A DNA stretch of 64,000 nt from an uncultured Elusimicrobium sp. GTDB taxonomy: Bacteria; Elusimicrobiota; Elusimicrobia; Elusimicrobiales; Elusimicrobiaceae. A program made the position numbers and the translations under genes. The stretch's first letter is position 1, and each line of letters opens with the position of its first letter. The stretch lies in contig CADBRU010000009.1 of assembly GCA_902797165.1 (NCBI GenBank), forward strand, positions 1 through 64,000. Reading direction: 5' to 3'. Shown one piece after another: positions 1-64,000 of this stretch. A model generated the notes under the pieces. The model had not been told where the DNA came from. It did no database searches and worked only from the letters and a program-made list of their open reading frames with translations.

Positions 1-2
1 AA

Positions 3-74
3 TGCCGAGGGACAGGATCGAACTGTCGACACCTGGTTTTTCAGACCAGTGCTCTACCACTGAGCTACCTCGGC
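3..74 (-). tRNA. tRNA-Phe (GAA)
   Basis: Read on the minus strand this folds as a 72-nt cloverleaf: acceptor GCCGAGG/CCTCGGC, D arm GCTC/GAGC, anticodon stem CTGGT/ACCAG with loop CTGAAAA (anticodon GAA), T arm GACAG/CTGTC with TTCGATC, and discriminator A. The 3' CCA is not encoded. Upstream on the same strand TTGATG (about 110-115) and TATCAT lie 17 bp apart and could be its promoter. Confidence 0.95.
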
Positions 75-100
75 ATTACCCATATATGATATCAAATTTT

Positions 101-129
101 ATGCCTTACATCAAATGTAAGGCATTTTT
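101..129 (+). terminator. Perfect hairpin with T-run
   Basis: A 10-bp perfect stem (ATGCCTTACA / TGTAAGGCAT) with a 5-nt loop is followed by TTTTT on the plus strand. No plus-strand gene is visible upstream, so it would end a transcript entering from outside the window. It overlaps the likely -35 region of tRNA-Phe on the other strand, so it could also be part of that control region. Confidence 0.5.
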
Positions 130-135
130 GTGTGT

Positions 136-210
136 CGTCATCCCGCAATGTTTCTGTGCGGGATATAGGTCGTTAAGTTATACCCCGCACTACGACGCTG
201 CGGGGTGACG
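136..210. repeat. Double-hairpin palindromic element (REP/MITE-like)
   Basis: A 75-bp unit is bounded by terminal inverted repeats CGTCATCCCGCA and TGCGGGGTGACG (one mismatch). Each end also forms its own hairpin: ATCCCGCA/TGCGGGAT at 140-164 and ACCCCGCA/TGCGGGGT at 182-206. It carries no gene. Its right half supplies the last codons and the stop of msrC. The architecture resembles dispersed palindromic units of other bacteria. I see no second copy in this window, so mobility is inference. Confidence 0.6.
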
Positions 211-678
211 AAAAGAGTTCGTAAAACTATTTTCCAAAAAAATTTGTGCAAGTTGCTCCAGTCCGGCGCGATCTGCGTCCTCAAAACGGTTTAAGATAGG
301 TGAATCTATATCCAGCACGCCCCACACTTTTCCGCCGACCATTAACGGAATCACAATTTCACTTTGCGAAGCACTGTCACACGCAATGTGCCCGGCAAAT
401 TCATGCACGTTCGGCACAAGCAAAGTTTTCTTTTCTGCCGCCGCAGTGCCGCAAACTCCTTTGCCCAGTGTAATTTCCGTGCAGGCTGGTTTACCTTGAA
501 AAGGCCCCAGCCGCAGCACACTAGCATCTAAAACATAAAACCCCGCCCAATTTAAGTCGGGCAGCGCCCCAAAAATCAGCGCCGATAAATTGGCCGCATT
601 GCTGATCCAGCCAAAACGCGGCTGCAAAAGAGCGCGGGCTTGTTTAGTTAAAGAGAGATAAATTTTTGTTTTTTCCAT
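190..678 (-). CDS. msrC: Free methionine-(R)-sulfoxide reductase, GAF domain
   Basis: A 162-residue single GAF-domain protein that reduces free methionine-R-sulfoxide in the cytoplasm using thioredoxin, an oxidative damage repair function. The three cysteines of the family are present at about residues 66 (PACTEI), 76 (GVCGTA) and 100 (HIACDS), together with the NWAGFY and VWGVLDIDS motifs. The MEKTKIYL start is chosen because it matches the family length and because TACAAT-N6-ATG precedes it. There is no Shine-Dalgarno, so the mRNA may be leaderless. The C-terminal RHPAAS and the stop codon come from the palindromic element at 136-210, so the native end has probably been replaced. It is divergent from the oxidoreductase operon. 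Confidence 0.88.
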   Translation of the reverse strand: MEKTKIYLSLTKQARALLQPRFGWISNAANLSALIFGALPDLNWAGFYVLDASVLRLGPFQGKPACTEITLGKGVCGTAAAEKKTLLVPNVHEFAGHIACDSASQSEIVIPLMVGGKVWGVLDIDSPILNRFEDADRAGLEQLAQIFLENSFTNSFRHPAAS

Positions 679-690
679 AAACGTATTGTA
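679..690 (-). promoter_or_regulatory. Extended -10 promoter of msrC, leaderless
   Basis: On the minus strand TGC-TACAAT is followed by six bases (ACGTTT) and then the ATG of msrC, placing the expected transcription start on the A of the start codon. No ribosome binding site is visible. Confidence 0.5.
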
Positions 691-771
691 GCAAATCTGC
701 ATTTGGCCCTTGCGCACGCGCGCGTAAAAGACATACAATTTAGATAGGACTTACTGAAAGGAGGCAATGCA

Positions 772-978
772 ATGCCTAGAATTGAAGTAGATGCTAACCG
801 CTGCAAAGCGTGTTATTTATGCGTGAACGCTTGCCCCAAAAAATGCTTGGGTAAAAGTGAAACGATTAGTAAGAAAGGATATTTTCCCGCCGAAATGAAA
901 CATCCCGAAAATTGTATCGGCTGCACGATGTGCTATATGATGTGCCCCGATATTGCCATTACGGTAATTAAAGACTGA
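772..978 (+). CDS. 2-oxoacid:ferredoxin oxidoreductase delta subunit, 2[4Fe-4S] ferredoxin
   Basis: A 68-residue ferredoxin domain with two classical cluster motifs, CKACYLCVNACP (residues 12-23) and CIGCTMCYMMCP (residues 48-59), each followed by Pro. In this enzyme family it carries electrons from the thiamine-diphosphate subunit to free ferredoxin. It is preceded by a strong GAAAGGAGG. It is the first gene of a four-gene operon in delta-alpha-beta-gamma order, with the alpha subunit starting 13 bases downstream. TACAAT at about 733-738 is a possible -10 box. Confidence 0.93.
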   Translation: MPRIEVDANRCKACYLCVNACPKKCLGKSETISKKGYFPAEMKHPENCIGCTMCYMMCPDIAITVIKD

Positions 979-991
979 TTTGAGGAATTTT

Positions 992-2155
992 ATGACCCAA
1001 AAAACATTACGAAAAGGAAATGAAGCGTTAGCCGAAGGTGCCATCCGCGCCGGGGCGCGTTTCTTTGCGGGTTATCCCATTACCCCGCAAAACGAAGTGC
1101 CGGAATTTATGTCTGCTTATATGGCAGATGCCGGCGGTGCCTTTGTGCAGGCGGAAAGTGAAATTGCCGCTATTAATATGGTCTACGGTGCGGCGTCCAC
1201 AGGTACGCGCAGTATGACTTCTTCTTCCTCACCCGGTGTGAGTTTGAAGCAAGAAGGCATTACCTATTTAGCCAGTGCCGATTTGCCGTGTTTAATCGTT
1301 AACGTCATGCGCGGCGGCCCGGGGTTGGGCAGCATTGGCGGTGCACAGGGAGATTATTTTCAAGCCACTCGCGGCGGCGGCAACGGTGATTATCACGTCA
1401 TTGTGCTTGCTCCGAACTCTGTAGAGGAACTGGGCAATTTCCCTAAACTGGGTTTTGAACTGGCGGAAAAATACCGCATGCCGTGTATGATTTTAGCCGA
1501 CGGAATTTTGGGGCAAATGATGGAAAGTATGGCATTCAATTTTGACCCGATTGACCCCAATAAACTGGGTAAATTTGATTGGGCGGTAGATATTGAAAAG
1601 AACGGGCGCCCCAAACGCAAAGTATTTTCCTACAAAGGGGATAATTTAATTGCAGACGTCACCGAACGCGCCAAACGCTACGGGCTTATTGAAAAAACCG
1701 AAGCACGTTTTGAAGAGCGCAACACCGAAGATTGTGATGTGCTTTTGGTGGCCTACGGTTTATCTTCCCGCGCGTGCTTGGAAGCGGTCAATCATGCGGC
1801 CGAAAAAGGACTTAAAGTAGGCCTTTTCCGCCCGATTACCTTGTGGCCGTTTCCGTCTAAACGCCTCTTGGAACTGGCGGGCAAAGTCAAAGCCATTTTG
1901 GCAGTGGAGCAAAGTTTAGGCCAAATGGTACAAGACGTCAAACTGGCAGTCGGTGATAAAACCCCGGTGTATCTCAAAGCCTATCCCGCGGGCGGTCAGC
2001 CGGAAGGGGAAGCCATTTTACAGGCGGCGCAGTCTGCTTTGAGCGGTAAAACAGAGGGTCTGTTTGACTTGCAGCGCCACGCGGAAGGTTTTACCTATGA
2101 GTGTAAACGCGATTTGTCCTTAGGTGTACAAGGCGACCGCAAGGGAGGTAAATAA
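992..2155 (+). CDS. vorB: 2-oxoacid:ferredoxin oxidoreductase alpha subunit (VorB type)
   Basis: A 387-residue pyruvate/2-oxoacid ferredoxin oxidoreductase alpha subunit. It shows the N-terminal FAGYPITPQNEVPEF motif and QAESEIAAINMVYGAA, and a central VMRGGPGLG region that shapes the substrate pocket. The complex converts 2-oxoacids plus CoA to acyl-CoA, CO2 and reduced ferredoxin. The close match to the VorB pattern suggests branched-chain 2-oxoacids from amino acid fermentation, but 2-oxoglutarate cannot be excluded by eye. The ATG is placed after GAGG at 982-985; an upstream TTG at 980 is less likely. Confidence 0.92.
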   Translation: MTQKTLRKGNEALAEGAIRAGARFFAGYPITPQNEVPEFMSAYMADAGGAFVQAESEIAAINMVYGAASTGTRSMTSSSSPGVSLKQEGITYLASADLPCLIVNVMRGGPGLGSIGGAQGDYFQATRGGGNGDYHVIVLAPNSVEELGNFPKLGFELAEKYRMPCMILADGILGQMMESMAFNFDPIDPNKLGKFDWAVDIEKNGRPKRKVFSYKGDNLIADVTERAKRYGLIEKTEARFEERNTEDCDVLLVAYGLSSRACLEAVNHAAEKGLKVGLFRPITLWPFPSKRLLELAGKVKAILAVEQSLGQMVQDVKLAVGDKTPVYLKAYPAGGQPEGEAILQAAQSALSGKTEGLFDLQRHAEGFTYECKRDLSLGVQGDRKGGK

Positions 2156-2156
2156 G

Positions 2157-2900
2157 ATGACCATTTTAGCACAAAGACCTAAAAGCATGACTGATAAACC
2201 TATGCACTATTGCCCGGGGTGCGGACATGGTATTGTGCACCGCTTGATGGGGGAGGCATTTGACGAGTTAAAAATCGGTGAGCGCGTGATTGGGGTGGCT
2301 CCCGTTGGGTGCGCGGTATTTGCCGACGATTATTTTGCGTGCGATATGGTGCAAGGCGCACACGGTCGCGGCCCTGCCATTGCCACCGGCATTAAGCGCA
2401 GTAAACCAAACGCTATTGTATTTTCCTATCAGGGCGATGGTGATTTGGCTTCTATCGGCATGGCGGAAATTGTACATGCCGCGGTGCGCAGTGAAAACAT
2501 TACCGTGATTTTTATTAATAACGCCATTTACGGGATGACCGGCGGTCAAATGGCACCGACCACCTTGGTGGGTCAAGTGGCCACTACCGCTCCCAAAGGG
2601 CGCGATCCGAAGTTGCAAGGCTGGCCGATTAATATGTGCGAAATGCTGGCTCAAATTACGGGCGCGAAGTATTTAGAGCGCGTGGCGGTGGACACGCCGC
2701 AACACGTCATGGCCGCCAAGAAAGCCATTAAAAAGGCCTTTGAAAATCAAGTCAAAGGTGTCGGGTTTAGCATGGTGGAAGTGATTTCCCAATGCCCGAC
2801 CAACTGGCATGCCAACGTGGAGCAAGCCTTGGAATTTGTGCGCACCAAAATGATGCCGCAATATCCGCTGGGTGTCTTTAAGGACGAGGGGGCAAACTAA
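2157..2900 (+). CDS. 2-oxoacid:ferredoxin oxidoreductase beta subunit, thiamine diphosphate-binding
   Basis: A 247-residue TPP-binding subunit. Near the N-terminus YCPGCGHG contributes cluster/TPP contacts, and the TPP motif runs from GDGDLASIG to FINNAIYGMTGGQ. It performs the decarboxylation step with the alpha subunit. The start follows AGGGAGG at 2142-2148, one base after the alpha stop. Its TAA overlaps the gamma ATG by one base (TAATG), indicating translational coupling and fixed stoichiometry. Confidence 0.93.
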   Translation: MTILAQRPKSMTDKPMHYCPGCGHGIVHRLMGEAFDELKIGERVIGVAPVGCAVFADDYFACDMVQGAHGRGPAIATGIKRSKPNAIVFSYQGDGDLASIGMAEIVHAAVRSENITVIFINNAIYGMTGGQMAPTTLVGQVATTAPKGRDPKLQGWPINMCEMLAQITGAKYLERVAVDTPQHVMAAKKAIKKAFENQVKGVGFSMVEVISQCPTNWHANVEQALEFVRTKMMPQYPLGVFKDEGAN

Positions 2901-3436
2901 TGTATCAAGGAATCAGAATTGCCGGATTCGGCGGACAGGGTGTAATTTCAGCGGGCATTTTGCTCGCGCAAGCCGGCGTGGAAGATAAGAAAAACGCCAG
3001 TTGGTTGCCCTCTTACGGGCCGGAAATGCGCGGCGGTACAGCGAACTGTTCGGTGGTGGTTACCGACGGAGAAGTCTATACGCCGATTGTGTCGGCTCCG
3101 AACACAGTTATTGTCATGAATGAGCCGTCACTACCCAAATTTGAGCCGCTACTTAAAAAGGGTGGACTACTCATTTTAAATAGTTCACTGATTAACTCGC
3201 GCCCGACGCGTACCGATATTACTACGGTGTGCGTACCGTGTAATGAACTGGCGCAGAAAATCGGTATGGACCGCGTGGCCAATTTAGTGGCGCTGGGTGC
3301 GTTTATCAAACTGACCGGTGCAGTCACGATTGACAGCGTTTGCGATGCGATGAAAAAGGTGTATAAACGCGCCAAACCGGAAATGTTAGAGATTAACCGC
3401 AAGGCTTTACAAGCAGGCTATGACGCGGTGAAATAG
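2900..3436 (+). CDS. 2-oxoacid:ferredoxin oxidoreductase gamma subunit
   Basis: A 178-residue gamma (POR/KOR gamma) domain. The N-terminal GFGGQGVISAGILLA is the typical glycine-rich CoA-side motif, and LPSYGPEMRGGTANCSVV is the second family signature. It completes the delta-alpha-beta-gamma set, and a strong terminator follows. The intact operon shows that the organism ferments 2-oxoacids through ferredoxin and is adapted to anaerobic life. Confidence 0.93.
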   Translation: MYQGIRIAGFGGQGVISAGILLAQAGVEDKKNASWLPSYGPEMRGGTANCSVVVTDGEVYTPIVSAPNTVIVMNEPSLPKFEPLLKKGGLLILNSSLINSRPTRTDITTVCVPCNELAQKIGMDRVANLVALGAFIKLTGAVTIDSVCDAMKKVYKRAKPEMLEINRKALQAGYDAVK

Positions 3437-3451
3437 GCAGTAAAGAAAATT

Positions 3452-3486
3452 TAAAAAGCGCAAGATAAATTATCTTGCGCTTTTTT
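3452..3486 (+). terminator. Terminator of the 2-oxoacid oxidoreductase operon
   Basis: A long stem, AAAAAGCGCAAGATAA paired with TTATCTTGCGCTTTTTT, follows the gamma subunit. The symmetric A/T flanks make it usable from both strands, so it may also end the pilin transcript running toward it from 4032. Confidence 0.85.
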
Positions 3487-3510
3487 GATTGTACAATATT
3501 CTGGTTGGTA

Positions 3511-4032
3511 TTAATGAGAGCTCTGATATTCTGGATTGAGCGAAAAAGCTGAACATAAAGCTTTAACTCGTGGTGAATTGGCTTTAGAATTGTCGTCATA
3601 TCTGCAATGTTCTACCCATGTATTTGTTGATTTGCTTTTGTATGCCTCAACTCGTACATATGGCCAGTCTTCATCGTTTCTTTCGACGATTGCCATACAT
3701 TCATTTGGGTCACATGCAGCGGTATAAGCAAAATATTTGCTAGAAGAATTAAAATCCATGTCAAGTGATCTGTGTAATGATTCATCGTCATCACTGACAC
3801 GTGGGCCTGCCGTTGTGCTATAGTAGAACCAAACGCCCTCTGAATCAGTTGGATACCCATTTTCCATTATCCATATATCAACAGCTCTTTTCATACTTCC
3901 TAGTGTTGTGGTGGCTTCTGCGGCGCGTGCTTTTTCTACTGCTGCAGTATATTGTGGCAATGCTACTGCCGACAAAATGCCGATAATTAAAACAACGACG
4001 AGTAATTCAATTAGGGTGAAACCTTTTTTCAT
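3511..4032 (-). CDS. Type IV pilin-like protein
   Basis: A 173-residue prepilin. The leader MKKG is followed by FTLIELLVVVLIIGILSAVALPQY, the class III signal cut by prepilin peptidase after Gly, with Glu at +5 and a long hydrophobic helix. The C-terminal part is variable, with cysteine pairs near CDPNEC and HCRYDD...LCSAF that could form a disulfide loop. The start is set by AGGAGGCACT-ATG, and TACAAT lies upstream. It is monocistronic, one of five such genes scattered in the window. Whether it is a pilus subunit, a minor pilin or a secretion pseudopilin cannot be told from sequence. Confidence 0.9.
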   Translation of the reverse strand: MKKGFTLIELLVVVLIIGILSAVALPQYTAAVEKARAAEATTTLGSMKRAVDIWIMENGYPTDSEGVWFYYSTTAGPRVSDDDESLHRSLDMDFNSSSKYFAYTAACDPNECMAIVERNDEDWPYVRVEAYKSKSTNTWVEHCRYDDNSKANSPRVKALCSAFSLNPEYQSSH

Positions 4033-4095
4033 AGTGCCTCCTAAGTAAAGTATCTTCAAAAAAATTGTACAAAAATTTCTTTCGAAATCAAAATT

Positions 4096-5325
4096 TTATT
4101 CTGCACTATCTGCTGCGTAGTAGCGGATCAGGCAGCCTTGCATGCGGGCTGTTTTGGTGGCAGAGTATAAAAACAAACATGCGGGCAAGAGTAAAGAGAG
4201 CGTAGCCAAAAATGCCATTTTAAGTCCCCATAAATCAGAGAGGTGGCCGATAATGGCGGGGGAAATGGCATCACCGAGCGCGTGAATTAAAAATATATTT
4301 ACCGCAAAAGCCATGGACCGAATTTTGCGGCTAGTGAGTGCTACTAGGGCCGCGCTAATGGGCCCGAGCGGTACGAACATAAGCACCATGGCAATAAAGA
4401 AGGTAATAAGTGAAAATGGCATGCGGTGGCTTAAAATGCCCGCGCCCGCAAACGGAATCATGAGCATAAAACAAGAAGCAATTACAATAAAATACGCATA
4501 ATTTGTCTTCTTAAGCAAGCGGTCTGCAATTTTACCGCCGCTAAACGTGCCGATGGCTCCGGCCAAAATAACCATACTGCCGAAAATCCATCCGGCTTGG
4601 GCAATATCCATATTAAAAAATCGGTGGAAATACGTCGGCATCCAAGCAGACATTCCGCCCAGCACAAAGGTTTGCATAGCATGCGCCAAACAAACCAAAA
4701 TAAAGGGTTTATTGCGCAGCAGCGTTAAATATTGCGGTAGTGCCGGGCGGCTGCGTTTTTCCAAAGAGCGATGCACGCGGTCTTTGACAAAAAACAAGAC
4801 ATACAACCCCAGCAAAAACCCCGGCACGCCGACTATCATAAAGGCAATACGCCAACCCCAATGCGCGCCGATCAGACCGCCCAGTAAATAACCCAAAGCC
4901 GCACCCGCGGGCATGGCAAGCCCGAAATAGGCTAAGATAGTGGCCCGTTTGTTTTTGGGATATTGCTCTGCTAAAAACGGTTGGGCAATGGTGGTAAAAC
5001 CGCCTTCTCCCACGCCGATCAGTCCGCGTGCGCTGAGTAAAGAGAAATAATTTTTGGCCAGTCCGCTTAAAAAGGTGGCCGTACTCCAAATTAAGGCACT
5101 GGCGGCTATCCAGTATTGGCGCGGTTGGCGGTCAGCAAAAAAGCCGACAATCGGCGCATAACACATATACACCACCATAAAAATAGAGCCCAGCAGCCCC
5201 AATTGAAAATCGGTAATTTGCAAATCGGTTTGTATAAGCGGAAAAACGGAAAATAAAATTTGCCTGTCTATATAATTAAACAGATTAAGTGAAAAAAGCA
5301 AGATAAATAATCGGCGCGCGGTCAT
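4096..5325 (-). CDS. MFS transporter, spinster-like
   Basis: A 409-residue major facilitator with about twelve hydrophobic helices. It begins RRLFILLFSLNLFNYIDRQ, the pattern of the spinster-like branch, and contains the loop 2-3 motif GFFADRQPRQYW and a helix-5 GLAMPAGAALGYLLGG motif. The substrate is unknown; relatives move lipids, sugars or organic anions. The start codon is preceded by TACAAT-N6 and no Shine-Dalgarno, suggesting a leaderless mRNA. It is divergent from the pilin at 5405 and convergent on nothing else. Confidence 0.85.
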   Translation of the reverse strand: MTARRLFILLFSLNLFNYIDRQILFSVFPLIQTDLQITDFQLGLLGSIFMVVYMCYAPIVGFFADRQPRQYWIAASALIWSTATFLSGLAKNYFSLLSARGLIGVGEGGFTTIAQPFLAEQYPKNKRATILAYFGLAMPAGAALGYLLGGLIGAHWGWRIAFMIVGVPGFLLGLYVLFFVKDRVHRSLEKRSRPALPQYLTLLRNKPFILVCLAHAMQTFVLGGMSAWMPTYFHRFFNMDIAQAGWIFGSMVILAGAIGTFSGGKIADRLLKKTNYAYFIVIASCFMLMIPFAGAGILSHRMPFSLITFFIAMVLMFVPLGPISAALVALTSRKIRSMAFAVNIFLIHALGDAISPAIIGHLSDLWGLKMAFLATLSLLLPACLFLYSATKTARMQGCLIRYYAADSAE

Positions 5326-5337
5326 GTGTTTATTGTA
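5326..5337 (-). promoter_or_regulatory. -10 box and leaderless start of the MFS gene
   Basis: On the minus strand TACAAT is followed by exactly six bases (AAACAC) and the ATG. No ribosome binding site is present between promoter and start. Confidence 0.45.
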
Positions 5338-5404
5338 TAAAATAAAAAGCAGCTAGAGATTTTTAGATGTAGAAATTTATATAATACTTTCAAAGGGAGG
5401 CCGT

Positions 5405-5875
5405 ATGAAAAAAGGATTTACATTGATGGAATTATTGATTGTGATGGTGATTGTAACCATTATGGTTACGATTGCAGTTCCCAAATACAAAGGTGCTATG
5501 GAACGTGGCCGCGGTGTGCAAGCGGTGGCTAGTTTGGGGGCACTTAGTGATAACTTAAATGCAATTTATGTAATGAACGGAAATACATATGGGAAGAACG
5601 ATAGCGAGTTAAACAATTTGCCTTCCCGCGTGATGGCCTTGGGCGGAAATACAAATACGAATCTTTTTAATTATAACTTTGATATCCGTTCATCCAGTAT
5701 GGTTATTATCTATGCTGCGCGCCAAGGGTTAGGTGATAAATCTTATACGGTTTCATTTTTAAACCAAAACGGGGAAGTGACCCATCGGTTTTGTATGGGA
5801 TATGAAACTTATTGTAACTTACTGGGTGCTTCAAAGGTGGTGACTACACCGGACGGACCTGGTTGGGAATTTTAA
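5405..5875 (+). CDS. Type IV pilin-like protein, divergent N-terminus
   Basis: A 156-residue prepilin with leader MKKG followed by FTLMELLIVMVIVTIMVTIAVPKY. Glu+5 and the hydrophobic helix are kept, but the segment differs from the near-identical helices of the other four pilins, with Met at +4 and Thr/Met-rich positions. The two C-terminal cysteines (FCMGYETYC) are closely spaced. GGGAGG precedes the ATG and TATAAT lies upstream near 5380. It is monocistronic with its own terminator. The divergence suggests a different position in the pilus or secretion fibre. Confidence 0.88.
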   Translation: MKKGFTLMELLIVMVIVTIMVTIAVPKYKGAMERGRGVQAVASLGALSDNLNAIYVMNGNTYGKNDSELNNLPSRVMALGGNTNTNLFNYNFDIRSSSMVIIYAARQGLGDKSYTVSFLNQNGEVTHRFCMGYETYCNLLGASKVVTTPDGPGWEF

Positions 5876-5886
5876 ATTGAAATTAA

Positions 5887-5912
5887 AACCCGGCTTAGCG
5901 GCCGGGTTTTTT
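5887..5912 (+). terminator. Terminator after pilin
   Basis: AACCCGGC / GCCGGGTT stem followed by TTTTTT; it sits between the convergent pilin and trmL. Confidence 0.85.
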
Positions 5913-5916
5913 GTGG

Positions 5917-6384
5917 TTATTTTAAATAGGTTTTTTTATTCTGCCGCAGTGCTTCAAACAGCGTAATGGCCGCAGAAGAAGATAAATTTAATGAACGCAC
6001 CGGGCCCGTCATAGGAATCGTAAACAGGCGGTCTTTGTAAATTTCGTAAAAGTCTTTGGGCAGCCCGCACGATTCCGCTCCGAAACAAAGGAAACTGCCG
6101 TCCTTAAAATCAGCATCCCAGTAAGCGGTTTTTCCTTTGGTGGAGAGGAAAAATAATTGTTCGCGCACGGGTTTATTTGCTTCTAAAAATTCTTCCCAAG
6201 TTTCGTATCGTTTGTAATCTAAATTTGGCCAATAATCAAGCCCCGAGCGGCGTATTTCTTTAGAAGCGATTTTAAAACCCAGTTTGCCGACCAGGTGCAG
6301 TCGTGTGCCGGTGGCCACGCAGGAGCGGCCGATATTGCCGGTATTAAAAGGAATTTCAGGGTTAATCAGTACGATATGTAACAT
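5917..6384 (-). CDS. trmL: tRNA (cytidine/uridine-34 2'-O)-methyltransferase TrmL
   Basis: A 155-residue SPOUT-fold enzyme that methylates the ribose of the wobble base of leucine tRNAs using SAM. The family start MLHIVLINPEIPFNTGNIGR is intact, the SAM-knot loop appears as FGAESCGLP, and IPM..GPVRSLNLSSSAAI gives the final knot. The start codon is fixed by this conserved N-terminus. It lies only seven bases beyond the stem of the glgP terminator and has no Shine-Dalgarno, so expression depends on read-through or an unrecognised promoter. Confidence 0.92.
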   Translation of the reverse strand: MLHIVLINPEIPFNTGNIGRSCVATGTRLHLVGKLGFKIASKEIRRSGLDYWPNLDYKRYETWEEFLEANKPVREQLFFLSTKGKTAYWDADFKDGSFLCFGAESCGLPKDFYEIYKDRLFTIPMTGPVRSLNLSSSAAITLFEALRQNKKTYLK

Positions 6385-6388
6385 AATT

Positions 6389-6418
6389 AAAAAATGGGCG
6401 CGATAATCGCGCCCATTT
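6389..6418 (-). terminator. Terminator-like hairpin between glgP and trmL
   Basis: A perfect 12-bp stem AAATGGGCGCGA / TCGCGCCCATTT with a 3-nt loop is followed on the minus strand by TTTAATT and then directly by the trmL ATG. It looks like a strong intrinsic terminator of glgP, with a short tail. Confidence 0.75.
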
Positions 6419-6431
6419 AGAAATAATAGTT

Positions 6432-8990
6432 TTATTCTTCCCAGCGGATAAAGAACGGCATGAGTACATTAGGCACTTTATCATTGGCGGGTAAAATGCG
6501 CATGGCATAATCTTGCCGTCCGCTGTTAAACGGAGAAATCTGCACTTCATAAATATAGGCCTCTCCGTCTTTGCCGGTGCAGGTCATGTCTACGGCTTCC
6601 TGTTTTTCAATATCACCCAGTGAGCCGCGCATACCCAAATACAATTCTACTTGTATGTCTTCCGGTGCTAAATTGCCCAGTACCACTTTGGCCTTGAAAC
6701 TGAGTTTATCACCCATTAAAATGGCTTTGTCAAAGGAGGTGGTAATATCCGTTACATTGACGCGGTACCAATTTTCGGAAATTTTCTGGCGCCAATCTGC
6801 CACTTGTGCCGCAACGCCGTCTTGAGAAAGGCTTTGTCCGAAATTATGCGCACCTACATAGAATTTTTCGTAGTATTCTTGTACCATGCGGTTTGTGTTA
6901 AAGAACGGGGCGATTTCTTGAATAGATTTTTTCATCAAGTTTAGCCACGCCGGAGAAAAACCTTTGTCATTTTTTGCGTAATAGGTGGGTGCAATTTCCT
7001 GTTCAATAAGGTTATACAAAGATTCGGCTTCCACGGCATCACGTTCGGCATCGGAACCGTATTTTTCCGCTCCGCCGATAGACCACCCAAAATCACACGG
7101 TCCTACTTCATCCCACCAACCGTCTAAAATAGATAGCGCCAGTGCGCCGTTGGCGGCGGCTTTCATGCCGGAGGTACCGCTGGCTTCCATGGGGCGGATG
7201 GGGTTATTAAGCCACACATCCACACCTTGCACCATATAGCGGGCGGTGTTCATGTTGTAGTCTTCGATAAATACAACTTTATTTTTAAACCGCGGATCGT
7301 TTTGGGTTAAATTGTAAATCGTTTTGATAAATTCTTTACCCATGGTGTCGGCCGGGTGTGCTTTACCGGCAAATACAAACTGCACGGGGCGCATCGGGTT
7401 ATTGACGATTTTATCCAAGCGGTCTAAATCTTTAAATAACAAAGTAGCACGTTTGTAAGTAGCAAAACGGCGGGCAAAACCGATAGTCAGTACGTCTTGT
7501 TTTAAGATGCGGTTTGATTTGTTGACCGTCATGATATCAAAGCCTTGGCGTTTGAGTTGTTTTTTCATGCGGCTGCGCGCCATGTTGATGAGTTTGTTTT
7601 TGCGCTCTGTATGTACTTTCCACAATTCCTCATCGGGAATATCTTGTACTTTTTGCCAAGTTTGTTTGTTGGCGGGGTCAATTTCGGCCAGTTGATCGCC
7701 GTTGAATAAATACTTGCGGTACAAATCATTAATTTCGTGCGAAATCCAAGAAGAAGTATGAATACCGTTGGTAATACTGTCTATGGGTACTTCGTTAATG
7801 GGAAGTTCCGGCCATAAGTTGCGCCACATTTCGCGGCTGACGGCGCCGTGTAATTTGGCTACACCGTTGGCATAAGCGGTTAAACGTAATGCCAGTACCG
7901 TCATGCAGAAAGTGGAAGAGTTGTCCTTTTCTTTTCCAAGGGCCAAAAAGTCATTCCAAGAAATTCCCATTTTCTGCGCGTAAAATTCCATGTATTTGCG
8001 CACTAAAGCCGGGTCAAAATGTTCATTACCCGCAATGACCGGAGTATGGGTAGTAAATACGGAAGAGGCCCACACAATTTCACGCGCTTGCGCAAAGTTT
8101 AACTTGCGCGCTTGCATGATGTCTAAAATACGTTGAATCAGTAAAAACGCGCTGTGTCCTTCGTTAATATGATAGACGGTCGGATTCAAGCCCAAGGCAG
8201 CCAGTGCCTTTACACCGCCGATACCCAAAACCACTTCTTGGCGGATGCGGTTTTCGCGGTCGCCGCCGTATAATTTTTCGGTAATTAAACGTTGGGCCGG
8301 GGTGTTTTCTTGCAAGTTGGTATCGAGCAAATACATTTGGGTGCGGCCTACATCCACGCGCCAAATACAGGCTTTTACCGTTTCATTAGATCCTAGCGGA
8401 ATATCTACGGTGATGTCTTTGCCTTCTTGATTGTGCACCCGTTCTACGGCCATGTGCGCCCAGTCATTATCCGGGTATTCTTCATTTTGCCAACCTTCGC
8501 GGTTGAGCACTTGTTGCACATAACCTTGTTTGTAAAATAAACCTACCCCAATAATCGGCATCCCCAAATCACTGGCAGATTTAATATGGTCTCCGGCTAG
8601 CATACCTAAACCGCCGGAATAAATCGGGAGTCCTTCCCCTATGCCGTATTCCATAGAGAAATAGGCCGCCAACATATTACCCTGTTCGTGTTTGTGTTGG
8701 TGGTACCAAGTATTTTGATTGTTTTTGTAGTTGTAATAGGCTTCTTTGACTTGGTTGACTTGATTGACGAAATTTTGGTCTTTGCTTAATTCTTCTAAGC
8801 GTTTTTGCGGTACACAACCGAGCATCCATTTGGGGTTGCGGTGGGAATTGGTCCAAAGTTTATTATCAATTTGCATGAAAAGCATAATAGCCGGCCAGTT
8901 CCACGTGAACCACATATCATTGGCAAGTTCTTCTAAAAATTTAATATTATCCGGCAAATTCGGTTGTACGGTAAATGAGTGAATTTTCAT
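6432..8990 (-). CDS. glgP: Alpha-glucan (glycogen) phosphorylase
   Basis: An 852-residue GT35 phosphorylase of the Thermotoga/archaeal type, with an N-terminal DUF3417-like segment (NDMWFTWNW). It releases glucose-1-phosphate from glycogen or maltodextrin. Visible motifs include AYFSMEYGIGEGLPIYSGGLGMLAGDH, the YHINEGHSAF substrate region and the pyridoxal-phosphate lysine in GTSGMKAAANG (about residue 607). GGGAG precedes the ATG, and TATA-rich promoter elements lie at about 9010-9025. The neighbouring genes are unrelated, so it appears monocistronic with possible read-through into trmL. Confidence 0.95.
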   Translation of the reverse strand: MKIHSFTVQPNLPDNIKFLEELANDMWFTWNWPAIMLFMQIDNKLWTNSHRNPKWMLGCVPQKRLEELSKDQNFVNQVNQVKEAYYNYKNNQNTWYHQHKHEQGNMLAAYFSMEYGIGEGLPIYSGGLGMLAGDHIKSASDLGMPIIGVGLFYKQGYVQQVLNREGWQNEEYPDNDWAHMAVERVHNQEGKDITVDIPLGSNETVKACIWRVDVGRTQMYLLDTNLQENTPAQRLITEKLYGGDRENRIRQEVVLGIGGVKALAALGLNPTVYHINEGHSAFLLIQRILDIMQARKLNFAQAREIVWASSVFTTHTPVIAGNEHFDPALVRKYMEFYAQKMGISWNDFLALGKEKDNSSTFCMTVLALRLTAYANGVAKLHGAVSREMWRNLWPELPINEVPIDSITNGIHTSSWISHEINDLYRKYLFNGDQLAEIDPANKQTWQKVQDIPDEELWKVHTERKNKLINMARSRMKKQLKRQGFDIMTVNKSNRILKQDVLTIGFARRFATYKRATLLFKDLDRLDKIVNNPMRPVQFVFAGKAHPADTMGKEFIKTIYNLTQNDPRFKNKVVFIEDYNMNTARYMVQGVDVWLNNPIRPMEASGTSGMKAAANGALALSILDGWWDEVGPCDFGWSIGGAEKYGSDAERDAVEAESLYNLIEQEIAPTYYAKNDKGFSPAWLNLMKKSIQEIAPFFNTNRMVQEYYEKFYVGAHNFGQSLSQDGVAAQVADWRQKISENWYRVNVTDITTSFDKAILMGDKLSFKAKVVLGNLAPEDIQVELYLGMRGSLGDIEKQEAVDMTCTGKDGEAYIYEVQISPFNSGRQDYAMRILPANDKVPNVLMPFFIRWEE

Positions 8991-9026
8991 ACCTGTCTCC
9001 CTGTGTTAATATACTATACATTATAT

Positions 9027-9055
9027 AAAAATCCGCCCCCTGTTGGGGAGCGGAC
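9027..9055 (-). terminator. Terminator of the DUF1646 gene
   Basis: On the minus strand a stem TCCGCTCCCC / GGGGGCGGA with one bulged base, loop AACA, is followed by TTTTTA. It separates the DUF1646 gene from glgP. Confidence 0.75.
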
Positions 9056-9071
9056 GCGGAAAAAAGGTCAA

Positions 9072-10127
9072 TTATAAAATAGCCGATAAAATTAAGAAAT
9101 AGACAATCATCAAAATAAGTCCCAGTCCGAGGGCGGCTTTGACCCATTCTTTACTTTTAATGCCTAAACTGGAAGCACAAATAATATTGGGAATATTGCC
9201 CGGAATGAGCATACCGCCCGATATGATTAAACTCATCAGCAGAAAAGTAATAGAGCGGTCCGTAATGGTCGGCGTGACTTCAATAGCGGCCAAGGTGGCA
9301 TTGTCTAGCACAGCAGAGAGCATATTGATCCAGTAAAGCCAACTGTCACTTAAATGCGTAATGGTTTTAAGCGCAAGCGGCTTGAGTCCGTCTCCAAGTA
9401 GAGTCAATGCCATTACAAATAAATACACTTTGCCTGCACGTATGACGATATTTTTAACAGTGTATTGCGCTACTTGGGCTGCTTTGGTGCCGGGGGCATG
9501 TTGGATGGTGCCTTCACGCAGTGAACTGGCCATAAATGCCATAAACAAAACACCGCCAAGCACATACCACCCCAAATGGTCGATGAGGAAAAAGAAACCC
9601 GCATGGTGCGGTGCACCGGATAATTTGGAAATCACGACCGTCCCCAGCGGCTCTCCGATAGCGGTCAAAACGGCCCCCATGCCGATTGCATAACAAGAGA
9701 ACGTAACCATTTTAATGCGCCCTTTGCGCTCCAGAGGCAGCATGACTACTACTTCCGACAGAATTAACGCGGCAATAATAGCGGTAATAATACTGGAAGT
9801 TAAACCTAAAATAAAGACAATGGAAAATAGGGTAGTGCGCAGACCCAGTTTTTTAATGGCTTTTTGGGTGATCTTTTGCAGTTGGGTGCGAAATTTGTGG
9901 AACAAAAGCCCGGCAATCAATACGGCTATGGTAATTTTAAGGGGGTCTTTAAGAGCCGTAGTAATCAAATGCCAAGACCACATGTTTGATACCGTTACCG
10001 CAAAAGCACCGCAGAGAAATAAGAAAGCCTCTAAATTTTCTTCTACTTTGTGTACGCAAAGCGGCAGCAAAAGCACCACTACGATTAACAAAGAAAGTAA
10101 AACTATTTGTAAGACGGACAACTCCAT
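9072..10127 (-). CDS. DUF1646-type predicted cation transporter
   Basis: A 351-residue polytopic membrane protein with about ten hydrophobic segments. The repeated small-residue helices (TSSIITAIIAALILSEVV, IGMGAVLTAIGEPLGTVV) and the ending SGGMLIPGNIPNIICASSLGIKSKEW resemble the DUF1646 family, related to ion/NhaD-like antiporters. The substrate is not known; a sodium/proton exchange role is a family-level guess. Start chosen at MELSVLQ behind GGGAG; longer in-frame starts lack support. It lies 31 bases downstream of tRNA-Glu on the same strand and may share its transcript. Confidence 0.75.
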   Translation of the reverse strand: MELSVLQIVLLSLLIVVVLLLPLCVHKVEENLEAFLFLCGAFAVTVSNMWSWHLITTALKDPLKITIAVLIAGLLFHKFRTQLQKITQKAIKKLGLRTTLFSIVFILGLTSSIITAIIAALILSEVVVMLPLERKGRIKMVTFSCYAIGMGAVLTAIGEPLGTVVISKLSGAPHHAGFFFLIDHLGWYVLGGVLFMAFMASSLREGTIQHAPGTKAAQVAQYTVKNIVIRAGKVYLFVMALTLLGDGLKPLALKTITHLSDSWLYWINMLSAVLDNATLAAIEVTPTITDRSITFLLMSLIISGGMLIPGNIPNIICASSLGIKSKEWVKAALGLGLILMIVYFLILSAIL

Positions 10128-10158
10128 ACTTGCTCTCCCGCGCCCCACTACAAAGAAA

Positions 10159-10232
10159 CGTCCCGTACGAGATTCGAACTCGTGATCTCCGCCTTGAGAG
10201 GGCGGCGTCCTGGACCACTAGACGAACGGGAC
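10159..10232 (-). tRNA. tRNA-Glu (CTC)
   Basis: The minus strand folds as a 74-nt cloverleaf: acceptor GTCCCGT/ACGGGAC, anticodon stem CCGCC/GGCGG with loop CTCTCAA (anticodon CTC), T arm ACGAG/CTCGT with TTCGAAT, discriminator G. CCA is not encoded. Confidence 0.95.
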
Positions 10233-10382
10233 ATCTACTATATTTTAGCAAATTTGGGGTTTTAGCGGCACAATGCACAAAGCGATTAAATTAATTAGAA
10301 TATTAAAAAGAGACCTGACGATGTAAGTTTTTTAGAACAATAGTTGTGGTAAAATATATTGAAATTAAAAAAGGAGAATGTT

Positions 10383-10931
10383 ATGAACAAAGCATTTACT
10401 TTAATTGAACTACTTGTAGTAGTGCTGATTATCGGCATATTATCTGCAATTGCATTGCCGCAATACACCAAAGCGGTGGAAAAAAGTCGTTCTTCTCAGG
10501 CACTTGTATTACTTCGGACTGCTTATCAAAATGCCAGTATTTATTATATGGAAAACGGCACATATCCGAACAGTTTTGAAGATATGGGGTTTGATATAGG
10601 ATGGAGCGGAAATAGCAAATGGGTAAGTAACGGCAACGAGAAAGATGTTAGATCTAACGGAGATTGGTCTTTGCAATTATATCATGCCGGAAATGGGAGG
10701 CTTATTTTGTACGCGGGTCGTATTAATGGGGCCTATGCCGGTGCCGGATTTGAAGTTACGGTAAATGATACAGACAAAACACCTAAACCCATCCAGATTC
10801 GTTGTGCGGAACGTGTCTCCAACGGTGTTGTTTTTGCAAAAAATGATGGAGATTATTGTGTCAAAATTATGCACGGCACTTTAGTTAACGATCCCTATGT
10901 GGATACTTATCGGGTTTATTCGTTGCCTTGA
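10383..10931 (+). CDS. Type IV pilin-like protein with Ala at the cleavage site
   Basis: A 182-residue prepilin, the longest of the five. The helix FTLIELLVVVLIIGILSAIALPQY is intact, but the leader is MNKA, so the residue before the cleavage site is Ala instead of Gly. Two distal cysteines (IRCAERV, DYCVKIM) could form the C-terminal loop. GGAG at about 10373 sets the start; TAAAAT lies upstream near 10351. It is monocistronic, followed by a terminator. Ala at this position is usually processed less well, so it may be a slow or minor subunit (inference). Confidence 0.88.
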   Translation: MNKAFTLIELLVVVLIIGILSAIALPQYTKAVEKSRSSQALVLLRTAYQNASIYYMENGTYPNSFEDMGFDIGWSGNSKWVSNGNEKDVRSNGDWSLQLYHAGNGRLILYAGRINGAYAGAGFEVTVNDTDKTPKPIQIRCAERVSNGVVFAKNDGDYCVKIMHGTLVNDPYVDTYRVYSLP

Positions 10932-10956
10932 TTTGATGTATTTTTCCATTAACTCA

Positions 10957-10994
10957 AAAATGCTAAAATATCTATAGATTTTTAGCATTTTTTG
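10957..10994 (+). terminator. Terminator after pilin, with embedded -10-like box
   Basis: A stem AAAATGCTAAAA / TTTTTAGCATTTTTT ends the pilin transcript. TAAAAT inside the left arm could also serve as the -10 of ychF, placing promoter and terminator on the same bases. Confidence 0.75.
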
Positions 10995-11009
10995 TTTCAA
11001 GGAGTCCTC

Positions 11010-12083
11010 ATGGAAATCGGTATTGTCGGATTACCAAATGTCGGTAAATCTACTCTTTTTAATGCACTTACTTGTGCGGGCGCGGAAGCAAGCAACTATC
11101 CTTTTTGTACCATTGAACCCAATGTGGGTATCGTACCTATTCCCGATAAACGCTTAGATAAATTATTTGAGATGTTTAAACCGCCAAAGAAAACCGCGGC
11201 ATTTATTAAATTTGTAGATATTGCCGGTATCGTAAAAGGTGCCAGCCAAGGGGAGGGACTTGGAAATAAATTTTTAGCCAATATTCGCGAAGTGGACGCC
11301 ATTATTCACGTGGTGCGTTTGTTTGAGGACGAAAATGTCACGCACGTGATGAACAGTGTAGATCCCTTGCGCGATATTGAAGTAATTAATACTGAACTCA
11401 TGCTGGCCGATCTAGAGACTGCGACTAAAATTTGTGACCGTTTGGGCTCTAATGCTAAATCGGGTAAAAAAGAGGCTGTGGCCGCTTTTGAGCGTATGAA
11501 AGAAATTAAAGCCGCACTTGAAAACGGCAAGCCCGTTTCTTCTTTGGGCTTGGAGCCGGAGGAGTTAAAAGAGTATCAATTTCTAACCGCTAAACCTGTT
11601 TTATACGTCGGAAACAATTCCGAAAAACGCAACGTGGAAAATGCCGAAAAAGTGGCCAAATACGCCGCAGAAACGGGGGCGGGTTTTGTGGAACTGTGCG
11701 TAAAATTTGAGGCCGACATTGCCGAATTTTCCGAAGAAGAAAAGAAAGCCTTTTTGGCAGAAACCGGCAATGATTACACAGGGCTTGAAAAAGTGGTGCG
11801 CGAAGGCATGAAGCTTTTGCGTCTCTGTACCTATTTTACCGCCGGACCGGAAGTAGAAGTGCGCAGTTGGCTTATTCCGGTCGGATGTACCGCTCCGCAA
11901 GCCGCGGGCAAAATCCACAGTGATTTTGAAAAAGGTTTTATTCGCGCCGATGTTTATACCTACGATGATTTAATCAAATACGGGGATGAAAAAGCCTTGC
12001 GCGAACATGGTCTAATCCGCTCAGAAGGCAAAGACTATATTGTAAAAGACGGCGATGTGTGCCTGTTCAAAATCAATGCCTAA
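11010..12083 (+). CDS. ychF: Redox-regulated ATPase / GTPase YchF (OLA1 family)
   Basis: A 357-residue Obg-like P-loop ATPase, close to the usual 363. Near the N-terminus GLPNVGKST is the Walker A, then [12 protein letters not shown] (switch I), [17 protein letters not shown] (G3), a central coiled-coil insertion, and a C-terminal TGS domain. It binds ribosomes and is linked to stress and translation control. Start chosen at MEIGIVGLP, the family start, behind AAGGAG. Its last eight bases overlap the next gene (ATGCCTAA), so the methyltransferase is translationally coupled. Confidence 0.95.
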
Positions 12084-13296
12084 TATTACTTGCAAACATT
12101 TCAAACAATGCGGCGGTTGTGCACTACTCAACTTGTCTTACGACGAGCAAGTGTCACACAAGGCCGCGCGCCTAAAAGAAACTTTAAAAGATTTTTGGTC
12201 TAAAGATATTGCGGTTACTAAAACCGACCATCCCGAATTTTTCCGCAATAAAGTGGAACTTGGTTTTTGCCGCCAACCGATTTGGAAAGAGCCGTTTGAT
12301 AAAAAAGCAAAACGTGACAAAACCCTTCCGCTTGAATTTGAACAATGTTTCGGTTTTAAATTAAAAGGCCGCTGGGACCGCGCGGTAGATCTTGAAGAGT
12401 GCCACACCTTTGATGAAAAAATGGTTGAGTTGGTGCGTGCGGTGCGCGCCTGGGCAGAGGCTGAAAAGTTGGAATATTACGACCATCGCAAACACACCGG
12501 TATTTTGCGACATCTGATGTTACGCGTCGGAAAAAACACGGGTGAACAAATGGCGGTCTTATTTGTAACCGATGATATACCGGAAAAGACTTTTGTGCAA
12601 GCGGTGGAGTCTGTTTGGCCGAGTGCCAACATTTTACTGGCGGTAAACACTTCACTGGCCGATACGGCCGCACCGGAAATTTTGCGCGTACTCAAAGGTC
12701 AAGACCACATTTGCGAGAAAATCATTTTATCCGCTTCCGACGGCAAAAAAGAGAAAGAAGTGACTTTTACTTTGGCGGCGCAAGCATTTTTTCAAACCAA
12801 CACCCTGACCGCACAAAAAATGTATAGCCGCGTACGCACTTTGGTGAAAAAAATCGGCCCGAAAATTATTTATGATTTGTATGGCGGTGCGGGTAGTTTT
12901 TCGCTCTCTTGCGCGGATTTGTGCGAGAAAAGTATTTGCGTGGAAAGTGTGGCCCCCGCCATTTATAACGGTATTGAAAATGCCAAACTAAACGGGGTTA
13001 AAAATGTGCAATTCTTCTGCGCCAAAGTGGAAGATTTTGTCCGTCAGCAGCCCATTGAAAAAAAGGACGCGCTGATTATTGTGGATCCGCCGCGCAGCGG
13101 CATGCATCCGCGCGCTGCTAAAGCGGTGGCTGAATCGGGCGTGGAAAATGTACTTTACATTTCTTGTAATCCGCTCACGCTGGCCAGTGACCTAAAAATT
13201 TTAACGCAGTTTTATGAGGTTAAAGAAGTGGAAGCATTTGATTTTTTCCCGCACACAGATCACATTGAGACGCTGGTGCAACTGAAATTAAAATGA
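12076..13296 (+). CDS. SAM-dependent RNA 5-methyluridine methyltransferase, TrmA/RlmD family
   Basis: A 406-residue class I methyltransferase. The N-terminal CKHFKQCGGC together with a later Cys is the pattern for a [4Fe-4S] cluster; a TRAM-like and central RNA-binding region follows. The C-terminal Rossmann domain has IIYDLYGGAGSFSL (SAM motif), IIVDPPRSGMHP and ISCNPLTLASDL with the catalytic Cys. It methylates a uridine of rRNA or tRNA; which of the RlmC/RlmD/TrmA targets is unresolved. It overlaps ychF by 8 bases and pcrA by 4 (ATGA). Confidence 0.9.
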   Translation: MPNITCKHFKQCGGCALLNLSYDEQVSHKAARLKETLKDFWSKDIAVTKTDHPEFFRNKVELGFCRQPIWKEPFDKKAKRDKTLPLEFEQCFGFKLKGRWDRAVDLEECHTFDEKMVELVRAVRAWAEAEKLEYYDHRKHTGILRHLMLRVGKNTGEQMAVLFVTDDIPEKTFVQAVESVWPSANILLAVNTSLADTAAPEILRVLKGQDHICEKIILSASDGKKEKEVTFTLAAQAFFQTNTLTAQKMYSRVRTLVKKIGPKIIYDLYGGAGSFSLSCADLCEKSICVESVAPAIYNGIENAKLNGVKNVQFFCAKVEDFVRQQPIEKKDALIIVDPPRSGMHPRAAKAVAESGVENVLYISCNPLTLASDLKILTQFYEVKEVEAFDFFPHTDHIETLVQLKLK

Positions 13297-15743
13297 CGGT
13301 AGAAGAAGCAATAAATTCCTTAAACCCGCAGCAGAAAGAGGCCGCTTTGTATGAAGGCGGCCCGTGCCTGATTGTGGCTGGAGCGGGGACGGGCAAGACC
13401 AAAACGCTGACTACCAAAATTGCAAAACTGATTGCTGAGGGATATTCCCCGTACCGCATTTTAGCAGTTACCTTTACCAATAAAGCCGCACAGGAAATGC
13501 GCGACCGTGTGGAGCAACTGGTGCCCGGGCAAAGCCGCAATGTTTGGATACATACTTTTCACTCGTTTGGTGTGCGTATTTTGCGGCATAACGCGGATAA
13601 AGTAGGGCTTTCCCGTGATTTTGCCATTTATGATGAAAATGACCAAAAGCGCGTGGTGACTTTGCTTTTAGAACAACTAGGCGTTAAAGACGCTAAAAAA
13701 GAAGCGGGGTCCATTGTCAATACGATTTCCCGCGCCAAAGACGACGGTATTACACCGGATATGTTATCCACCTCTGCCACGCAAAGCGGCCTAGATTATC
13801 AAATACGCGCTGCCGATATTTATAAAAAGTACGAGCAAAAACTCAAAGAAGCGGGTGCTTTAGATTTCGGAGATTTACTGGTTAAAACCTTAAAACTTTT
13901 GCAAGAAAACAAAGATATTCGCGAGTACTATCAGCAATTTTTCCAATACATTTTAGTAGATGAGTATCAGGACACCAACCACACGCAATATTTAATTACA
14001 CGTTTGTTGGCGGAGAAGCATCGCAAACTGTGTGTGGTGGGAGATCCCGACCAAAGTATTTATTCATGGCGGGGTGCAAACATACGCAATATTTTGGAAT
14101 TTGAAAAAGATTTTAAAGATGCCAAAATTATTACGCTGGAGCAAAATTACCGCTCTACTAAAGTTATTTTGGATGCTTCCAATAAACTCATTACCAAAAA
14201 TACCCAGCGCAAAGAGAAAAATTTGTTTACCGATAAACCGTACGGGGAAGAAATCGAAGTGCGCGTGCATGATAATGATATAGAAGAAGCAAGGTGGGTG
14301 GGGCGCACCATTGAGTATTTGGTAGGGCACGAAGGATATTCTTTGGGTGAAATTGCCGTGTTTTACCGCACCAATGCACAAAGCCGTAATTTTGAAAATG
14401 CCTTTCGCGAATATAAAGTCCCGTATCGTTTGGTAGGTGCGGTAAGTTTCTACAATCGTCAGGAAGTTAAAGATCTTTTGTGTTACGCGCGTATTTTAGT
14501 TAACCCAAGTGACGATATCAGTTTACTGCGTATTATCAATACCCCTACACGCGGCATCGGCAAAACCGCCCAAGAGCGTTTGACCGCTTATGCGCAGAGC
14601 AATCATATTTCCTTATATAGTGCATTAAAATCGGTACAATCGGTGCCCGATTTAACACCGCAAGCCCGCCGCGCTACGTTGGAATTTGTGAAAATGGTAG
14701 AAAATTGGCATGCGGAAATGCTGCTTACTTCACCGATGGAACTGATGAATTTGATTTTTAAAACATCCGGCTATCAGGCTATGTTGCAAAAAGACGCCGA
14801 CGAAGGAGACACCGAGGCACAAAGCCGTCTGGAAAACGCGGGGGAACTCATTAACGACGTGCGCCAGTATGAGGATACTTGCGAGAAAAATGAAAAAGAG
14901 GCCTCTTTGTCCGATTTTTTACAGGAAGTTTCGTTAAAAACCGGAGAGGACGAATATCAAGGAGAGGATAAAGGAGCCGTCACTTTGATGACGGTGCATT
15001 TGGCCAAAGGATTGGAGTTTAAAGGAGTTTTTGTAACGGGGCTGGAAGAAGATCAATTTCCGATTAAATGTGATGATGAAAAGGAAATGGAAGAAGAGCG
15101 GCGGCTTTGTTATGTAGCCATGACCCGTGCCAAAGAAAAACTTTTTATGACGTATGCGGAACGCCGTTTAAAATATGGGCAAATACAGCCGCATGTGCCT
15201 TCGCGCTTTCTCTTTGACAGTGAACTGCTTAGTGAAGAAGACCGCAAACGCTATGAAGAACCGCAGCCGCGCTATGATAATTTTTCCGCCAAATACGGTT
15301 TATACGGGCAAGGCGGCGGGTTTTACGGCAGCCGGCGTAGTAAAAGCGGATACCAAGGTTCACTGGGGCGCAGTAAGAGCAGTTACAACGGATATGAGGG
15401 TTTTGTCAGCCGCAGCAAATTGCAAAAACAATATGACGAACACGGCTATGAAATAGAAGAGGTGGATGTTGATTATGCGCGCCCGCGGGCTTCTTTTACC
15501 GCTTCGGACAGCCGCCGCCATTTCCCCAATACGGCTGCGCCCAAACAAGAAAAAGGCACCTCTACTACTACCGGAAACGGGAAAACCGTAGCGGTGGGTG
15601 GTAAAGTCAAACACGGGGTGTTTGGAATGGGGACTATTACCGCGGTGGCCGGCTCAGGGGACAGTTGCAAAATTACGGTGCAGTTTTCTAACGGGGTAAG
15701 CCGCACGTTTATGCTTTCTTTTGCTCCGCTTGAAATTTTGTAG
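13293..15743 (+). CDS. pcrA: ATP-dependent DNA helicase PcrA/UvrD
   Basis: An 816-residue superfamily 1A helicase that unwinds DNA 3' to 5' in repair and in clearing RecA or stalled polymerase. The N-terminus has the Q motif LNPQQKEAA and Walker A VAGAGTGKT; then LVDEYQDTN (motif II), GDPDQSIYSWRGA (III), LEQNYRS (IV), VTLMTVHLAKGLEF (V) and YVAMTRAKEKL (VI). A Gly/Ser/Tyr-rich linker follows, and the C-terminal VKHGVFGMGTI is the PcrA Tudor-like module that contacts RNA polymerase. Its start overlaps the methyltransferase stop. Confidence 0.95.
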   Translation: MTVEEAINSLNPQQKEAALYEGGPCLIVAGAGTGKTKTLTTKIAKLIAEGYSPYRILAVTFTNKAAQEMRDRVEQLVPGQSRNVWIHTFHSFGVRILRHNADKVGLSRDFAIYDENDQKRVVTLLLEQLGVKDAKKEAGSIVNTISRAKDDGITPDMLSTSATQSGLDYQIRAADIYKKYEQKLKEAGALDFGDLLVKTLKLLQENKDIREYYQQFFQYILVDEYQDTNHTQYLITRLLAEKHRKLCVVGDPDQSIYSWRGANIRNILEFEKDFKDAKIITLEQNYRSTKVILDASNKLITKNTQRKEKNLFTDKPYGEEIEVRVHDNDIEEARWVGRTIEYLVGHEGYSLGEIAVFYRTNAQSRNFENAFREYKVPYRLVGAVSFYNRQEVKDLLCYARILVNPSDDISLLRIINTPTRGIGKTAQERLTAYAQSNHISLYSALKSVQSVPDLTPQARRATLEFVKMVENWHAEMLLTSPMELMNLIFKTSGYQAMLQKDADEGDTEAQSRLENAGELINDVRQYEDTCEKNEKEASLSDFLQEVSLKTGEDEYQGEDKGAVTLMTVHLAKGLEFKGVFVTGLEEDQFPIKCDDEKEMEEERRLCYVAMTRAKEKLFMTYAERRLKYGQIQPHVPSRFLFDSELLSEEDRKRYEEPQPRYDNFSAKYGLYGQGGGFYGSRRSKSGYQGSLGRSKSSYNGYEGFVSRSKLQKQYDEHGYEIEEVDVDYARPRASFTASDSRRHFPNTAAPKQEKGTSTTTGNGKTVAVGGKVKHGVFGMGTITAVAGSGDSCKITVQFSNGVSRTFMLSFAPLEIL

Positions 15744-15868
15744 GGCCCAGAAAAAATCTAGGTCCAAAAATCAGGAAAAAATAGGTCCTTTTTCCCTTTT
15801 AGTTTATTTATAAAACTGATACACTGTAGGTGTGAAGTAGAATTTAGTTGTATCTCAAAGGAGAGAAC

Positions 15869-16621
15869 ATGAAAAAACTAGTCATTGCAGTACTTGCAGT
15901 CGGTTTTGTTGCTGTCGCTGCTCAGGCACAAGAGCCTGCCAAAGTGCAGCCGAACAGAACGGAAGTTATGGCGCCGTTGACAAAATTTTTGGAAACCATC
16001 GCCTTAAAAGCCGCCGAAGAAAATAGCAAAATTGATTTCTCCGGTTTACACGGCAGCATGAAAGATTCTGTCAAAAAAGTACTAAAAGATACCCATCCGA
16101 AATTTACCCATATGGTATATTTAGGGGAAATCGGTAAAGAAAGAAAAGAAGATTGGTCTCAAGCAAGTTCTACCCAAGATGAATGGTATTATTACTATTT
16201 CGTGGTAACCGAAAACGGTACCGACTATTTTTATACCGCTACCAGACAATGGCATCATTATTCCGGATTCTTAAGTTCTAAGACTACGGACGGCCTTGTC
16301 GGTTCTGTATTTGCAATGGGCGTTGCCCCGACCGATCCGACTTTGTCTAAAAAGACGCTGGAAGATTTAAAAGCCACGTTACCCGAACCGTTCAAAACGC
16401 AACTAAAAGAATTGTTAAAGGGCGTTGCCTTGAGTAACATTGAGTCTATCAAAGTGACGAAAGGACGTGAATATACCAAGAACGATAAAAAACGCACTGA
16501 ATATGAATTGCATTATACGTTAAAAGACGGCAGTGTGCTCGATCGTGAATTTACATATTTACATCCGCAACGCTTTGTCTATAACTACGGCGGTAGTTCC
16601 AGCGGTGGTATGATTGAGTAA
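15869..16621 (+). CDS. Secreted protein of unknown function
   Basis: A 250-residue protein that I do not recognise. It has a clear Sec signal peptide (residues 1-20, MKKLVIAVLAVGFVAVAAQA, cut before QE). The mature part is charged, mixed alpha/beta, with no cysteine, and contains an aromatic run DEWYYYYFVV and a C-terminal HPQRFVYNYGGSSSGG. A periplasmic or surface role is inferred from the signal. The start follows AAAGGAGAG; an upstream TTG is less likely. It is monocistronic: a weak hairpin at 15774-15795 precedes it and a strong terminator follows. Confidence 0.8.
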   Translation: MKKLVIAVLAVGFVAVAAQAQEPAKVQPNRTEVMAPLTKFLETIALKAAEENSKIDFSGLHGSMKDSVKKVLKDTHPKFTHMVYLGEIGKERKEDWSQASSTQDEWYYYYFVVTENGTDYFYTATRQWHHYSGFLSSKTTDGLVGSVFAMGVAPTDPTLSKKTLEDLKATLPEPFKTQLKELLKGVALSNIESIKVTKGREYTKNDKKRTEYELHYTLKDGSVLDREFTYLHPQRFVYNYGGSSSGGMIE

Positions 16622-16636
16622 TCTGATAGTAAATAT

Positions 16637-16668
16637 AAAAACCCCGGTTCAAAAGACCGGGGTTTTTA
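16637..16668 (+). terminator. Terminator, bidirectional
   Basis: AAAAACCCCGGT / ACCGGGGTTTTT with a short loop, between the secreted orphan and the convergent acetyltransferase. Confidence 0.88.
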
Positions 16669-16680
16669 TTTTGGGTGAAA

Positions 16681-17253
16681 TTAATTCTTTTTCTCAAACT
16701 CGTAAAAACGGCGGATGAGTTTGGCGGGGCTGCCGGCAAATACGCAATTGGGTGGTACATCCCGCGTTACTACGGCCCCGGCGGCAATAACGGAATTGTC
16801 CCCGATTTTAATGCCGGGCAGAATAACGGCATTTCCGCCAATCCATACATTTTTACCAATGCTAATAGGCGCGGCAAATTCTTTCCCGCCGGCCCGGGCG
16901 GTGGGGTCAATGGGATGGGTGGCCGTGTAAATTTGCACATAGGGACCGATTTGGGTCCCATCTCCGATATCTACTCGCGCACAGTCTAAAATCACACAGT
17001 TAAAATTAAAAAACACATTGCTGCCTAAATGAATTTGCTTTCCGTAATCGCAGAAAAAGGGAGGCTCTATATGCACCCCGTTACCTACCTGAGCGCATAA
17101 TTGTTGTAGTAAGTCCTGTCGTTGTGTTTCGTCGGCCGGATCGGTGGCATTGTATTTCCACAATAAACGGCGGGTCTGCTGACGCGCGGCTACCAGTTCC
17201 GGGTCAGCGGCATTATAAAAAAGTCCTGCCAGCATATTTTCCTTTTCGCTCAT
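16681..17253 (-). CDS. Sugar O-acetyltransferase (maltose/galactoside acetyltransferase family)
   Basis: A 190-residue left-handed beta-helix acetyltransferase. The N-terminal Mac segment (KENMLAGLFYNAADPEL) is followed by hexapeptide repeats, with the catalytic His in TATHPIDPTARA and CoA-binding GKNVWIGGNAVILPGIKIGDNSVIAAGAVV. It transfers acetyl from acetyl-CoA to a sugar hydroxyl; the natural substrate in such family members is rarely known. TACAAT-N6-ATG with no Shine-Dalgarno points to a leaderless mRNA. Confidence 0.9.
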   Translation of the reverse strand: MSEKENMLAGLFYNAADPELVAARQQTRRLLWKYNATDPADETQRQDLLQQLCAQVGNGVHIEPPFFCDYGKQIHLGSNVFFNFNCVILDCARVDIGDGTQIGPYVQIYTATHPIDPTARAGGKEFAAPISIGKNVWIGGNAVILPGIKIGDNSVIAAGAVVTRDVPPNCVFAGSPAKLIRRFYEFEKKN

Positions 17254-17265
17254 ACCCGTATTGTA
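17254..17265 (-). promoter_or_regulatory. Extended -10 promoter of the acetyltransferase, leaderless
   Basis: On the minus strand TGC-TACAAT, then six bases (ACGGGT), then ATG. The upstream GCTACAATACG string is shared with the msrC promoter. Confidence 0.5.
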
Positions 17266-17335
17266 GCAAAAAATCAGACTAAAAAAGGATTAGAAGTATT
17301 GTTTTTTAGTATAAATTTTAATTTAATATAAATGT

Positions 17336-17375
17336 AGGGTCTTAAACCCGATAGAAAATTCGGGATCAAAATAAG
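17336..17375 (+). promoter_or_regulatory. Leader hairpins upstream of the RND efflux operon
   Basis: The leader holds GGGTCTTAAACCC and, overlapping it, CCCGATAGAAAATTCGGG, which can form alternative small hairpins just before the AGTGAGGT ribosome site. AT-rich -10-like sequences lie at about 17300-17330. No regulator gene is adjacent. A role as operator or attenuator is a guess. Confidence 0.3.
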
Positions 17376-17385
17376 TGAGGTCAAT

Positions 17386-18690
17386 ATGAAAGAAATGAAA
17401 GTAGTGGCAACCGTATTGTCATTAATAGTTTTGGGAGGGCTTTGCGCCTGTCATAAAAAAGACGCGGGCCAATCGGACGTGGCTTTGCCTGTTTCCGTCG
17501 TAAAAGTATTAAAAACCGATTTGCCGTGGAATATGGAATATCCGGCTCAAGTGGCGGGTTCTCTGCAAATTCAAGTGCGTGCGCAGGTGGGGGGTATTTT
17601 AAAAGCGCGTTTATTTGATGAAGGTGTTTATGTAGAGCAAGGCACACAACTTTTTCAAATTGATCCTCAAGAATATGAAGTGGCGTTGGAACGTGCCGAA
17701 GGTAATTTGGCTCAAGCCCAAACCGATGTCAACCGCACGCGGCGTGATTATGAGCGTATGAAAAAATTACGCGCAGACAATGCCGTGAGTCAAAAAGATT
17801 ATGATGATTCTTTATCTGCCTATGAGGCGGCCCAAGCGGCGGTAAAAGTGGCCAAGGCCGGTGTAAATGATGCCAAAATTAATTTGGAATATACCCGCGT
17901 TTTGGCTCCGATTTCCGGTATTACCGGTAAAGAAGCGCAATCTGTGGGAAGTTTAGTTTCTCCGACGGGGAACGGACTACTTACTACTATGGTACAAATT
18001 CAACCGCTGTGGGTTAATTTCTCTATGCCAAGTGCGCAGTTTTATAAACTGGCCGAAGGATTCTTTGAAGGTACCATTACGTTAAAAGAAGGAAATAACA
18101 AAGATTCGATTTATGTAGAAGCCATCACGGCAGACGGGCGTGTCTATCCGGAAAGAGGTTCCATTATTTTCTTTGACAGCAGTGAAGACGTCAAAACTTC
18201 TTCACTTGCCATGCGTGCGGAATTTCCAAACCCGTCCAATAAACGTATGCTCATGCCGGGACAATTTGTGCGGGTGCGCTTGATTGGTGCCACGTACAAA
18301 GATGCGGTTTTAATTCCTTCTTCAGCGGTGTTGAGTACCTCAACGGGGAATATTGCGTATGTCGTGCAAGCAGACAATACCGTAAAAGCCCAACCGGTTA
18401 AAGTGCAATTGCAAGATAATATGTACATCGTTACGGAAGGTCTATCCGGCGGGGAAACGGTAGTTTCGGAAGGTTTAATTAAAATCAAACCGAACATGAA
18501 AGTTACACCGCAAATGAAAGATTTTTCCCTTCCGGAGGTGCCACCCGCCACCCAACCGAGTACCACTACTGCGGTAAATGTGGAAAGTTTTGATGAGGCG
18601 CTGCAACGCGATTCGGCGGGGGATCAACAAGTATTACCCGATACTACCATAGTATCCAGCACAACCGCCGACCAAACGGATAAAAAATAA
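17386..18690 (+). CDS. RND efflux periplasmic adaptor (AcrA/MexA family)
   Basis: A 434-residue membrane fusion lipoprotein. The signal ends in a lipobox-like LCAC (about residues 20-23), so it is probably anchored to the inner membrane by lipid. The lipoyl/barrel-sandwich half motifs (VRAQVGGILKARLFDEGVYV, LAPISGITGKE) flank a long alpha-hairpin (LAQAQTDVNRTRRDYERMKKL). A Thr/Ser/Asp-rich tail of about 60 residues is unusual. First gene of a three-gene pump operon; the permease begins 9 bases later. Confidence 0.93.
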   Translation: MKEMKVVATVLSLIVLGGLCACHKKDAGQSDVALPVSVVKVLKTDLPWNMEYPAQVAGSLQIQVRAQVGGILKARLFDEGVYVEQGTQLFQIDPQEYEVALERAEGNLAQAQTDVNRTRRDYERMKKLRADNAVSQKDYDDSLSAYEAAQAAVKVAKAGVNDAKINLEYTRVLAPISGITGKEAQSVGSLVSPTGNGLLTTMVQIQPLWVNFSMPSAQFYKLAEGFFEGTITLKEGNNKDSIYVEAITADGRVYPERGSIIFFDSSEDVKTSSLAMRAEFPNPSNKRMLMPGQFVRVRLIGATYKDAVLIPSSAVLSTSTGNIAYVVQADNTVKAQPVKVQLQDNMYIVTEGLSGGETVVSEGLIKIKPNMKVTPQMKDFSLPEVPPATQPSTTTAVNVESFDEALQRDSAGDQQVLPDTTIVSSTTADQTDKK

Positions 18691-18699
18691 GGAGCAAAC

Positions 18700-21600
18700 A
18701 TGTTCTCTAAATTTTTTATTAATCGGCCGATTTTTTCTACCGTAATTTCACTGCTTATTTTACTGGCGGGTATTGTATCTATTACTTCGCTGCCTATTGA
18801 ACAATATCCGGATTTAACCCCGCCCTCCGTGCAAGTCAGCGCGCAATATCCGGGTGCCAGTCCGGAAGTAATTGCCGATACGGTAGCCGCTCCGATTGAA
18901 CAACAAGTCAACGGTGTGGAAGACATGCTTTACATGAACTCTACTTCATCTTCCAACGGGGATATGAACCTAACCGTGTATTTTAAAGTAGGTACAGACC
19001 CCGACCAAGCCATGATTAACGTCAATAACCGGGTGCAAGCCGCTACATCTTCTTTGCCGGAAGATGTGCGCCGCTACGGGGTAACGGTAGAGAAAAAATC
19101 ATCCGCTATTTTACAATTAATTGCTATGTACTCCCCCAGTGGGGTATATGATACTACCTATATCGGTAACTATGCGCTAGTCAACATTGTAGACGATTTG
19201 AAACGTATTGAAGGGGTCGGTGATGCCTCCGTCATGACGGCCAATGACTATTCCATTCGTATTTGGATTAAGCCGGATATGATGAGTCAACTGGGCTTAT
19301 CCGTTTCCGACTTGGTTGCCGCGGTGCAAGCGCAAAACACACAGCGGGCCGCCGGAAAAATCGGTCAGCCGCCGCTTACCACCAGTGTAGATAAAATGTA
19401 CAGCATTATTGCACCGGGACGTTTGGTAGATCCGGCCCAATTTGAAGAAATTATTTTGCGCGCCAATCCCGATGGCACGTCTCTGCGTTTGAAAGATGTG
19501 GCCACGGTGGAACTGGGCAGCCAGACCTATGAATTTAACGGTTCCTACAACGGCAAACCCGCCGTGCCTATCGGAGTGTTCTTGTCTCCAGGGGCCAATG
19601 CGGTGCAAACTGCCAAAGATGTGAAAGCCCGCATGAAAGAACTGTCCAAAAATTTCCCGGGCGGTATTGAATACAAAGTTGCCTACGACACCACTTTATT
19701 CGTAACGGCCTCTATTGAAGAAGTCATCCATACCTTACTGGAAGCCATGGTGCTGGTGTTTTTGGTGGTGTATTTATTCTTGCACGATTGGCGGGCTACT
19801 TTAATTCCGTGTTTAGCAGTGCCGGTGTCTATTGTAGGTGCTTTTGCCGGCATGTTACTTTTAGGTTTTTCTATTAATACACTTACTTTGTTCGGGTTAG
19901 TATTAGCCATCGGTATTGTGGTAGATGATGCTATCGTGGTTATTGAAAACGTAGAGCGTATTATGCATGAGGAACATCTGCCCGTTAAAGAGGCTACGAT
20001 TAAAGCCATGGACGAAGTAACCGGACCGGTTATCGCAATTGTGCTAGTGTTGTGTTCCGTGTTCGTGCCGGTGGCCTTTATGGGTGGCTTTACCGGAATT
20101 ATGTATCAGCAGTTTGCCATTACAATTGCGGTATCCGTGGTTATTTCCGGTTTGGTGGCTTTGACGTTGACGCCGGCTTTGTGTGCACTGTTACTTAGAG
20201 GCATGCAACCGAAACAAAGCGGCTTTTTCTTCCGTTTTGATAACTGGTTTAGCAAAATTACAGAGAAATATACCGGCTTGGCGGCTTTTCTATTGCGTCG
20301 TATTCCGGTGGCTTTGGTGTGTGTTTTACTGCTTTGGGCGGCATGTTTTGGGCTGCTTAAACTGGTGCCGGGCGGTTTACTGCCCGATGAAGATCAGGGT
20401 ATGATTATGGTGGCCACCGCCTTGGATCCTTCCGCGGCTTTGTCTCGTACGGAAACGGTAGCCAAGCAAATGGGAGATATTATTTCCAAGCAACCCACCG
20501 TACAGGATGAATTAACTTTTGCCGGATACGATATGCTCAGTAGCAGTATGAAAAGTAATTCCGTGGCCTCTTTCATTACCTTAAAACCGTGGAAAGAGCG
20601 CAAAGCCAAAGATTTATCCGCCTTCGCAACGGTAGCGGCTATTGCTAAAATGGGAGCCGGACAAGTGCCGGGGGCTATTGTAATGCCCTTTAACCCGCCG
20701 CCGATTATGGGTATGAGTACCACAGGCGGTTTGGAAGGATACATACAAAATCGCGCGGGAACAGGCAGCCAGGCTTTAGCCGGCAAGGTCAATGAATTTA
20801 TTGCCGCGGCGCAACAACGCCCGGAACTGGGCAGTGTAACTACTACTTTCTCTGCTTCTACGCCGCAATATGATTTGAAAGTAGATGAAATTAAGGCAAT
20901 GTCTATGAACGTATCTTTGGGTGAACTTTACAGCACCATTCAAGGTACGTTCGGTACTTATTACGTAAACGATTTCACAAAGTACAGCCGCAGTTTTAAG
21001 GTTATGATGCAGGCGCAAGGTGATTTCCGCGCCCGCCCCGAACAATTAAGTGAAATTTATGTCCGTTCCAATACGGGAGATATGGTCCCGTTGGGGGCGT
21101 TGGTTACCTTAACGCCGATGTTGGGTGCGGATATGGTGGAGCGTTTCAATGCTTTCCCGGCGGCCAAACTCATGGCAACTCCCAAAGAAGGTTACAGTTC
21201 CGGTCAAGCCATGGCGGCCATGGAAGAAGTGGCGCAAGAAGTATTGGGTGAAGAATTTACGCTTTCTTGGACCGGTACTACCTATCAGGAAAAAATCAGC
21301 GGCAGTTCCTCTGCCATTGCCTTACTGTTAGGTATGCTGGTGGTGTTCCTGATTTTGGCGGCACAATATGAAAGATGGGGCCTTCCGTTCGCGGTACTTT
21401 TGGCAGTGCCTTTCGGACTGTTCGGCGCGTTTTTAGGTACGTGGCTGCGCGGACTGGATAATGATATTTACTTCCAAATCGCACTGGTGGCCTTGGTAGG
21501 TTTAGCCGCCAAAAACGCTATTTTGATTGTAGAATTTGCCGTGATGATTAAAGAGCAAGGTGCCACGACTTTTGATGCGGCAGTACAGGCCATCCGCTTG

Positions 21601-21849
21601 CGCTTTAGACCGATTATTATGACGTCACTGGCTTTTATTTTAGGGTGCGTGCCTTTGGCTATCAGCAGTGGTGCCGGTGCGGCCAGCCGCCATGCCATCG
21701 GTACGGCCGTGGTGTTCGGTATGCTTGGCGCAACGGCCATTGCACCTATGTTTGTTCCGACGTTTTTCTACTTGATTTCCGGGGGTTTTAAAGAAAAGAA
21801 ACAAGAAGAAACCACGCAGGAAAAAGAGGAGGCTTTGCATGATATTTAA
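18700..21849 (+). CDS. RND efflux permease (AcrB/MexB, HAE1 family)
   Basis: A 1049-residue proton-driven inner membrane pump. It starts with the typical FSKFFINRPIFSTVISLL and has two sets of about six helices and two large periplasmic loops. The paired aspartates of the proton relay are seen at D409-D410 in GIVVDDAIVVIENVER, and the later LVGLAAKNAILIVEFA helix is typical of HAE1 drug exporters. Substrates are probably hydrophobic compounds or bile acids (family-level inference). Its end overlaps the outer membrane gene by 11 bases. Confidence 0.95.
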   Translation: MFSKFFINRPIFSTVISLLILLAGIVSITSLPIEQYPDLTPPSVQVSAQYPGASPEVIADTVAAPIEQQVNGVEDMLYMNSTSSSNGDMNLTVYFKVGTDPDQAMINVNNRVQAATSSLPEDVRRYGVTVEKKSSAILQLIAMYSPSGVYDTTYIGNYALVNIVDDLKRIEGVGDASVMTANDYSIRIWIKPDMMSQLGLSVSDLVAAVQAQNTQRAAGKIGQPPLTTSVDKMYSIIAPGRLVDPAQFEEIILRANPDGTSLRLKDVATVELGSQTYEFNGSYNGKPAVPIGVFLSPGANAVQTAKDVKARMKELSKNFPGGIEYKVAYDTTLFVTASIEEVIHTLLEAMVLVFLVVYLFLHDWRATLIPCLAVPVSIVGAFAGMLLLGFSINTLTLFGLVLAIGIVVDDAIVVIENVERIMHEEHLPVKEATIKAMDEVTGPVIAIVLVLCSVFVPVAFMGGFTGIMYQQFAITIAVSVVISGLVALTLTPALCALLLRGMQPKQSGFFFRFDNWFSKITEKYTGLAAFLLRRIPVALVCVLLLWAACFGLLKLVPGGLLPDEDQGMIMVATALDPSAALSRTETVAKQMGDIISKQPTVQDELTFAGYDMLSSSMKSNSVASFITLKPWKERKAKDLSAFATVAAIAKMGAGQVPGAIVMPFNPPPIMGMSTTGGLEGYIQNRAGTGSQALAGKVNEFIAAAQQRPELGSVTTTFSASTPQYDLKVDEIKAMSMNVSLGELYSTIQGTFGTYYVNDFTKYSRSFKVMMQAQGDFRARPEQLSEIYVRSNTGDMVPLGALVTLTPMLGADMVERFNAFPAAKLMATPKEGYSSGQAMAAMEEVAQEVLGEEFTLSWTGTTYQEKISGSSSAIALLLGMLVVFLILAAQYERWGLPFAVLLAVPFGLFGAFLGTWLRGLDNDIYFQIALVALVGLAAKNAILIVEFAVMIKEQGATTFDAAVQAIRLRFRPIIMTSLAFILGCVPLAISSGAGAASRHAIGTAVVFGMLGATAIAPMFVPTFFYLISGGFKEKKQEETTQEKEEALHDI

Positions 21850-23362
21850 GAAATACTTATTGCTTGCTTTGGGTTTCACGTTTTTGGCCGGATGTGCTTT
21901 GGGCCCCAATTACAAGCGGCCCGATTTAGACTTGCCGGCAGACGTACAAATATCGGCGGAGAATTACAGCGTTTTCCAGAATTATGAATGGTGGCAAATG
22001 TTTGCAGATGACAACCTAAATAAACTGGAAAAACAAGCCTTGCAATATAACCGCGATTTACGTATGGCGGTAGCCCGTGTGGATCAAGCCCGCGCCGGGG
22101 TTACCAGCGCAGTAGCCGATCAATTACCCACCATCGGTTTGCAAGGCGGAAGCGGTCGAGCCGGTACTTATTACGGTTCGGCGCAAACGGTGAGTAGCGG
22201 CACAATAGCCGCGGCTTTTGAACTGGATTTATGGGGCAAATACCGCCGTTTAAGTGAAGCAGCTCGCGGGGAATTACTGGCCACCATGACCGCAAAAGAT
22301 ACGGTGCTTTTATCGTTGACCTCTGAAGTAGCCACGGCTTATTTTACCTTGCGTATGTTAGATGCGCAGTTGGATATTGCCAATAAAACTTTAAAAACCC
22401 GCCGCGAAAGCGTACGTATTTACAATAGCCGCTATAATGCGGGAGTAATTGCGGAAGTAGATTTGCGCCGTGTGGAAGCGGATATGTACTCTGTAGAAGC
22501 ACAAGCCAAAGAATTGGAACTGAGCGTACGCAAAGCCGAGACGGCGTTGGCGGTTTTGGTCGGAGAAAGCCCGCGTGAAATTGTGGCCGGAGCGGAAGAG
22601 CGTAGCGGCCACTTGCGTGATGTGGCGGTACTGCCGGATGTGCCGGAACATTTGCCCGCCAAGTTTTTGGCCAAACGCCCGGACGTGCGCAGTGCGGAGG
22701 GGGAACTGATTGCGGCTAATGCCCGTATCGGGGCGGCGCGCGCGGCGTATTTCCCGGATATTTCTTTGACGGGTGCGGCCGGTTATGCCAGTAATGAATT
22801 GGACCGCTTATTTATGAGCCCAAATGGTATTTGGGGAGTAGCGGCCTCCGTAGCGCAACCCATTTTTGCGGGCGGTAAAATCTTAGCGCAAAATAGATCT
22901 GCTAAAGCCAAATATCAGGAAATGTTGGCTAATTATGAGAAAACGGTACAAACCGCTTTTAAAGAGGCGTTGGACGCACTCAATGCTAACCGTATTAACC
23001 GCGAAATATTTGATATTATGCTTAAACAAACATTGGCTTTGCGCCGCAGTTATGAACTGACCAAGAAGCAAGAAGATGCCGGCCTTATCAGTACCATGGA
23101 ACTCTTAGACGTAGAGCGCAATTTGTTAAATGCGGAAATGACCCTTGCGTCGGCACGCCAGGCCGAACTGGTGGGGCTTGTTAATCTTTCCAAAGCACTC
23201 GGCGGCGGATGGGATGAACAGTGCGGTTTTGGCCCGTTTGAAGAGAAACTGCGCCGAGAGCAAGAAGTGGCGGAACTGGAAGCGCGGTTACAAGCGGCGG
23301 AACAGGCTGCACAAGCCGCAGAGCAAGCCGTGCAGGCTGATACACAATCTTCTGAAAAATAA
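21839..23362 (+). CDS. RND outer membrane channel lipoprotein (OprM/NodT family)
   Basis: A 507-residue outer membrane factor. Lipobox LAGC at residues 16-19 and the family start CALGPNYKRPDLDLP are present, followed by two OEP repeats; PDVRSAEGELIAANARIGAARAAYFPDISL is characteristic. It forms the trimeric exit duct for the upstream pump. The last roughly 50 residues are an unusual Glu/Ala/Gln-rich helix (AAEQAAQAAEQ). The 11-base overlap with the permease shows coupling; a terminator follows. Confidence 0.93.
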   Translation: MIFKKYLLLALGFTFLAGCALGPNYKRPDLDLPADVQISAENYSVFQNYEWWQMFADDNLNKLEKQALQYNRDLRMAVARVDQARAGVTSAVADQLPTIGLQGGSGRAGTYYGSAQTVSSGTIAAAFELDLWGKYRRLSEAARGELLATMTAKDTVLLSLTSEVATAYFTLRMLDAQLDIANKTLKTRRESVRIYNSRYNAGVIAEVDLRRVEADMYSVEAQAKELELSVRKAETALAVLVGESPREIVAGAEERSGHLRDVAVLPDVPEHLPAKFLAKRPDVRSAEGELIAANARIGAARAAYFPDISLTGAAGYASNELDRLFMSPNGIWGVAASVAQPIFAGGKILAQNRSAKAKYQEMLANYEKTVQTAFKEALDALNANRINREIFDIMLKQTLALRRSYELTKKQEDAGLISTMELLDVERNLLNAEMTLASARQAELVGLVNLSKALGGGWDEQCGFGPFEEKLRREQEVAELEARLQAAEQAAQAAEQAVQADTQSSEK

Positions 23363-23375
23363 ATTAACTATTAAT

Positions 23376-23407
23376 AAAAAACCCCGGGGTATGGCCCGGG
23401 GGTTTTT
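23376..23407 (+). terminator. Terminator of the RND operon, bidirectional
   Basis: AAAAACCCCGGG / CCCGGGGGTTTTT stem-loop between the convergent efflux operon and phosphofructokinase gene. Confidence 0.88.
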
Positions 23408-23421
23408 GTTTGTAGTAAAAC

Positions 23422-25101
23422 TTATTTCTTACCGCCGCGTTCAAAGGCCAGCGTGTAAGTGGTCATATCCGTAATTTCCGCCGGGCCGAAATATTGTATC
23501 GGACCGGGGAATAGATAAGATTCACTCATAGCCCACAACGCGCGTTGTTTGGCAAATGCCTTAAACGGGGTACCGTTGAGTTCTACCAACGCTTTACGGA
23601 TAACCGGTTTATCTTTTCCTTTGCGGCGTTCCATATTCATCATCATGGTTAAAGGCACACCGCCGCATTGCCAATCTTTGGCTTTCTTGGTTAATTTGCG
23701 CACGGAAGACAAGTAGCCGGTGCATTTATTGAGTGCCAATGCCGCAGCATTAAAACCGAGTGCATAGGTGTAATTGGCATCAAAGGTAGACGGCACACCG
23801 CAGCGCCCTTCATAACCAAAGAAGTGGGTAATGGTGGAGAATTTACCATTGTATTTGCCCGCTTTTTTAAGGGCCGCTAGTTTAGTGCGCAGCATTTCCA
23901 CGAGGAGTTTTTCCGTCTCAATTAAAGAGACTTGTACGTTACCGTGCGGATCGCGGTCTAACATCAGTTGCGCGGCAATCCCTTCGGGCAGAGAACTCAT
24001 TAAGTCAGCCAATTTTTTCGGCAATTTGGAAATGATAAAGGCCTTTTTCTCGGCTACGGTGCTAACCTTGGCCAGTTCGGCCTCATGGTCGGCCAGCAAA
24101 TCATTTAAGGCCGCAATTAATGCTTTCATTTCCGGGATAAATTCAATTAACCCTTCCGGCACGAGCACTACACCGAAGTTTTTACCTTGTTTAGCACGGG
24201 CTACAATAATACCGGCCAAATAATCAATGATTTGTTTTAAGGTCATTTTTTTGGCAAGTACTTCTTCACCGATTAGGGTAATGTTCGGTTGGGTTTTGTG
24301 TGCCACTTCAAGCGTGATGTGCGAAGCACTGCGGCCCATCAAGCGTACAAAGTGCCAGTATTTGCGTGCGGAATTTACGTCGCGGCAAATATTGCCGACC
24401 ATTTCCGCATAAATTTTGGTAGCGGTATCAAAACCGAAAGAGGTTTCGATTTGTTCGTTTTTAAGATCGCCGTCAATGGTTTTGGGTACGCCGATGACAG
24501 TGATGTTTGCGCCGTTTTGTTTGAAATATTCGGCCAGCACACCGGCATTGGTGTTGGAATCATCTCCGCCGACGATAACAAGCGCATCAAATTTATTTTT
24601 CTTTAGATTTTTTAATGCGGTGGCTAATTGCTCCGGGGTTTCTATTTTGGTGCGGCCGGATTGAATTAAATCAAAGCCGCCCGTATTGCGGTAATCGGCC
24701 ATTAAAGCGGGGGTAATTTCTTTGAGTTTGTTTTCTAAAATTCCGCTCGGCCCGCCTAAAAAACCGTAGAGTTTATTTTTAGCGTTGGCTTTTTTGAGCC
24801 CGTCCAAAAGGCCCGCGATTACGTTATGTCCGCCGGGGGCTTGTCCGCCGGAAAGCACTACGGCTACTTTAACGGCTTTCTTGCCGATGGCCGGATTGGC
24901 CCCTTTTACAAAGGTAATTTCGGGCATACCGTAGGTGTTAGGAAACATCTTTTTAACGGCGGCTTGATCGGCCACGCTTTGTGTGGCTTTGCCGGCTTTG
25001 GGTTTAACAAAGCAAGCGCCTTTTTTCAAAATTTCGGGTAACACCGGTTTATAAGCGCAGCGGTGTTTTTGCAACGGGGAAACAACAGTTTTATTTGCCA
25101 T
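23422..25101 (-). CDS. pfp: Pyrophosphate-dependent 6-phosphofructokinase, long form
   Basis: A 559-residue PFK. VVLSGGQAPGGHNVIAG is the phosphate-donor loop, and the sequence GGDDSNTNA with Asp after GGD marks PPi rather than ATP use, as does PKTIDGDLKN. It interconverts fructose-6-phosphate and fructose-1,6-bisphosphate and is reversible, saving ATP in fermenters. The length fits the long PPi-PFK clade (about 550). AGGAGAT precedes the ATG. It is monocistronic; tpiA at 54332 is the other glycolytic gene in the window. Confidence 0.93.
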   Translation of the reverse strand: MANKTVVSPLQKHRCAYKPVLPEILKKGACFVKPKAGKATQSVADQAAVKKMFPNTYGMPEITFVKGANPAIGKKAVKVAVVLSGGQAPGGHNVIAGLLDGLKKANAKNKLYGFLGGPSGILENKLKEITPALMADYRNTGGFDLIQSGRTKIETPEQLATALKNLKKNKFDALVIVGGDDSNTNAGVLAEYFKQNGANITVIGVPKTIDGDLKNEQIETSFGFDTATKIYAEMVGNICRDVNSARKYWHFVRLMGRSASHITLEVAHKTQPNITLIGEEVLAKKMTLKQIIDYLAGIIVARAKQGKNFGVVLVPEGLIEFIPEMKALIAALNDLLADHEAELAKVSTVAEKKAFIISKLPKKLADLMSSLPEGIAAQLMLDRDPHGNVQVSLIETEKLLVEMLRTKLAALKKAGKYNGKFSTITHFFGYEGRCGVPSTFDANYTYALGFNAAALALNKCTGYLSSVRKLTKKAKDWQCGGVPLTMMMNMERRKGKDKPVIRKALVELNGTPFKAFAKQRALWAMSESYLFPGPIQYFGPAEITDMTTYTLAFERGGKK

Positions 25102-25197
25102 TTCTATCTCCTTTAAAATAAAGAAATCATTTCTTAAATTATACTAAACTTGCACGCACAGACACGCGTTTGTATAATAAGAACAAGAGGAGATTTT

Positions 25198-25761
25198 ATG
25201 AGTTTCATGGATCAAGTAGAAAGTTGGGAAGTGGTAGCATTTTTGCTTTGCGCACTGGTGCTGGGGAGTTATTTTGCCAGTAAAGTAGATTGGGAAAATC
25301 TACTGCAAAAAGATTCACCTACTCCGGTACATATGGGGGGAGAATTGCAACCGTCGCATGCCATTACGGGAATACAAGTTGTGCCGATTCCCGATTCGGT
25401 GTATGAAAGTTTAGAGACGGATACCAAATTCAAACGGTATTTAACCGGAAATCATAAATATGTTTATTTCTTTACCTATCCGGGTTGTCCGTATGCGCGT
25501 GCTTTTACCAATGCTTTCAAACAATTATTTGAAAAAGACGGCTTTAGTGAATATTACCGCAAGCGGATACAGACGGTAGGACGGACTACCAGTATTTCTT
25601 GCCCCGGACACCGAGATTTAAATTGCGCCACTGCGTGGGTGTATCATATGTGTTTCGGTAAGTTATGTATTTTTAATCCGGTCCGGCGGCAAGTGGTGGT
25701 GGACGGCACGCAAAATGCCCGCCAAATTGAGGCACTGCTAGAGAGATTTAGAGAGTGGTAA
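25198..25761 (+). CDS. Membrane-anchored protein with CPYA motif, possibly thioredoxin-like
   Basis: A 187-residue protein not recognised as a named family. One N-terminal membrane helix (about residues 13-29) has no clear signal cleavage site, so the rest should lie outside the inner membrane. The segment VYFFTYPGCPYARAFTNAF has the strand-CxxA-helix pattern of thioredoxin folds, but with a single Cys in CPYA. Three or four more cysteines follow (ISCPGHRDLNCATAW, MCFGKLC). A thiol-dependent role is inference. AGAGGAG precedes the ATG and TGTATAAT lies upstream. Monocistronic. Confidence 0.7.
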   Translation: MSFMDQVESWEVVAFLLCALVLGSYFASKVDWENLLQKDSPTPVHMGGELQPSHAITGIQVVPIPDSVYESLETDTKFKRYLTGNHKYVYFFTYPGCPYARAFTNAFKQLFEKDGFSEYYRKRIQTVGRTTSISCPGHRDLNCATAWVYHMCFGKLCIFNPVRRQVVVDGTQNARQIEALLERFREW

Positions 25762-25836
25762 AATTAGTATAAACTCCTATAATATTAGCACAATATTAGC
25801 ATGAAGTTTTTATAAAAATTTACAGGAGGTTACGAT

Positions 25837-26286
25837 ATGAAAAAAGGTTTTACGTTAATTGAACTACTGGTAGTAGTTTTAATTATCGGCATTTTATCTG
25901 CGGTAGCCTTGCCGCAGTATCAAAAAGCGGTTGCCAAATCGCGCGCAATGGAAATTGTATCTGTAATGGGTGCAACGATAGAGGCCGTTGATGTCGCTAT
26001 CTTAACAAACAGCGGCATTCCGTCTTCTTTGAGTTTTAGTGATTTGGATATTGAAGTTCCAACTCTTAAATATTCACGCGACTATAGTCTTAGTTGTGAT
26101 GGATCTCGCTGCAAAATGTATTTTGATGATACAAGTAGTCCGCATGATTGGAGTTTGAGTGCTTACCGGTATGCCGGTGACAATAAGTGGTATAGATATT
26201 GTTGGTACGGTACCAATTTGGGGTTGGGAGTTTGTAAGGGACTTGAATCGGCAGGATTTAGTATCAGAGACGGTTCCAGTTCTTGA
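25837..26286 (+). CDS. Type IV pilin-like protein
   Basis: A 149-residue prepilin, MKKG followed by FTLIELLVVVLIIGILSAVALPQY, with Glu+5. Four cysteines form two pairs (SCDGSRC and YCWYGT...VCKG), consistent with a disulfide-bounded C-terminal loop. ACAGGAGG precedes the ATG and several TATAAT-like boxes lie at 25779-25800. Monocistronic, between unrelated genes. Its N-terminal peptide is nearly identical to the pilins at 3511 and 39111, but the codons differ silently. Confidence 0.9.
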   Translation: MKKGFTLIELLVVVLIIGILSAVALPQYQKAVAKSRAMEIVSVMGATIEAVDVAILTNSGIPSSLSFSDLDIEVPTLKYSRDYSLSCDGSRCKMYFDDTSSPHDWSLSAYRYAGDNKWYRYCWYGTNLGLGVCKGLESAGFSIRDGSSS

Positions 26287-26348
26287 TTTGGTAGGTAATT
26301 GTTTTACCGGTTTTATCCCCCGCAGTGATTAGCGCCGCGGGGGATTGT

Positions 26349-26360
26349 TATAATATACAT
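26349..26360 (+). promoter_or_regulatory. Extended -10 promoter and leaderless start of the sulfatase gene
   Basis: TGT-TATAAT at 26346-26354 is an extended -10, followed by six bases (ATACAT) and the ATG. There is no Shine-Dalgarno. A GC-rich hairpin (CCCCCGC / GCGGGGG, 26317-26343) sits just upstream in place of a -35. Confidence 0.55.
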
Positions 26361-28655
26361 ATGCGTCTTAAAACAATAGGTGGTTTATTTCTTTGTATAG
26401 CGGCGGCGTGGGTGCTATCGGGCTGGCTGAGCACGGGCATATCATATCTTCGTCCGGTTTATTTAGATTTATCTATCAAAGTAGATGCCCCGCAAACCGT
26501 GCTTTTAGCCACTTCAAAAGATGATCAATTCCCCCGTATTTCCAAGCAACAAGTTGACTTGTCGAACTCAAAAGATTGGCAAAAGGTACATATGGCTGTT
26601 GCCCCGCATAAAGTGGGTTATTTGCGCTTGGGATTTCGGGGTAATGATAGATTGTATTTGCGGGATATTGTTTTTAGCGGGCAACCATTAGATTTAATGT
26701 CAAGCAATCAAATGCGCAATATCCGCTCCTGCAATCAATCAGCCACGGGCGAGATATCCTGTTTGGTGCTCGGAGGGGAGGGTAATATTATATTCTCACC
26801 CCGGCAGTTGCCTGCGGTGGATACTTCTTTTCTATGGAAATGGCAAATTGTATTTTTTGTCTTGTCTTTTTTGTTTTGTGGGTGGCTGTGCAAACATTAC
26901 ACAAACACTGTTATTTCCTTTTTACAAAGACATTATCCGAATTGGTTGATATTAGTGCTTTTTGCTGTGTTGTTTGCCAGTTACGGTGCAATGCGGTGGT
27001 ATGTTTTTATGCCGCGCTTAGATACTGTGTTTTTTGCACCCGGGTGGCCGCAATTTCTTCTACTTTTACAAGAGCAAATATGGGCTTTGGCATTGTTATC
27101 GGGTTTATTATGGTGCGGATTTTCCGTACACAAAAAATGGATCAAAAGTATTTGTATTTTAATTGGAAGCGTTATCTTATTAACCGAATGGGCAGACAGC
27201 GTTTTGTTGTGGTTACTTAATGATCGTTTTTCACCGGGACAAATAGGTGAATTTGGCAAAGATACGCTATTTTCGGTAGGGCCTTTTCTGAAATCTTATT
27301 TTTCGGTTACCGTGGGAAAATACACCTTGCTTTTGCTGATCAGCTGGACAGTTCTTTGTGTGTATTTGTGGCGCATACGTCAACCGATACATATTCAACT
27401 GCGGCAACTGTTTGGTGTGGTGGTTGTACTAGGTTGTATTTGGTATTTGCTTCCCGTTGCGCTGACTGCGGCCGATAGCAATCAATTAGCCGCTTGGCCC
27501 AAATTATGGGTGCGTTCCAAGATCCCTTTTAAAAAATATAAGTTACAGGCTCCTGATTTTCAATTGACTTATCAATGCGAGGACGGCTTAAACAGCCGCC
27601 AAAACGTGATTATTGTTATTGTGGAATCTTTATCCTCTTATATGAGTGATTATTTTTCAAAAGGAAAGGCAAGTAATTGGACTCCCCAACTCGATCAGTT
27701 AGCACGTAAATATGTCGGTTTTACAAATTACCGCGCCACTAATCCCTATACGGCGCAAAGTTTATTTAGCATTTTTACAGGTATTCCGGCAGTATATACG
27801 TATGCGGCGGGCCAACTTTACCGCGAACCTAAATTTTATCATTATACGCTGTCTCGAATTTTTCAGCAAGCAGGATATCATACCGCATTTTTTACTTCTG
27901 CCTCATTTGTATATTCTAAAGATGAAATTTTAAAACATGTCGGTTTTGATGAAATATCACTAAACACAGATCCTTTTTATGATTGGAAAAAACGCTATAC
28001 TTTCCAATCCGTATCAGATGATGTGTTATATGAGCATGCGCTGCAGTGGATAGACGATTACAACAAACAAAAACCCTATTTGCTGATTTTGGAAACTACC
28101 ACCACGCATCCGCCTTATATAGATCCAATAAGCGGGGAAAACTCCTTAGAAAAATCAGTCCGATATGCTGATAAATCTATCGGAGAATTTATTACAGATT
28201 TGGCCAAAAAACATAAGTTAGATAATACGCTGATTGTGATTACCTCGGACCACCGGAGTAATACTCCCGTAGAAACGGTGCAGACCGCTCTTTTCGGACC
28301 GGAAGCGGAAGCACGTATCCCTACCGTTGTTATAGGGAGTCCGTTAAAAGGAACGCAAAATGTATTGGCTACCCATATTGATTTGGCGCCTTCACTGGCT
28401 TATTTAACTTTACCGCAAGCATGTTTTCATCCGTATCAGCATAATATATTTTTACCGGGTAGAGCGCGTACTTCATGCACATTGTTTCAATCCGGCATAA
28501 CCAAAGACAGGTTGTTGATTAATTGTCAGGACAAACATGCACAAATTTCTTTAGTATCAGATACTAATATACTTGACCAAGAACCATTTTCGCAGGAAGA
28601 AAAAGATTCCCTTTTTGGTTTTATCAATTGGATACGTGATAACGGACGATATTAG
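26361..28655 (+). CDS. Sulfatase-fold membrane phosphotransferase (LTA synthase/EptA-like)
   Basis: A 764-residue protein with several N-terminal membrane helices (up to about residue 380) and an alkaline-phosphatase-fold domain from about residue 410. Seen in order: VIIVIVESLSSYMSDYF with the metal Glu, NPYTAQSLFSIFTGIP with candidate nucleophile Thr464, ETTTTHPPY, and TSDHRSN with metal Asp-His. Relatives move phosphoglycerol or phosphoethanolamine onto envelope glycans or lipid A. In a diderm the target may be LPS or exopolysaccharide (inference). The real start is the ATG behind TATAAT-N6; longer frames run into the promoter. Confidence 0.85.
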   Translation: MRLKTIGGLFLCIAAAWVLSGWLSTGISYLRPVYLDLSIKVDAPQTVLLATSKDDQFPRISKQQVDLSNSKDWQKVHMAVAPHKVGYLRLGFRGNDRLYLRDIVFSGQPLDLMSSNQMRNIRSCNQSATGEISCLVLGGEGNIIFSPRQLPAVDTSFLWKWQIVFFVLSFLFCGWLCKHYTNTVISFLQRHYPNWLILVLFAVLFASYGAMRWYVFMPRLDTVFFAPGWPQFLLLLQEQIWALALLSGLLWCGFSVHKKWIKSICILIGSVILLTEWADSVLLWLLNDRFSPGQIGEFGKDTLFSVGPFLKSYFSVTVGKYTLLLLISWTVLCVYLWRIRQPIHIQLRQLFGVVVVLGCIWYLLPVALTAADSNQLAAWPKLWVRSKIPFKKYKLQAPDFQLTYQCEDGLNSRQNVIIVIVESLSSYMSDYFSKGKASNWTPQLDQLARKYVGFTNYRATNPYTAQSLFSIFTGIPAVYTYAAGQLYREPKFYHYTLSRIFQQAGYHTAFFTSASFVYSKDEILKHVGFDEISLNTDPFYDWKKRYTFQSVSDDVLYEHALQWIDDYNKQKPYLLILETTTTHPPYIDPISGENSLEKSVRYADKSIGEFITDLAKKHKLDNTLIVITSDHRSNTPVETVQTALFGPEAEARIPTVVIGSPLKGTQNVLATHIDLAPSLAYLTLPQACFHPYQHNIFLPGRARTSCTLFQSGITKDRLLINCQDKHAQISLVSDTNILDQEPFSQEEKDSLFGFINWIRDNGRY

Positions 28656-28673
28656 TGGGTATTCTCTACAAAG

Positions 28674-28700
28674 AAAAACCACCCTTTTGGGTGGTTTTTT
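28674..28700 (+). terminator. Terminator of the sulfatase gene
   Basis: AAAACCACCC / GGGTGGTTTT with loop TTTT and a T-run. It is immediately followed by the tRNA-Val 3'-end copy at 28701. Confidence 0.88.
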
Positions 28701-28724
28701 ATATGGTGCCCAGTATAGGATTTG
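28701..28724 (-). repeat. Copy of the tRNA-Val 3' end
   Basis: 24 bases identical to 28896-28919, the 3' end of the intact tRNA-Val including encoded CCA, the acceptor strand and part of the T arm. The match stops abruptly, so this is a fragment and not a gene. Confidence 0.8.
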
Positions 28725-28868
28725 GTCACAAATCGGCTTACTGACGTGCGTCGCTCGCGACCCCGCCTCGCGGTATTCGCCTTTGCCTATTCGGCAAAAC
28801 TCATACAACGCTCCGGCTTTCAAATCCTAACGCAACACAAAGCAGTTTGTGTTGCTTACTGACCATAC
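28725..28868. other. Non-coding spacer with hairpin, possible dispersed element
   Basis: Lies between the tRNA-Val end copy and the intact tRNA. It contains the ten-base direct repeat GCTTACTGAC near each end (about 28736 and 28854), a GC-rich block with CGACGCACG-like symmetry at about 28742-28775, and a perfect 10-bp hairpin GCAACACAAA / TTTGTGTTGC at 28832-28855. Short reading frames across it lack family features and initiation signals. I see no gene. Confidence 0.5.
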
Positions 28869-28869
28869 A

Positions 28870-28894
28870 AAAACCCGCCAAATAGGCGGGTTTT
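28870..28894 (+). terminator. Hairpin terminator before the tRNA-Val end
   Basis: AAAACCCGCC / GGCGGGTTTT with a 5-nt loop. On the minus strand it also lies directly downstream of tRNA-Val and could end that transcript. Confidence 0.7.
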
Positions 28895-28898
28895 CATA

Positions 28899-28973
28899 TG
28901 GTGCCCAGTATAGGATTTGAACCTATGACCTTTCCCATGTCAAGGGAACGCGCTACCCCTGCGCCAACTGGGC
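28899..28973 (-). tRNA. tRNA-Val (GAC), CCA encoded
   Basis: The minus strand folds as a cloverleaf: acceptor GCCCAGT/ACTGGGC, D arm GCGC/GCGC, anticodon stem TTCCC/GGGAA with loop TTGACAT (anticodon GAC), T arm ATAGG/CCTAT with TTCAAAT, discriminator A, then an encoded CCA. The other two tRNAs of the window do not encode CCA. Copies of its 3' and 5' ends flank it at 28701 and 29068. Confidence 0.95.
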
Positions 28974-29029
28974 TTAAATCTATTAAAATTACTTAAATTG
29001 TGCGGTATAAACCGCGAACTTTTATCTTT

Positions 29030-29092
29030 GGCGCGCGTTCCCTAACGGGAACGAACTTATTTTACTAGCCCTGCGCCAACTGGGCTTAAATC
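29030..29092 (-). pseudogene. Degenerate 5'-half copy of tRNA-Val
   Basis: 24 bases at 29069-29092 match 28957-28980, the tRNA-Val 5' end with its upstream flank. Beyond the match the minus strand still reads CTAG, then an insertion, then GTTCCC-GTTA-GGGAAC, reminiscent of the tRNA-Val anticodon stem with the loop lost. No T arm is left, so it cannot make a tRNA. Confidence 0.6.
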
Positions 29093-29139
29093 GATTTTTA
29101 CTACTCATATTATAGCATAATTGCCATACGGACTACTTG

Positions 29140-30156
29140 CTATTTCTTTCTTTTGAGCACCCAAACACTGTAAGCGGGCATTTGCGCAGATTTTTTATTT
29201 CCGACGAGCAATTTGTATTTCCGTTTTAATAATTCTTTCGGCGCGGCTATTGGCTCAGCGGAGCGATTGATTAAAATAGTGTATAAATATTTCTTATATA
29301 AACGCGTTTGTGCCGCCAAAGGTTTTTTGACCGCAACCGGGTTTTCTATGAGAGAACCTTCTTCTAGTATAGGGCGCAATTTGCTTAATTCTTTGGATAC
29401 ATTTTCTACGCGCTGCCACCACTCGGGCTGTTGCGTTGGTAAAGGTTTGTCTTGGGTCGTAAATATAAAATAAAAGAGTCCGGTTGCTCCGTTTACAATA
29501 CCGTCATAAGACATAAAACGGATTTCTTCTTCCGTCGGGAAACGCCCGATACGGTCATTGTCCGGGCGGTGCTGCTTAAATTCTTTCCAATTAAAAATTT
29601 GCACCACGCCCCATAAAGGATGATGCCCCGTGCCCATGGCAATTTGTCCTTCTTTGGCAAAGCGCACATTATCTCCAAAAGAGGTCAGTTCCAAATGCGG
29701 TACCGGATACCAATCCATCAGCAAAGTATCACTTAAATCGTAATAAGGCGTACGGGTTTTTCCTTGCCCGATTACCAAAGTGGTTTGGTGCATGGGAAAA
29801 GCCTTTTTGGCGGTTGTGTGGGCATCGGTTACCCGTTTGCGGGTCCATTTCCACACATCGGGTTCATCTACCAAATACCATGCAAGTACTGGCCAATCTT
29901 GAGCGGCTTTTTCTTGTGCGGAGCCAATTACTTGATCCGGGAAAAATACCACTTGCATTTGGTTTTTTTGCGCGGCCTTGGCTAAAGCAACCAAACGGGT
30001 GGGTTCTTTTTCGTATGTTTGCAAACAAGTAAATCCGGCATTTTTAAGCGTGGGGACATCAGCCGGATCATTGACACCGTACATACAAAGCGGAAAATGT
30101 TCGGCCAAAAGCGGGGAGGCTAATAAAAGCAAGCAAATGATTAATTTGTTTTTCAT
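29140..30156 (-). CDS. Secreted glycoside hydrolase-like (TIM-barrel) protein
   Basis: A 338-residue protein with a Sec signal (KNKLIICLLLLASPLLA, cut before EH). The mature part has an alternating beta/alpha pattern, WYLVDEPDVWKW resembling the acid/base strand of clan A glycosidases, LLMDWYPVPH, and MSYDGIVNGATGLFYFIF. I cannot assign a GH family. Its ATGA overlap with the upstream priming glycosyltransferase makes a role in trimming or modifying the exopolysaccharide likely (inference). It is the last gene of the epimerase-transferase operon; the two cysteines are near the N-terminus. Confidence 0.72.
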   Translation of the reverse strand: MKNKLIICLLLLASPLLAEHFPLCMYGVNDPADVPTLKNAGFTCLQTYEKEPTRLVALAKAAQKNQMQVVFFPDQVIGSAQEKAAQDWPVLAWYLVDEPDVWKWTRKRVTDAHTTAKKAFPMHQTTLVIGQGKTRTPYYDLSDTLLMDWYPVPHLELTSFGDNVRFAKEGQIAMGTGHHPLWGVVQIFNWKEFKQHRPDNDRIGRFPTEEEIRFMSYDGIVNGATGLFYFIFTTQDKPLPTQQPEWWQRVENVSKELSKLRPILEEGSLIENPVAVKKPLAAQTRLYKKYLYTILINRSAEPIAAPKELLKRKYKLLVGNKKSAQMPAYSVWVLKRKK

Positions 30157-31487
30157 TTATCTACCTTGGAATCTTTAATAAACATGCGCAGACCTGTTTT
30201 AACCATAATATCTAAATCAAGTCCGATGGAACAATTTTTAATGTACCACACATCGTAGGAAAAACGGGTGAATGCCGCGTCAAAAGAACGCGGATCTAAA
30301 TTTTCCGGGGATTGATTTCTGAAATTAAAATAGGTCGGAGGTGCTTTGAAATTGAGTTGTGCCCAACCGGTAATGCCGGGTTTTACAATGGTGCGTAAAT
30401 TATGGTTGGGTACATGATTTTTTAAAAACTCATGTTCATTAAACCAAATGGGGCGCGGCCCTACAAAGGAAATGTCTCCTTTTATTACATTAATCACTTG
30501 CGGAATTTCATCCAACCGGAAACGGCGCAGAATTTTGCCTGCGCGGGTAATATGTGCCTCAGTGCCGCCGGGTTTAATGGTGCGGAATTTATAAATGTAA
30601 ATCGGTTTTTCCAATTGTCCGACTCTTTTTTGGATAAACAACGGGGAATATCCGTCTATAATACGGATGAGTAACCAAATCAGACAGCCTAGCGGAAAAA
30701 GAATAGGGAACATTGCAAGAGCCAATATTAAATCAAAGGTGCGTTTTAACATATAGTACATGGTATGTTGTTGTCGGTTGCCAATGCCGCGCAACAACCA
30801 AGCAGTATCTTCAATACTTTCGCGCGAGGCTTTACGTAGGATTTGTTCGTAGGCATTAAAATCGGTATCCACATAGGCCCCTTTGGCAATAAATTTGGAG
30901 GAAATAATATCCCAGGTTTGCGGTTGCTCGCGGAATAATTTACTGCCGATAATGACCAGATCCAAATTGCGTAGCGGATAATGTTTTTCCGGAGAGGGAA
31001 TTTCTTCTTGTCCGCGGATGCGAAAACCGCGGGAAGATTTGAGTTCTTTGGCAAGTTCTGTTAAAGTAGGGCTTTGACCGAATAATAAAATGTTTTTCTT
31101 AGCAAAGTCGAACTTGAAATAATTGCGTCGAAACAAAAATATATAAGCAAAGTACAGTAGAAAAATGGCCAGTAAAATACGTCTGGGAGTGGGAATGGAA
31201 ACAGGAAGCGCGGAAACGAAATAAATTACACTGGCAGAACCCAACAGCGTAATAAAAAAAGCAATCACAAGCCGGTGATAATTAATCACGCGTTTGCGCA
31301 GTAACTTTACATCATAAAAGGAAAACAACCATAAGACAAAACTAACGAAAAGAAATATAGGAATATACGCCCATAATTGATGTCCGAACTCCGCACGAGT
31401 AAGTCCTTCATGACGAATATATGAAGCCACCCAGGTAATGGTGAAAAAAGCAATCGTATCAAAAAAGAAGAATAACTTTCCGTTCAT
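30153..31487 (-). CDS. Undecaprenyl-phosphate glycosylphosphotransferase (priming glycosyltransferase)
   Basis: A 444-residue WbaP/CpsE-type enzyme. It has four to five N-terminal helices, a CoA-binding-like middle domain (FAKKNILLFGQSPTL) and the C-terminal bacterial sugar transferase domain after a membrane helix (KRTFDLILALAMFPILF). That domain shows FIQKRVGQ, FRTIKPGG, RFRLDEIPQVINVIKGDISFVGPRP and KPGITGWAQ. It starts a repeat unit by moving sugar-1-phosphate to the lipid carrier. It is coupled to the epimerase upstream by an ATGA overlap, which fixes the start, and to the downstream gene by another. Confidence 0.93.
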   Translation of the reverse strand: MNGKLFFFFDTIAFFTITWVASYIRHEGLTRAEFGHQLWAYIPIFLFVSFVLWLFSFYDVKLLRKRVINYHRLVIAFFITLLGSASVIYFVSALPVSIPTPRRILLAIFLLYFAYIFLFRRNYFKFDFAKKNILLFGQSPTLTELAKELKSSRGFRIRGQEEIPSPEKHYPLRNLDLVIIGSKLFREQPQTWDIISSKFIAKGAYVDTDFNAYEQILRKASRESIEDTAWLLRGIGNRQQHTMYYMLKRTFDLILALAMFPILFPLGCLIWLLIRIIDGYSPLFIQKRVGQLEKPIYIYKFRTIKPGGTEAHITRAGKILRRFRLDEIPQVINVIKGDISFVGPRPIWFNEHEFLKNHVPNHNLRTIVKPGITGWAQLNFKAPPTYFNFRNQSPENLDPRSFDAAFTRFSYDVWYIKNCSIGLDLDIMVKTGLRMFIKDSKVDK

Positions 31488-32419
31488 GCTTTGCTTTTCT
31501 CCGTCCACATTTGCGCTAAACCTTGCTCCAACGTTACTTTGGGGACAAACCCCAAAGCCTGTATTTTGCTAATATCGGCCGAAGATTCATGCACATCCCC
31601 AGGGCGTTTGGGCCGTGAGACACGTTCTAATTTCCGGCCGGATACTTTTTCAATCGTGTCGGCTAATTCAAGTAAAGTATAAGTATGTCCGCCGGCTACA
31701 TTATAGATTTCACCGGGCACGCCTTTTTGGGCTGCTAACAGGTTGGCTTGCACTACATCACTCACGTGCACAAAATCGCGGCTTTGCAGTCCGTCCCAAT
31801 CAATTCCCAGCGGTTTATTTTCCGCTGCCAGTTGCATAAATTTGGCAATCACGGCCGCATAAGCGGAATTTGGGTTTTGCCGCGTACCAAATACGTTAAA
31901 ATAACGCAAAGATACGGTTTCCAGTCCATAGGCTTTCGTGTAAAGTTGACAAAGTTCCGCTCCGGCTTGTTTGCTCCATGCATACGGAGATTGACAGTCG
32001 GTCGGGGTGGTTTCTTTATAAGGTAAATCAGGGCTATTTCCATATACGGCCGAAGAGGAAGCAAAAACAACTCTTTTCACCCCGTTTTTGAGAGAGGCTT
32101 CCAGTACATTTTGAGTTCCGTTGATATTAATTTGAGTAGCCTTTTGCGGGTTTTCCATAGACTCGGCTACCGATACCAAGGCCGCATGGTGCAGTACATA
32201 ATCTACGCCTACGGTGGCGGCAGTTATATCGGTAATATTGCAGATATTGCCTTTGATAAAGTGAATTTTATCTTGAATATCCGCTAAATTTTCCAAGTTT
32301 CCGCCGGAGAGATCATCTAAAACGGTGACCTTTTGACCCAACTCTACTAAACTGTGAGCCAAATGAGAGCCGATAAATCCGGCCCCTCCGGTAATTAACC
32401 AATGAGAATTTTGTGTCAT
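31484..32419 (-). CDS. NAD-dependent nucleotide-sugar epimerase (UDP-glucose/GlcNAc 4-epimerase type)
   Basis: A 311-residue extended SDR. ITGGAGFIGSHL binds NAD; FASSSAVYGNS and YAWSK give the Ser-Tyr-Lys catalytic set, and SLRYFNVFG is the family substrate loop. It likely makes UDP-galactose, UDP-GalNAc or a related sugar for the exopolysaccharide priming step next to it. GalE and WbpP-like enzymes cannot be separated by eye. Start MTQNSHWL is preceded by TAAAAT-N7, so transcription may start at the ATG; a second TATAAT lies further upstream near 32455. Confidence 0.9.
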   Translation of the reverse strand: MTQNSHWLITGGAGFIGSHLAHSLVELGQKVTVLDDLSGGNLENLADIQDKIHFIKGNICNITDITAATVGVDYVLHHAALVSVAESMENPQKATQININGTQNVLEASLKNGVKRVVFASSSAVYGNSPDLPYKETTPTDCQSPYAWSKQAGAELCQLYTKAYGLETVSLRYFNVFGTRQNPNSAYAAVIAKFMQLAAENKPLGIDWDGLQSRDFVHVSDVVQANLLAAQKGVPGEIYNVAGGHTYTLLELADTIEKVSGRKLERVSRPKRPGDVHESSADISKIQALGFVPKVTLEQGLAQMWTEKSKA

Positions 32420-32597
32420 GACCCTTATTTTACCTATGGAAATTAACAATATATATTATACCTTATGTGGTGGAGCATTGTCCCGTAGTAAAGGCAATTA
32501 AAGTAAATTTACAAAAATAATGTATTTCCTTTTCAAAATTGGTATAATATATCCAACAAGTTCTTTATAGAATTTTGAAATTTAGGAGAAAACAAGG
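32420..32597. promoter_or_regulatory. Divergent promoter region of the exopolysaccharide locus
   Basis: An AT-rich 178-bp gap between the epimerase operon (minus) and the Ala-rich protein/beta-barrel pair (plus). Minus-strand boxes are TAAAAT at 32427-32432 and TATAAT near 32455-32460. On the plus strand TATAAT occurs near 32544, with TTAGGAGAAAACAAGG as the ribosome site. No clear operator palindrome was seen. Confidence 0.5.
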
Positions 32598-33227
32598 ATG
32601 ACTAAAATAATCGCATTGGCGTTAACAGTTGTCGCTTGCGTGGGTGTTGCGACTGTAGTTTATACACAAACTTCGAACAACCAAAAAGCACCTACTAAAG
32701 CAATTACTAAAGCCGCCGAAAAACAACAAAGAGCCCAAGCCGCTGCTGCTAAAGAAGCGGAAAAAGCCGCTCAAGCAACGGAAGCAGCCAACGAGGCAGA
32801 AATTGCCAGAATGGAAGCTGCCAGAGCCGAAGTAGCCAAAGCCCAAGCCGCCAAAGTTCAGGCCGCTAAAGCCCAAGCCGCTAAAACTCAAGCCGCAGCC
32901 AAAAATCAAACAACCAAGGCTCAAGCCCAAGCCGCTAAAGCACAGGCCGCTGCTGCTAAACAAGTAGAACAGGCTGATAAACAAGCCCAGCAAACCGCTA
33001 AGGAAATGGAACAAACCGCCAAAACCGTTAAAGCCCAACAAACTGCCGCTCAAACCACGGCAACCTCGGCTTTTACCGCCGCGGATACTACCGAACCGTT
33101 TGCCGCGTTTGAATCTGCTTTTGTAGCCGCCGATACTTCCTTTAACAGCATTAGTGCCGCTCAAGAACAAGCCACTCAAGATATTGTTGAAACGGAAGAA
33201 GTATTGAGCCCGTCCGCACCGCGCTAA
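32598..33227 (+). CDS. Ala/Gln/Lys-rich periplasmic rod protein, TolA-like composition
   Basis: A 209-residue low-complexity protein. Residues 4-22 form a signal or membrane anchor; 31-150 are a continuous Ala/Lys/Gln/Glu helix with KxQAA pentads repeated four times; the C-terminus is Thr/Ala/Ser-rich and acidic. There is no known catalytic domain. Composition is like the middle domain of TolA, a stiff helix spanning the periplasm. It lies 22 bases before the beta-barrel gene and is probably co-expressed, so it may link that barrel to the inner membrane (inference). Confidence 0.75.
   Translation: MTKIIALALTVVACVGVATVVYTQTSNNQKAPTKAITKAAEKQQRAQAAAAKEAEKAAQATEAANEAEIARMEAARAEVAKAQAAKVQAAKAQAAKTQAAAKNQTTKAQAQAAKAQAAAAKQVEQADKQAQQTAKEMEQTAKTVKAQQTAAQTTATSAFTAADTTEPFAAFESAFVAADTSFNSISAAQEQATQDIVETEEVLSPSAPR
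32838..32897 (+). repeat. 15-bp tandem repeat, four units
   Basis: Four imperfect 15-bp units encode KAQAA, KVQAA, KAQAA and KTQAA. Third-position differences show that the units are not recent duplications. Confidence 0.7.
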
Positions 33228-33249
33228 GATTTAGGAGAAATAAGAGAGT

Positions 33250-34383
33250 ATGAAGAAATTAATTATTTTGACCTTAACCGCTATCTTAGCCATTCCGGCT
33301 TTTGCCGCCGGTCCGGTGCAATTTGTCGCTACGGAAGATATTTCCTATGATGACAACATCTATTTGAAACCCAATAACGCTGAAAAGAGAGATTCTTTAA
33401 TCAGCACCACCCGCGTAGGCGCCAACTATAAAGGCCAAATCCCGGGTAGTGATTTGAAATTAACCGCCGGTGCTTTAGTAGGTTACAATGCCTATACCCG
33501 CAAACCGTCAGTTAACAACTATTGGGATGCTTTAGGTAATGTAGAACTTGCCAACGAACAGATCAAATTAGGCGATCGCCTGTTATATACCTCTGATCCG
33601 GCTAACAGTTCTTTAACCGACCGTGAAAAACGCATGAACAATACGGCCTATGCTTCTTACAAAACCACCAATGAAAAATTATTCAGCGTGGGTGTATCTG
33701 TAGAAGATATTTTTGACCGCTATTTTGATGCGAACATGAGTTACTTAAACCGCAACCGCGTTAATGCCGGTGCGCAACTTTACTATAACTTCAATACCCA
33801 AACGAATGTGTTTGTAGAATATATGTTCTCCGATATCGAATATCGCGAAAACAGTTGGAATGATTCTACCGGCCACCGCGTGGGTTTGGGTGTCAACGGT
33901 AAAATTGCCCCGAAAGTAACCGGTACTGCCAAAGTAACCTATGATATGCGCGATTATGACAAACATGTAGACGGTGCTGATAATGAACCGGATATGTTTG
34001 GTTATTATGCCGCTTTGACTTGGAAGCCCAGCACCCGCGACACCGTTCGTTTGTCCGGTGAACGCAAAATGGAAGAAACTTTGTATGGCAACAACCGCTA
34101 CTTCGCAGATACGTTAGTTGCGTTGTATGGCCAACACAAATTTAATTCCAAATGGACCGCTGCCTTGACCTTAGGTTGGGAAGATATGGCTTATTCCCGT
34201 GTGGTTGAAGGCAATACCAAACGCCATGACAGCCTTTATACCATCCGCCCGCAAATCGATTATATGTTTAAAGATTGGTTAATGGGTAGTGTATGGTATC
34301 AATATCGTAACCGTGCCTCTAATAAAGATTGGGCGGATTATGAAAACAACAAAGTCGGTGTAAGCATTAAAGCCTTATTCTAA
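33250..34383 (+). CDS. Outer membrane beta-barrel protein (BBP2-like), exopolysaccharide-associated
   Basis: A 377-residue protein with a Sec signal (KKLIILTLTAILAIPAFA). The mature part consists of repeated amphipathic strands rich in aromatic ends (AGAQLYYNFN, VFVEYMFSDIEYRE, GYYAALTWKPS, WTAALTLGWEDMAYSR) and ends in Phe, the outer membrane insertion signal. It starts with VQFVATEDISYDDNIYL, like barrels found in exopolysaccharide loci. A role as secretion porin or surface barrel for the polymer is inferred from position. A strong terminator follows. Confidence 0.82.
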   Translation: MKKLIILTLTAILAIPAFAAGPVQFVATEDISYDDNIYLKPNNAEKRDSLISTTRVGANYKGQIPGSDLKLTAGALVGYNAYTRKPSVNNYWDALGNVELANEQIKLGDRLLYTSDPANSSLTDREKRMNNTAYASYKTTNEKLFSVGVSVEDIFDRYFDANMSYLNRNRVNAGAQLYYNFNTQTNVFVEYMFSDIEYRENSWNDSTGHRVGLGVNGKIAPKVTGTAKVTYDMRDYDKHVDGADNEPDMFGYYAALTWKPSTRDTVRLSGERKMEETLYGNNRYFADTLVALYGQHKFNSKWTAALTLGWEDMAYSRVVEGNTKRHDSLYTIRPQIDYMFKDWLMGSVWYQYRNRASNKDWADYENNKVGVSIKALF

Positions 34384-34400
34384 GATTTAATTGCTTAGTT

Positions 34401-34432
34401 AAAACTCCCGGTTTAACGCCGGGAGTTTTTTT
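34401..34432 (+). terminator. Terminator after the beta-barrel gene
   Basis: AAAACTCCCGG / CCGGGAGTTTTTTT stem-loop between the convergent barrel and phosphatase genes. Confidence 0.88.
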
Positions 34433-34438
34433 GTGTTT

Positions 34439-34867
34439 TCAGAATCGTTTGATTAATGCAGTGACTGTTTTTTGTAAGAGTTGGGCTTGTTTGGTAAAAG
34501 CGGCCCCTTCTAACCTGATCGGGTCTTCCAAATCTGTTTCTTGGTCAAAAGCAAAGTCACTTATCAGCCACATTTTTTGGCTATATTGCGCGTAGCGGTC
34601 AGTCAGCATATCCAAATGCTGCTTTTCCATGCAAAAGATATAATCGGCACGCTGCAAATCTTCTTCTTTGAGTTGTGTAGATACGTGCGGAGCAGGATGA
34701 ATATGTTGGCTTTCCAAAAAATGGATTACTTTGGCCGGCAGGTGAAATTGCGGATCGGCATATAAACCGCGCGAAAATATTTCCGCTTGAGGTAAAAGCG
34801 AGCGGGCTATTTCCTGTGCCATAAAACTGCGGCAAATATTAGCGTGGCAAATAAATAATATTTTCAT
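34439..34867 (-). CDS. Low molecular weight protein-tyrosine phosphatase (Wzb-like)
   Basis: A 142-residue LMW-PTP. The N-terminal phosphate loop is CHANICRS (C-x5-R-S; His replaces the more usual Leu/Ser-Gly), and a distal DPIRLEG supplies the general-acid Asp. In capsule systems this enzyme removes phosphate from the tyrosine cluster of the Wzc autokinase, and a Wzc homologue is encoded 2.4 kb away at 37230. It is divergent from the polymerase gene, sharing only a 33-base promoter region. Confidence 0.9.
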   Translation of the reverse strand: MKILFICHANICRSFMAQEIARSLLPQAEIFSRGLYADPQFHLPAKVIHFLESQHIHPAPHVSTQLKEEDLQRADYIFCMEKQHLDMLTDRYAQYSQKMWLISDFAFDQETDLEDPIRLEGAAFTKQAQLLQKTVTALIKRF

Positions 34868-34900
34868 AGGTTTACCTATAGAATTTTATAAAATATTGCT
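34866..34900. promoter_or_regulatory. Compact divergent promoter with palindrome
   Basis: The 33-base gap between the phosphatase (minus) and the polymerase (plus) holds TAAAAT-N6-ATG for the plus gene and the perfect palindrome ATAGGTTTACCTAT (34866-34879), which overlaps the start of the minus gene. Neither gene has a Shine-Dalgarno. A shared operator is possible. Confidence 0.45.
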
Positions 34901-36535
34901 ATGGATGTGTTTGTAAAAACTATTTTTATTCTTCTTTTATTTTTTACACCCTTTGCCTTTGCGGGTACGGAACCGTGGGGGTTTTCTATATTGCAAGGGG
35001 GAGTGGTTACTTGTTGGATACTCCTATTATGTTCTCGGCGTAAAATAGTCTTTTCGTCTGTATTTAAGCCGGTATTTTTTACACTGCTGTTTTTAAGCGC
35101 GTTTACTGCACTGCAAGCCTGTTTTTCTAAAACATTACTGGACCCCGTAGCATTGTATCCGGTCAGTTTAATGCCCTTGTATAGTTGGGAACACGTGTCT
35201 TTATTTGTAACCTATTTAGCCGTAGTGGGCCTAGTGCCGCAACTGTTTGTTTCGCAACAAGATGTCAAAAAATTACTCTTTTGGGTAGTGGTAAGTGCCG
35301 TGGCGGTGGCTATTTGTGCGGTCAGTTTTCCCAAAGGAGATTATATCTTCCAACTGGCCGGAGTGCGCGGCGGAATAGGACCGTTTTTGAACCGCAATCA
35401 TGCCTCTGTGTTTTTTGTATTGGGGGCCTTGGCTGCCTTGGGGGTCTTTTTTACTTCGCAATTAAATTACGGCAAATTAGTTTCCCGCACGCAAAAACAA
35501 GCGTTTTATATTAAGCAAGTTTGTTTCTTTGCAGTATTTGTATCTTTGTGCGTAGCGGCCGTAATGACCCGCTCACGCGGCGGTATGCTTTCCCTACTCA
35601 TAGGTCTATTTACTTATTCTTTTCTTATTGTGTGGGCAGTACCGCGCCAATTCCAACGGAAAATCAAAGGTTTTCTGATTACGTTAGTGGTTTTGGTGCT
35701 AACCAGCGGATGGATTTATACCCACGTAGATGACATTAACGCATTTGCCCGTAGGTCCAGCGGCGCTTCGGAGCAGACCCGCCAAATGATTTATCGATCA
35801 GCCGGTACGATTTTAAAGCAATACCCGGTTTGGGGAATCGGTGTGGGGGCTATGCCGGTGGTAATCACCTCTTATACCGAGTGGTCGCTTTCCAGTTATA
35901 TTGAGCGCTTGCACAACGATTGGCTGGAAATTTTGTTAGGAGTCGGATTTGTGGGAGCCTTGCCTATTGTATTTGGGTTGATTTGGTTTATCTATTTGGC
36001 CTTAAAGCGGCTCAAGCGACTAGAAATACGGAAACAATTTTTGTTTGCGGCCTTGTTAAGTGCCTTGGCAGCAATGAGTGTGGGAAGTCTGGTTGATTTT
36101 CATTTCTTTATACCGGCCAATGCTTTACTGTTTTTTGTTCTGCTCGGAGCGGTATGTTCACTGACTTATGCTAAACATCATGTGCACGAAATTTCTCTTA
36201 ACGGCGGGTATCGTATCGGAATTATCGTAATTTTGCTGGCCGTTTGCTATTTGCCGCTACAGAAAACCTTAGCCTGGCGGTGTTATGTGTTTGGCAAGGG
36301 ACTTAAAACACAAGCAAAACTGGCTCAATACGAACAGGCGTTAGTCTATTATCCTTCTCCGCGCTATGCGGTGCGCTTGGGAAATGCCTATTTAAATGCC
36401 TCTAACAGGGCTGCTACCCCGGAGGAAAAAGCGATGCTGCGCGAACAAGCACGGGAAATAGCCATTATTTATTTGGGGCGTTATCCGCGCGATAAGGAAC
36501 TTTCTCAACTTTACATGCGTTTGCGTCCGTACTAA
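34901..36535 (+). CDS. O-antigen ligase/polymerase family membrane protein (Wzy/WaaL-like)
   Basis: A 544-residue protein with about twelve helices. The conserved periplasmic loop follows the central helices: NRNHASVFFVLG, RSRGGMLSLLIGL and, after a long segment, IGVGAMP...LHNDWLEILLGVGFVGALP, typical of the Wzy_C/O-antigen ligase domain with its His-Asn. The C-terminal soluble tail (about 80 residues, TPR-like YEQALVYYPSPRYAVRLGNAYL) is common in this branch. It polymerises or attaches the glycan outside the inner membrane. The start follows TAAAAT-N6 with no Shine-Dalgarno. Confidence 0.85.
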   Translation: MDVFVKTIFILLLFFTPFAFAGTEPWGFSILQGGVVTCWILLLCSRRKIVFSSVFKPVFFTLLFLSAFTALQACFSKTLLDPVALYPVSLMPLYSWEHVSLFVTYLAVVGLVPQLFVSQQDVKKLLFWVVVSAVAVAICAVSFPKGDYIFQLAGVRGGIGPFLNRNHASVFFVLGALAALGVFFTSQLNYGKLVSRTQKQAFYIKQVCFFAVFVSLCVAAVMTRSRGGMLSLLIGLFTYSFLIVWAVPRQFQRKIKGFLITLVVLVLTSGWIYTHVDDINAFARRSSGASEQTRQMIYRSAGTILKQYPVWGIGVGAMPVVITSYTEWSLSSYIERLHNDWLEILLGVGFVGALPIVFGLIWFIYLALKRLKRLEIRKQFLFAALLSALAAMSVGSLVDFHFFIPANALLFFVLLGAVCSLTYAKHHVHEISLNGGYRIGIIVILLAVCYLPLQKTLAWRCYVFGKGLKTQAKLAQYEQALVYYPSPRYAVRLGNAYLNASNRAATPEEKAMLREQAREIAIIYLGRYPRDKELSQLYMRLRPY

Positions 36536-36536
36536 A

Positions 36537-36574
36537 TTGGGAAAAGGACTCTATATTTGGTAAAATATATGAAT
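36537..36574 (+). promoter_or_regulatory. Sigma-70-like promoter of the wza-wzc pair
   Basis: TTGGGA at 36537-36542, an 18-bp spacer and TAAAAT at 36561-36566, with the ATG of the lipoprotein eight bases later. No ribosome binding site fits between them. Confidence 0.5.
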
Positions 36575-37222
36575 ATGAGGAAAGGTAATTTATTATTTAT
36601 CAGTTGTTTTTTAAGCGGGTTCATAGCCTGCAGCGGACCGGCCGTTCAAAAAGAATCGGCGGTGCAGAAAGAGATGTTACAACAAGAAGTCCTGCAAGGA
36701 ATCGAACAGGTCCGTTCTTCTCAGGTGTATAAATTGCAACCGGGAGATTTAATTGAAATACGCGTCTTTCAAGAAGACGCGATGAACCGCACTTTGCGCA
36801 TCAGCAGTAACGGTACGATTACTTTTCCGTTAGTGGGTGCGGTAGAAGTGGCCGGTTGCCCGCTAGAAGAAGCGGAATTTCGTCTGAGAAATAAGTTGAC
36901 GGAATATATTAAAAATCCGCAAGTTTCCATTTTAGTAAAAGAATATGGCAATAAGACCGTATATATATTGGGGCAAGTAAAGAAGCCTTCCTCTATTGAA
37001 ATCCCACCCGAAAAGCCCTTAACGGTACTGGAGGCCATCACTTCCGTTGGTGGTTTTACCGATATTGCCAATACTTCCAAAGTCCGTATTTTGCGTATGG
37101 AAAACGGCAAGCAAAAAACCTTAGATGTGGACGTGACCCAAATCACCAAACAAGGCAATAAGGCATTAGATATTGCTTTAGTACCTGGTGATGTGGTATT
37201 TGTTCCGCAAAGTATGTTTTAG
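36575..37222 (+). CDS. Polysaccharide export outer membrane lipoprotein (Wza family)
   Basis: A 215-residue lipoprotein with lipobox FIAC. After a short polar spacer come the Poly_export domain (YKLQPGDLIEIRVFQEDAMNRTLRISSNGTITFPLVG) and one SLBB domain (VYILGQVKKP...LTVLEAITSVGGFT). It forms the export channel for the polymer with the Wzc co-polymerase. It is shorter than E. coli Wza (379), lacking the C-terminal amphipathic outer-membrane helix; the BBP2-like barrel upstream might supply the pore (inference). An in-frame ATG six bases upstream (36569) is an alternative start. The wzc gene starts 7 bases downstream. Confidence 0.9.
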   Translation: MRKGNLLFISCFLSGFIACSGPAVQKESAVQKEMLQQEVLQGIEQVRSSQVYKLQPGDLIEIRVFQEDAMNRTLRISSNGTITFPLVGAVEVAGCPLEEAEFRLRNKLTEYIKNPQVSILVKEYGNKTVYILGQVKKPSSIEIPPEKPLTVLEAITSVGGFTDIANTSKVRILRMENGKQKTLDVDVTQITKQGNKALDIALVPGDVVFVPQSMF

Positions 37223-37229
37223 GTGATTT

Positions 37230-38948
37230 ATGGCTCAAACAGAATCAGAAGAATTAGATTTAACCGAAATTGTCAGTATCATTTTGAAACGGTTTTGGCT
37301 CATCGTGGGTTGTGTTTTGTGTGGTTTACTGGCTGCTATATTGGTCAATACATTAATGCGTCCGATGTATGAAGGGACTGCTTTAATCATGATCAACAAA
37401 GAAGAAGCCGGTAAAATAGACGCCAGCCCCTACGGCTCTTTTATGAGTGAAGAAGACTATTACCGCACGCAATATCAACTACTGGAAAGCCGTTCTTTAC
37501 TGGAGCGGGTGTATCAAAAATTAGATTTGGGCCAATACGAACAATTTGCCAATCCGGGCGGCGTGGCTAAATTGCACGGTGCTTTGAAAATTTCTCCGAT
37601 TACGCGCAGCCGTTTAGTCAATGTCAGTGTGCGTTCGTATGATCCGGCATTGGCAGCGGAAATTGCCAATACGGTAGCGGATACCTTTGTGCAAGAAAAC
37701 GTAAGCAATCGTATTTCTATGGGTAAAGACGTAATTCGCGCACTGGAAAATTCGGAAAATAGCCCGGCTGAGCAAGAATTATTAAATTCTATGCCGCAAG
37801 TGGTAAACAGTGATTTTATTAAATCACTTAAACAACAAGCGGCGGCTTTGACCAGTCAGCGCGCGCAATTATCGGCCAAATATACGGAAAGCCATCCGGA
37901 GGTTATTTCCGTTACCAAACAATTGGCTGCTGTTAATGCGCAAATTTCCTTGGAAACCAAACGTTTGGTGCAGAGTATTAAGATTGAGTTGTCGGGTCAA
38001 TTTTCCGGTAACAATATTCGCATTGTAGACCCGGCTATTACGCCCACTAACCCGGTCCGTCCGCGCAAATTAATCAATTTGATTATCGGCATTTTGGCCG
38101 GCGGGCTTTTGGGACTGTTAATTATTTTTGCACTGGAATTTTTAGATCAAAGTGTAAAATCTTCGGAAGATTTGGAAGCCAAACTGGGGCTTGCTTTTTT
38201 GGGTTTTATCCCGTATGAAAAGGGCAAAAAACGCGAAGTGGAATATGCCCCTATGCTAAAAGCGGGTAACTCTTTGCAAGCGGAAAATATACGTAATATC
38301 CGCACTATGCTGGGTTTTGCGCTGGCAGATGAGCCGCACGCTCCGTTTTTGATTACCAGTTCTATGCAAGGGGAAGGGAAAAGTCATTTTTCCTCTAATT
38401 TAGTAGTTGCTTTGACGCAAGCCGGACAAAAAGTATTACTGGTGGACGGTGATTTACGCCGCTCCCGTTTGCACAAGGTGTTTCACTTGAGTATTGATAA
38501 GGGGCTTAGTAATATTTGGTCCAGTAACGCCGATAAAGCCAATTATGAGGCCAATGTGCAAGCGGTCAAAGATGTACCGAATTTGTTTGTCATGACCTCC
38601 GGTCAACGCCCGCCCAATCCGGCCGAACTGTTAAGCACCCCCAAATTGGCCGATTTTATCAAATGGGCAGAAAAGCATTATGACCATGTGATTATAGACT
38701 GTCCGGCTATTTTGCCGGTGGCTGATACTATGTTGTGGGGACGGTATATCCCACGCGGCATTTTTGCGATTCGCTATGGCAAAACCAATGCCAAACTGGC
38801 CCGTATTGCACTAGACAAACTTAGTAAAGCCGGCATTAAGGTCTTAGGGGCTGTAATCAGCCAATACCGCCCGAGTGGCTTATCATACGGGAAATACGGG
38901 TATTATAAGAGTTATCACTATTATCACGATAAAGAAGATAATAAATAA
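37230..38948 (+). CDS. Polysaccharide co-polymerase / BY-kinase (Wzc family)
   Basis: A 572-residue chain-length regulator and tyrosine autokinase. The Wzz domain starts with a helix (FWLIVGCVLCGLLAAIL) and ends with a second one (IGILAGGLLGLLIIFALE) after a GNVR-like PRKLIN segment. The cytoplasmic BY-kinase has Walker A QGEGKSHFSSN, Walker A' LLVDGDLRRSRLHKVF and Walker B HVIIDCPA. The C-terminus is a tyrosine cluster (YGKYGYYKSYHYYH), the autophosphorylation site reset by a Wzb phosphatase. The periplasmic part is shorter than in E. coli Wzc. Ends with its own terminator. Confidence 0.93.
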   Translation: MAQTESEELDLTEIVSIILKRFWLIVGCVLCGLLAAILVNTLMRPMYEGTALIMINKEEAGKIDASPYGSFMSEEDYYRTQYQLLESRSLLERVYQKLDLGQYEQFANPGGVAKLHGALKISPITRSRLVNVSVRSYDPALAAEIANTVADTFVQENVSNRISMGKDVIRALENSENSPAEQELLNSMPQVVNSDFIKSLKQQAAALTSQRAQLSAKYTESHPEVISVTKQLAAVNAQISLETKRLVQSIKIELSGQFSGNNIRIVDPAITPTNPVRPRKLINLIIGILAGGLLGLLIIFALEFLDQSVKSSEDLEAKLGLAFLGFIPYEKGKKREVEYAPMLKAGNSLQAENIRNIRTMLGFALADEPHAPFLITSSMQGEGKSHFSSNLVVALTQAGQKVLLVDGDLRRSRLHKVFHLSIDKGLSNIWSSNADKANYEANVQAVKDVPNLFVMTSGQRPPNPAELLSTPKLADFIKWAEKHYDHVIIDCPAILPVADTMLWGRYIPRGIFAIRYGKTNAKLARIALDKLSKAGIKVLGAVISQYRPSGLSYGKYGYYKSYHYYHDKEDNK

Positions 38949-38978
38949 CAGTTTTCTAGTTTGCTACATTTAACGCAT

Positions 38979-39009
38979 AAAACCCAATACGCAATGTATT
39001 GGGTTTTTT
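38979..39009 (+). terminator. Terminator of the wza-wzc transcript
   Basis: AAAACCCAATAC / GTATTGGGTTTTTT with a 5-nt loop, 30 bases after wzc. Confidence 0.88.
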
Positions 39010-39038
39010 GTGCATTATTCAATATTTTCACAAAAGAC

Positions 39039-39069
39039 TTGACAAACGCAGTTTTTTTTTTTTTACAAT
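39039..39069 (+). promoter_or_regulatory. Pilin promoter with T13 tract in the spacer
   Basis: A perfect -35 TTGACA (39039-39044) and TACAAT (39064-39069) are separated by 19 bp, twelve of which are T from a 13-T run at 39052-39064. Nineteen is above the optimal 17 spacing, so gain or loss of T residues during replication would change promoter strength. Confidence 0.6.
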
Positions 39070-39110
39070 AGTAATAGTAATATGCTACAGTAAAATAAAA
39101 GGAGGGAAGC

Positions 39111-39578
39111 ATGAAAAAAGGTTTTACACTAATCGAATTATTGGTAGTTGTGTTAATTATCGGTATATTATCCGCTATTGCCTTGCCGCAATATACCAAA
39201 GCGGTGGAAAAAGCACGCCGAGCAGAAGCCATACAAATGTTACATCAAATTCATCATGCTTGCCAAATCTATGAAATGGCCGGACAAGATTGCGGAGATG
39301 AACATTTATTAGAGAACTCGGATATCGGTTGGCCCGGAGAATTGACGATGGAGGGTTGTTATGACCAAATGTGTTTTAATACTAAAGATTGGCAGTATTC
39401 GGATACTACGGGGGGGACTTTTTGTGCTATTCCATTGAAATCTACCGCGGCGCCCTATGTGTTATGTATGAATGTGTCTTCTGCTTATGATGATTTCGGA
39501 AAAACGAAGTGCATGAATGAAAATGATGATAATGCTTGTCAAAAAATTTGTGGTGCTGACAATTGTTATATAGATTAA
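39111..39578 (+). CDS. Type IV pilin-like protein, cysteine-rich, possibly phase-variable
   Basis: A 155-residue prepilin, MKKG then FTLIELLVVVLIIGILSAIALPQY. The globular part is short, acidic and unusually rich in cysteine (ten, among them HHACQIY, DCGDEH, GCYDQMC, FCAIP, LCMNV, KCMNE and a terminal ACQKICGADNCYID), so several disulfides are likely outside the cell. AAAGGAGGG precedes the ATG. The promoter carries a 13-T tract (39052-39064). It is monocistronic with its own terminator, next to the exopolysaccharide genes. Confidence 0.9.
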   Translation: MKKGFTLIELLVVVLIIGILSAIALPQYTKAVEKARRAEAIQMLHQIHHACQIYEMAGQDCGDEHLLENSDIGWPGELTMEGCYDQMCFNTKDWQYSDTTGGTFCAIPLKSTAAPYVLCMNVSSAYDDFGKTKCMNENDDNACQKICGADNCYID

Positions 39579-39583
39579 TCATA

Positions 39584-39609
39584 AACCCCCGCGAAAGCGG
39601 GGGTTTTTA
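39584..39609 (+). terminator. Terminator after pilin, bidirectional
   Basis: AAACCCCCGC-GAAA-GCGGGGGTTT, a perfect stem closed by a stable GAAA tetraloop, between the convergent pilin and tdk. Confidence 0.9.
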
Positions 39610-39630
39610 GTTAAGAACTTTTTACTTTGA

Positions 39631-40203
39631 TTATTTTTCTTTGGGTTTTTTGTAGCAGCGGCGGCAGCGTGCCTGATAGGCATCCGTTGTGCCCACCACA
39701 ATACGTTTGGTGTCTTTGGTGGTGCGCTGCGTAAACGTGGCAGGGTTGCCGCATTTGGTGCAAACCGCGTGGTTTTTGGTTACAAACTCCGCCTTGGCCA
39801 GTAAAGCCGCGGTTACTTCAAAGGGTTCTGCCCGATAGTCGGTATCTAACCCGGCTACAATTACGCGTTTGCCTTGATTGGCTAATTTTTCACATACTTC
39901 TACAATACCTTTGTCAAAGAAATTTACTTCGTCAATGGCAATGACTTGGGTATCTTTTTCAATAAGCGGTAAAATTTCGGAAGAGTTTTTGACACACGAA
40001 GCATCTACTTTATTTTGATTGTGGCTGATGATACTGCCTATCCCGTAGCGGGTATCGAGTTTGGAATTAAACAGTTGCACTTTTTGTTTGGCAATCAGTG
40101 CGGTACGTACACGGCGGATTAATTCTTCGGTTTTACCGGAAAACATACATCCGCAAATTACTTCTATCCAGCCTTGTTTTTTGAACATTAAGTTTGGGGT
40201 CAT
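39631..40203 (-). CDS. tdk: Thymidine kinase, type II
   Basis: A 190-residue thymidine salvage kinase. GCMFSGKTEEL is the P-loop, VIAIDEVNFF the Walker B, GLDTDYRAEPF the lasso/substrate region, and CTKC with CRRC hold the structural zinc. It phosphorylates thymidine with ATP; together with deoC in the upstream run it covers deoxynucleoside salvage. AGAGGAC lies eight bases before the ATG and TATAAT near 40240 could be its own promoter, 41 bases after lptD. Confidence 0.95.
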   Translation of the reverse strand: MTPNLMFKKQGWIEVICGCMFSGKTEELIRRVRTALIAKQKVQLFNSKLDTRYGIGSIISHNQNKVDASCVKNSSEILPLIEKDTQVIAIDEVNFFDKGIVEVCEKLANQGKRVIVAGLDTDYRAEPFEVTAALLAKAEFVTKNHAVCTKCGNPATFTQRTTKDTKRIVVGTTDAYQARCRRCYKKPKEK

Positions 40204-40244
40204 GGTTTTGTGTCCTCTTTTTATAATCTCTAAATTATATCTTA

Positions 40245-42416
40245 CTACATATCGCGCAGTTTGTTCTCACTGCGCCACGGATACCAGTATTGGTCCGGCG
40301 TTTGCGTTTGGGTTTGGGCGCGATTTTGTTTGCCGCATAAGATGTTAAACATAAGAGCAAAAGATAAATTGTGGTTGCGGTCCCGCACGGTCAGTTCCAC
40401 AATAGCATCATGGAAATGTTTATCTAAGCGTACAAATTTATTGAATCCGATAAGGTGCCCGCGCTCAAGTTGCAAACCGGTTCCCACATCTAAATTCCAA
40501 GAGGAATTATGCGGCCGCAAACCAAACGTAGTCGTGAACGTGTAGCGATCGGAAAACGTCTGATACAAGGAATAGGGATCTGTAAAATCATCATAATTGT
40601 TTACGCCGATTCCCAATAACTGATCTTTAATCACAAAGTTAGTTTGAGCCACAAAGGCTTGATTCCCTTCGGTAATATCGTATAAATCTTGTACGAGTAA
40701 ATTAACCGTACCGCCCGGGGAATTATAGCCGGCTTCCAAAAGGAAAGGCTCAATGCGGCGTTTGAGATGTTGCCAAGAATTATTTTGTCCGTCGTAATTG
40801 ACCAAACTAAATCCGGCGCCTACTTTAACATAGGTATTAAAGGACGGACGGAAATAATTTTGCACATACAAGCGGTTGCGCTCTTCCCCGCGGTCGGCAG
40901 ATACGCGGTCTAATTCAATGGTCCCGGTAGAGAAGCGTCGGGTATATTGATAGCCGGTATCAAGGGTCCCAAAGAAGGTGTTGGTTTGCAAATTCAGGTC
41001 CGTACCCACGCGGCCGACCCAACTGTCTTTATCATTGTAATTGGCATCCTGTAATGTTAAGTGTTGATCGTAAAAGACGCTAGGCAAAAAGGTAAGACCG
41101 CGGGTTAAAGAAATAGATTTTTTAGTAGTCCAACGGGCGCTGCCTTGGCGGTGCCAATCTTGCTCCATTTGAGAGGTATTATTGAAATGTACTTCAAATT
41201 GGTGAGACAGCCCCAGTAGCGGATCTTTAAACGGCAGTAATACATAATCTAACTGCGGCAAGGTGCGTTCTTGCGCCATATATTCGCCGCGCTGCCAATC
41301 AAAAATATCTTGCTGCGTGTAACTGATACGCAAGGTGGAAGCGCGGCTCTGACGCGCTAAAGAAAAGTTGGTTTGTTGGTCCGGCGTAAAGATGTAGGGG
41401 TTACCGCGGAAGAAAGAATCGTTGAAATACGGGTCTGATACTTTACGGAATTGGGTTTGGAATTGATAGAGCGCTCCGCTTGAGTTTTGGAAATGATCGG
41501 AACTGTCGTACATTTCCCACCAATATCCGCCGCGAATACCCCAACGCTTGGTATCATGTAATCTAAAAGAATTTCCGTCTACGGTGTATGTCTCGCCTTT
41601 GCTGGCTTTATCGTCAATGAAATAAAATTCGCCGGTACCTTTTAATTTATCGGTTTCAATGGCCATCAGTTCAAGCCCCGTCCCTACCCCTGATTTGGTG
41701 TAGTAGTCTAAATTAAGTTTCGGGCGGAAAACCGGCACTTTGGTAAATACCGTAGAAGATAAGAGCCCAAACCCGACGCGGTTACTTTGGGTAAAATCTA
41801 CATACGTGGTCCACGGTTTTTGGCTATCTAAAGAACGCCAATACACCGGCAACCACAAAAGCGGCACATCATCAAATCTAAACACCGCATTTGTGCCGAA
41901 AACCCGTTTCTGCGGGGATATTTTCACATTGCCTAGGTAGATGGTGTAATGCGGCGGGGTTTGGTCACAGCAAGTCAAAACAGCGCCTTTTAACCGTTGT
42001 GTACCGTTGATAGCCGAGACCGATTTAGCCGATAATACACGTAAAGGGGGGTATTCGGTTTGTATATTTTCGGCATAATAATCTTTGGTTTTATAATTGA
42101 CCGAAATATTTTCACCGTCCAAAGTAGCGCCCATTCCCTCCACATGCATAGGCCCTACGGAGGAGAAAGTGGTGTTTAATTGGTCGAGGGTTACATTTTC
42201 TCCGGTGGCTTTGCGAACGTCTCCGTCTTTGGTTTCTTGCGTAAGCGTTACATTGCCCTGCAAATTAATTGTTTTGGCATTAGGGTCTGCGTAGGCTTGA
42301 TCTGCGGTGAAATACAAAAAACCGTTTTCTTCTTGCGGGGCGGGTAGCACATTAGGTTCAGCCCAAACCGGACTGACCGCTACCAAAGCACCCAGCAAGA
42401 AGACAAAACGTTTCAT
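40245..42416 (-). CDS. lptD: LPS assembly outer membrane protein LptD (OstA)
   Basis: A 723-residue outer membrane protein with a Sec signal (cut after WA). The N-terminal OstA/LptA-like jellyroll spans about 35-170 (FTADQAYADPNAKTINLQGNVTLTQE), with paired Cys in LTCCDQTPPHYTI. It is followed by the LptD barrel with VFRFDDVPLLWLPVYW, a strong family signature. It places LPS in the outer leaflet, so the cell is diderm with LPS, in line with lpxB at 58471. Last gene of the eleven-gene run; its ATG overlaps the kinase stop by one base. Confidence 0.9.
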   Translation of the reverse strand: MKRFVFLLGALVAVSPVWAEPNVLPAPQEENGFLYFTADQAYADPNAKTINLQGNVTLTQETKDGDVRKATGENVTLDQLNTTFSSVGPMHVEGMGATLDGENISVNYKTKDYYAENIQTEYPPLRVLSAKSVSAINGTQRLKGAVLTCCDQTPPHYTIYLGNVKISPQKRVFGTNAVFRFDDVPLLWLPVYWRSLDSQKPWTTYVDFTQSNRVGFGLLSSTVFTKVPVFRPKLNLDYYTKSGVGTGLELMAIETDKLKGTGEFYFIDDKASKGETYTVDGNSFRLHDTKRWGIRGGYWWEMYDSSDHFQNSSGALYQFQTQFRKVSDPYFNDSFFRGNPYIFTPDQQTNFSLARQSRASTLRISYTQQDIFDWQRGEYMAQERTLPQLDYVLLPFKDPLLGLSHQFEVHFNNTSQMEQDWHRQGSARWTTKKSISLTRGLTFLPSVFYDQHLTLQDANYNDKDSWVGRVGTDLNLQTNTFFGTLDTGYQYTRRFSTGTIELDRVSADRGEERNRLYVQNYFRPSFNTYVKVGAGFSLVNYDGQNNSWQHLKRRIEPFLLEAGYNSPGGTVNLLVQDLYDITEGNQAFVAQTNFVIKDQLLGIGVNNYDDFTDPYSLYQTFSDRYTFTTTFGLRPHNSSWNLDVGTGLQLERGHLIGFNKFVRLDKHFHDAIVELTVRDRNHNLSFALMFNILCGKQNRAQTQTQTPDQYWYPWRSENKLRDM

Positions 42417-43378
42417 TATTTATGTTGTTCCCTGTAAATTGCGTACATGGCCGCACCGACTCCGCCGATATTGGGATCTTGGGAGGTAAGCAATTTTAAT
42501 TTCTTAAACGGAGTTTGTATTTGCTGATGATGCAATACATTTTCCATGGCGGGCAAGAAGTATTTAGAGGCGCCGGAAACCCCGCCGGTTAAAACAATAG
42601 TGTCTACGTCTAATGTCAGACACAAATTGGCAACGCCGACCCCTAAAAAGAAACCGGTATCGTTCCAAATTTTCAGTGCCAGTGGGCAGTTTTGCTCTGC
42701 TGCGCGAGATACAAGTTCTATCTTGAAATTCGGTTCTTTTTGCACCATTTGCGCTAAAATAGATTGCGGATGTTCCAAAATACCTTCCATTACGCGGCGT
42801 TTAATGCCGATAGTACCAACAAACGCCTCTAAGCATCCCCGCGCGCCACAGCCACATTGGGGACCGGTTTTGGTACTGGCAATTTTGGTGTGGCCCACTT
42901 CTCCGGCAGTTCCGTTAGAACCTTGGAACAGTTCTTTATTTAAAATTAATCCGCCGCCGACGCCGGTCCCTAAAGTAATGGCCAGTACGTTGGTGCCTTG
43001 GCGGTTTAGTACCCGTTCATATACGCCCCACGCGGCCAAAGTGGCATCATTTGCCACATACGGACGAATGCCCGTTTGCTTTTCAAGCATATCGGCAATC
43101 GGCCAATCATCCACATCCTTAAATTTCAAATTCGGATTGTAGCGCAAGACCCCCGATTGATTATCCACATCTCCCGGGGCGCCTACGCCCACGGCGACGT
43201 TTTGTTGCGGATATTGGTCTTTGATGGTATTAATGAAAGCCGCAATTTGTTTTAAAAAACCCTCTGCTCCTTGAGCATAGTTAGTTTCAATTTTCTCTTT
43301 ACGCAGAATGTCTCCGCGTTCGTCCATGACGTATAATTTAACAAAGGTTCCGCCAATATCTACACCGACACCAATCAT
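42416..43378 (-). CDS. ROK family sugar kinase (glucokinase-like)
   Basis: A 320-residue ROK kinase. VDIGGTFVK binds phosphate, VANDATLAAWG has the catalytic Asp, LGTGVGGGLIL follows, and the ROK zinc site is CGCGARGCLE after GEVGHTKI. Likely phosphorylates glucose, matching glgP and the PPi-phosphofructokinase elsewhere in the window, though ROK enzymes also take N-acetylmannosamine and allose. It overlaps xerC upstream (ATGA) and lptD downstream (TAATG). Confidence 0.9.
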   Translation of the reverse strand: MIGVGVDIGGTFVKLYVMDERGDILRKEKIETNYAQGAEGFLKQIAAFINTIKDQYPQQNVAVGVGAPGDVDNQSGVLRYNPNLKFKDVDDWPIADMLEKQTGIRPYVANDATLAAWGVYERVLNRQGTNVLAITLGTGVGGGLILNKELFQGSNGTAGEVGHTKIASTKTGPQCGCGARGCLEAFVGTIGIKRRVMEGILEHPQSILAQMVQKEPNFKIELVSRAAEQNCPLALKIWNDTGFFLGVGVANLCLTLDVDTIVLTGGVSGASKYFLPAMENVLHHQQIQTPFKKLKLLTSQDPNIGGVGAAMYAIYREQHK

Positions 43379-44262
43379 AATGCATTCTCCTTGTTTTTAG
43401 GATGTGCGTGCTGATACACGCTTTTTAATTTATCTAAGGATACATGAGTGTATACTTGCGTAGCAAGTAAACTTTTGTGTCCCAACATTTCTTGTAAACT
43501 GCGTAAATCACAACCGTTATTAAGCAAATGGGTAGCAAAAGAATGCCGCAAACTGTGCGGACTTACTTTGCGTACGATATTGGATTTAATAGCCAAATTT
43601 TTGAAAATATAAGCCAACCCGTCCCCGGTTAAAGGAGTGCCGTTTTTATTAAGAAACAAAGCATCGGCGGGTTGCGGATTAGGGCGCGTGGCTAAATAAT
43701 CTTTTAAGGCTTGCAGCGCGCTGGCCGTCACCGGCACGTAGCGCTCTTTATTGCCTTTGCCGAGCACCTTTACGACTCCGTTGAAGAAATCGATATCGGA
43801 AATTTTAAGTCCGACTACTTCACTGCGGCGCAGCCCGCTTGAATAAATCAGTTCAAGTAAAGCGCGGTTGCGCACGGCAAATTGTCCGGTTTCCCCGGCG
43901 GTGTTAATCAGACGGGTTGTTTCCTCCAAATTTAAAAATTTGGGAAGCAGCCGCTCGCGCTTGGGCGCGGGTAATAATTTAAAAGGATTGTTCTCCAGTT
44001 GCCCTTGATCTACCAAAAAATTAGCAAAACTTCGCAAAGATGCAATTTTGCGTAGCAAGGTATTGCGTTGGTATTTGTGGGCGGATAAAGAAGCCAAAAA
44101 AGACCGCACCGTGGCCAGTGAAAAATCGTGAATATCGGTTAATTTGCGGTTTGCGCAAAAATCGGTAAACTGAGTCAGGTCTTCCTCGTACCCTTGTAGC
44201 GTATGCGGGGAAAAATTTTTAGTATGCAAATGTAATAAAAATGCTTGAACCTGCTCCTTCAT
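43375..44262 (-). CDS. xerC: Tyrosine recombinase XerC
   Basis: A 295-residue tyrosine recombinase of Xer length. After the SAM-like N-terminal domain (TLQGYEEDLTQF), the catalytic residues are seen in SGLRRSE (Arg), GKGNKER (Lys), PHSLRHSFATHL (His-x-x-Arg), LGHKSL (His) and TQVYTHV (Tyr). It resolves chromosome dimers at dif. The position just after dprA and topA is the conserved place for a chromosomal XerC, not a phage integrase. No dif-like site was recognised nearby. Confidence 0.92.
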   Translation of the reverse strand: MKEQVQAFLLHLHTKNFSPHTLQGYEEDLTQFTDFCANRKLTDIHDFSLATVRSFLASLSAHKYQRNTLLRKIASLRSFANFLVDQGQLENNPFKLLPAPKRERLLPKFLNLEETTRLINTAGETGQFAVRNRALLELIYSSGLRRSEVVGLKISDIDFFNGVVKVLGKGNKERYVPVTASALQALKDYLATRPNPQPADALFLNKNGTPLTGDGLAYIFKNLAIKSNIVRKVSPHSLRHSFATHLLNNGCDLRSLQEMLGHKSLLATQVYTHVSLDKLKSVYQHAHPKNKENAL

Positions 44263-44274
44263 GTGCCTACTCCG

Positions 44275-46539
44275 TTAGGCTTTATTTGGCTGATGTGCGG
44301 CTTTGATTTTGGCAATTTCTTCGTCGGATATATTAACAATATTGCGGCAAGTCGGATATCCGGAGCAACCTAAAAAGTGGCCTCGTTTGGAACTGCGCAG
44401 CACCATGGGTTTGCCGCATTTTTCGCATTTATGTTCAGTAACAATGGGGCCGGTAGCGGCAACTTTATTGCCGGAAGCATCCAGCGAATAGGTATTTTTG
44501 CATTTCGGATAGGCCGAACAAGCCAAAAATTTACCGCGTCTACCGGTACGAATCACCATGGGGGATCCGCATTTATCACACACTTCATTGGTCGTTTCCG
44601 GCAAAACTTTTTCACCGTTCTTGTCCAAATTTACTTTTCCTTTGCACGTATCATCCGAGCAAACCAAATATTGGCCGAAACGGCTGGTTTTCAAAAGCAT
44701 CGGTTTGCCGCAAACAGGACATTTTTCTTTGGTTTGTTTGGCTTGCGGACGGGTCATGCTCTTGTCTGCCTCGGCTAATTCGCGGGCAAAGGAAGTATAA
44801 AATTCTTGCAGCAAATCTACCCATTTTTGTCCGCCTTCGGCCACTTTATCGAGTTTTTCCTCTACGCCGGCGGTGTAGGACAAATCCATAATTTCCTTAA
44901 AGAAATCTTTTAAACTTTCCGTGACGGTAATGCCCAGTTCGGTGGCAATGAGTTTATTGCTTTTGGGTTGGCGCGCAATGTATTTGCGATCCAAAATGGT
45001 TTTAATGGTAGGGGCATAGGTAGACGGACGCCCGATCCCATGTTTTTCCAGCGTCTTAATCAAACTGGCTTCGTTGTAATACGGAGGGGGTGTTGTTTTG
45101 TGGTCTTTGGTCGCAATTTCTTTTAGGGTTAATGCATCTCCCTCGGATAATTCGGGTAAAAGAGCCGTCTCTTCATTATCTGTTTCTTCTTCGTCTTTGT
45201 AAATAGAGAGATAGCCCGGGAATTTAACCGTACGGCCTCCGGCGCGCAAAACACAATCTTCTTTTTTGCCGGCAGTGATATCAATGGTAACGGTATTAAA
45301 TACCGCTTCAGACATTTGACTGGCAACAAAGCGCAGCCAAATTAATTCATACAATTTGTACTGGTCTGGTGTTAAATATTGTTTGACACTTTGCGGGGTG
45401 CGGTTGACGTCGGTGGGGTGAATAGATTCGTGTGCCTCTTGAGCCCCTTTGACTTTGCTTTTGTAAATATTAGGTTTAGACGGAACAAAATTTTCCCCGT
45501 ATTTAGCGGCAATAAATTCGCGGGTTTGATCTTGCAAGAGTTTGGATACATTGAAAGAGTCCGTTCTCATGTAAGTAATTAAACCCACGGTTGTCCCTGC
45601 AATGGCAATACCTTCGTACAAATTTTGCGCAAGCATCATGGTTTTTTGAGAAGCAAAGCCGAGTTTATTATAGGCATCCTGTTGCATGGAACTGGTAATA
45701 AACGGCGGTTTGGGCTTTTGCTTGACGGCTTTCTTTTCAATCTTGGCAATCGTGCAAGGACCTTGACGCAAAAGCGCACTGACGGGAGCCAAGGTTTCCG
45801 GTTTATCGAAAATGGTATTTTTAACTTTATAATCTTCGGCAAACAGATGGTACGTTTTGGTCTGCTCTATATTTTTGCCGTTCCATTTTAATAATTTAGC
45901 CCAGAACAAAGGTTGGGCGCCGGGTTTCTCAAACTGGGCTTTTAAACTCCAGTAAGGTTGTTCTTCAAACTGGGCAATTTCTTTGGCGCGTTCGGTAAGC
46001 AAACGAACGGCTACCGATTGTACACGTCCGGCCGATAAACCGGATGTAATTTTTTTCCAAAGAAGGGGGGACAATTTATACCCTACAATACGGTCTAAAA
46101 TACGGCGGGCCTGTTGAGCATTGACTAAATTTTCATCAATTTTGCGCGCATGAGCAAAAGATTCTTTGATAGCCGCGGGTGTAATTTCATGAAAATAAAT
46201 ACGTTGATAACGTTCTGCAGGCAATTTGAGCAGTTCTACCAAATGCCAGGCAATGGCTTCTCCTTCGCGGTCAGGGTCAGTAGCCAAATAGATTTCCGGC
46301 GCATTTTTGGCGGCGGTTTGTAATTCGGCAATTAATTTTTTGGCGCGATCTACCGGTTTATAAGTAGGTTTAAAATTATTTTCAATATCTACGCCCATAT
46401 CGTGGGAAGGTAAATCACGCACGTGCCCGAAAGAACTGCGCACTAAAAAGTCACTTCCTAAAATTTTACTAATTGTTTTTTGTTTGGTTGGAGACTCTAC
46501 AATTACGAGTTTTTTGCCTTTCAAATTATTAGTTACCAT
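44275..46539 (-). CDS. topA: DNA topoisomerase I
   Basis: A 754-residue type IA topoisomerase that relaxes negative supercoils. TOPRIM motifs are VIVESPTKQKTI and YLATDPDREGEAIAWHL; the active Tyr is in LITYMRTDSFNV; HGIGRPSTYAPTI is another family signature. The C-terminus holds three four-cysteine zinc ribbons (starting CPVCGKP, CDKCGSP and CEKCGKP). GGAG precedes the ATG. It sits between dprA and xerC, a widely conserved order. Confidence 0.95.
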   Translation of the reverse strand: MVTNNLKGKKLVIVESPTKQKTISKILGSDFLVRSSFGHVRDLPSHDMGVDIENNFKPTYKPVDRAKKLIAELQTAAKNAPEIYLATDPDREGEAIAWHLVELLKLPAERYQRIYFHEITPAAIKESFAHARKIDENLVNAQQARRILDRIVGYKLSPLLWKKITSGLSAGRVQSVAVRLLTERAKEIAQFEEQPYWSLKAQFEKPGAQPLFWAKLLKWNGKNIEQTKTYHLFAEDYKVKNTIFDKPETLAPVSALLRQGPCTIAKIEKKAVKQKPKPPFITSSMQQDAYNKLGFASQKTMMLAQNLYEGIAIAGTTVGLITYMRTDSFNVSKLLQDQTREFIAAKYGENFVPSKPNIYKSKVKGAQEAHESIHPTDVNRTPQSVKQYLTPDQYKLYELIWLRFVASQMSEAVFNTVTIDITAGKKEDCVLRAGGRTVKFPGYLSIYKDEEETDNEETALLPELSEGDALTLKEIATKDHKTTPPPYYNEASLIKTLEKHGIGRPSTYAPTIKTILDRKYIARQPKSNKLIATELGITVTESLKDFFKEIMDLSYTAGVEEKLDKVAEGGQKWVDLLQEFYTSFARELAEADKSMTRPQAKQTKEKCPVCGKPMLLKTSRFGQYLVCSDDTCKGKVNLDKNGEKVLPETTNEVCDKCGSPMVIRTGRRGKFLACSAYPKCKNTYSLDASGNKVAATGPIVTEHKCEKCGKPMVLRSSKRGHFLGCSGYPTCRNIVNISDEEIAKIKAAHQPNKA

Positions 46540-46554
46540 ACGTTATCTCCAAAA

Positions 46555-47673
46555 TTAAAGTTTACTTTTTGCATATAGGCCGGCATTGCATACCAGTAGG
46601 CCTTTCACTTCCAGTTCGAACAAGGCAGAAGCCACTTCTTGTACGGATAAATGTAAGGCTTCTACCACTTGATCGGCCGATAATTCACCCGAGCCGATGT
46701 AATTTAGTACTTGTTGTTCTAAATCGGATAACCCTTCTTGCGGTTTTTGCGTTTGTCCGGCTGTGTCCGGAGTTTGCAAATCAAACAATTGGGGCTGTGG
46801 TATATAGTCTATTATATCTTTTACCGAGGTGACAACCCCCGCCCCATCTTGTATAAGGTGATTGGGGCCGCCGCTTTGCGGGCTGTCAATCGGTCCGGGG
46901 ACCGCTAAAACATCCTTGCCCATCTCTAAAGCCAGTTTGGCCGTAATAAGCGCGCCGGACTTGATTTCTCCTTCCACTACCACTACCAGTTCCGATAGTG
47001 CCGCAATTAAGCGGTTGCGCCGCGGGAAGTGAAAAGCATTGGGAGGTTTATTAAAAGGGAGTTCGGAAATAATAGCCCCGTCATATTGCAAAATGGCTCG
47101 TGCCAGTTCGCGGTTTTCCGGCGGATAACAACGCCCTATACCGGTGCCGATTACGGCTACCGTCGGCTTTTTTAAGCGTACTGCCGCACTGTGACATTCA
47201 CTGTCTATTCCGCGCGCAAGCCCGCTGACAATGACAGCCCCGGCTTCGGTCAGTCCGGTGGCTAAGGTGTTGGCTGCGCGGCGGCCGTAGGTTGTGATTT
47301 TGCGGGTACCTACCATGCCGATACAGGCTTTATTTTGCGGTAATTTGCCCAGTACATACAAAGCAATCGGCGGTTCTTTACTGTTGCGAAAGGCTTGGGG
47401 ATATTCTTCATCTTCCGGTACTAAAATTCGGCCGCCGTATTTTTCTGTTTTTTCCAATTCTTCTTCCGGATCAATGGCAAAAGCATCCCGCAGAAAATGA
47501 GCCGCCGTAGAAGGGTTCATCTGCGCTTCGCGCGCTAAAGTGTCGGCATCTTGTTTCAAAATTTCTTCCGCAGAGCCGAAAATTTCAATCAGCCTTGCCA
47601 ACCAATCGGCCCGAAAATATAAAAACGCATTAATGCGGATGCGCGCGAGTCTTTCTTGAGGGGAGATACTCAT
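46555..47673 (-). CDS. dprA: DNA processing protein DprA
   Basis: A 372-residue protein: an N-terminal SAM-like domain, the central Rossmann fold (GMVGTRKITTYGRRAANTLA, VIVSGLARGIDSECHSAA, AVIGTGIGRCYPPEN, FPRRNRLIAALSELVVVVEG, AVPGPIDSPQSGGPNHLI) and a C-terminal winged-helix DprA domain (LSADQVVEALHLSVQEVASALFELEVKGL). It protects incoming single-stranded DNA and loads RecA in natural transformation. The start overlaps the comM stop (ATGA), supporting a competence function for the pair. Confidence 0.95.
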   Translation of the reverse strand: MSISPQERLARIRINAFLYFRADWLARLIEIFGSAEEILKQDADTLAREAQMNPSTAAHFLRDAFAIDPEEELEKTEKYGGRILVPEDEEYPQAFRNSKEPPIALYVLGKLPQNKACIGMVGTRKITTYGRRAANTLATGLTEAGAVIVSGLARGIDSECHSAAVRLKKPTVAVIGTGIGRCYPPENRELARAILQYDGAIISELPFNKPPNAFHFPRRNRLIAALSELVVVVEGEIKSGALITAKLALEMGKDVLAVPGPIDSPQSGGPNHLIQDGAGVVTSVKDIIDYIPQPQLFDLQTPDTAGQTQKPQEGLSDLEQQVLNYIGSGELSADQVVEALHLSVQEVASALFELEVKGLLVCNAGLYAKSKL

Positions 47674-49205
47674 AAATCGGGCACCCCCTTACGGTCTAGC
47701 GGGCGGTATTGCAAGACTTCAATCAAATGCGTATTTTCAATATTTTCTTTGCCTTCCAAATCGGCAATAGTACGCGCGGTTTTAAGTACTTTATCGAGAC
47801 TGCGTGCACTAAGTCCGAATTTACGCATGGCGGCTTCTAATATACGGGCCGCTCCTTGCGGCAAAGGACAAAACTCTTTGATTTGTTTTTGCGTCATAAA
47901 CGCATTAGCCGTAGTGGGTGTACCTGCAAAACGTTTTTGTTGAATTTCGCGCGCGGCAATAACACGGGCGCGGATTTGTGCGGAGGTTTCTCCTTCGGCA
48001 GGTTTATTCCAATCTCCGTATGCTACCGGATTTAAGTGTACAGTCAAATCAATGCGGTCAAGCAAAGGACCGGAAATTTTGTTTTGGTAGCGGCTGATTT
48101 GCATGGGAGTGCAGGTACACGGCGTATGTGGACTGCCTAAATTGCCGCACGGGCACGGATTCATAGCCGCAATTAATGTAAATCGAGCCGGAAATGTAAC
48201 GGTTTCTTTAGCACGGGAAATAGTAACCTGACCGTTTTCCAGCGGCTGTCTGAGTACTTCCAAAGTGGTGCGCGAAAATTCCGCAAATTCATCTAAAAAT
48301 AATACGCCGTTGTGCGCCAGAGAAACTTCGCCGGGTTTGGGGGTGCTGCCTCCGCCGATTAAGGCCACATCAGATACCGTATGATGTGGGTCTCTAAACG
48401 GCCGGTGCGTGATGCGGCGGGAAGAACCAATCAAATTGCATACCGAATAAATTTTGGTAATTTCTAAAGTTTCTTCATCAGTCAGTGGAGGCAGAATACC
48501 CGGAAAGCGTTTGGCAAGCATGCTTTTACCGGTGCCCGGCAGTCCGATCATTAGTACATTGTGTCCGCCGGCTGCGGCAATTTCAAGGGCGCGTTTTGCA
48601 ACGGCTTGTCCTTTGACATCAGAAAAATCTAATAAATTTTTGTTTTCATCTTCTTCTTGCGGGATAAAAGAAACGGTGACTTCTTGATCGGTTACGCGGC
48701 CTTCTAACCAATTGACCAAATCTCGTAAAGTACGCGGGGTAATAAACTGCGCACCGGATGTTTTTCCTTCCAACACATTACCCGGCGGAATCACCGCGGT
48801 ATATTGATCTTTCACCGAAATGAGCATAGGCAAAATGCCGGCACAAGGACGTAAAGTCCCGTCCAAAGCCAGTTCACCTAAAAAGACCAGTTGTTTTAAT
48901 TTTTCCGCAGCGGAAGCCGATAGTGATTCCGAGGCGGCCAAAATGCCGATAGCAATGGGCAAATCAAACTGGGTGCCGCTTTTGCGCAGTTCGGCAGGGC
49001 TTAAATTGACCGTAATGCGCCGCATCGGAAAATCAAAGCCGCTGTTGCGTATAGCGGCCATGACACGGTCGCGGCTTTCTTTTACTTCCGCATCCGGCAG
49101 GCCCACAACGGACAAGGTGGGCAACCCCGAAGAGATGTCCACCTCCGTTATAACTTCAAAGCCATCTATGCCTTTTAGAGCACAGGTCCGGATATTAGCA
49201 AGCAT
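47670..49205 (-). CDS. comM: ComM / YifB Mg-chelatase-like AAA+ helicase
   Basis: A 511-residue protein with the N-terminal ChlI/Lon-like domain (GLPTLSVVGLPDAEVKESRDRV) and an AAA+ domain: Walker A GLPGTGKSMLAKRFPGILPP, Walker B GVLFLDEFAEF, and ALIGGGSTPKPGEVSLAHNG. The C-terminal Mg_chelatase_C includes LSARSLDKVLKTARTIADLEG. ComM drives branch migration during integration of transforming DNA. It follows the FlgT/LPP20-like lipoprotein gene by two bases and overlaps dprA. Confidence 0.95.
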   Translation of the reverse strand: MLANIRTCALKGIDGFEVITEVDISSGLPTLSVVGLPDAEVKESRDRVMAAIRNSGFDFPMRRITVNLSPAELRKSGTQFDLPIAIGILAASESLSASAAEKLKQLVFLGELALDGTLRPCAGILPMLISVKDQYTAVIPPGNVLEGKTSGAQFITPRTLRDLVNWLEGRVTDQEVTVSFIPQEEDENKNLLDFSDVKGQAVAKRALEIAAAGGHNVLMIGLPGTGKSMLAKRFPGILPPLTDEETLEITKIYSVCNLIGSSRRITHRPFRDPHHTVSDVALIGGGSTPKPGEVSLAHNGVLFLDEFAEFSRTTLEVLRQPLENGQVTISRAKETVTFPARFTLIAAMNPCPCGNLGSPHTPCTCTPMQISRYQNKISGPLLDRIDLTVHLNPVAYGDWNKPAEGETSAQIRARVIAAREIQQKRFAGTPTTANAFMTQKQIKEFCPLPQGAARILEAAMRKFGLSARSLDKVLKTARTIADLEGKENIENTHLIEVLQYRPLDRKGVPDL

Positions 49206-49207
49206 AA

Positions 49208-50314
49208 TTAAATGAAATTTAATGTAATTTTTTGCGGTGTAATATTTTGTACCGTAAAATTGACATTGTATCTACGAATAATTTTGGCCGTTAATTCCTC
49301 AGCAGAAGAAATGTTGGCCGATATTTCAAAATAAGCATCCGAATTGGTATATTTGGTTAAATTATAATCTTCAATTTCGCGCATATCTTTAAAGATATCT
49401 TGTAATTGTTTTAACCGCTCAATCGAATTAACATTTTTTATAACGACATTGAATTTATTGGCGGAATTGACGGCCGAGTTAATGCCTTCAATCAATTGTT
49501 TGGCGGCACTTTCGCACGCGGCGGAAATAGATTTTTGCGCCGCGATATCCTCTAAAGCATCTAATCCGCTGACTTGGTCGGAGGCTTCGGCTACAATTTG
49601 ATAATTGTTTGTGGAAACTGTTTTAAGATTCGCGCGTGCGCGGAAAGTCTTAAACGGAGAAGAAACCCCCGGTAAGGCCTGAAGCGGCGCGGCATTTACG
49701 TCTGCCAAAATAAGGAAGCGTGCCCCTTCTTGGCGGGCTTTATCTACGATAGAGGTGGAATCTTCCAAATTGTTTTGGCTTAAATTCTCACCGTTTACCA
49801 GTGAATAAGGTTGTGCCTTTAAGGCGCGGTAAATAGCCTGTTTGCAGTCTTGCTTCAAAGACACTTCATCTTCTATAGTTTCTCTGGATGTAATTAAGAT
49901 GGTGGTTTTTTTGGCAAAAGCATCGGCATCGGTTTGTTTAATAATATCGCTGATGTCGGCCACTAACACCATGACGCGCATGCGGGTATACCATTGATCC
50001 CCTTTGCGGTAGGCTTTTTGCACATATCCGCGGCGGACAAAGCCGGCTGATTTGGAAGTAATTTTATCTTCAATTAGTTGGGCTTGTTCCACGGTAGCGG
50101 TAGAGGAAATAAAAACTCCCGTTACTTGTTCAACTGCGGCACGTTGGGCGGCCAGTTCTCCTTCTTTTTTCATGGCGGCCAAATTGTTTTCGTCATACGG
50201 AACTAACGATTCCGCCACCACATACTCTCCCTCACCTTTCGGGCCGATGTGAATAGAGCGGCAAGCACTTAACGTGAAGCAACCTACTACGAACAGTAAC
50301 AAAAGTTTTTTCAT
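49208..50314 (-). CDS. FlgT/LPP20-like lipoprotein, 368 residues
   Basis: A lipoprotein with lipobox LSAC. The first third (AAQRAAVEQVTGVFISSTATVEQAQLIEDKITSKSAGFVRRG) follows the pattern of the N-terminal domain of FlgT and LPP20-type proteins: alpha-helical Ala repeats, a Val/Ser loop, then I-x-S-K-S-x-G-F/Y. The middle (ITSRETI...FLILADVNA) and C-terminal domains (ISSAEELTAKIIRRYNV) look alpha/beta and also lipoprotein-like. There is no flagellar gene in the window. It overlaps the small lipoprotein by four bases and is followed by comM two bases on. Function unknown. Confidence 0.78.
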   Translation of the reverse strand: MKKLLLLFVVGCFTLSACRSIHIGPKGEGEYVVAESLVPYDENNLAAMKKEGELAAQRAAVEQVTGVFISSTATVEQAQLIEDKITSKSAGFVRRGYVQKAYRKGDQWYTRMRVMVLVADISDIIKQTDADAFAKKTTILITSRETIEDEVSLKQDCKQAIYRALKAQPYSLVNGENLSQNNLEDSTSIVDKARQEGARFLILADVNAAPLQALPGVSSPFKTFRARANLKTVSTNNYQIVAEASDQVSGLDALEDIAAQKSISAACESAAKQLIEGINSAVNSANKFNVVIKNVNSIERLKQLQDIFKDMREIEDYNLTKYTNSDAYFEISANISSAEELTAKIIRRYNVNFTVQNITPQKITLNFI

Positions 50315-50760
50315 TTTTTCTCCTGAATATCTTTCCCGTTTTGTTTCAAAAATTCCCGAGAGATACGCATAATAACACTGCAACCGCCATCGTCTAAATA
50401 TTCGGTTGAAATCAGTTCCATGTGGCTAAGCAAACCTTGTGCGGAAGTATGGATTGAAGAACCCTGTGAAACAGCGTCCACAATTTCGATATCACTTTCC
50501 ATATTGGCCCCGTATAATACTTCCGTAGCACGTTGATACGCATTGGCAATGGCTGCTTCGCGAGACAAGATGCGGCGCTGAGAGTCGGAAGTGTGACTAG
50601 GGTTTGCCGCCCCAAAACCGCGCACCCACAGGTATTCTCCGTCTACTAAAGTATCATTGAATTTGGGAGCAATTTTGCCGTCCTTTACTGCGGTTTTGAG
50701 ATGAGAACCACAGGCTCCCAAACAAAATAAAGCAATGATTAGTACAGTGATTTTTCTCAT
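50311..50760 (-). CDS. Small LPP20-like lipoprotein, 149 residues
   Basis: Lipobox LGAC at residues 14-17. The mature protein has WVRGFGAANPSHTSDSQRRILSREAAIANAYQRATEVLYG, the Ala-rich helix of LPP20-type lipoproteins, and ends in the strand GGCSVIMRISREFL. It is a shorter relative of the next gene, so the two may form a hetero-complex on one membrane. It is coupled by ATGA overlaps to the DnaA-like fusion gene upstream and to the 368-residue lipoprotein downstream, which fixes all three starts. Function unknown. Confidence 0.75.
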   Translation of the reverse strand: MRKITVLIIALFCLGACGSHLKTAVKDGKIAPKFNDTLVDGEYLWVRGFGAANPSHTSDSQRRILSREAAIANAYQRATEVLYGANMESDIEIVDAVSQGSSIHTSAQGLLSHMELISTEYLDDGGCSVIMRISREFLKQNGKDIQEKK

Positions 50761-53681
50761 TTCAACAACTCCGCTAATGTTTTCACATACGTGCTGGGCA
50801 GTGCAGCATCTTCGAAGTTAATAACACCGCAGCGGATCAGCATGATTTCTAACATGTGTGTCATAATATCATAGAAGTTTTCCCGCACGGACGGATCACA
50901 TTCATCAATGCTGGGGCCCAAAATGACGGCACCTTTTAGTTTGCGATTGTCACACAAGTTGGCAATCTTAAACGCGGAAGAGATGATGTTTTCCGTAGAG
51001 TATGACGAACGGATGGCTAATTCCATTCCGCCCGTAATGCCTAACTCTTTAGCCCGCTGTTGCAAGGCAAAAAGCAACCAATCCAGCATATCGGAATGAT
51101 TTTGAGGATAGAAAATGCCGATGCGTCCCCATTCACCATGTCCGGTAATAGCCGTAGATTTAATGTCTTTAATAGCGGTATGGGAAATAAGAGAAGTTTT
51201 GTCTTCTCCGCCGGACGCTAAGAGTTGATTGAAAATGGACAATATGGGGTGATGTTGCCCTTGCATAACTCTTTCCAGTACGCGCACACGGCGGATACTG
51301 CGTGCGACAGTGCCCAAAGACATATGCGGATGTACAAAGAAGCGTTGTGCATCATCATTGGTTATGTCAATGGAGTTATTGATCAACATCTTTTGAATAA
51401 TGCGCATCAGTGCGGAACCTTGGGCTTGCTTTAAATCGGAGATCCATCCGGAATCTAATTTGAATTTAAGCAATTCTTCCAATTTTGCCAAGTTCTCAGG
51501 CGGATATTTGGAAGTAATGACGATTTGTTTATGTTGATCGCGGAAATCATTAAGCAGTTTAGACAAATACGCGCGGTTTTGTTCGTTGATGGAAATCAAA
51601 TGAATATCGTCAATGAGCAAAGCACGTACCGAGGAAGTAAACTGTTCAAATTGTTTAATATTTCCTTCCATGATATAGCGTTGAATACCGCGGGATAAAC
51701 GAACCCCGTTTGTGATAAACACATTTTCTTGACCGAATTTTTTGGATAATGCATATCCGATAGCATGCAAGAAATGTGTTTTCCCGGTACCGCCGGAGCC
51801 ATGCAAGACCAAGGGGTTATACAGTTTGCCCGGGTTTTCAATTACGGAAATGGCCGTTGCGTGGGCAAAACGGTTGACAGAAATGGTCATATTCTCCAAG
51901 GTGTACGTGGGCACCAAAGGCACTTCTATAGGCCAATTGTACTTTTTAAGTTCCGATAAAGGCACTTGAATAGAGTGGTCGATGGTGGTCGTTTTTTCAA
52001 GTGGATTTACCATCCGTTTGCGGCGCAAAATTGTCGGATGTACTTCCTCTTGCGGTTCGGCCGGTGTGCCGGACATCGGCGGTTTGGGAGCGGCCGGAGT
52101 CGGCGGAACGGGTGTAGCGCCGGGCTGAGTCGGTTGCTCTTTGCGTTTCAACCGTAAGAAAGTTTTGCGTGTTTCCCCTGTATTTTCTGTCATAGTATTA
52201 TTCTCCATAGGTGTTTGCGGTCCGAATACTTCTTCTAATTCTTTGGTAATGCCATGTTCCGCAACTTCTTCTTCCACGGCAGGCGGTTGCGGTGTCGGCT
52301 CCTGCAAAGGTTGCGTCGCCGGTGCCGCCGGTAAAACCGGAGGTTGCGGCGGTTGTGAAGGCTCTGTAGGGGCTTGCGCCGGTGTCTGCGGTTGAGCAGG
52401 CTGAGTTGTTTGTGTTTTAGAAGTATTGGCTGCTAATAATTGTTCAAAAGGATCCATCACTTCTTGGGCTGTATTTTCCTCGTTTGAAGGCCAAGAAGGC
52501 GTAGTTGGTTGCGTCGGCGGAGTGGGCGGCGTCATCGGTTGCATATCCGGCAGATCTGCCAAATCTTTGTCTTGGGGAGCAATTTTGGCATGCTCTACAA
52601 AACTTAAATCTTTCTCGGTAATATGCTCCGTTACCGCCGCTACTTCATTGATATCCATAAAACAAGTTTGATCTTTCATTTTTTGTTCAAAGATATTAAA
52701 ATCGGTTGCTTTGGGCGGTTGCGGTGCTTGAGATTTAGACGCAGCCTGCGGAGTAGCCGGTTTTTTACTTTGGGCAAACTCCTTTTCAAGATCCATAAAC
52801 ATGTCGTATTTTGTCTCTGCCGAGAAAATATCTCCCAGTTCCACTTTCGGCGGTGGTGGCGCTACCGGCTTGGTAGTAGGCGCAACGGGCGGCTGCGGCG
52901 TGGTGTCGGCAGGAGACTGCGGCGCGACCAGTGCCTGAGGTTGTTGCGGCGCTTGTTCTTTTTCTGCCGGCACAAGAGGCTCGGTGGTTGAAAACGATAA
53001 ATCTATTTGCGCCATATGCGTAGAAGTTTTATTAGCCGGAGGCAAAGAAAATGTTTTTTCTTCCGTCGGCGGCGGTGGCGGCGTCTGACTGAAAGTCAAA
53101 GAGATTTCCCGGGTATGCGGTTCCTCAGGCAGCGGCGGAATCGGCGGAAGAGGCTTTTTAGGCTCTTGAGGCTGCTGCATTTGAAACGTTTGCGCGATAG
53201 AGCGAATTGTTTTATCGAAATCATTTAAGTCGATAACTTTATGACCGGGAAGAGGTTGCTCTTGGTATTCTTCGGGCGTCGGAATAGGAACGGTTTTATT
53301 ACTGGAGTGATCGGTAAACTCACTTTCCGACGGATCCAATGTAAGAAAAGTGGGAAAGGCTTTGTCCTCTTGTTCCGCACCGGGTTTATAGAGTTGCGTG
53401 GCAAAAGTACCGCCCGGCATCAGTTCATTAACCTGTTGGGCATGCACAATGGTTTGTTGTACGATTTGTCTGATTTTTTCTAACGTGTCTTCATCCAAAT
53501 CACTGGGGAGCGGAAAACTGTAAATATACGGAGCCAGAGCCGGTCTGGGCGGCTTGACATATTGTTTGAGTTTCCGTGCCATCAGACGCGCATCCTGCTC
53601 CGATCCGTCCATTAACAGTGAATAGCGGATTTCGGAAGAGGAGGGGTCTATGTTAGAAAAAATCTCCCAGTTGTTAATCAT
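50757..53681 (-). CDS. DnaA-like AAA+ ATPase fused to a long Pro-rich N-terminus and novel C-terminal domain
   Basis: 974 residues. 1-130: a small folded-looking part ([21 protein letters not shown]). 130-590: Pro/Thr/Gln/Ala-rich and probably disordered, with repeated short motifs such as DLNDF, SLTF, DLSF (twice), GDIF, FNIF and DPF. 595-810: a DnaA-type ATPase, with [22 protein letters not shown] (DnaA N-motif), Walker [10 protein letters not shown] (628-636), Walker B LLIDDIHL (688-695), sensor I VITSK, and Arg residues near 793-800 in the sensor II place. The DnaA helix-turn-helix domain is missing; residues 840-974 are a domain I do not recognise. By eye the box VII arginine finger of DnaA aligns with Lys. 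The true dnaA must be elsewhere. It overlaps deoC and the small lipoprotein (ATGA). Confidence 0.85.
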
Positions 53682-54322
53682 TTTCCCTCAATAATTTTTA
53701 CACCGGCACTGGCACCGATACGGGTGGCACCCGCGGCTACCATCGCATCAAAATCTTCGCGCGTGCGTACACCACCGGAGGCTTTTACTTGTACCTTTTC
53801 GCTGACGGTTTTGCGCATTAAAGCCACATCGGCGGCAGTGGCACCGGCCCCGGTAAAACCCGTAGAGGTTTTGACAAAATCGGCCCCGGCCTTTTCCGCC
53901 AATTGACAAACTTTTACTTTTTCATCGTCCGTTAAAACGGAGGTTTCAATAATGACTTTTAAGGTAAAATTTTGTCCGGCATTACGCACGGCTTTTATAT
54001 CGGCAAAAACGGTATCCCAATCGGCACTTTTAAGAGCGCCCAAATTGACTACCATATCCAGTTCATCGGCGCCATCTTGCAGTGCTTTTTTAGCCTCAAA
54101 TACTTTGACTTCGGTCGGCGTGGCTCCCAGCGGAAAACCAATTACCGTACAAACTTTTACGCCGCTTCCGGCCAATTGTTTTTTACAAAACGAAACCCAG
54201 TACGGATTTACACATACGCTGAAAAAACCATACTGACGGGCTTCCTGACAAATTTTCTCAATATCGGCCTGAGAGGCTTGCGGTTTAAGTAAAGTGTGGT
54301 CAATGTATTTGGCTAATTCCAT
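53678..54322 (-). CDS. deoC: Deoxyribose-phosphate aldolase
   Basis: A 214-residue class I aldolase that splits 2-deoxyribose-5-phosphate to acetaldehyde and glyceraldehyde-3-phosphate. [31 protein letters not shown] and [13 protein letters not shown] (Schiff-base Lys) are present, with VKASGGVRT near the end. It follows tpiA by nine bases, and its product glyceraldehyde-3-phosphate is the tpiA substrate. Its stop overlaps the start of the DnaA-like gene (ATGA). Confidence 0.95.
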
Positions 54323-54331
54323 AAAATGCTC

Positions 54332-55084
54332 CTAGTTGAAATTAATAATGCGGTCGAATTTTTCTGCAATTAAAGATTGACCGCCCACCAGTGCGCCGTC
54401 CACATCCGGTTTAGCCATAATTTCATCTACGTTTGTATCTTTTACACTGCCGCCGTATAAAATGCGGGTGGCTTGGGCAAAATTATCTCCGTATTTTTTG
54501 GCTAAAGTAGCGCGGATAGCGGCGTGTACTTCTTGGGCTTGTTCGGGGGTGGCTGTTTTGCCGGTACCAATGGCCCAAACCGGTTCATAAGCAATAATCA
54601 AACCTTTGAGTTGCTCTGCGGTAAAACCTTTTAATCCGTTTTCGATTTGACCGTTAATCACGTCTAAGGTTTTGTTTTCTTCGCGCTCTTGCAAAGTTTC
54701 ACCTACGCAAAAGATAATGGTTAAATTATGGCGCAAAGCGGCGGCTACTTTTTTGTTCAAAATTTCGTCCGTGTCTCCAAATACGCTGCGGCGTTCGCTA
54801 TGACCTAAAATGGTGTGCGTGGCACCGGCATCTTTGGCTTGCACCGGGGAAACGGCACTGGTAAAAGCACCTTTATCTTCCCAGTGAATATCTTGGGCGG
54901 ATACTTGCAGTATAGAACCTTTGGCCAATTCCGCTACTTTGGCTAAGGACGTAAAAGAGGGGGCTACGATAATTTCAGCCTTATTTTTATTGGTCGTTTT
55001 TTTAAGGGCTTCGACGAGAGCGGTAGATTCCGCTAGGGTGTTGTGCATTTTCCAGTTTCCGGCAATAATAGGAGTTCTTTTCAT
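54332..55084 (-). CDS. tpiA: Triosephosphate isomerase
   Basis: A 250-residue TIM barrel interconverting glyceraldehyde-3-phosphate and dihydroxyacetone phosphate. GNWKMH (Asn, Lys), LGHSERR (catalytic His), AYEPVWAIGTGKTA (catalytic Glu) and ILYGGSVK (phosphate) are all present. First gene of the eleven-gene minus-strand run. GAGGT precedes the ATG, and TATACT at about 55095-55100 is a possible -10 for the whole run. Confidence 0.96.
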   Translation of the reverse strand: MKRTPIIAGNWKMHNTLAESTALVEALKKTTNKNKAEIIVAPSFTSLAKVAELAKGSILQVSAQDIHWEDKGAFTSAVSPVQAKDAGATHTILGHSERRSVFGDTDEILNKKVAAALRHNLTIIFCVGETLQEREENKTLDVINGQIENGLKGFTAEQLKGLIIAYEPVWAIGTGKTATPEQAQEVHAAIRATLAKKYGDNFAQATRILYGGSVKDTNVDEIMAKPDVDGALVGGQSLIAEKFDRIINFN

Positions 55085-55200
55085 AAATACCTCAGTATAA
55101 AATAGATCTTGTCGTTTTCGTAGGAAAACGGCCTATATAAATACTACCAAAAAATACAGCATTTTGTAAGGGGGAATTTTTATCAAGGTAAATAACAAGA

Positions 55201-55230
55201 AAAAAACCCCCGCTTGAGGCGGGGGTTTTT
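55201..55230 (-). terminator. Terminator of the peptide transporter gene
   Basis: CCCCCGC / GCGGGGG with A- and T-runs on both sides, so it can act in either direction; it separates the transporter from tpiA on the same strand. Confidence 0.85.
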
Positions 55231-55255
55231 GCTGCTAAATTTCGAATGCACTTAC

Positions 55256-56644
55256 TTATTTTACACCGTGCATCCAATATTTGATTTTCTTGGTCATAAT
55301 CCACATAATTACACCAAAGGACAAAGAACCGATGGCGGGAATAGAGAATAAGGTGGTCAAACTCCAAGATTCATAGTGGCTGGCTAACCATCCGGCTAAG
55401 AGATTTCCGAAGAAAGAAGAGGCCAACCAAATGCCCATAAATAAGGACATGAATTTAAGCGGAGAGAGTTTGGTTACCATGGATAAGCCTACGGGGGACA
55501 AGCACAATTCGCCCATCGTGCAGAGCATATACATAAAGATTAACCATAAGGCACTGACCGGACCGCTGGATAAGTACACAGAGGCACCCACCGCAATGAT
55601 CGCAAAGGCCAAACCTTGCAAGAATAAACCCCAACCGAATTTGGTCGGAATAGAGGGGTTTTTATCTCCCAGTTTGATCCACATCTTGGCAAAGATAGGC
55701 GCAAACAACACCACACAAATAGGGTTGACTGCTTGGAAATAAGAAGCCTTTAAGGTAACTTGTCCGATAAACGGTAATACCGGGGTTAAGTTGGTGGCTT
55801 CGGCCGCAAAGAAGTTTAAGGATGTGCCGGCTTGTTCAAAGAACGCAAAGAAGAAGATGGCAAAAGCCGTGAAGGTACAAATGGCTTTAATTTTATCCCA
55901 TTCGTCTTGCGTGAGCGGGCGGTTAGCGGCTTCGGCTTTGGCTTTTTCTTCCGGATCATCATCAGACACGTTTTTGGTAACCGGATGCAAACCGATATGT
56001 CCCAAGTATTTGTTTTGAGAAACCAAATACCAAACTAAACCGATAATCATGCCGGTACCGGCTGCCATGAAACCGTATTTCCATTTGGCGGCGGCTAAGG
56101 CTGCATCCATCCCTTGGGAAGGTTCGCCTAAATAACCACAGACAAACGGTGCAAAGAAAGCGCCGATGTTGATACCCATGTAAAAGATCGTAAAACCACC
56201 GTCACGGCGGGCATCATTGGGTTCATACAATTCACCTACGATGGAAGAAATGTTCGGTTTGAAAAAACCATTACCGATAATAATTAAGGTCAACCCTGTT
56301 CCGAGTGCGAGCACCGGATTGATTAATTCATACGAGGCCAACGTGAATTGTCCTATGGCCATTAAAATAGCACCAATGGTAATGGAGTGACGTTTACCGA
56401 TATAGCGGTCCGCTATATAACCGCCGAGTACCGGGGTTAAATAAACCAAAGCGGTAAACATACCGTAGATCTGGCTGGAACGTTCTTTGGTAAAACCGAT
56501 TACGGTGCTTACCATAAACAGAGCAAGTAATGCTCTCATTCCGTAGTAGTTGAAACGTTCCCACATTTCCACCATAAAAAGCATATATAAGCCTTTGGGG
56601 TGGCCTTGTTTGGTAACGTTGTGTTTTACTTCTGCATCAGTCAT
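55256..56644 (-). CDS. Proton-dependent oligopeptide transporter (POT/PTR family)
   Basis: A 462-residue MFS-type peptide importer with about twelve to fourteen helices. The signature ExxERFxYYG is seen as EMWERFNYYGMRALLALF, followed by PVLGGYIADRYIGKR and, in the second half, FEQAGTSLNFFA (Glu) and GELCLSPVGLSMV, the PTR motif. It takes up di- and tripeptides with protons, matching the 2-oxoacid oxidoreductase operon of an amino acid fermenter. Monocistronic; TGAGG lies about 13 bases before the ATG. Confidence 0.93.
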   Translation of the reverse strand: MTDAEVKHNVTKQGHPKGLYMLFMVEMWERFNYYGMRALLALFMVSTVIGFTKERSSQIYGMFTALVYLTPVLGGYIADRYIGKRHSITIGAILMAIGQFTLASYELINPVLALGTGLTLIIIGNGFFKPNISSIVGELYEPNDARRDGGFTIFYMGINIGAFFAPFVCGYLGEPSQGMDAALAAAKWKYGFMAAGTGMIIGLVWYLVSQNKYLGHIGLHPVTKNVSDDDPEEKAKAEAANRPLTQDEWDKIKAICTFTAFAIFFFAFFEQAGTSLNFFAAEATNLTPVLPFIGQVTLKASYFQAVNPICVVLFAPIFAKMWIKLGDKNPSIPTKFGWGLFLQGLAFAIIAVGASVYLSSGPVSALWLIFMYMLCTMGELCLSPVGLSMVTKLSPLKFMSLFMGIWLASSFFGNLLAGWLASHYESWSLTTLFSIPAIGSLSFGVIMWIMTKKIKYWMHGVK

Positions 56645-56724
56645 TTTCTTTTATTTCCTCACTTAGTATAAAAAAAGCGTACCCCTTATTTTACAAAATA
56701 ATAGGAGGCCAGTGCCACAGAAAT

Positions 56725-57024
56725 TTAGAAAGTAAGCATGGTGCCCATCATTTCTTTGACCAAAATAAGGGCTTTATATAAGGAATAGAATAGGTAAAAA
56801 GAAAAGAAGATAATGCCTATCGTCCACAACCATTTGGCGGTAGTGGTGATTTTGCGCGAAAGCCAAACCCAAATTAAAGCAAACGGACCAATCAGTAAAG
56901 CACATAATAAAATGCCTCCGTGATCATACCAGAAACCCATGCGCGGTTTTAGAGTTTTTCCGCAATGGCGGCAATAGCAATCGGCTTCTTCAATAGGGCG
57001 GTGGCAACGGGTGCAAGTAAGCAT
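56725..57024 (-). CDS. Small zinc-ribbon membrane protein
   Basis: A 99-residue protein: an N-terminal zinc ribbon with two CxxC pairs (CTRCHRP, CYCRHCGKTL), then two membrane helices (GILLCALLIGPFALIWVWL and WLWTIGIIFFSFYLFYSLY). Its ATG overlaps the rel stop by one base (TAATG), so it is co-translated with it. There is no known function; a regulatory or membrane-tethering role for Rel is only a guess from coupling. Last gene of the oxidoreductase-lpxB-rel unit. Confidence 0.75.
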   Translation of the reverse strand: MLTCTRCHRPIEEADCYCRHCGKTLKPRMGFWYDHGGILLCALLIGPFALIWVWLSRKITTTAKWLWTIGIIFFSFYLFYSLYKALILVKEMMGTMLTF

Positions 57025-58469
57025 TAGATTTCTTCTCCTTTGCTGCGTAAATAACGTTTAATACGACTACGTGCATTGGCGGTTTTGGCATGTTCCAGCC
57101 AATCGCGTTTTGGCTCGGAATTTTTCTTGGTAATAACTTCGCATACGTCTCCGGTTTTGAATACATAGTTCATGTTGACCATGCGATTATTTACCTTAGC
57201 ACCCATGTAATGATCCCCAATGTCGGTGTGAATGGCATAGGCAAAATCAATAGGAGTAGAACCGTCCGGCAAAGATTTTACATCTGCTTGCGGAGTAAAT
57301 ACAAAGACTTGTTGCAAATTGATGTCGGTTTGGAAACCTTCTAAAAATTCACGTGGGGCGGTTAAGTCACGCTGCCACTCAATCCACTGGCGGATCCAGT
57401 TAATTTTTTCATCAAAATTTTTATCTTTTTTACCGCCCAATTTATAGCGCCAATGGGCCGCGATGCCATACTCGCAAGTGCGGTGCATTTCTTCGGTACG
57501 GATTTGAATTTCCACAATGTCTCCCGTTGGTACAAGCACGGTAGTATGGATGCTTTGGTACATATTGGTTTTAGGGGTGGCAATATAATCGGTAAAAGTG
57601 CCGGCTAAAGGCTTAAAGCGGGAGTGCACAATCCCCAATGCTTTGTAACAATCTCCTACGCTTTGCGTAATGATACGCACACCCAAAGAATCTTGAATTT
57701 CCGCAAAAGTAAGATGTTGCTTTTGCATTTTGCGGTAAATGGAATAATAATTTTTAGCGCGGGAGAGCAAGCGGTATTGCAGGCCTTCTTCTTTCAGGGC
57801 CGGTTCTAGGGCTTTTTTAAATTCATTGAGTGCGGCCGCGCGGTCGGCGGTGCGCTTTTCCACTTGTTCCACCAAGTCTTTATATTCTTCAGGGTGTAAG
57901 TATTTAAAAGATAAATCTTCCAGTTCGGTTTTAATGGTAAACATGCCCAGTCTTTGTGCCAGCGGGGCGTATAAAGTGATGGTTTCGTAGGCTTTGAATC
58001 TTTGTTTTTCGGGTGGCATTACATCCATGGTGCGCATATTGTGGGTGCGGTCTGCCAGTTTCACTAAAATAACGCGTACATCTTCGGCTACCGCGATTAA
58101 CATTTTACGCCAATTTTCTACCGTTTCTTCATCTGTGGAAGAAAATTTTAAGTCACTGATTTTAGTGACCCCTTGCACCAGGTGGGCAATGTCTTTGTTA
58201 AATTCTTTTTTCAGTTCTTCTGTGGTAACTCCGGTATCTTCTACCGTATCATGCAAAAGCCCGGCGCAAATGGTTTCTTCATCCATTTTGAAGTCTAATA
58301 AAATTTGTGCTACGGCCGTGCAGTGATTGAAATAAGGCTCTCCGGTTTCGCGTTTTTGGTCTTTGTGTTTTTCCTGGGCAAAATAGTAGGCTTTCTCCAG
58401 CAATGTAGGGGTAGAATTGGGAGTATAAGATTTAAATTGCTCTACTAGTTTTTCCAGTTCGATAGCCAT
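57024..58469 (-). CDS. rel: Bifunctional (p)ppGpp synthetase/hydrolase, short Rel without ACT domain
   Basis: A 481-residue RelA/SpoT homologue. HD hydrolase: HCTAVAQILLDF and GLLHDTVEDTG (His-Asp...Glu-Asp) appear intact. Synthetase: RAKNYYSIYRKM, DSLGVRIIT, TNMYQSIHTTV and EIQIRTEEMHRTCEYG appear intact. The TGS domain (VFVFTPQ...LPDGSTPIDFAYAIHT) follows and the protein ends about 30 residues after it. Usual Rel proteins are about 720-780, so the helical, zinc-finger and ACT domains are missing. The stop is natural, with the next gene overlapping it. It lies one base after lpxB. Confidence 0.92.
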   Translation of the reverse strand: MAIELEKLVEQFKSYTPNSTPTLLEKAYYFAQEKHKDQKRETGEPYFNHCTAVAQILLDFKMDEETICAGLLHDTVEDTGVTTEELKKEFNKDIAHLVQGVTKISDLKFSSTDEETVENWRKMLIAVAEDVRVILVKLADRTHNMRTMDVMPPEKQRFKAYETITLYAPLAQRLGMFTIKTELEDLSFKYLHPEEYKDLVEQVEKRTADRAAALNEFKKALEPALKEEGLQYRLLSRAKNYYSIYRKMQKQHLTFAEIQDSLGVRIITQSVGDCYKALGIVHSRFKPLAGTFTDYIATPKTNMYQSIHTTVLVPTGDIVEIQIRTEEMHRTCEYGIAAHWRYKLGGKKDKNFDEKINWIRQWIEWQRDLTAPREFLEGFQTDINLQQVFVFTPQADVKSLPDGSTPIDFAYAIHTDIGDHYMGAKVNNRMVNMNYVFKTGDVCEVITKKNSEPKRDWLEHAKTANARSRIKRYLRSKGEEI

Positions 58470-58470
58470 A

Positions 58471-59628
58471 TTATTTCTTTACAATATCCGCCAAAATTTC
58501 CTTCGCGGCGCGGGCGGCTACTCCTTTTTTACCTAAAGACGCACGTAGTTTAAGCAGTTCGTCACGTTGGGCCATTAGTTTGTCCGGGTTTTGGAACATA
58601 GCCATCGTTTCTGCCGCCAAAGCATCCACATTGGCGTCTTGTTGTATCAGTTCCTTTACCAGCGGTTTGTTAGCCAGTAAGTTTACCAGTGAAATGTAGG
58701 ATACTTTGATGACTGCTTTGGCAATATGATATGTGGCCCAAGATAATTTATAAGCCACTACCATCGGTACGCCTAGGAGTGCGTTTTCCAATGTTGCGGT
58801 ACCGGAACACGCCAGCAAAAAGTCCATTTGGCTGCGCATTTTATAATCTACATCTTTAATGATGTGGAAATTCGGATGCGGATTTTCACCGATTAAATTA
58901 ACAAAATCTTGTTCTTTGGCATCCGGTAGGGCAAATAAATAGGCTTGTGTGTTGGGAAATTCTTTAAGTACCCGTTTGAAAGTTTGGTAAAACACCGGCG
59001 TCAAACGCGAAATTTCCCCATGACGGCTACCCGGCAAAATGCCCAGTTTCCAATTGTAATACTTTACATCTTCCGGAGCTGGCAAAGAATGTTCCTGCGG
59101 CTTGGGCATAATGTCAAGCAAGGGATTTCCCAAAAATACGGCATTGCCTCCGTATTTTTTATGGAAATCGGTTTCAAACGGATAAATGACAAACATTTTT
59201 TTAGTTAGGTTTGCTAAATTTTTAGCCCGATATTGGCGGCTGGCCCATACTTGCGGTGTAACATAATAATAGCAGGGAATACCGCGGCGTTTGGCCATTT
59301 TTAACACTTGGTGATTAAAACCGTAGAAATCAACCACAATGACAGCGGCGGGATTTTGCGTTTCCATATATTGGCGGATTTGTTTGAGCAGATTCATCCA
59401 AAGCGGCATTTTTTTAAGCGGTTCTACAAAGCCGCTGGCGCCCTGAGAGGCCAAATCAAACAAAAAAGTATCGGCATAGGCTTTCATGCGCGGGCCGCCG
59501 ATAACAGTTAACTGAACTTCCGGATCTGCTTTTTTAAGTTCGCGCAGCAAAGAAGACGCATGCAAATCACCGGAAATATCTCCGGACACTACCAAGATGT
59601 TTTTTTGTAAAGGAGTAATGGTCGGCAT
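58471..59628 (-). CDS. lpxB: Lipid-A-disaccharide synthase
   Basis: A 385-residue GT19 enzyme that joins UDP-diacylglucosamine and lipid X. VVSGDISGDLHASSLL is the N-terminal signature; then IGGPRMKAY, VVDFYGFNHQVLKMAKRRGIPCYYYVTPQVWASR, and GILPGSRHGEISRLTPVF with the nucleotide-binding region ACSGTATLENALLGVPMVVAYKLS. It confirms LPS synthesis. It begins two bases after the Gfo/Idh oxidoreductase stop and precedes rel by one base. Confidence 0.95.
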   Translation of the reverse strand: MPTITPLQKNILVVSGDISGDLHASSLLRELKKADPEVQLTVIGGPRMKAYADTFLFDLASQGASGFVEPLKKMPLWMNLLKQIRQYMETQNPAAVIVVDFYGFNHQVLKMAKRRGIPCYYYVTPQVWASRQYRAKNLANLTKKMFVIYPFETDFHKKYGGNAVFLGNPLLDIMPKPQEHSLPAPEDVKYYNWKLGILPGSRHGEISRLTPVFYQTFKRVLKEFPNTQAYLFALPDAKEQDFVNLIGENPHPNFHIIKDVDYKMRSQMDFLLACSGTATLENALLGVPMVVAYKLSWATYHIAKAVIKVSYISLVNLLANKPLVKELIQQDANVDALAAETMAMFQNPDKLMAQRDELLKLRASLGKKGVAARAAKEILADIVKK

Positions 59629-59630
59629 AA

Positions 59631-60692
59631 TTATTTATCCTGTTTGAATTGTCCCAGTGTTTCACTGAATATAATTTGCGCGGCGGTGGCGGCATCATGC
59701 ACCATTTGCAAAGGTTTAGGCGTATGCACATGGCCGGTTTTGGGAATATCATAGCGCGTAATACTTTCGGTAATTTTTAGCGCAAGTTCTAAGGCTTTGC
59801 TGCCTTTTTCTCCGCTGGGTGCGGGGGTTTTATGTGTTTGGATACAATCGATAAAATGTAAGATTTCCGCCGTGATGGGCATTTGTTTTTTGACCGGCAG
59901 ATATTCTACCGTTAAATCTTGCATAGAGGTAATTTCCGGTTTTTCTTTCTTGTATAATTTTACCCGTGCGTTCATAAAATCGACGGAAATGTACGCGTTT
60001 TGTTGGAAAATGTGCATAAAGCGGGCCCGTTCGAAACTGGCGCGGCTGGCCGTCAAATCTGCCAGTGCTCCGTTAGCAAAACGGACTCGAACGGTAGCAA
60101 TATCTTCGTGCTTAGAAAATACACTTAGACCCATGGCTTCCACGCTTACGATTTCACTGTCTACCAAAGTAAGCAGCAAGTCCAAATCATGAATCATTAA
60201 ATCCAGCACCACGCCGATATGAGACATACGTGCGTCGTAGGGCCCCAAGCGGTTCATGGTAATAAACTTCGGATTTTTAATGTGGCTTACAGCGGCTACT
60301 ACGGCGGGATTAAAACGTTCTACGTGTCCTACTTGTAAAATGCGGTCATGTTTTTTGGCGGCATTAATTAAATCTTTGGCTTCTTCTAGAGTAACGGCAA
60401 TCGGTTTTTCCACTAAAGTATGTACGCCGTGTTCCAAACAATACATCCCTATTTTGTGATGGAGCGGTGTGGGTGCTGCCACAATGACGGCATCTACCTG
60501 TCCGACGAGTTCTTCCATTTTGGAATAAGGGGTAGCATTATATTGCCAGGCTAATTTTTGGGCTCGTAAAAAGTCAGGATCAGACACTCCTACCAACGTT
60601 ACGCCTTGCATACCCGCTAAGGTACGCGTGTGAAAAGTACCGATTTTACCGGCGCCGATAACACCGAATTTCAAAGATTTTTTTTCAGCCAT
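59631..60692 (-). CDS. Gfo/Idh/MocA oxidoreductase, candidate UDP-GlcNAc 3-dehydrogenase (GnnA-like)
   Basis: A 353-residue NAD(P)-dependent oxidoreductase. FGVIGAGKIGTFHTRTL is the Rossmann loop, VEKPIAV the catalytic-Lys motif, and LDLMIHDLDLLLTL the second signature with His. The string VGHVERFNPAV also occurs in GnnA-type enzymes, which oxidise UDP-GlcNAc so that the 3-position can be aminated for lipid A. Translation-linked position before lpxB supports this, but no aminotransferase partner (GnnB) is in the window. GAGG precedes the ATG; divergent from ndk. Confidence 0.8.
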   Translation of the reverse strand: MAEKKSLKFGVIGAGKIGTFHTRTLAGMQGVTLVGVSDPDFLRAQKLAWQYNATPYSKMEELVGQVDAVIVAAPTPLHHKIGMYCLEHGVHTLVEKPIAVTLEEAKDLINAAKKHDRILQVGHVERFNPAVVAAVSHIKNPKFITMNRLGPYDARMSHIGVVLDLMIHDLDLLLTLVDSEIVSVEAMGLSVFSKHEDIATVRVRFANGALADLTASRASFERARFMHIFQQNAYISVDFMNARVKLYKKEKPEITSMQDLTVEYLPVKKQMPITAEILHFIDCIQTHKTPAPSGEKGSKALELALKITESITRYDIPKTGHVHTPKPLQMVHDAATAAQIIFSETLGQFKQDK

Positions 60693-60767
60693 ACAGACCT
60701 CACTCTATTTATTTTATTATATCATAGTAGGCACGCGTAAGACAGGATAAGATGTGGAATTTTAAGG

Positions 60768-60779
60768 TATAATATGCAT
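60768..60779 (+). promoter_or_regulatory. -10 box and leaderless start of ndk
   Basis: TATAAT (60768-60773), six bases (ATGCAT), then ATG. There is no Shine-Dalgarno. The expected transcription start is the A of the ATG at 60780, so the alternative ATG at 60774 would be upstream of the mRNA. Confidence 0.55.
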
Positions 60780-61226
60780 ATGGAACAAACATTAATTTTA
60801 ATGAAACCCGACACTATTGAAAAACATTTGACCGGTTTGGTGCTCAGCCGCTTGGAAGCCTTGGGCTTGGAAATTGTAGCCGCCAAAGCCACGGTAACCA
60901 CCCGCGCTTTGTGGGAAGAGCATTATGCCAATTTGAAAGGGAAACCTTTTTTAAATAGTGTCATCGATTTTATGATGGGCAATTTCAATCATTTGCCCGA
61001 TCACCGTATTTATGCATTTGTACTGCGCGGTGAAAACGCAATTAGCAAAGTGCGCGCGGCTTTGGGTGCTACCAATCCGGAGCAAGCAGATCCTTGGACT
61101 TTGCGCGGACAATTTGGTTGTATTAAAAATGATGTGATGCAAAATGCCGTGCACGCTTCCGGCACAGTGGAGGATGCCGCACGCGAAATTGCACTTTGGT
61201 TTAAACCCGAAGAAATTTTACCATGA
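60780..61226 (+). CDS. ndk: Nucleoside diphosphate kinase
   Basis: A 148-residue NDP kinase that passes phosphate from ATP to other NDPs. EQTLILMKPDTIEK is the family start, and the catalytic His is in QNAVHASGTVEDA. The usual loop is HGSDS, here HASGT, so the residues after the His are altered although the His is kept. ATLRGQFG-type contact appears as WTLRGQFG. Start at 60780 chosen from the promoter spacing. Its TGA overlaps the next gene (ATGA). Confidence 0.93.
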   Translation: MEQTLILMKPDTIEKHLTGLVLSRLEALGLEIVAAKATVTTRALWEEHYANLKGKPFLNSVIDFMMGNFNHLPDHRIYAFVLRGENAISKVRAALGATNPEQADPWTLRGQFGCIKNDVMQNAVHASGTVEDAAREIALWFKPEEILP

Positions 61227-62056
61227 AAAAATTTTTACTGGGAAGTTTACTTCTTTTGATCGGAACGTTTTTGCCCGCTAACGCACAAGAACGCGTGGTT
61301 TCTTTGTCTACACAAGACGGGTGGAAATTGTCGGCACGTTACTTGCCGGGGCGCGAAGGAAGCAAAACGGTTATTTTGCTACATGATATCGGCAAAACAC
61401 ACAGCGCTTTTGAAGCGTTTACGGACAAATTGGCTATCCGCGGAATCGGATATTTAGTGCTTGATTTGCGCGGACACGGCGCAAGTACTTCTAAAGGTCT
61501 TTATACTTCTTTTGCCAAAGAAGGAGTAGATAATGAATATAACCAAATGAGCCGCGATGTCAGTGCCGCTATCGAATATTTGCTAAACTTGGGAATTTCT
61601 GAACAAAATATCTTTTTAATCGGAGTAGGTATGGGTGCCAATGTGGCGGCTAAGTCAGTAAGCCTGTGGCCGGATATCGGCGGGCTTGCACTCTTAACCC
61701 CGGTTACGAATTTTAGAGATGTTCTGCCTATTCCGGCTTTGCGGGTATATAAAGGACTTGTATTTATTGCCGCCGCGGCCGATGACAAAAAGACTTTCTT
61801 AGAAGCCAGTGTGATGCGCAATGTGGCATTTTTAAGTAGCGGTGAAGGCCGCGTTACCTTTGCTACCGCTTATGATAAAAAAGGCCACGAACTATTAGAT
61901 TCTTGGGTAGCACCCGAACTGTTACAATGGTTGCAAACTCCGCAAAAACCGGAAGTACTGCCGGATGTTTTGCCGGAGAGAAATTCAGAAGAAAGCGGAT
62001 TTGTACCGCCCGAATTTCCGATTGATGAAGATACTTTGATTCCCTCAGTTTTGTAA
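61223..62056 (+). CDS. Secreted alpha/beta-hydrolase-fold protein without nucleophile
   Basis: A 277-residue protein with a Sec signal (cut near ANA-QE). The alpha/beta-hydrolase landmarks are present: VILLHDIGKTH (oxyanion loop), LDLRGHGAST, and DKKGHELLD (catalytic His). The nucleophile elbow reads GVGMG at 134-138, with Gly where Ser, Cys or Asp is needed. The last 35 residues are acidic and Pro-rich. A binding or scaffold role is more likely than ester hydrolysis (inference). Coupled to ndk by ATGA; a second degenerate enzyme follows 11 bases later. Confidence 0.8.
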   Translation: MKKFLLGSLLLLIGTFLPANAQERVVSLSTQDGWKLSARYLPGREGSKTVILLHDIGKTHSAFEAFTDKLAIRGIGYLVLDLRGHGASTSKGLYTSFAKEGVDNEYNQMSRDVSAAIEYLLNLGISEQNIFLIGVGMGANVAAKSVSLWPDIGGLALLTPVTNFRDVLPIPALRVYKGLVFIAAAADDKKTFLEASVMRNVAFLSSGEGRVTFATAYDKKGHELLDSWVAPELLQWLQTPQKPEVLPDVLPERNSEESGFVPPEFPIDEDTLIPSVL

Positions 62057-62067
62057 AAGGAGTAAAT

Positions 62068-63009
62068 ATGAATCCTGCGCGTATTGTTTTTCCCGGTTTT
62101 TGGTTTGGTAAAAGTGATTTTGCTCAAGCGGAAGAGTTGGCCAAAAGAGGGGTGGGCGGTTTTTGTGTGTATGGCGGAAGCGCAAAAGAGACCAAACGTT
62201 TTATCGAACGAGTGCGGGAAGCCTCTATATATGACCATTTATTAATTTGTGCCGATATTGAAGAAGATTTATCGGAAATTATCAAAGACGCTCCTGCTTT
62301 GCCTTCCAATGCTCAACTGGGAGCGCAAAATACATCGGATAATGTGTACCGCAAAGGACTTGTCAGCGCGCGTTTGGCACGAAGCATCGGAATAGATTGG
62401 CTGCTTGCGCCGGTGGTGGATATCGGCTATCAAAGCCCGACTTTTGGGGAAAATCCAATTGCGGTAGCGCGCTTATCAGGTGATTATGCGGCGGGAGTAG
62501 CCAACGGAGGAGCACTTAACTGCATTAAATATTTTCCGGGCATTAACGGCATTTTGAAAACATTAACGCAAATGGAAGATGCCGAATTTGTGCCTTATAA
62601 ACATATGTTCCGCCGAGCAGATGCGATTATGCCGTCTGATATGGTGTTTAGCAATATTGATGCTTCTAACCGGGCTATGATGTCTGAAAAAATCGTGCGC
62701 GAACTGTTAAAAAAGAGACTTAATTATAAAGGTTGCGTAATTAGCGCACCGCTTTTTAAGAGCCAAATTAAACACGAGGCTGTTGCGGCACTTAAAATGA
62801 TTCAATGCGGCGTAGAAATGATTATGGCACCTAAAGACCCGCTCCCCATTATTGAGACTATCGAAAAAGAATACCACAAGGGGCACATTGTAGATGAGGT
62901 CATACATGCAATTTCCAATTTGGAATTGTTTACCAGTAAAGTAGTCAGTAGTACCGCTCCGATTTTTCCTATCAAAGAGGCGTTGGCACAAATTAAAGAT
63001 TTTGAGTAA
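62068..63009 (+). CDS. GH3-family-like protein (NagZ-related) with degenerate active site
   Basis: A 313-residue cytoplasmic-looking TIM-barrel with the GH3 N-terminal pattern: GGFCVYGGSAKE, LLICADIEED, GIDWLLAPVVDIGYQSPTFGENP and CIKYFPGINGI, which corresponds to the KHFPGHG motif. Active GH3 enzymes have His in that motif and an Asp nucleophile in a VxSDxL stretch; here it reads KYFPGING and GCVISAPLFK, so both are lost. Likely a non-catalytic relative, perhaps a binding protein. AAAGGAG precedes the ATG. Terminator follows. Confidence 0.8.
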   Translation: MNPARIVFPGFWFGKSDFAQAEELAKRGVGGFCVYGGSAKETKRFIERVREASIYDHLLICADIEEDLSEIIKDAPALPSNAQLGAQNTSDNVYRKGLVSARLARSIGIDWLLAPVVDIGYQSPTFGENPIAVARLSGDYAAGVANGGALNCIKYFPGINGILKTLTQMEDAEFVPYKHMFRRADAIMPSDMVFSNIDASNRAMMSEKIVRELLKKRLNYKGCVISAPLFKSQIKHEAVAALKMIQCGVEMIMAPKDPLPIIETIEKEYHKGHIVDEVIHAISNLELFTSKVVSSTAPIFPIKEALAQIKDFE

Positions 63010-63020
63010 TGATTTTTTCT

Positions 63021-63050
63021 AAAAAACACGGGGTTGAGCCCCGTGTTTTT
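63021..63050 (+). terminator. Terminator of the ndk operon
   Basis: AAAAACACGGGG / CCCCGTGTTTTT with a short TTGAG-type loop, directly after the GH3-like gene. Confidence 0.88.
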
Positions 63051-63098
63051 CTATATTGCTTTCGAGGTTTCTGCGTAAAATGTTAAAATAAAATAGTT

Positions 63099-63998
63099 AT
63101 GAAGAAATTAGGGACTGTTTTAATTATTTTGCTGCTTTTATTGGGGACGGTGTGGTATTTTAAGGGAAATTCTTTTTTCTCCGCTGCGTCTTCCAAGGCT
63201 CCACACGAAAAACTGCATGTGATTGCTTCGAGTTATGTGGTATATGCTTTAGCGCGAGAAATAGGTGCAGACGCCATAGAACTCTCCATGCTGGTGCCGC
63301 CGGGCACAGAGCCGCATCATTTTGAGCCTACTCCGGGAACCATTATTGCAATTAGTGAAGCGGATTTGTTTTTCTATGTATCTGGTCAGGCCGAGCCGTG
63401 GGTAAAAGATATTCTTGGCGGGCTTTCCGATGTGACCGCTGTGGAAACGGCTGCTATTGAACCGGACGAAGATCCGCATGTGTGGATGACTCCTTACGGG
63501 GCTTTAAGTATGGCTAAGCAGATAGCCGCGGCGCTAAGCACGGCTGATCCTTCTCAAAAGTCGGTCTATCAGCAAAATCTGAAACAATTTGAAAAACAAA
63601 TCGACCGTTTGCACATGGAATTTGAAAAAGGATTGTCCGCTTGCAAGTATAGAGACGTGGTGCATGTGGGGCATTTGGCTTTTAAGCCGCTGACAGATAC
63701 TTACGGACTTTCTTTACAGGCGTTGACCGGTACTTCTGAGCAAGGGGAACATTCCGTGTATAAAATAACGGGTTTGGTGCGTTTTATTCGTCAGAAAAAA
63801 TTAGCGGCGGTATTTACCGAAGAATTAGTCCCGCCGGAACTGGCCAACACTATCGCACAGGAAACCGGCGTGCGCATTTTGCCTTTATATACGATAGAAG
63901 AAGTCGGCAAAGCGGATTTTGACAGTGCTGTTACCTATACCGAATATATGCGTCGCAATTTGCATAACCTGCAAGAGGGGTTACAATGCCAAGCATAA
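63099..63998 (+). CDS. znuA: Zinc/manganese ABC transporter substrate-binding protein (ZnuA-like)
   Basis: A 299-residue periplasmic metal-binding protein with an N-terminal signal or anchor helix (residues 4-22), no lipobox Cys. The metal ligands of the cluster A-I family are seen in GTEPHHFEPTP, EDPHVWMTP, VGHLAFKPL and FTEELVPPE; the His-rich loop typical of some ZnuA proteins is short, so zinc versus manganese is open. No Shine-Dalgarno; TGT-TAAAAT lies nine bases before the ATG. An ATP-binding subunit gene probably starts at 63985. Confidence 0.9.
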   Translation: MKKLGTVLIILLLLLGTVWYFKGNSFFSAASSKAPHEKLHVIASSYVVYALAREIGADAIELSMLVPPGTEPHHFEPTPGTIIAISEADLFFYVSGQAEPWVKDILGGLSDVTAVETAAIEPDEDPHVWMTPYGALSMAKQIAAALSTADPSQKSVYQQNLKQFEKQIDRLHMEFEKGLSACKYRDVVHVGHLAFKPLTDTYGLSLQALTGTSEQGEHSVYKITGLVRFIRQKKLAAVFTEELVPPELANTIAQETGVRILPLYTIEEVGKADFDSAVTYTEYMRRNLHNLQEGLQCQA

Positions 63999-64000
63999 TA
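63985..64000 (+). CDS. Start of next gene, probably ABC ATPase (partial)
   Basis: ATG at 63985 lies seven bases after AGAGGGG and overlaps the end of the znuA frame, reading MPSII before the window ends. In zinc uptake operons the ATPase (znuC) usually follows. The identity is inferred only from position. Confidence 0.4.

Follow-up and report, generated by a model that had tools for sequence, protein, structure and literature searches.

The fim promoters of Bordetella pertussis carry a C tract, and the vlp genes of Mycoplasma hyorhinis are a handful of lipoprotein genes. The Vlp proteins form a multigene family of surface lipoproteins in which an adenine homopolymer is present in the promoter region of each gene, and changes in its length switch single genes (Citti and Wise 1995, as reviewed in PMC10502178). 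In Neisseria meningitidis, a poly-G tract lies between the -10 and -35 boxes of porA, where the gain or loss of one base alters transcription (PMC3899988). Promoter repeats also alter fimbrial expression in Haemophilus influenzae, where the (TA)n repeat of hifA/hifB acts via the spacing of the boxes, and at the fimbrial promoters of Bordetella pertussis (PMC3899988). An earlier note on the DNA described here had called variation of spacer length through homopolymers an established way to switch surface proteins; porA is such a precedent, with the vlp promoter tracts and the hifA/hifB repeat as related cases.

The locus described here lies in a 64-kb stretch of DNA (the window) and resembles Vlp in belonging to a surface-protein multigene family with a promoter homopolymer for each gene. 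However, the proteins are type IV pilins, both T and A tracts occur, up to ~110 T-type sites are present per genome and the host belongs to another phylum. These pilins would work alike but are not members of the Vlp system, which comprises Mycoplasma prolipoprotein genes; no homology is claimed, and switching has been demonstrated for Vlp whereas the present system is known from sequence alone. In comparison to porA, a single gene with a G tract, the present tracts are of A/T and belong to an entire pilin family, and the hif repeat differs in being a dinucleotide repeat at one or few loci of other pilus types. Type IV pilin diversity in a host-associated bacterium is also a feature of pilE/pilS in Neisseria gonorrhoeae, but there it is generated by gene conversion into one expression locus, whereas the pilin genes described here have one promoter each. 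Judging from the character of its proteins and the pattern of its relatives' taxonomy, the host is probably a member of the Elusimicrobiota, in an Elusimicrobiaceae-like family of gut bacteria. No paper describing phase-variable pilins from this phylum was found in the open-access literature (subscription journals not covered).

The tract promoter and its pilin gene

The features of the locus are as follows.

37230-38948, + strand: Wzc-like polysaccharide co-polymerase/tyrosine autokinase, the upstream neighbour; its adjacency to the pilin is not conserved
38982-39009, + strand: terminator-like inverted repeat with a T run, separating the wzc gene from the pilin promoter, found by reading the letters
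39004-39217, + strand: 5' module, consisting of the promoter and the first ~35 pilin codons, most of which is matched at 77-87% identity by ~15 further sites of the genome
39039-39044, + strand: -35 box TTGACA, a perfect consensus read in the sequence and the same in all 21 of the genome's tract promoters that were scored
39045-39063, + strand: 19-bp spacer read in the sequence, AACGCAG (39045-39051) plus T12; the other tract promoters of the genome have 18-22 bp
39052-39064, + strand: T13 tract read in the sequence, the presumed slippage site
39064-39069, + strand: -10 box TACAAT, its first T being the last T of the tract, in the ACAATAGTAATAG context common to the paralogues
39100-39106, + strand: Shine-Dalgarno sequence AGGAGGG, read in the sequence
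39111-39578, + strand: type IV pilin-like gene with its ATG at 39111, 155 aa and 10 Cys, from profile and PDB matches
39631-40203, - strand: thymidine kinase, a neighbour, from a profile match

Reading confirmed every letter of the arrangement described in the earlier note, in which TTGACA and TACAAT are 19 bp apart and 12 of the 19 bp are T inside a 13-T run. The T13 site is a simple repeat between the -35 and -10 boxes, as predicted from the sequence, of a sigma70-type promoter. The cysteine-rich pilin downstream of it was likewise recognised correctly: the protein scores above the cut-offs of N_methyl PF07963 (32.0 bits vs 21.2) and TIGR02532 (36.3 vs 16.3), both of which correspond to the prepilin N-terminal GFxxxE methylation motif, and its N-terminus matches PDB type IV pilins.

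The T13 tract is the sole A/T run of at least 10 in the 64-kb window (four overlapping T10 matches that form one run), and the three other pilins of the window (3511-4032, - strand; 10383-10931, + strand; 25837-26286, + strand) have upstream T runs of at most 7. Base composition alone makes a T10+ run unremarkable in 64 kb, dinucleotide shuffles of the window yielding 5.9 T10 matches. It is the place of the tract, not its existence, that lies beyond chance, as 28 of 30 long runs genome-wide are located behind TTGACA. The tract is singular among the pilin promoters of the window, as the earlier note had said, but not in the genome, which has ~28 such runs.

The proposed link of the pilin to the exopolysaccharide genes did not survive comparison with relatives, since 15 of them have a wzc homologue and in none is it followed by a pilin within 1.5 kb (in one, no more than 26 bp could be read). 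The exopolysaccharide neighbourhood is thus incidental.

Tract promoters in the genome and the genus

Both strands of the whole 1.31-Mb genome were searched for T12 and all resulting runs were read. Of the 30 A/T runs of at least 12, 28 share one promoter architecture, in which the run follows TTGACA directly. The exceptions are a T16 (L250:5277) and, at the 3' flank of a tRNA gene, an A12/T12 (L083:17706). A pilin start is present within 450 nt downstream of 21 of the 28 TTGACA-tract sites; five of the remaining seven (L064, L085, L090, L254, L255) are at contig ends or repeat insertions, one (L257) is truncated and one (L251) is followed by a pilin remnant, MKKGFTLE-stop. Runs of 10 or 11 are nearly missing from the genome (one A10), and therefore the long tracts represent a separate population and are not simply the upper end of a continuous range. 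Interspersed repeats of palindromic sequence, CTGGATCCCGGATCCATGTCCGGGATGAC and CGTCATTGCGGGCGTGGACCCGCAATCCAG, separate tract promoters from pilin starts or disrupt the pilin (L251:7490-7700, L074:4340-4500, L064, L085, L090, L254), and several contigs end in these repeats.

The tract promoters are of two types, TTGACAnnnnnAG-T12..16 followed by the -10 box (T18 once) and TTGACAAGCCT-A12..14-CTACACT. A third, related promoter group has an interrupted T-rich spacer, for example AACATAGTTTTTCTTTT. Since T and A tracts are both found on the coding strand of the same genome, it is the homopolymer character that is kept and not the sequence of one strand. A role specific to T on the coding strand (terminator-like, or slippage in the transcript) was rejected because A tracts exist and the tract precedes the -10 box. 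A pattern scan of genome contigs for the TTGACAAnnnCAG-T variant gave 58 matches in other bacterial groups and none in this one, records of the genome itself being left out.

The pilin family is large. A protein search of the genome returned 93 scored matches among 135 candidates, and a scan of 866 kb gave 94 pilin reading frames. These pilins are conserved in amino acids 1-40 (86%) but not past amino acid 60 (19%). The pilin domains and the C-terminal diversity suggest that the tract would control a variable structure, presumably exposed on the surface. The position of a conserved promoter/N-terminal module before hypervariable pilin 3' parts could also serve recombination between pilins. Four PF00437 secretion/pilus ATPases are encoded in the genome, two of PilT-like size.

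In the genus, the T-type pattern is present at 1,291 sites in 56 of 66 species, compared with 1 site for a reversed-pattern control. This pattern required at least 11 T and so misses shorter tracts; an initial version, which required TANNAT, had understated the spread (12 of 66) until the -10 box was loosened. The highest counts in single genomes are 110 (G011) and 102 (G006). The A-type pattern was found in 9 of 66 genomes, with 53 matches in G004 (a count in which some sites appear twice because they allow two -10 readings) and 0 in the control. Runs of at least 10 lie in the pilin promoter architecture in 38 of 38 cases in G049, 20 of 20 in G072, 29 of 30 in G011, 11 of 11 in G015 and 30 of 31 in G004; in the stretches of six relatives nearly every such A/T run sits in a promoter spacer with a pilin downstream. 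These stretches were picked around tract matches, so that the unbiased count is that of the window's own genome. Another genus of the family (G102), judged from matched strings and 3-kb loci, has 46 T-type sites (C1-C7), with T14-T19 among the 30 read. A few similar sites, TTGACATCACA-T14-CTACAAT, were seen in another family of the order (G053:C35:60386, G053:C44:77507, G026).

This distribution bears on the possibility that the tracts are a by-product, in which a promoter that happened to contain a T run was carried along in a recent expansion of the pilin family and its length noise has no effect. Common descent does explain part of the recurrence within the genome, as the 5' module is common to ~15 paralogues at 77-87% identity. 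However, at least three distinct architectures (TTGACAnnnnnAG-T, TTGACAAGCCT-A and TTGACnnG-T-GN) occur, spread over 56 of 66 species and another genus, and homopolymers should decay without selection, runs of at least 10 being nearly missing elsewhere in the genome. We consider a by-product very improbable.

Spacer length, tract length and a fixed-element alternative

All 21 pure-tract promoters scored in the window's genome have TTGACA, with spacers of 18-22 bp and 17 bp in none of them, while the other scored pilin promoters have a 17-bp spacer in 18 of 52 cases and mostly a weaker -35 box (TTGATA and similar). The difference in the 17-bp share gives a Fisher p of 0.0009, although the paralogues are not independent. 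Tract-free TTGACA...TANNAT pairs outside the pilins, from the stretches of seven genomes, peak at 17 bp (15 sites vs 3 at 16 and 4 at 18; small counts). A second peak of 17 sites, at a spacing of 23 bp, is unexplained. Strong boxes thus appear to be combined with the wrong spacing and a mutable spacer, and weaker boxes with the right spacing and a stable one; this contrast would be expected if poised switches existed alongside fixed promoters.

Among paralogous promoters that share the -35 box and at least 30 nt of downstream sequence, the tract is T13 (window), T14 and T16 (L254, L090), and further pairs with near-identical flanks are A12/A14 and T12/T13. Between near-identical paralogues the tracts differ by 1-2 bases, an indirect indication that the length may be mutable. 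In the few cross-species pairs with aligned flanks, the tract length is equal or one apart. A pair in G049 (L221/L225) with 100% upstream identity was rejected as a length variant because a G-to-T change at the tract edge accounts for it; both sites are at contig ends.

The geometry that prevails in most species, TTGAC-nnG-T-GN-TA, combines a TGn extended -10 with a 16-bp spacer. Among 115 listed sites of ten species, 106 have the TGn extended -10; the spacer is 16 bp in 82, 15 bp in 22, 17 bp in 7 and longer in 4, and the tract is T11 in 25, T12 in 79, T13 in 8, T14 in 2 and T15 in 1. Between species, a longer lead is offset by a shorter tract (2 nt with T12 and 3 nt with T11, both 16 bp), which indicates that the spacing is under selection. 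A 16-bp spacer with an extended -10 may well be active, a point that weighs against the switching model. In G102 the spacers are 15-16 and 19-23 bp, with 17-18 bp in none of 30.

The main rival explanation is a fixed structural element, in which a rigid A/T tract in the spacer serves DNA shape or regulator binding and length changes are rare defects purged by selection. Such an element would account for the compensation toward a constant 16-bp spacer, the conservation of the spacer motif while the flanks diverge and the tight lengths per species, as in G049, where T12 is present in 32 of 38 sites across diverged flanks. The tightness in G049 seems to fit stabilising selection as well as switching, and the slippage rate may be modest there or the selection strong. 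However, homopolymer purity is kept in the T and A orientations alike, and ~30% of the 115 sites from ten species are off the modal length. The spacers also spread over 18-22 bp in the window's genome and 15-23 bp in G102, skipping 17 in both, and interrupted tracts, which would be structurally as good, are found at 17 bp together with a weak -35 box. Taken with these observations, a fixed structural element seems unlikely, though it is the strongest of the alternatives.

Recombination as the switch, in which conserved promoter/N-terminal modules swap variable pilin 3' ends and the tract merely marks them, has in its favour the conserved 5' module, the hypervariable C-termini and the pilin remnants and repeat insertions near tracts, but it leaves unexplained why pure tracts in two orientations lie exactly in the spacer and off the 17-bp optimum, so that we give it the least weight of all, although it could operate in addition to slippage.

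A putative bank of independently switched pilins

We favour, with a probability of roughly 0.74, a pilin 'phasome', an extensive set of pilin genes that would each have a contingency locus in the promoter spacing and putatively be switched one by one. The earlier proposal of a phase-variable pilin promoter is upheld in so far as a homopolymer occupies the spacer of a pilin promoter, the architecture recurs in the genome and the genus and is restricted to pilins, near-identical paralogous promoters differ in tract length and most spacers are off 17 bp; the exopolysaccharide link falls away, and the tract is unique within the window but not beyond it. MutS and pilus-type ATPases are present as well. 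From these observations we infer slippage within a strain, an effect on transcription and a biological use in the diversification of surface pili, probably in a gut bacterium.

Each pilin of the family would have its own promoter with a pure T or A tract between the -35 and -10 boxes, where polymerase slippage would occasionally gain or lose one base, each event shifting the spacing by one. RNA polymerase would bind both boxes well at a spacing near 17 bp, and farther off poorly, so that a shift would alter the transcription of that single pilin, reversibly and independent of the other pilins. The window promoter with 13 T (19 bp, two T too long) is predicted to be weak to intermediate, and the loss of two T would bring it to 17 bp. 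As most tract promoters of the consensus genome are off the 17-bp optimum, the majority of these pilins would be expressed weakly or not at all, and slippage would raise a few. Cells of one clone would then differ in the pilins made, each pilin following its own tract. The mechanism has established precedents in vlp, porA and hifA/hifB; the steps from length change to transcription and on to pili are presumed.

The presence of MutS in the genome is a point against this phasome. Loss of MutS as the cause of the tracts was rejected, as MutS_V is present in 66 of 66 genomes. The window's genome has two full-looking MutS (PF00488) genes (G000:C10:30386-30967 and G000:C6:26009-26590), while its congeners have one; the second is a paralogue or a binning contaminant.

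A bolder form of the phasome, genus-wide, with up to ~110 pilin genes per genome under independent homopolymer promoter switches, most of them parked by selection at least one base off the optimum and few pilins made per cell, is more tentative, and we put it somewhat below even odds. The mechanism is ordinary; the scale and the host are unusual. If true, this would be among the largest combinatorial promoter-slippage systems described. An isolated promoter observation becomes a comparative system with ~1,300 natural variants, and the tract length per locus in reads is a signature that can be counted in public metagenomes. We know of no reason why bacteria of this family carry dozens to more than 100 pilin genes. 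If slippage switches many pilins separately, the pilus combinations open to a single cell line would be extremely numerous, and this would bear on adhesion, immune evasion and escape from phages in animal guts.
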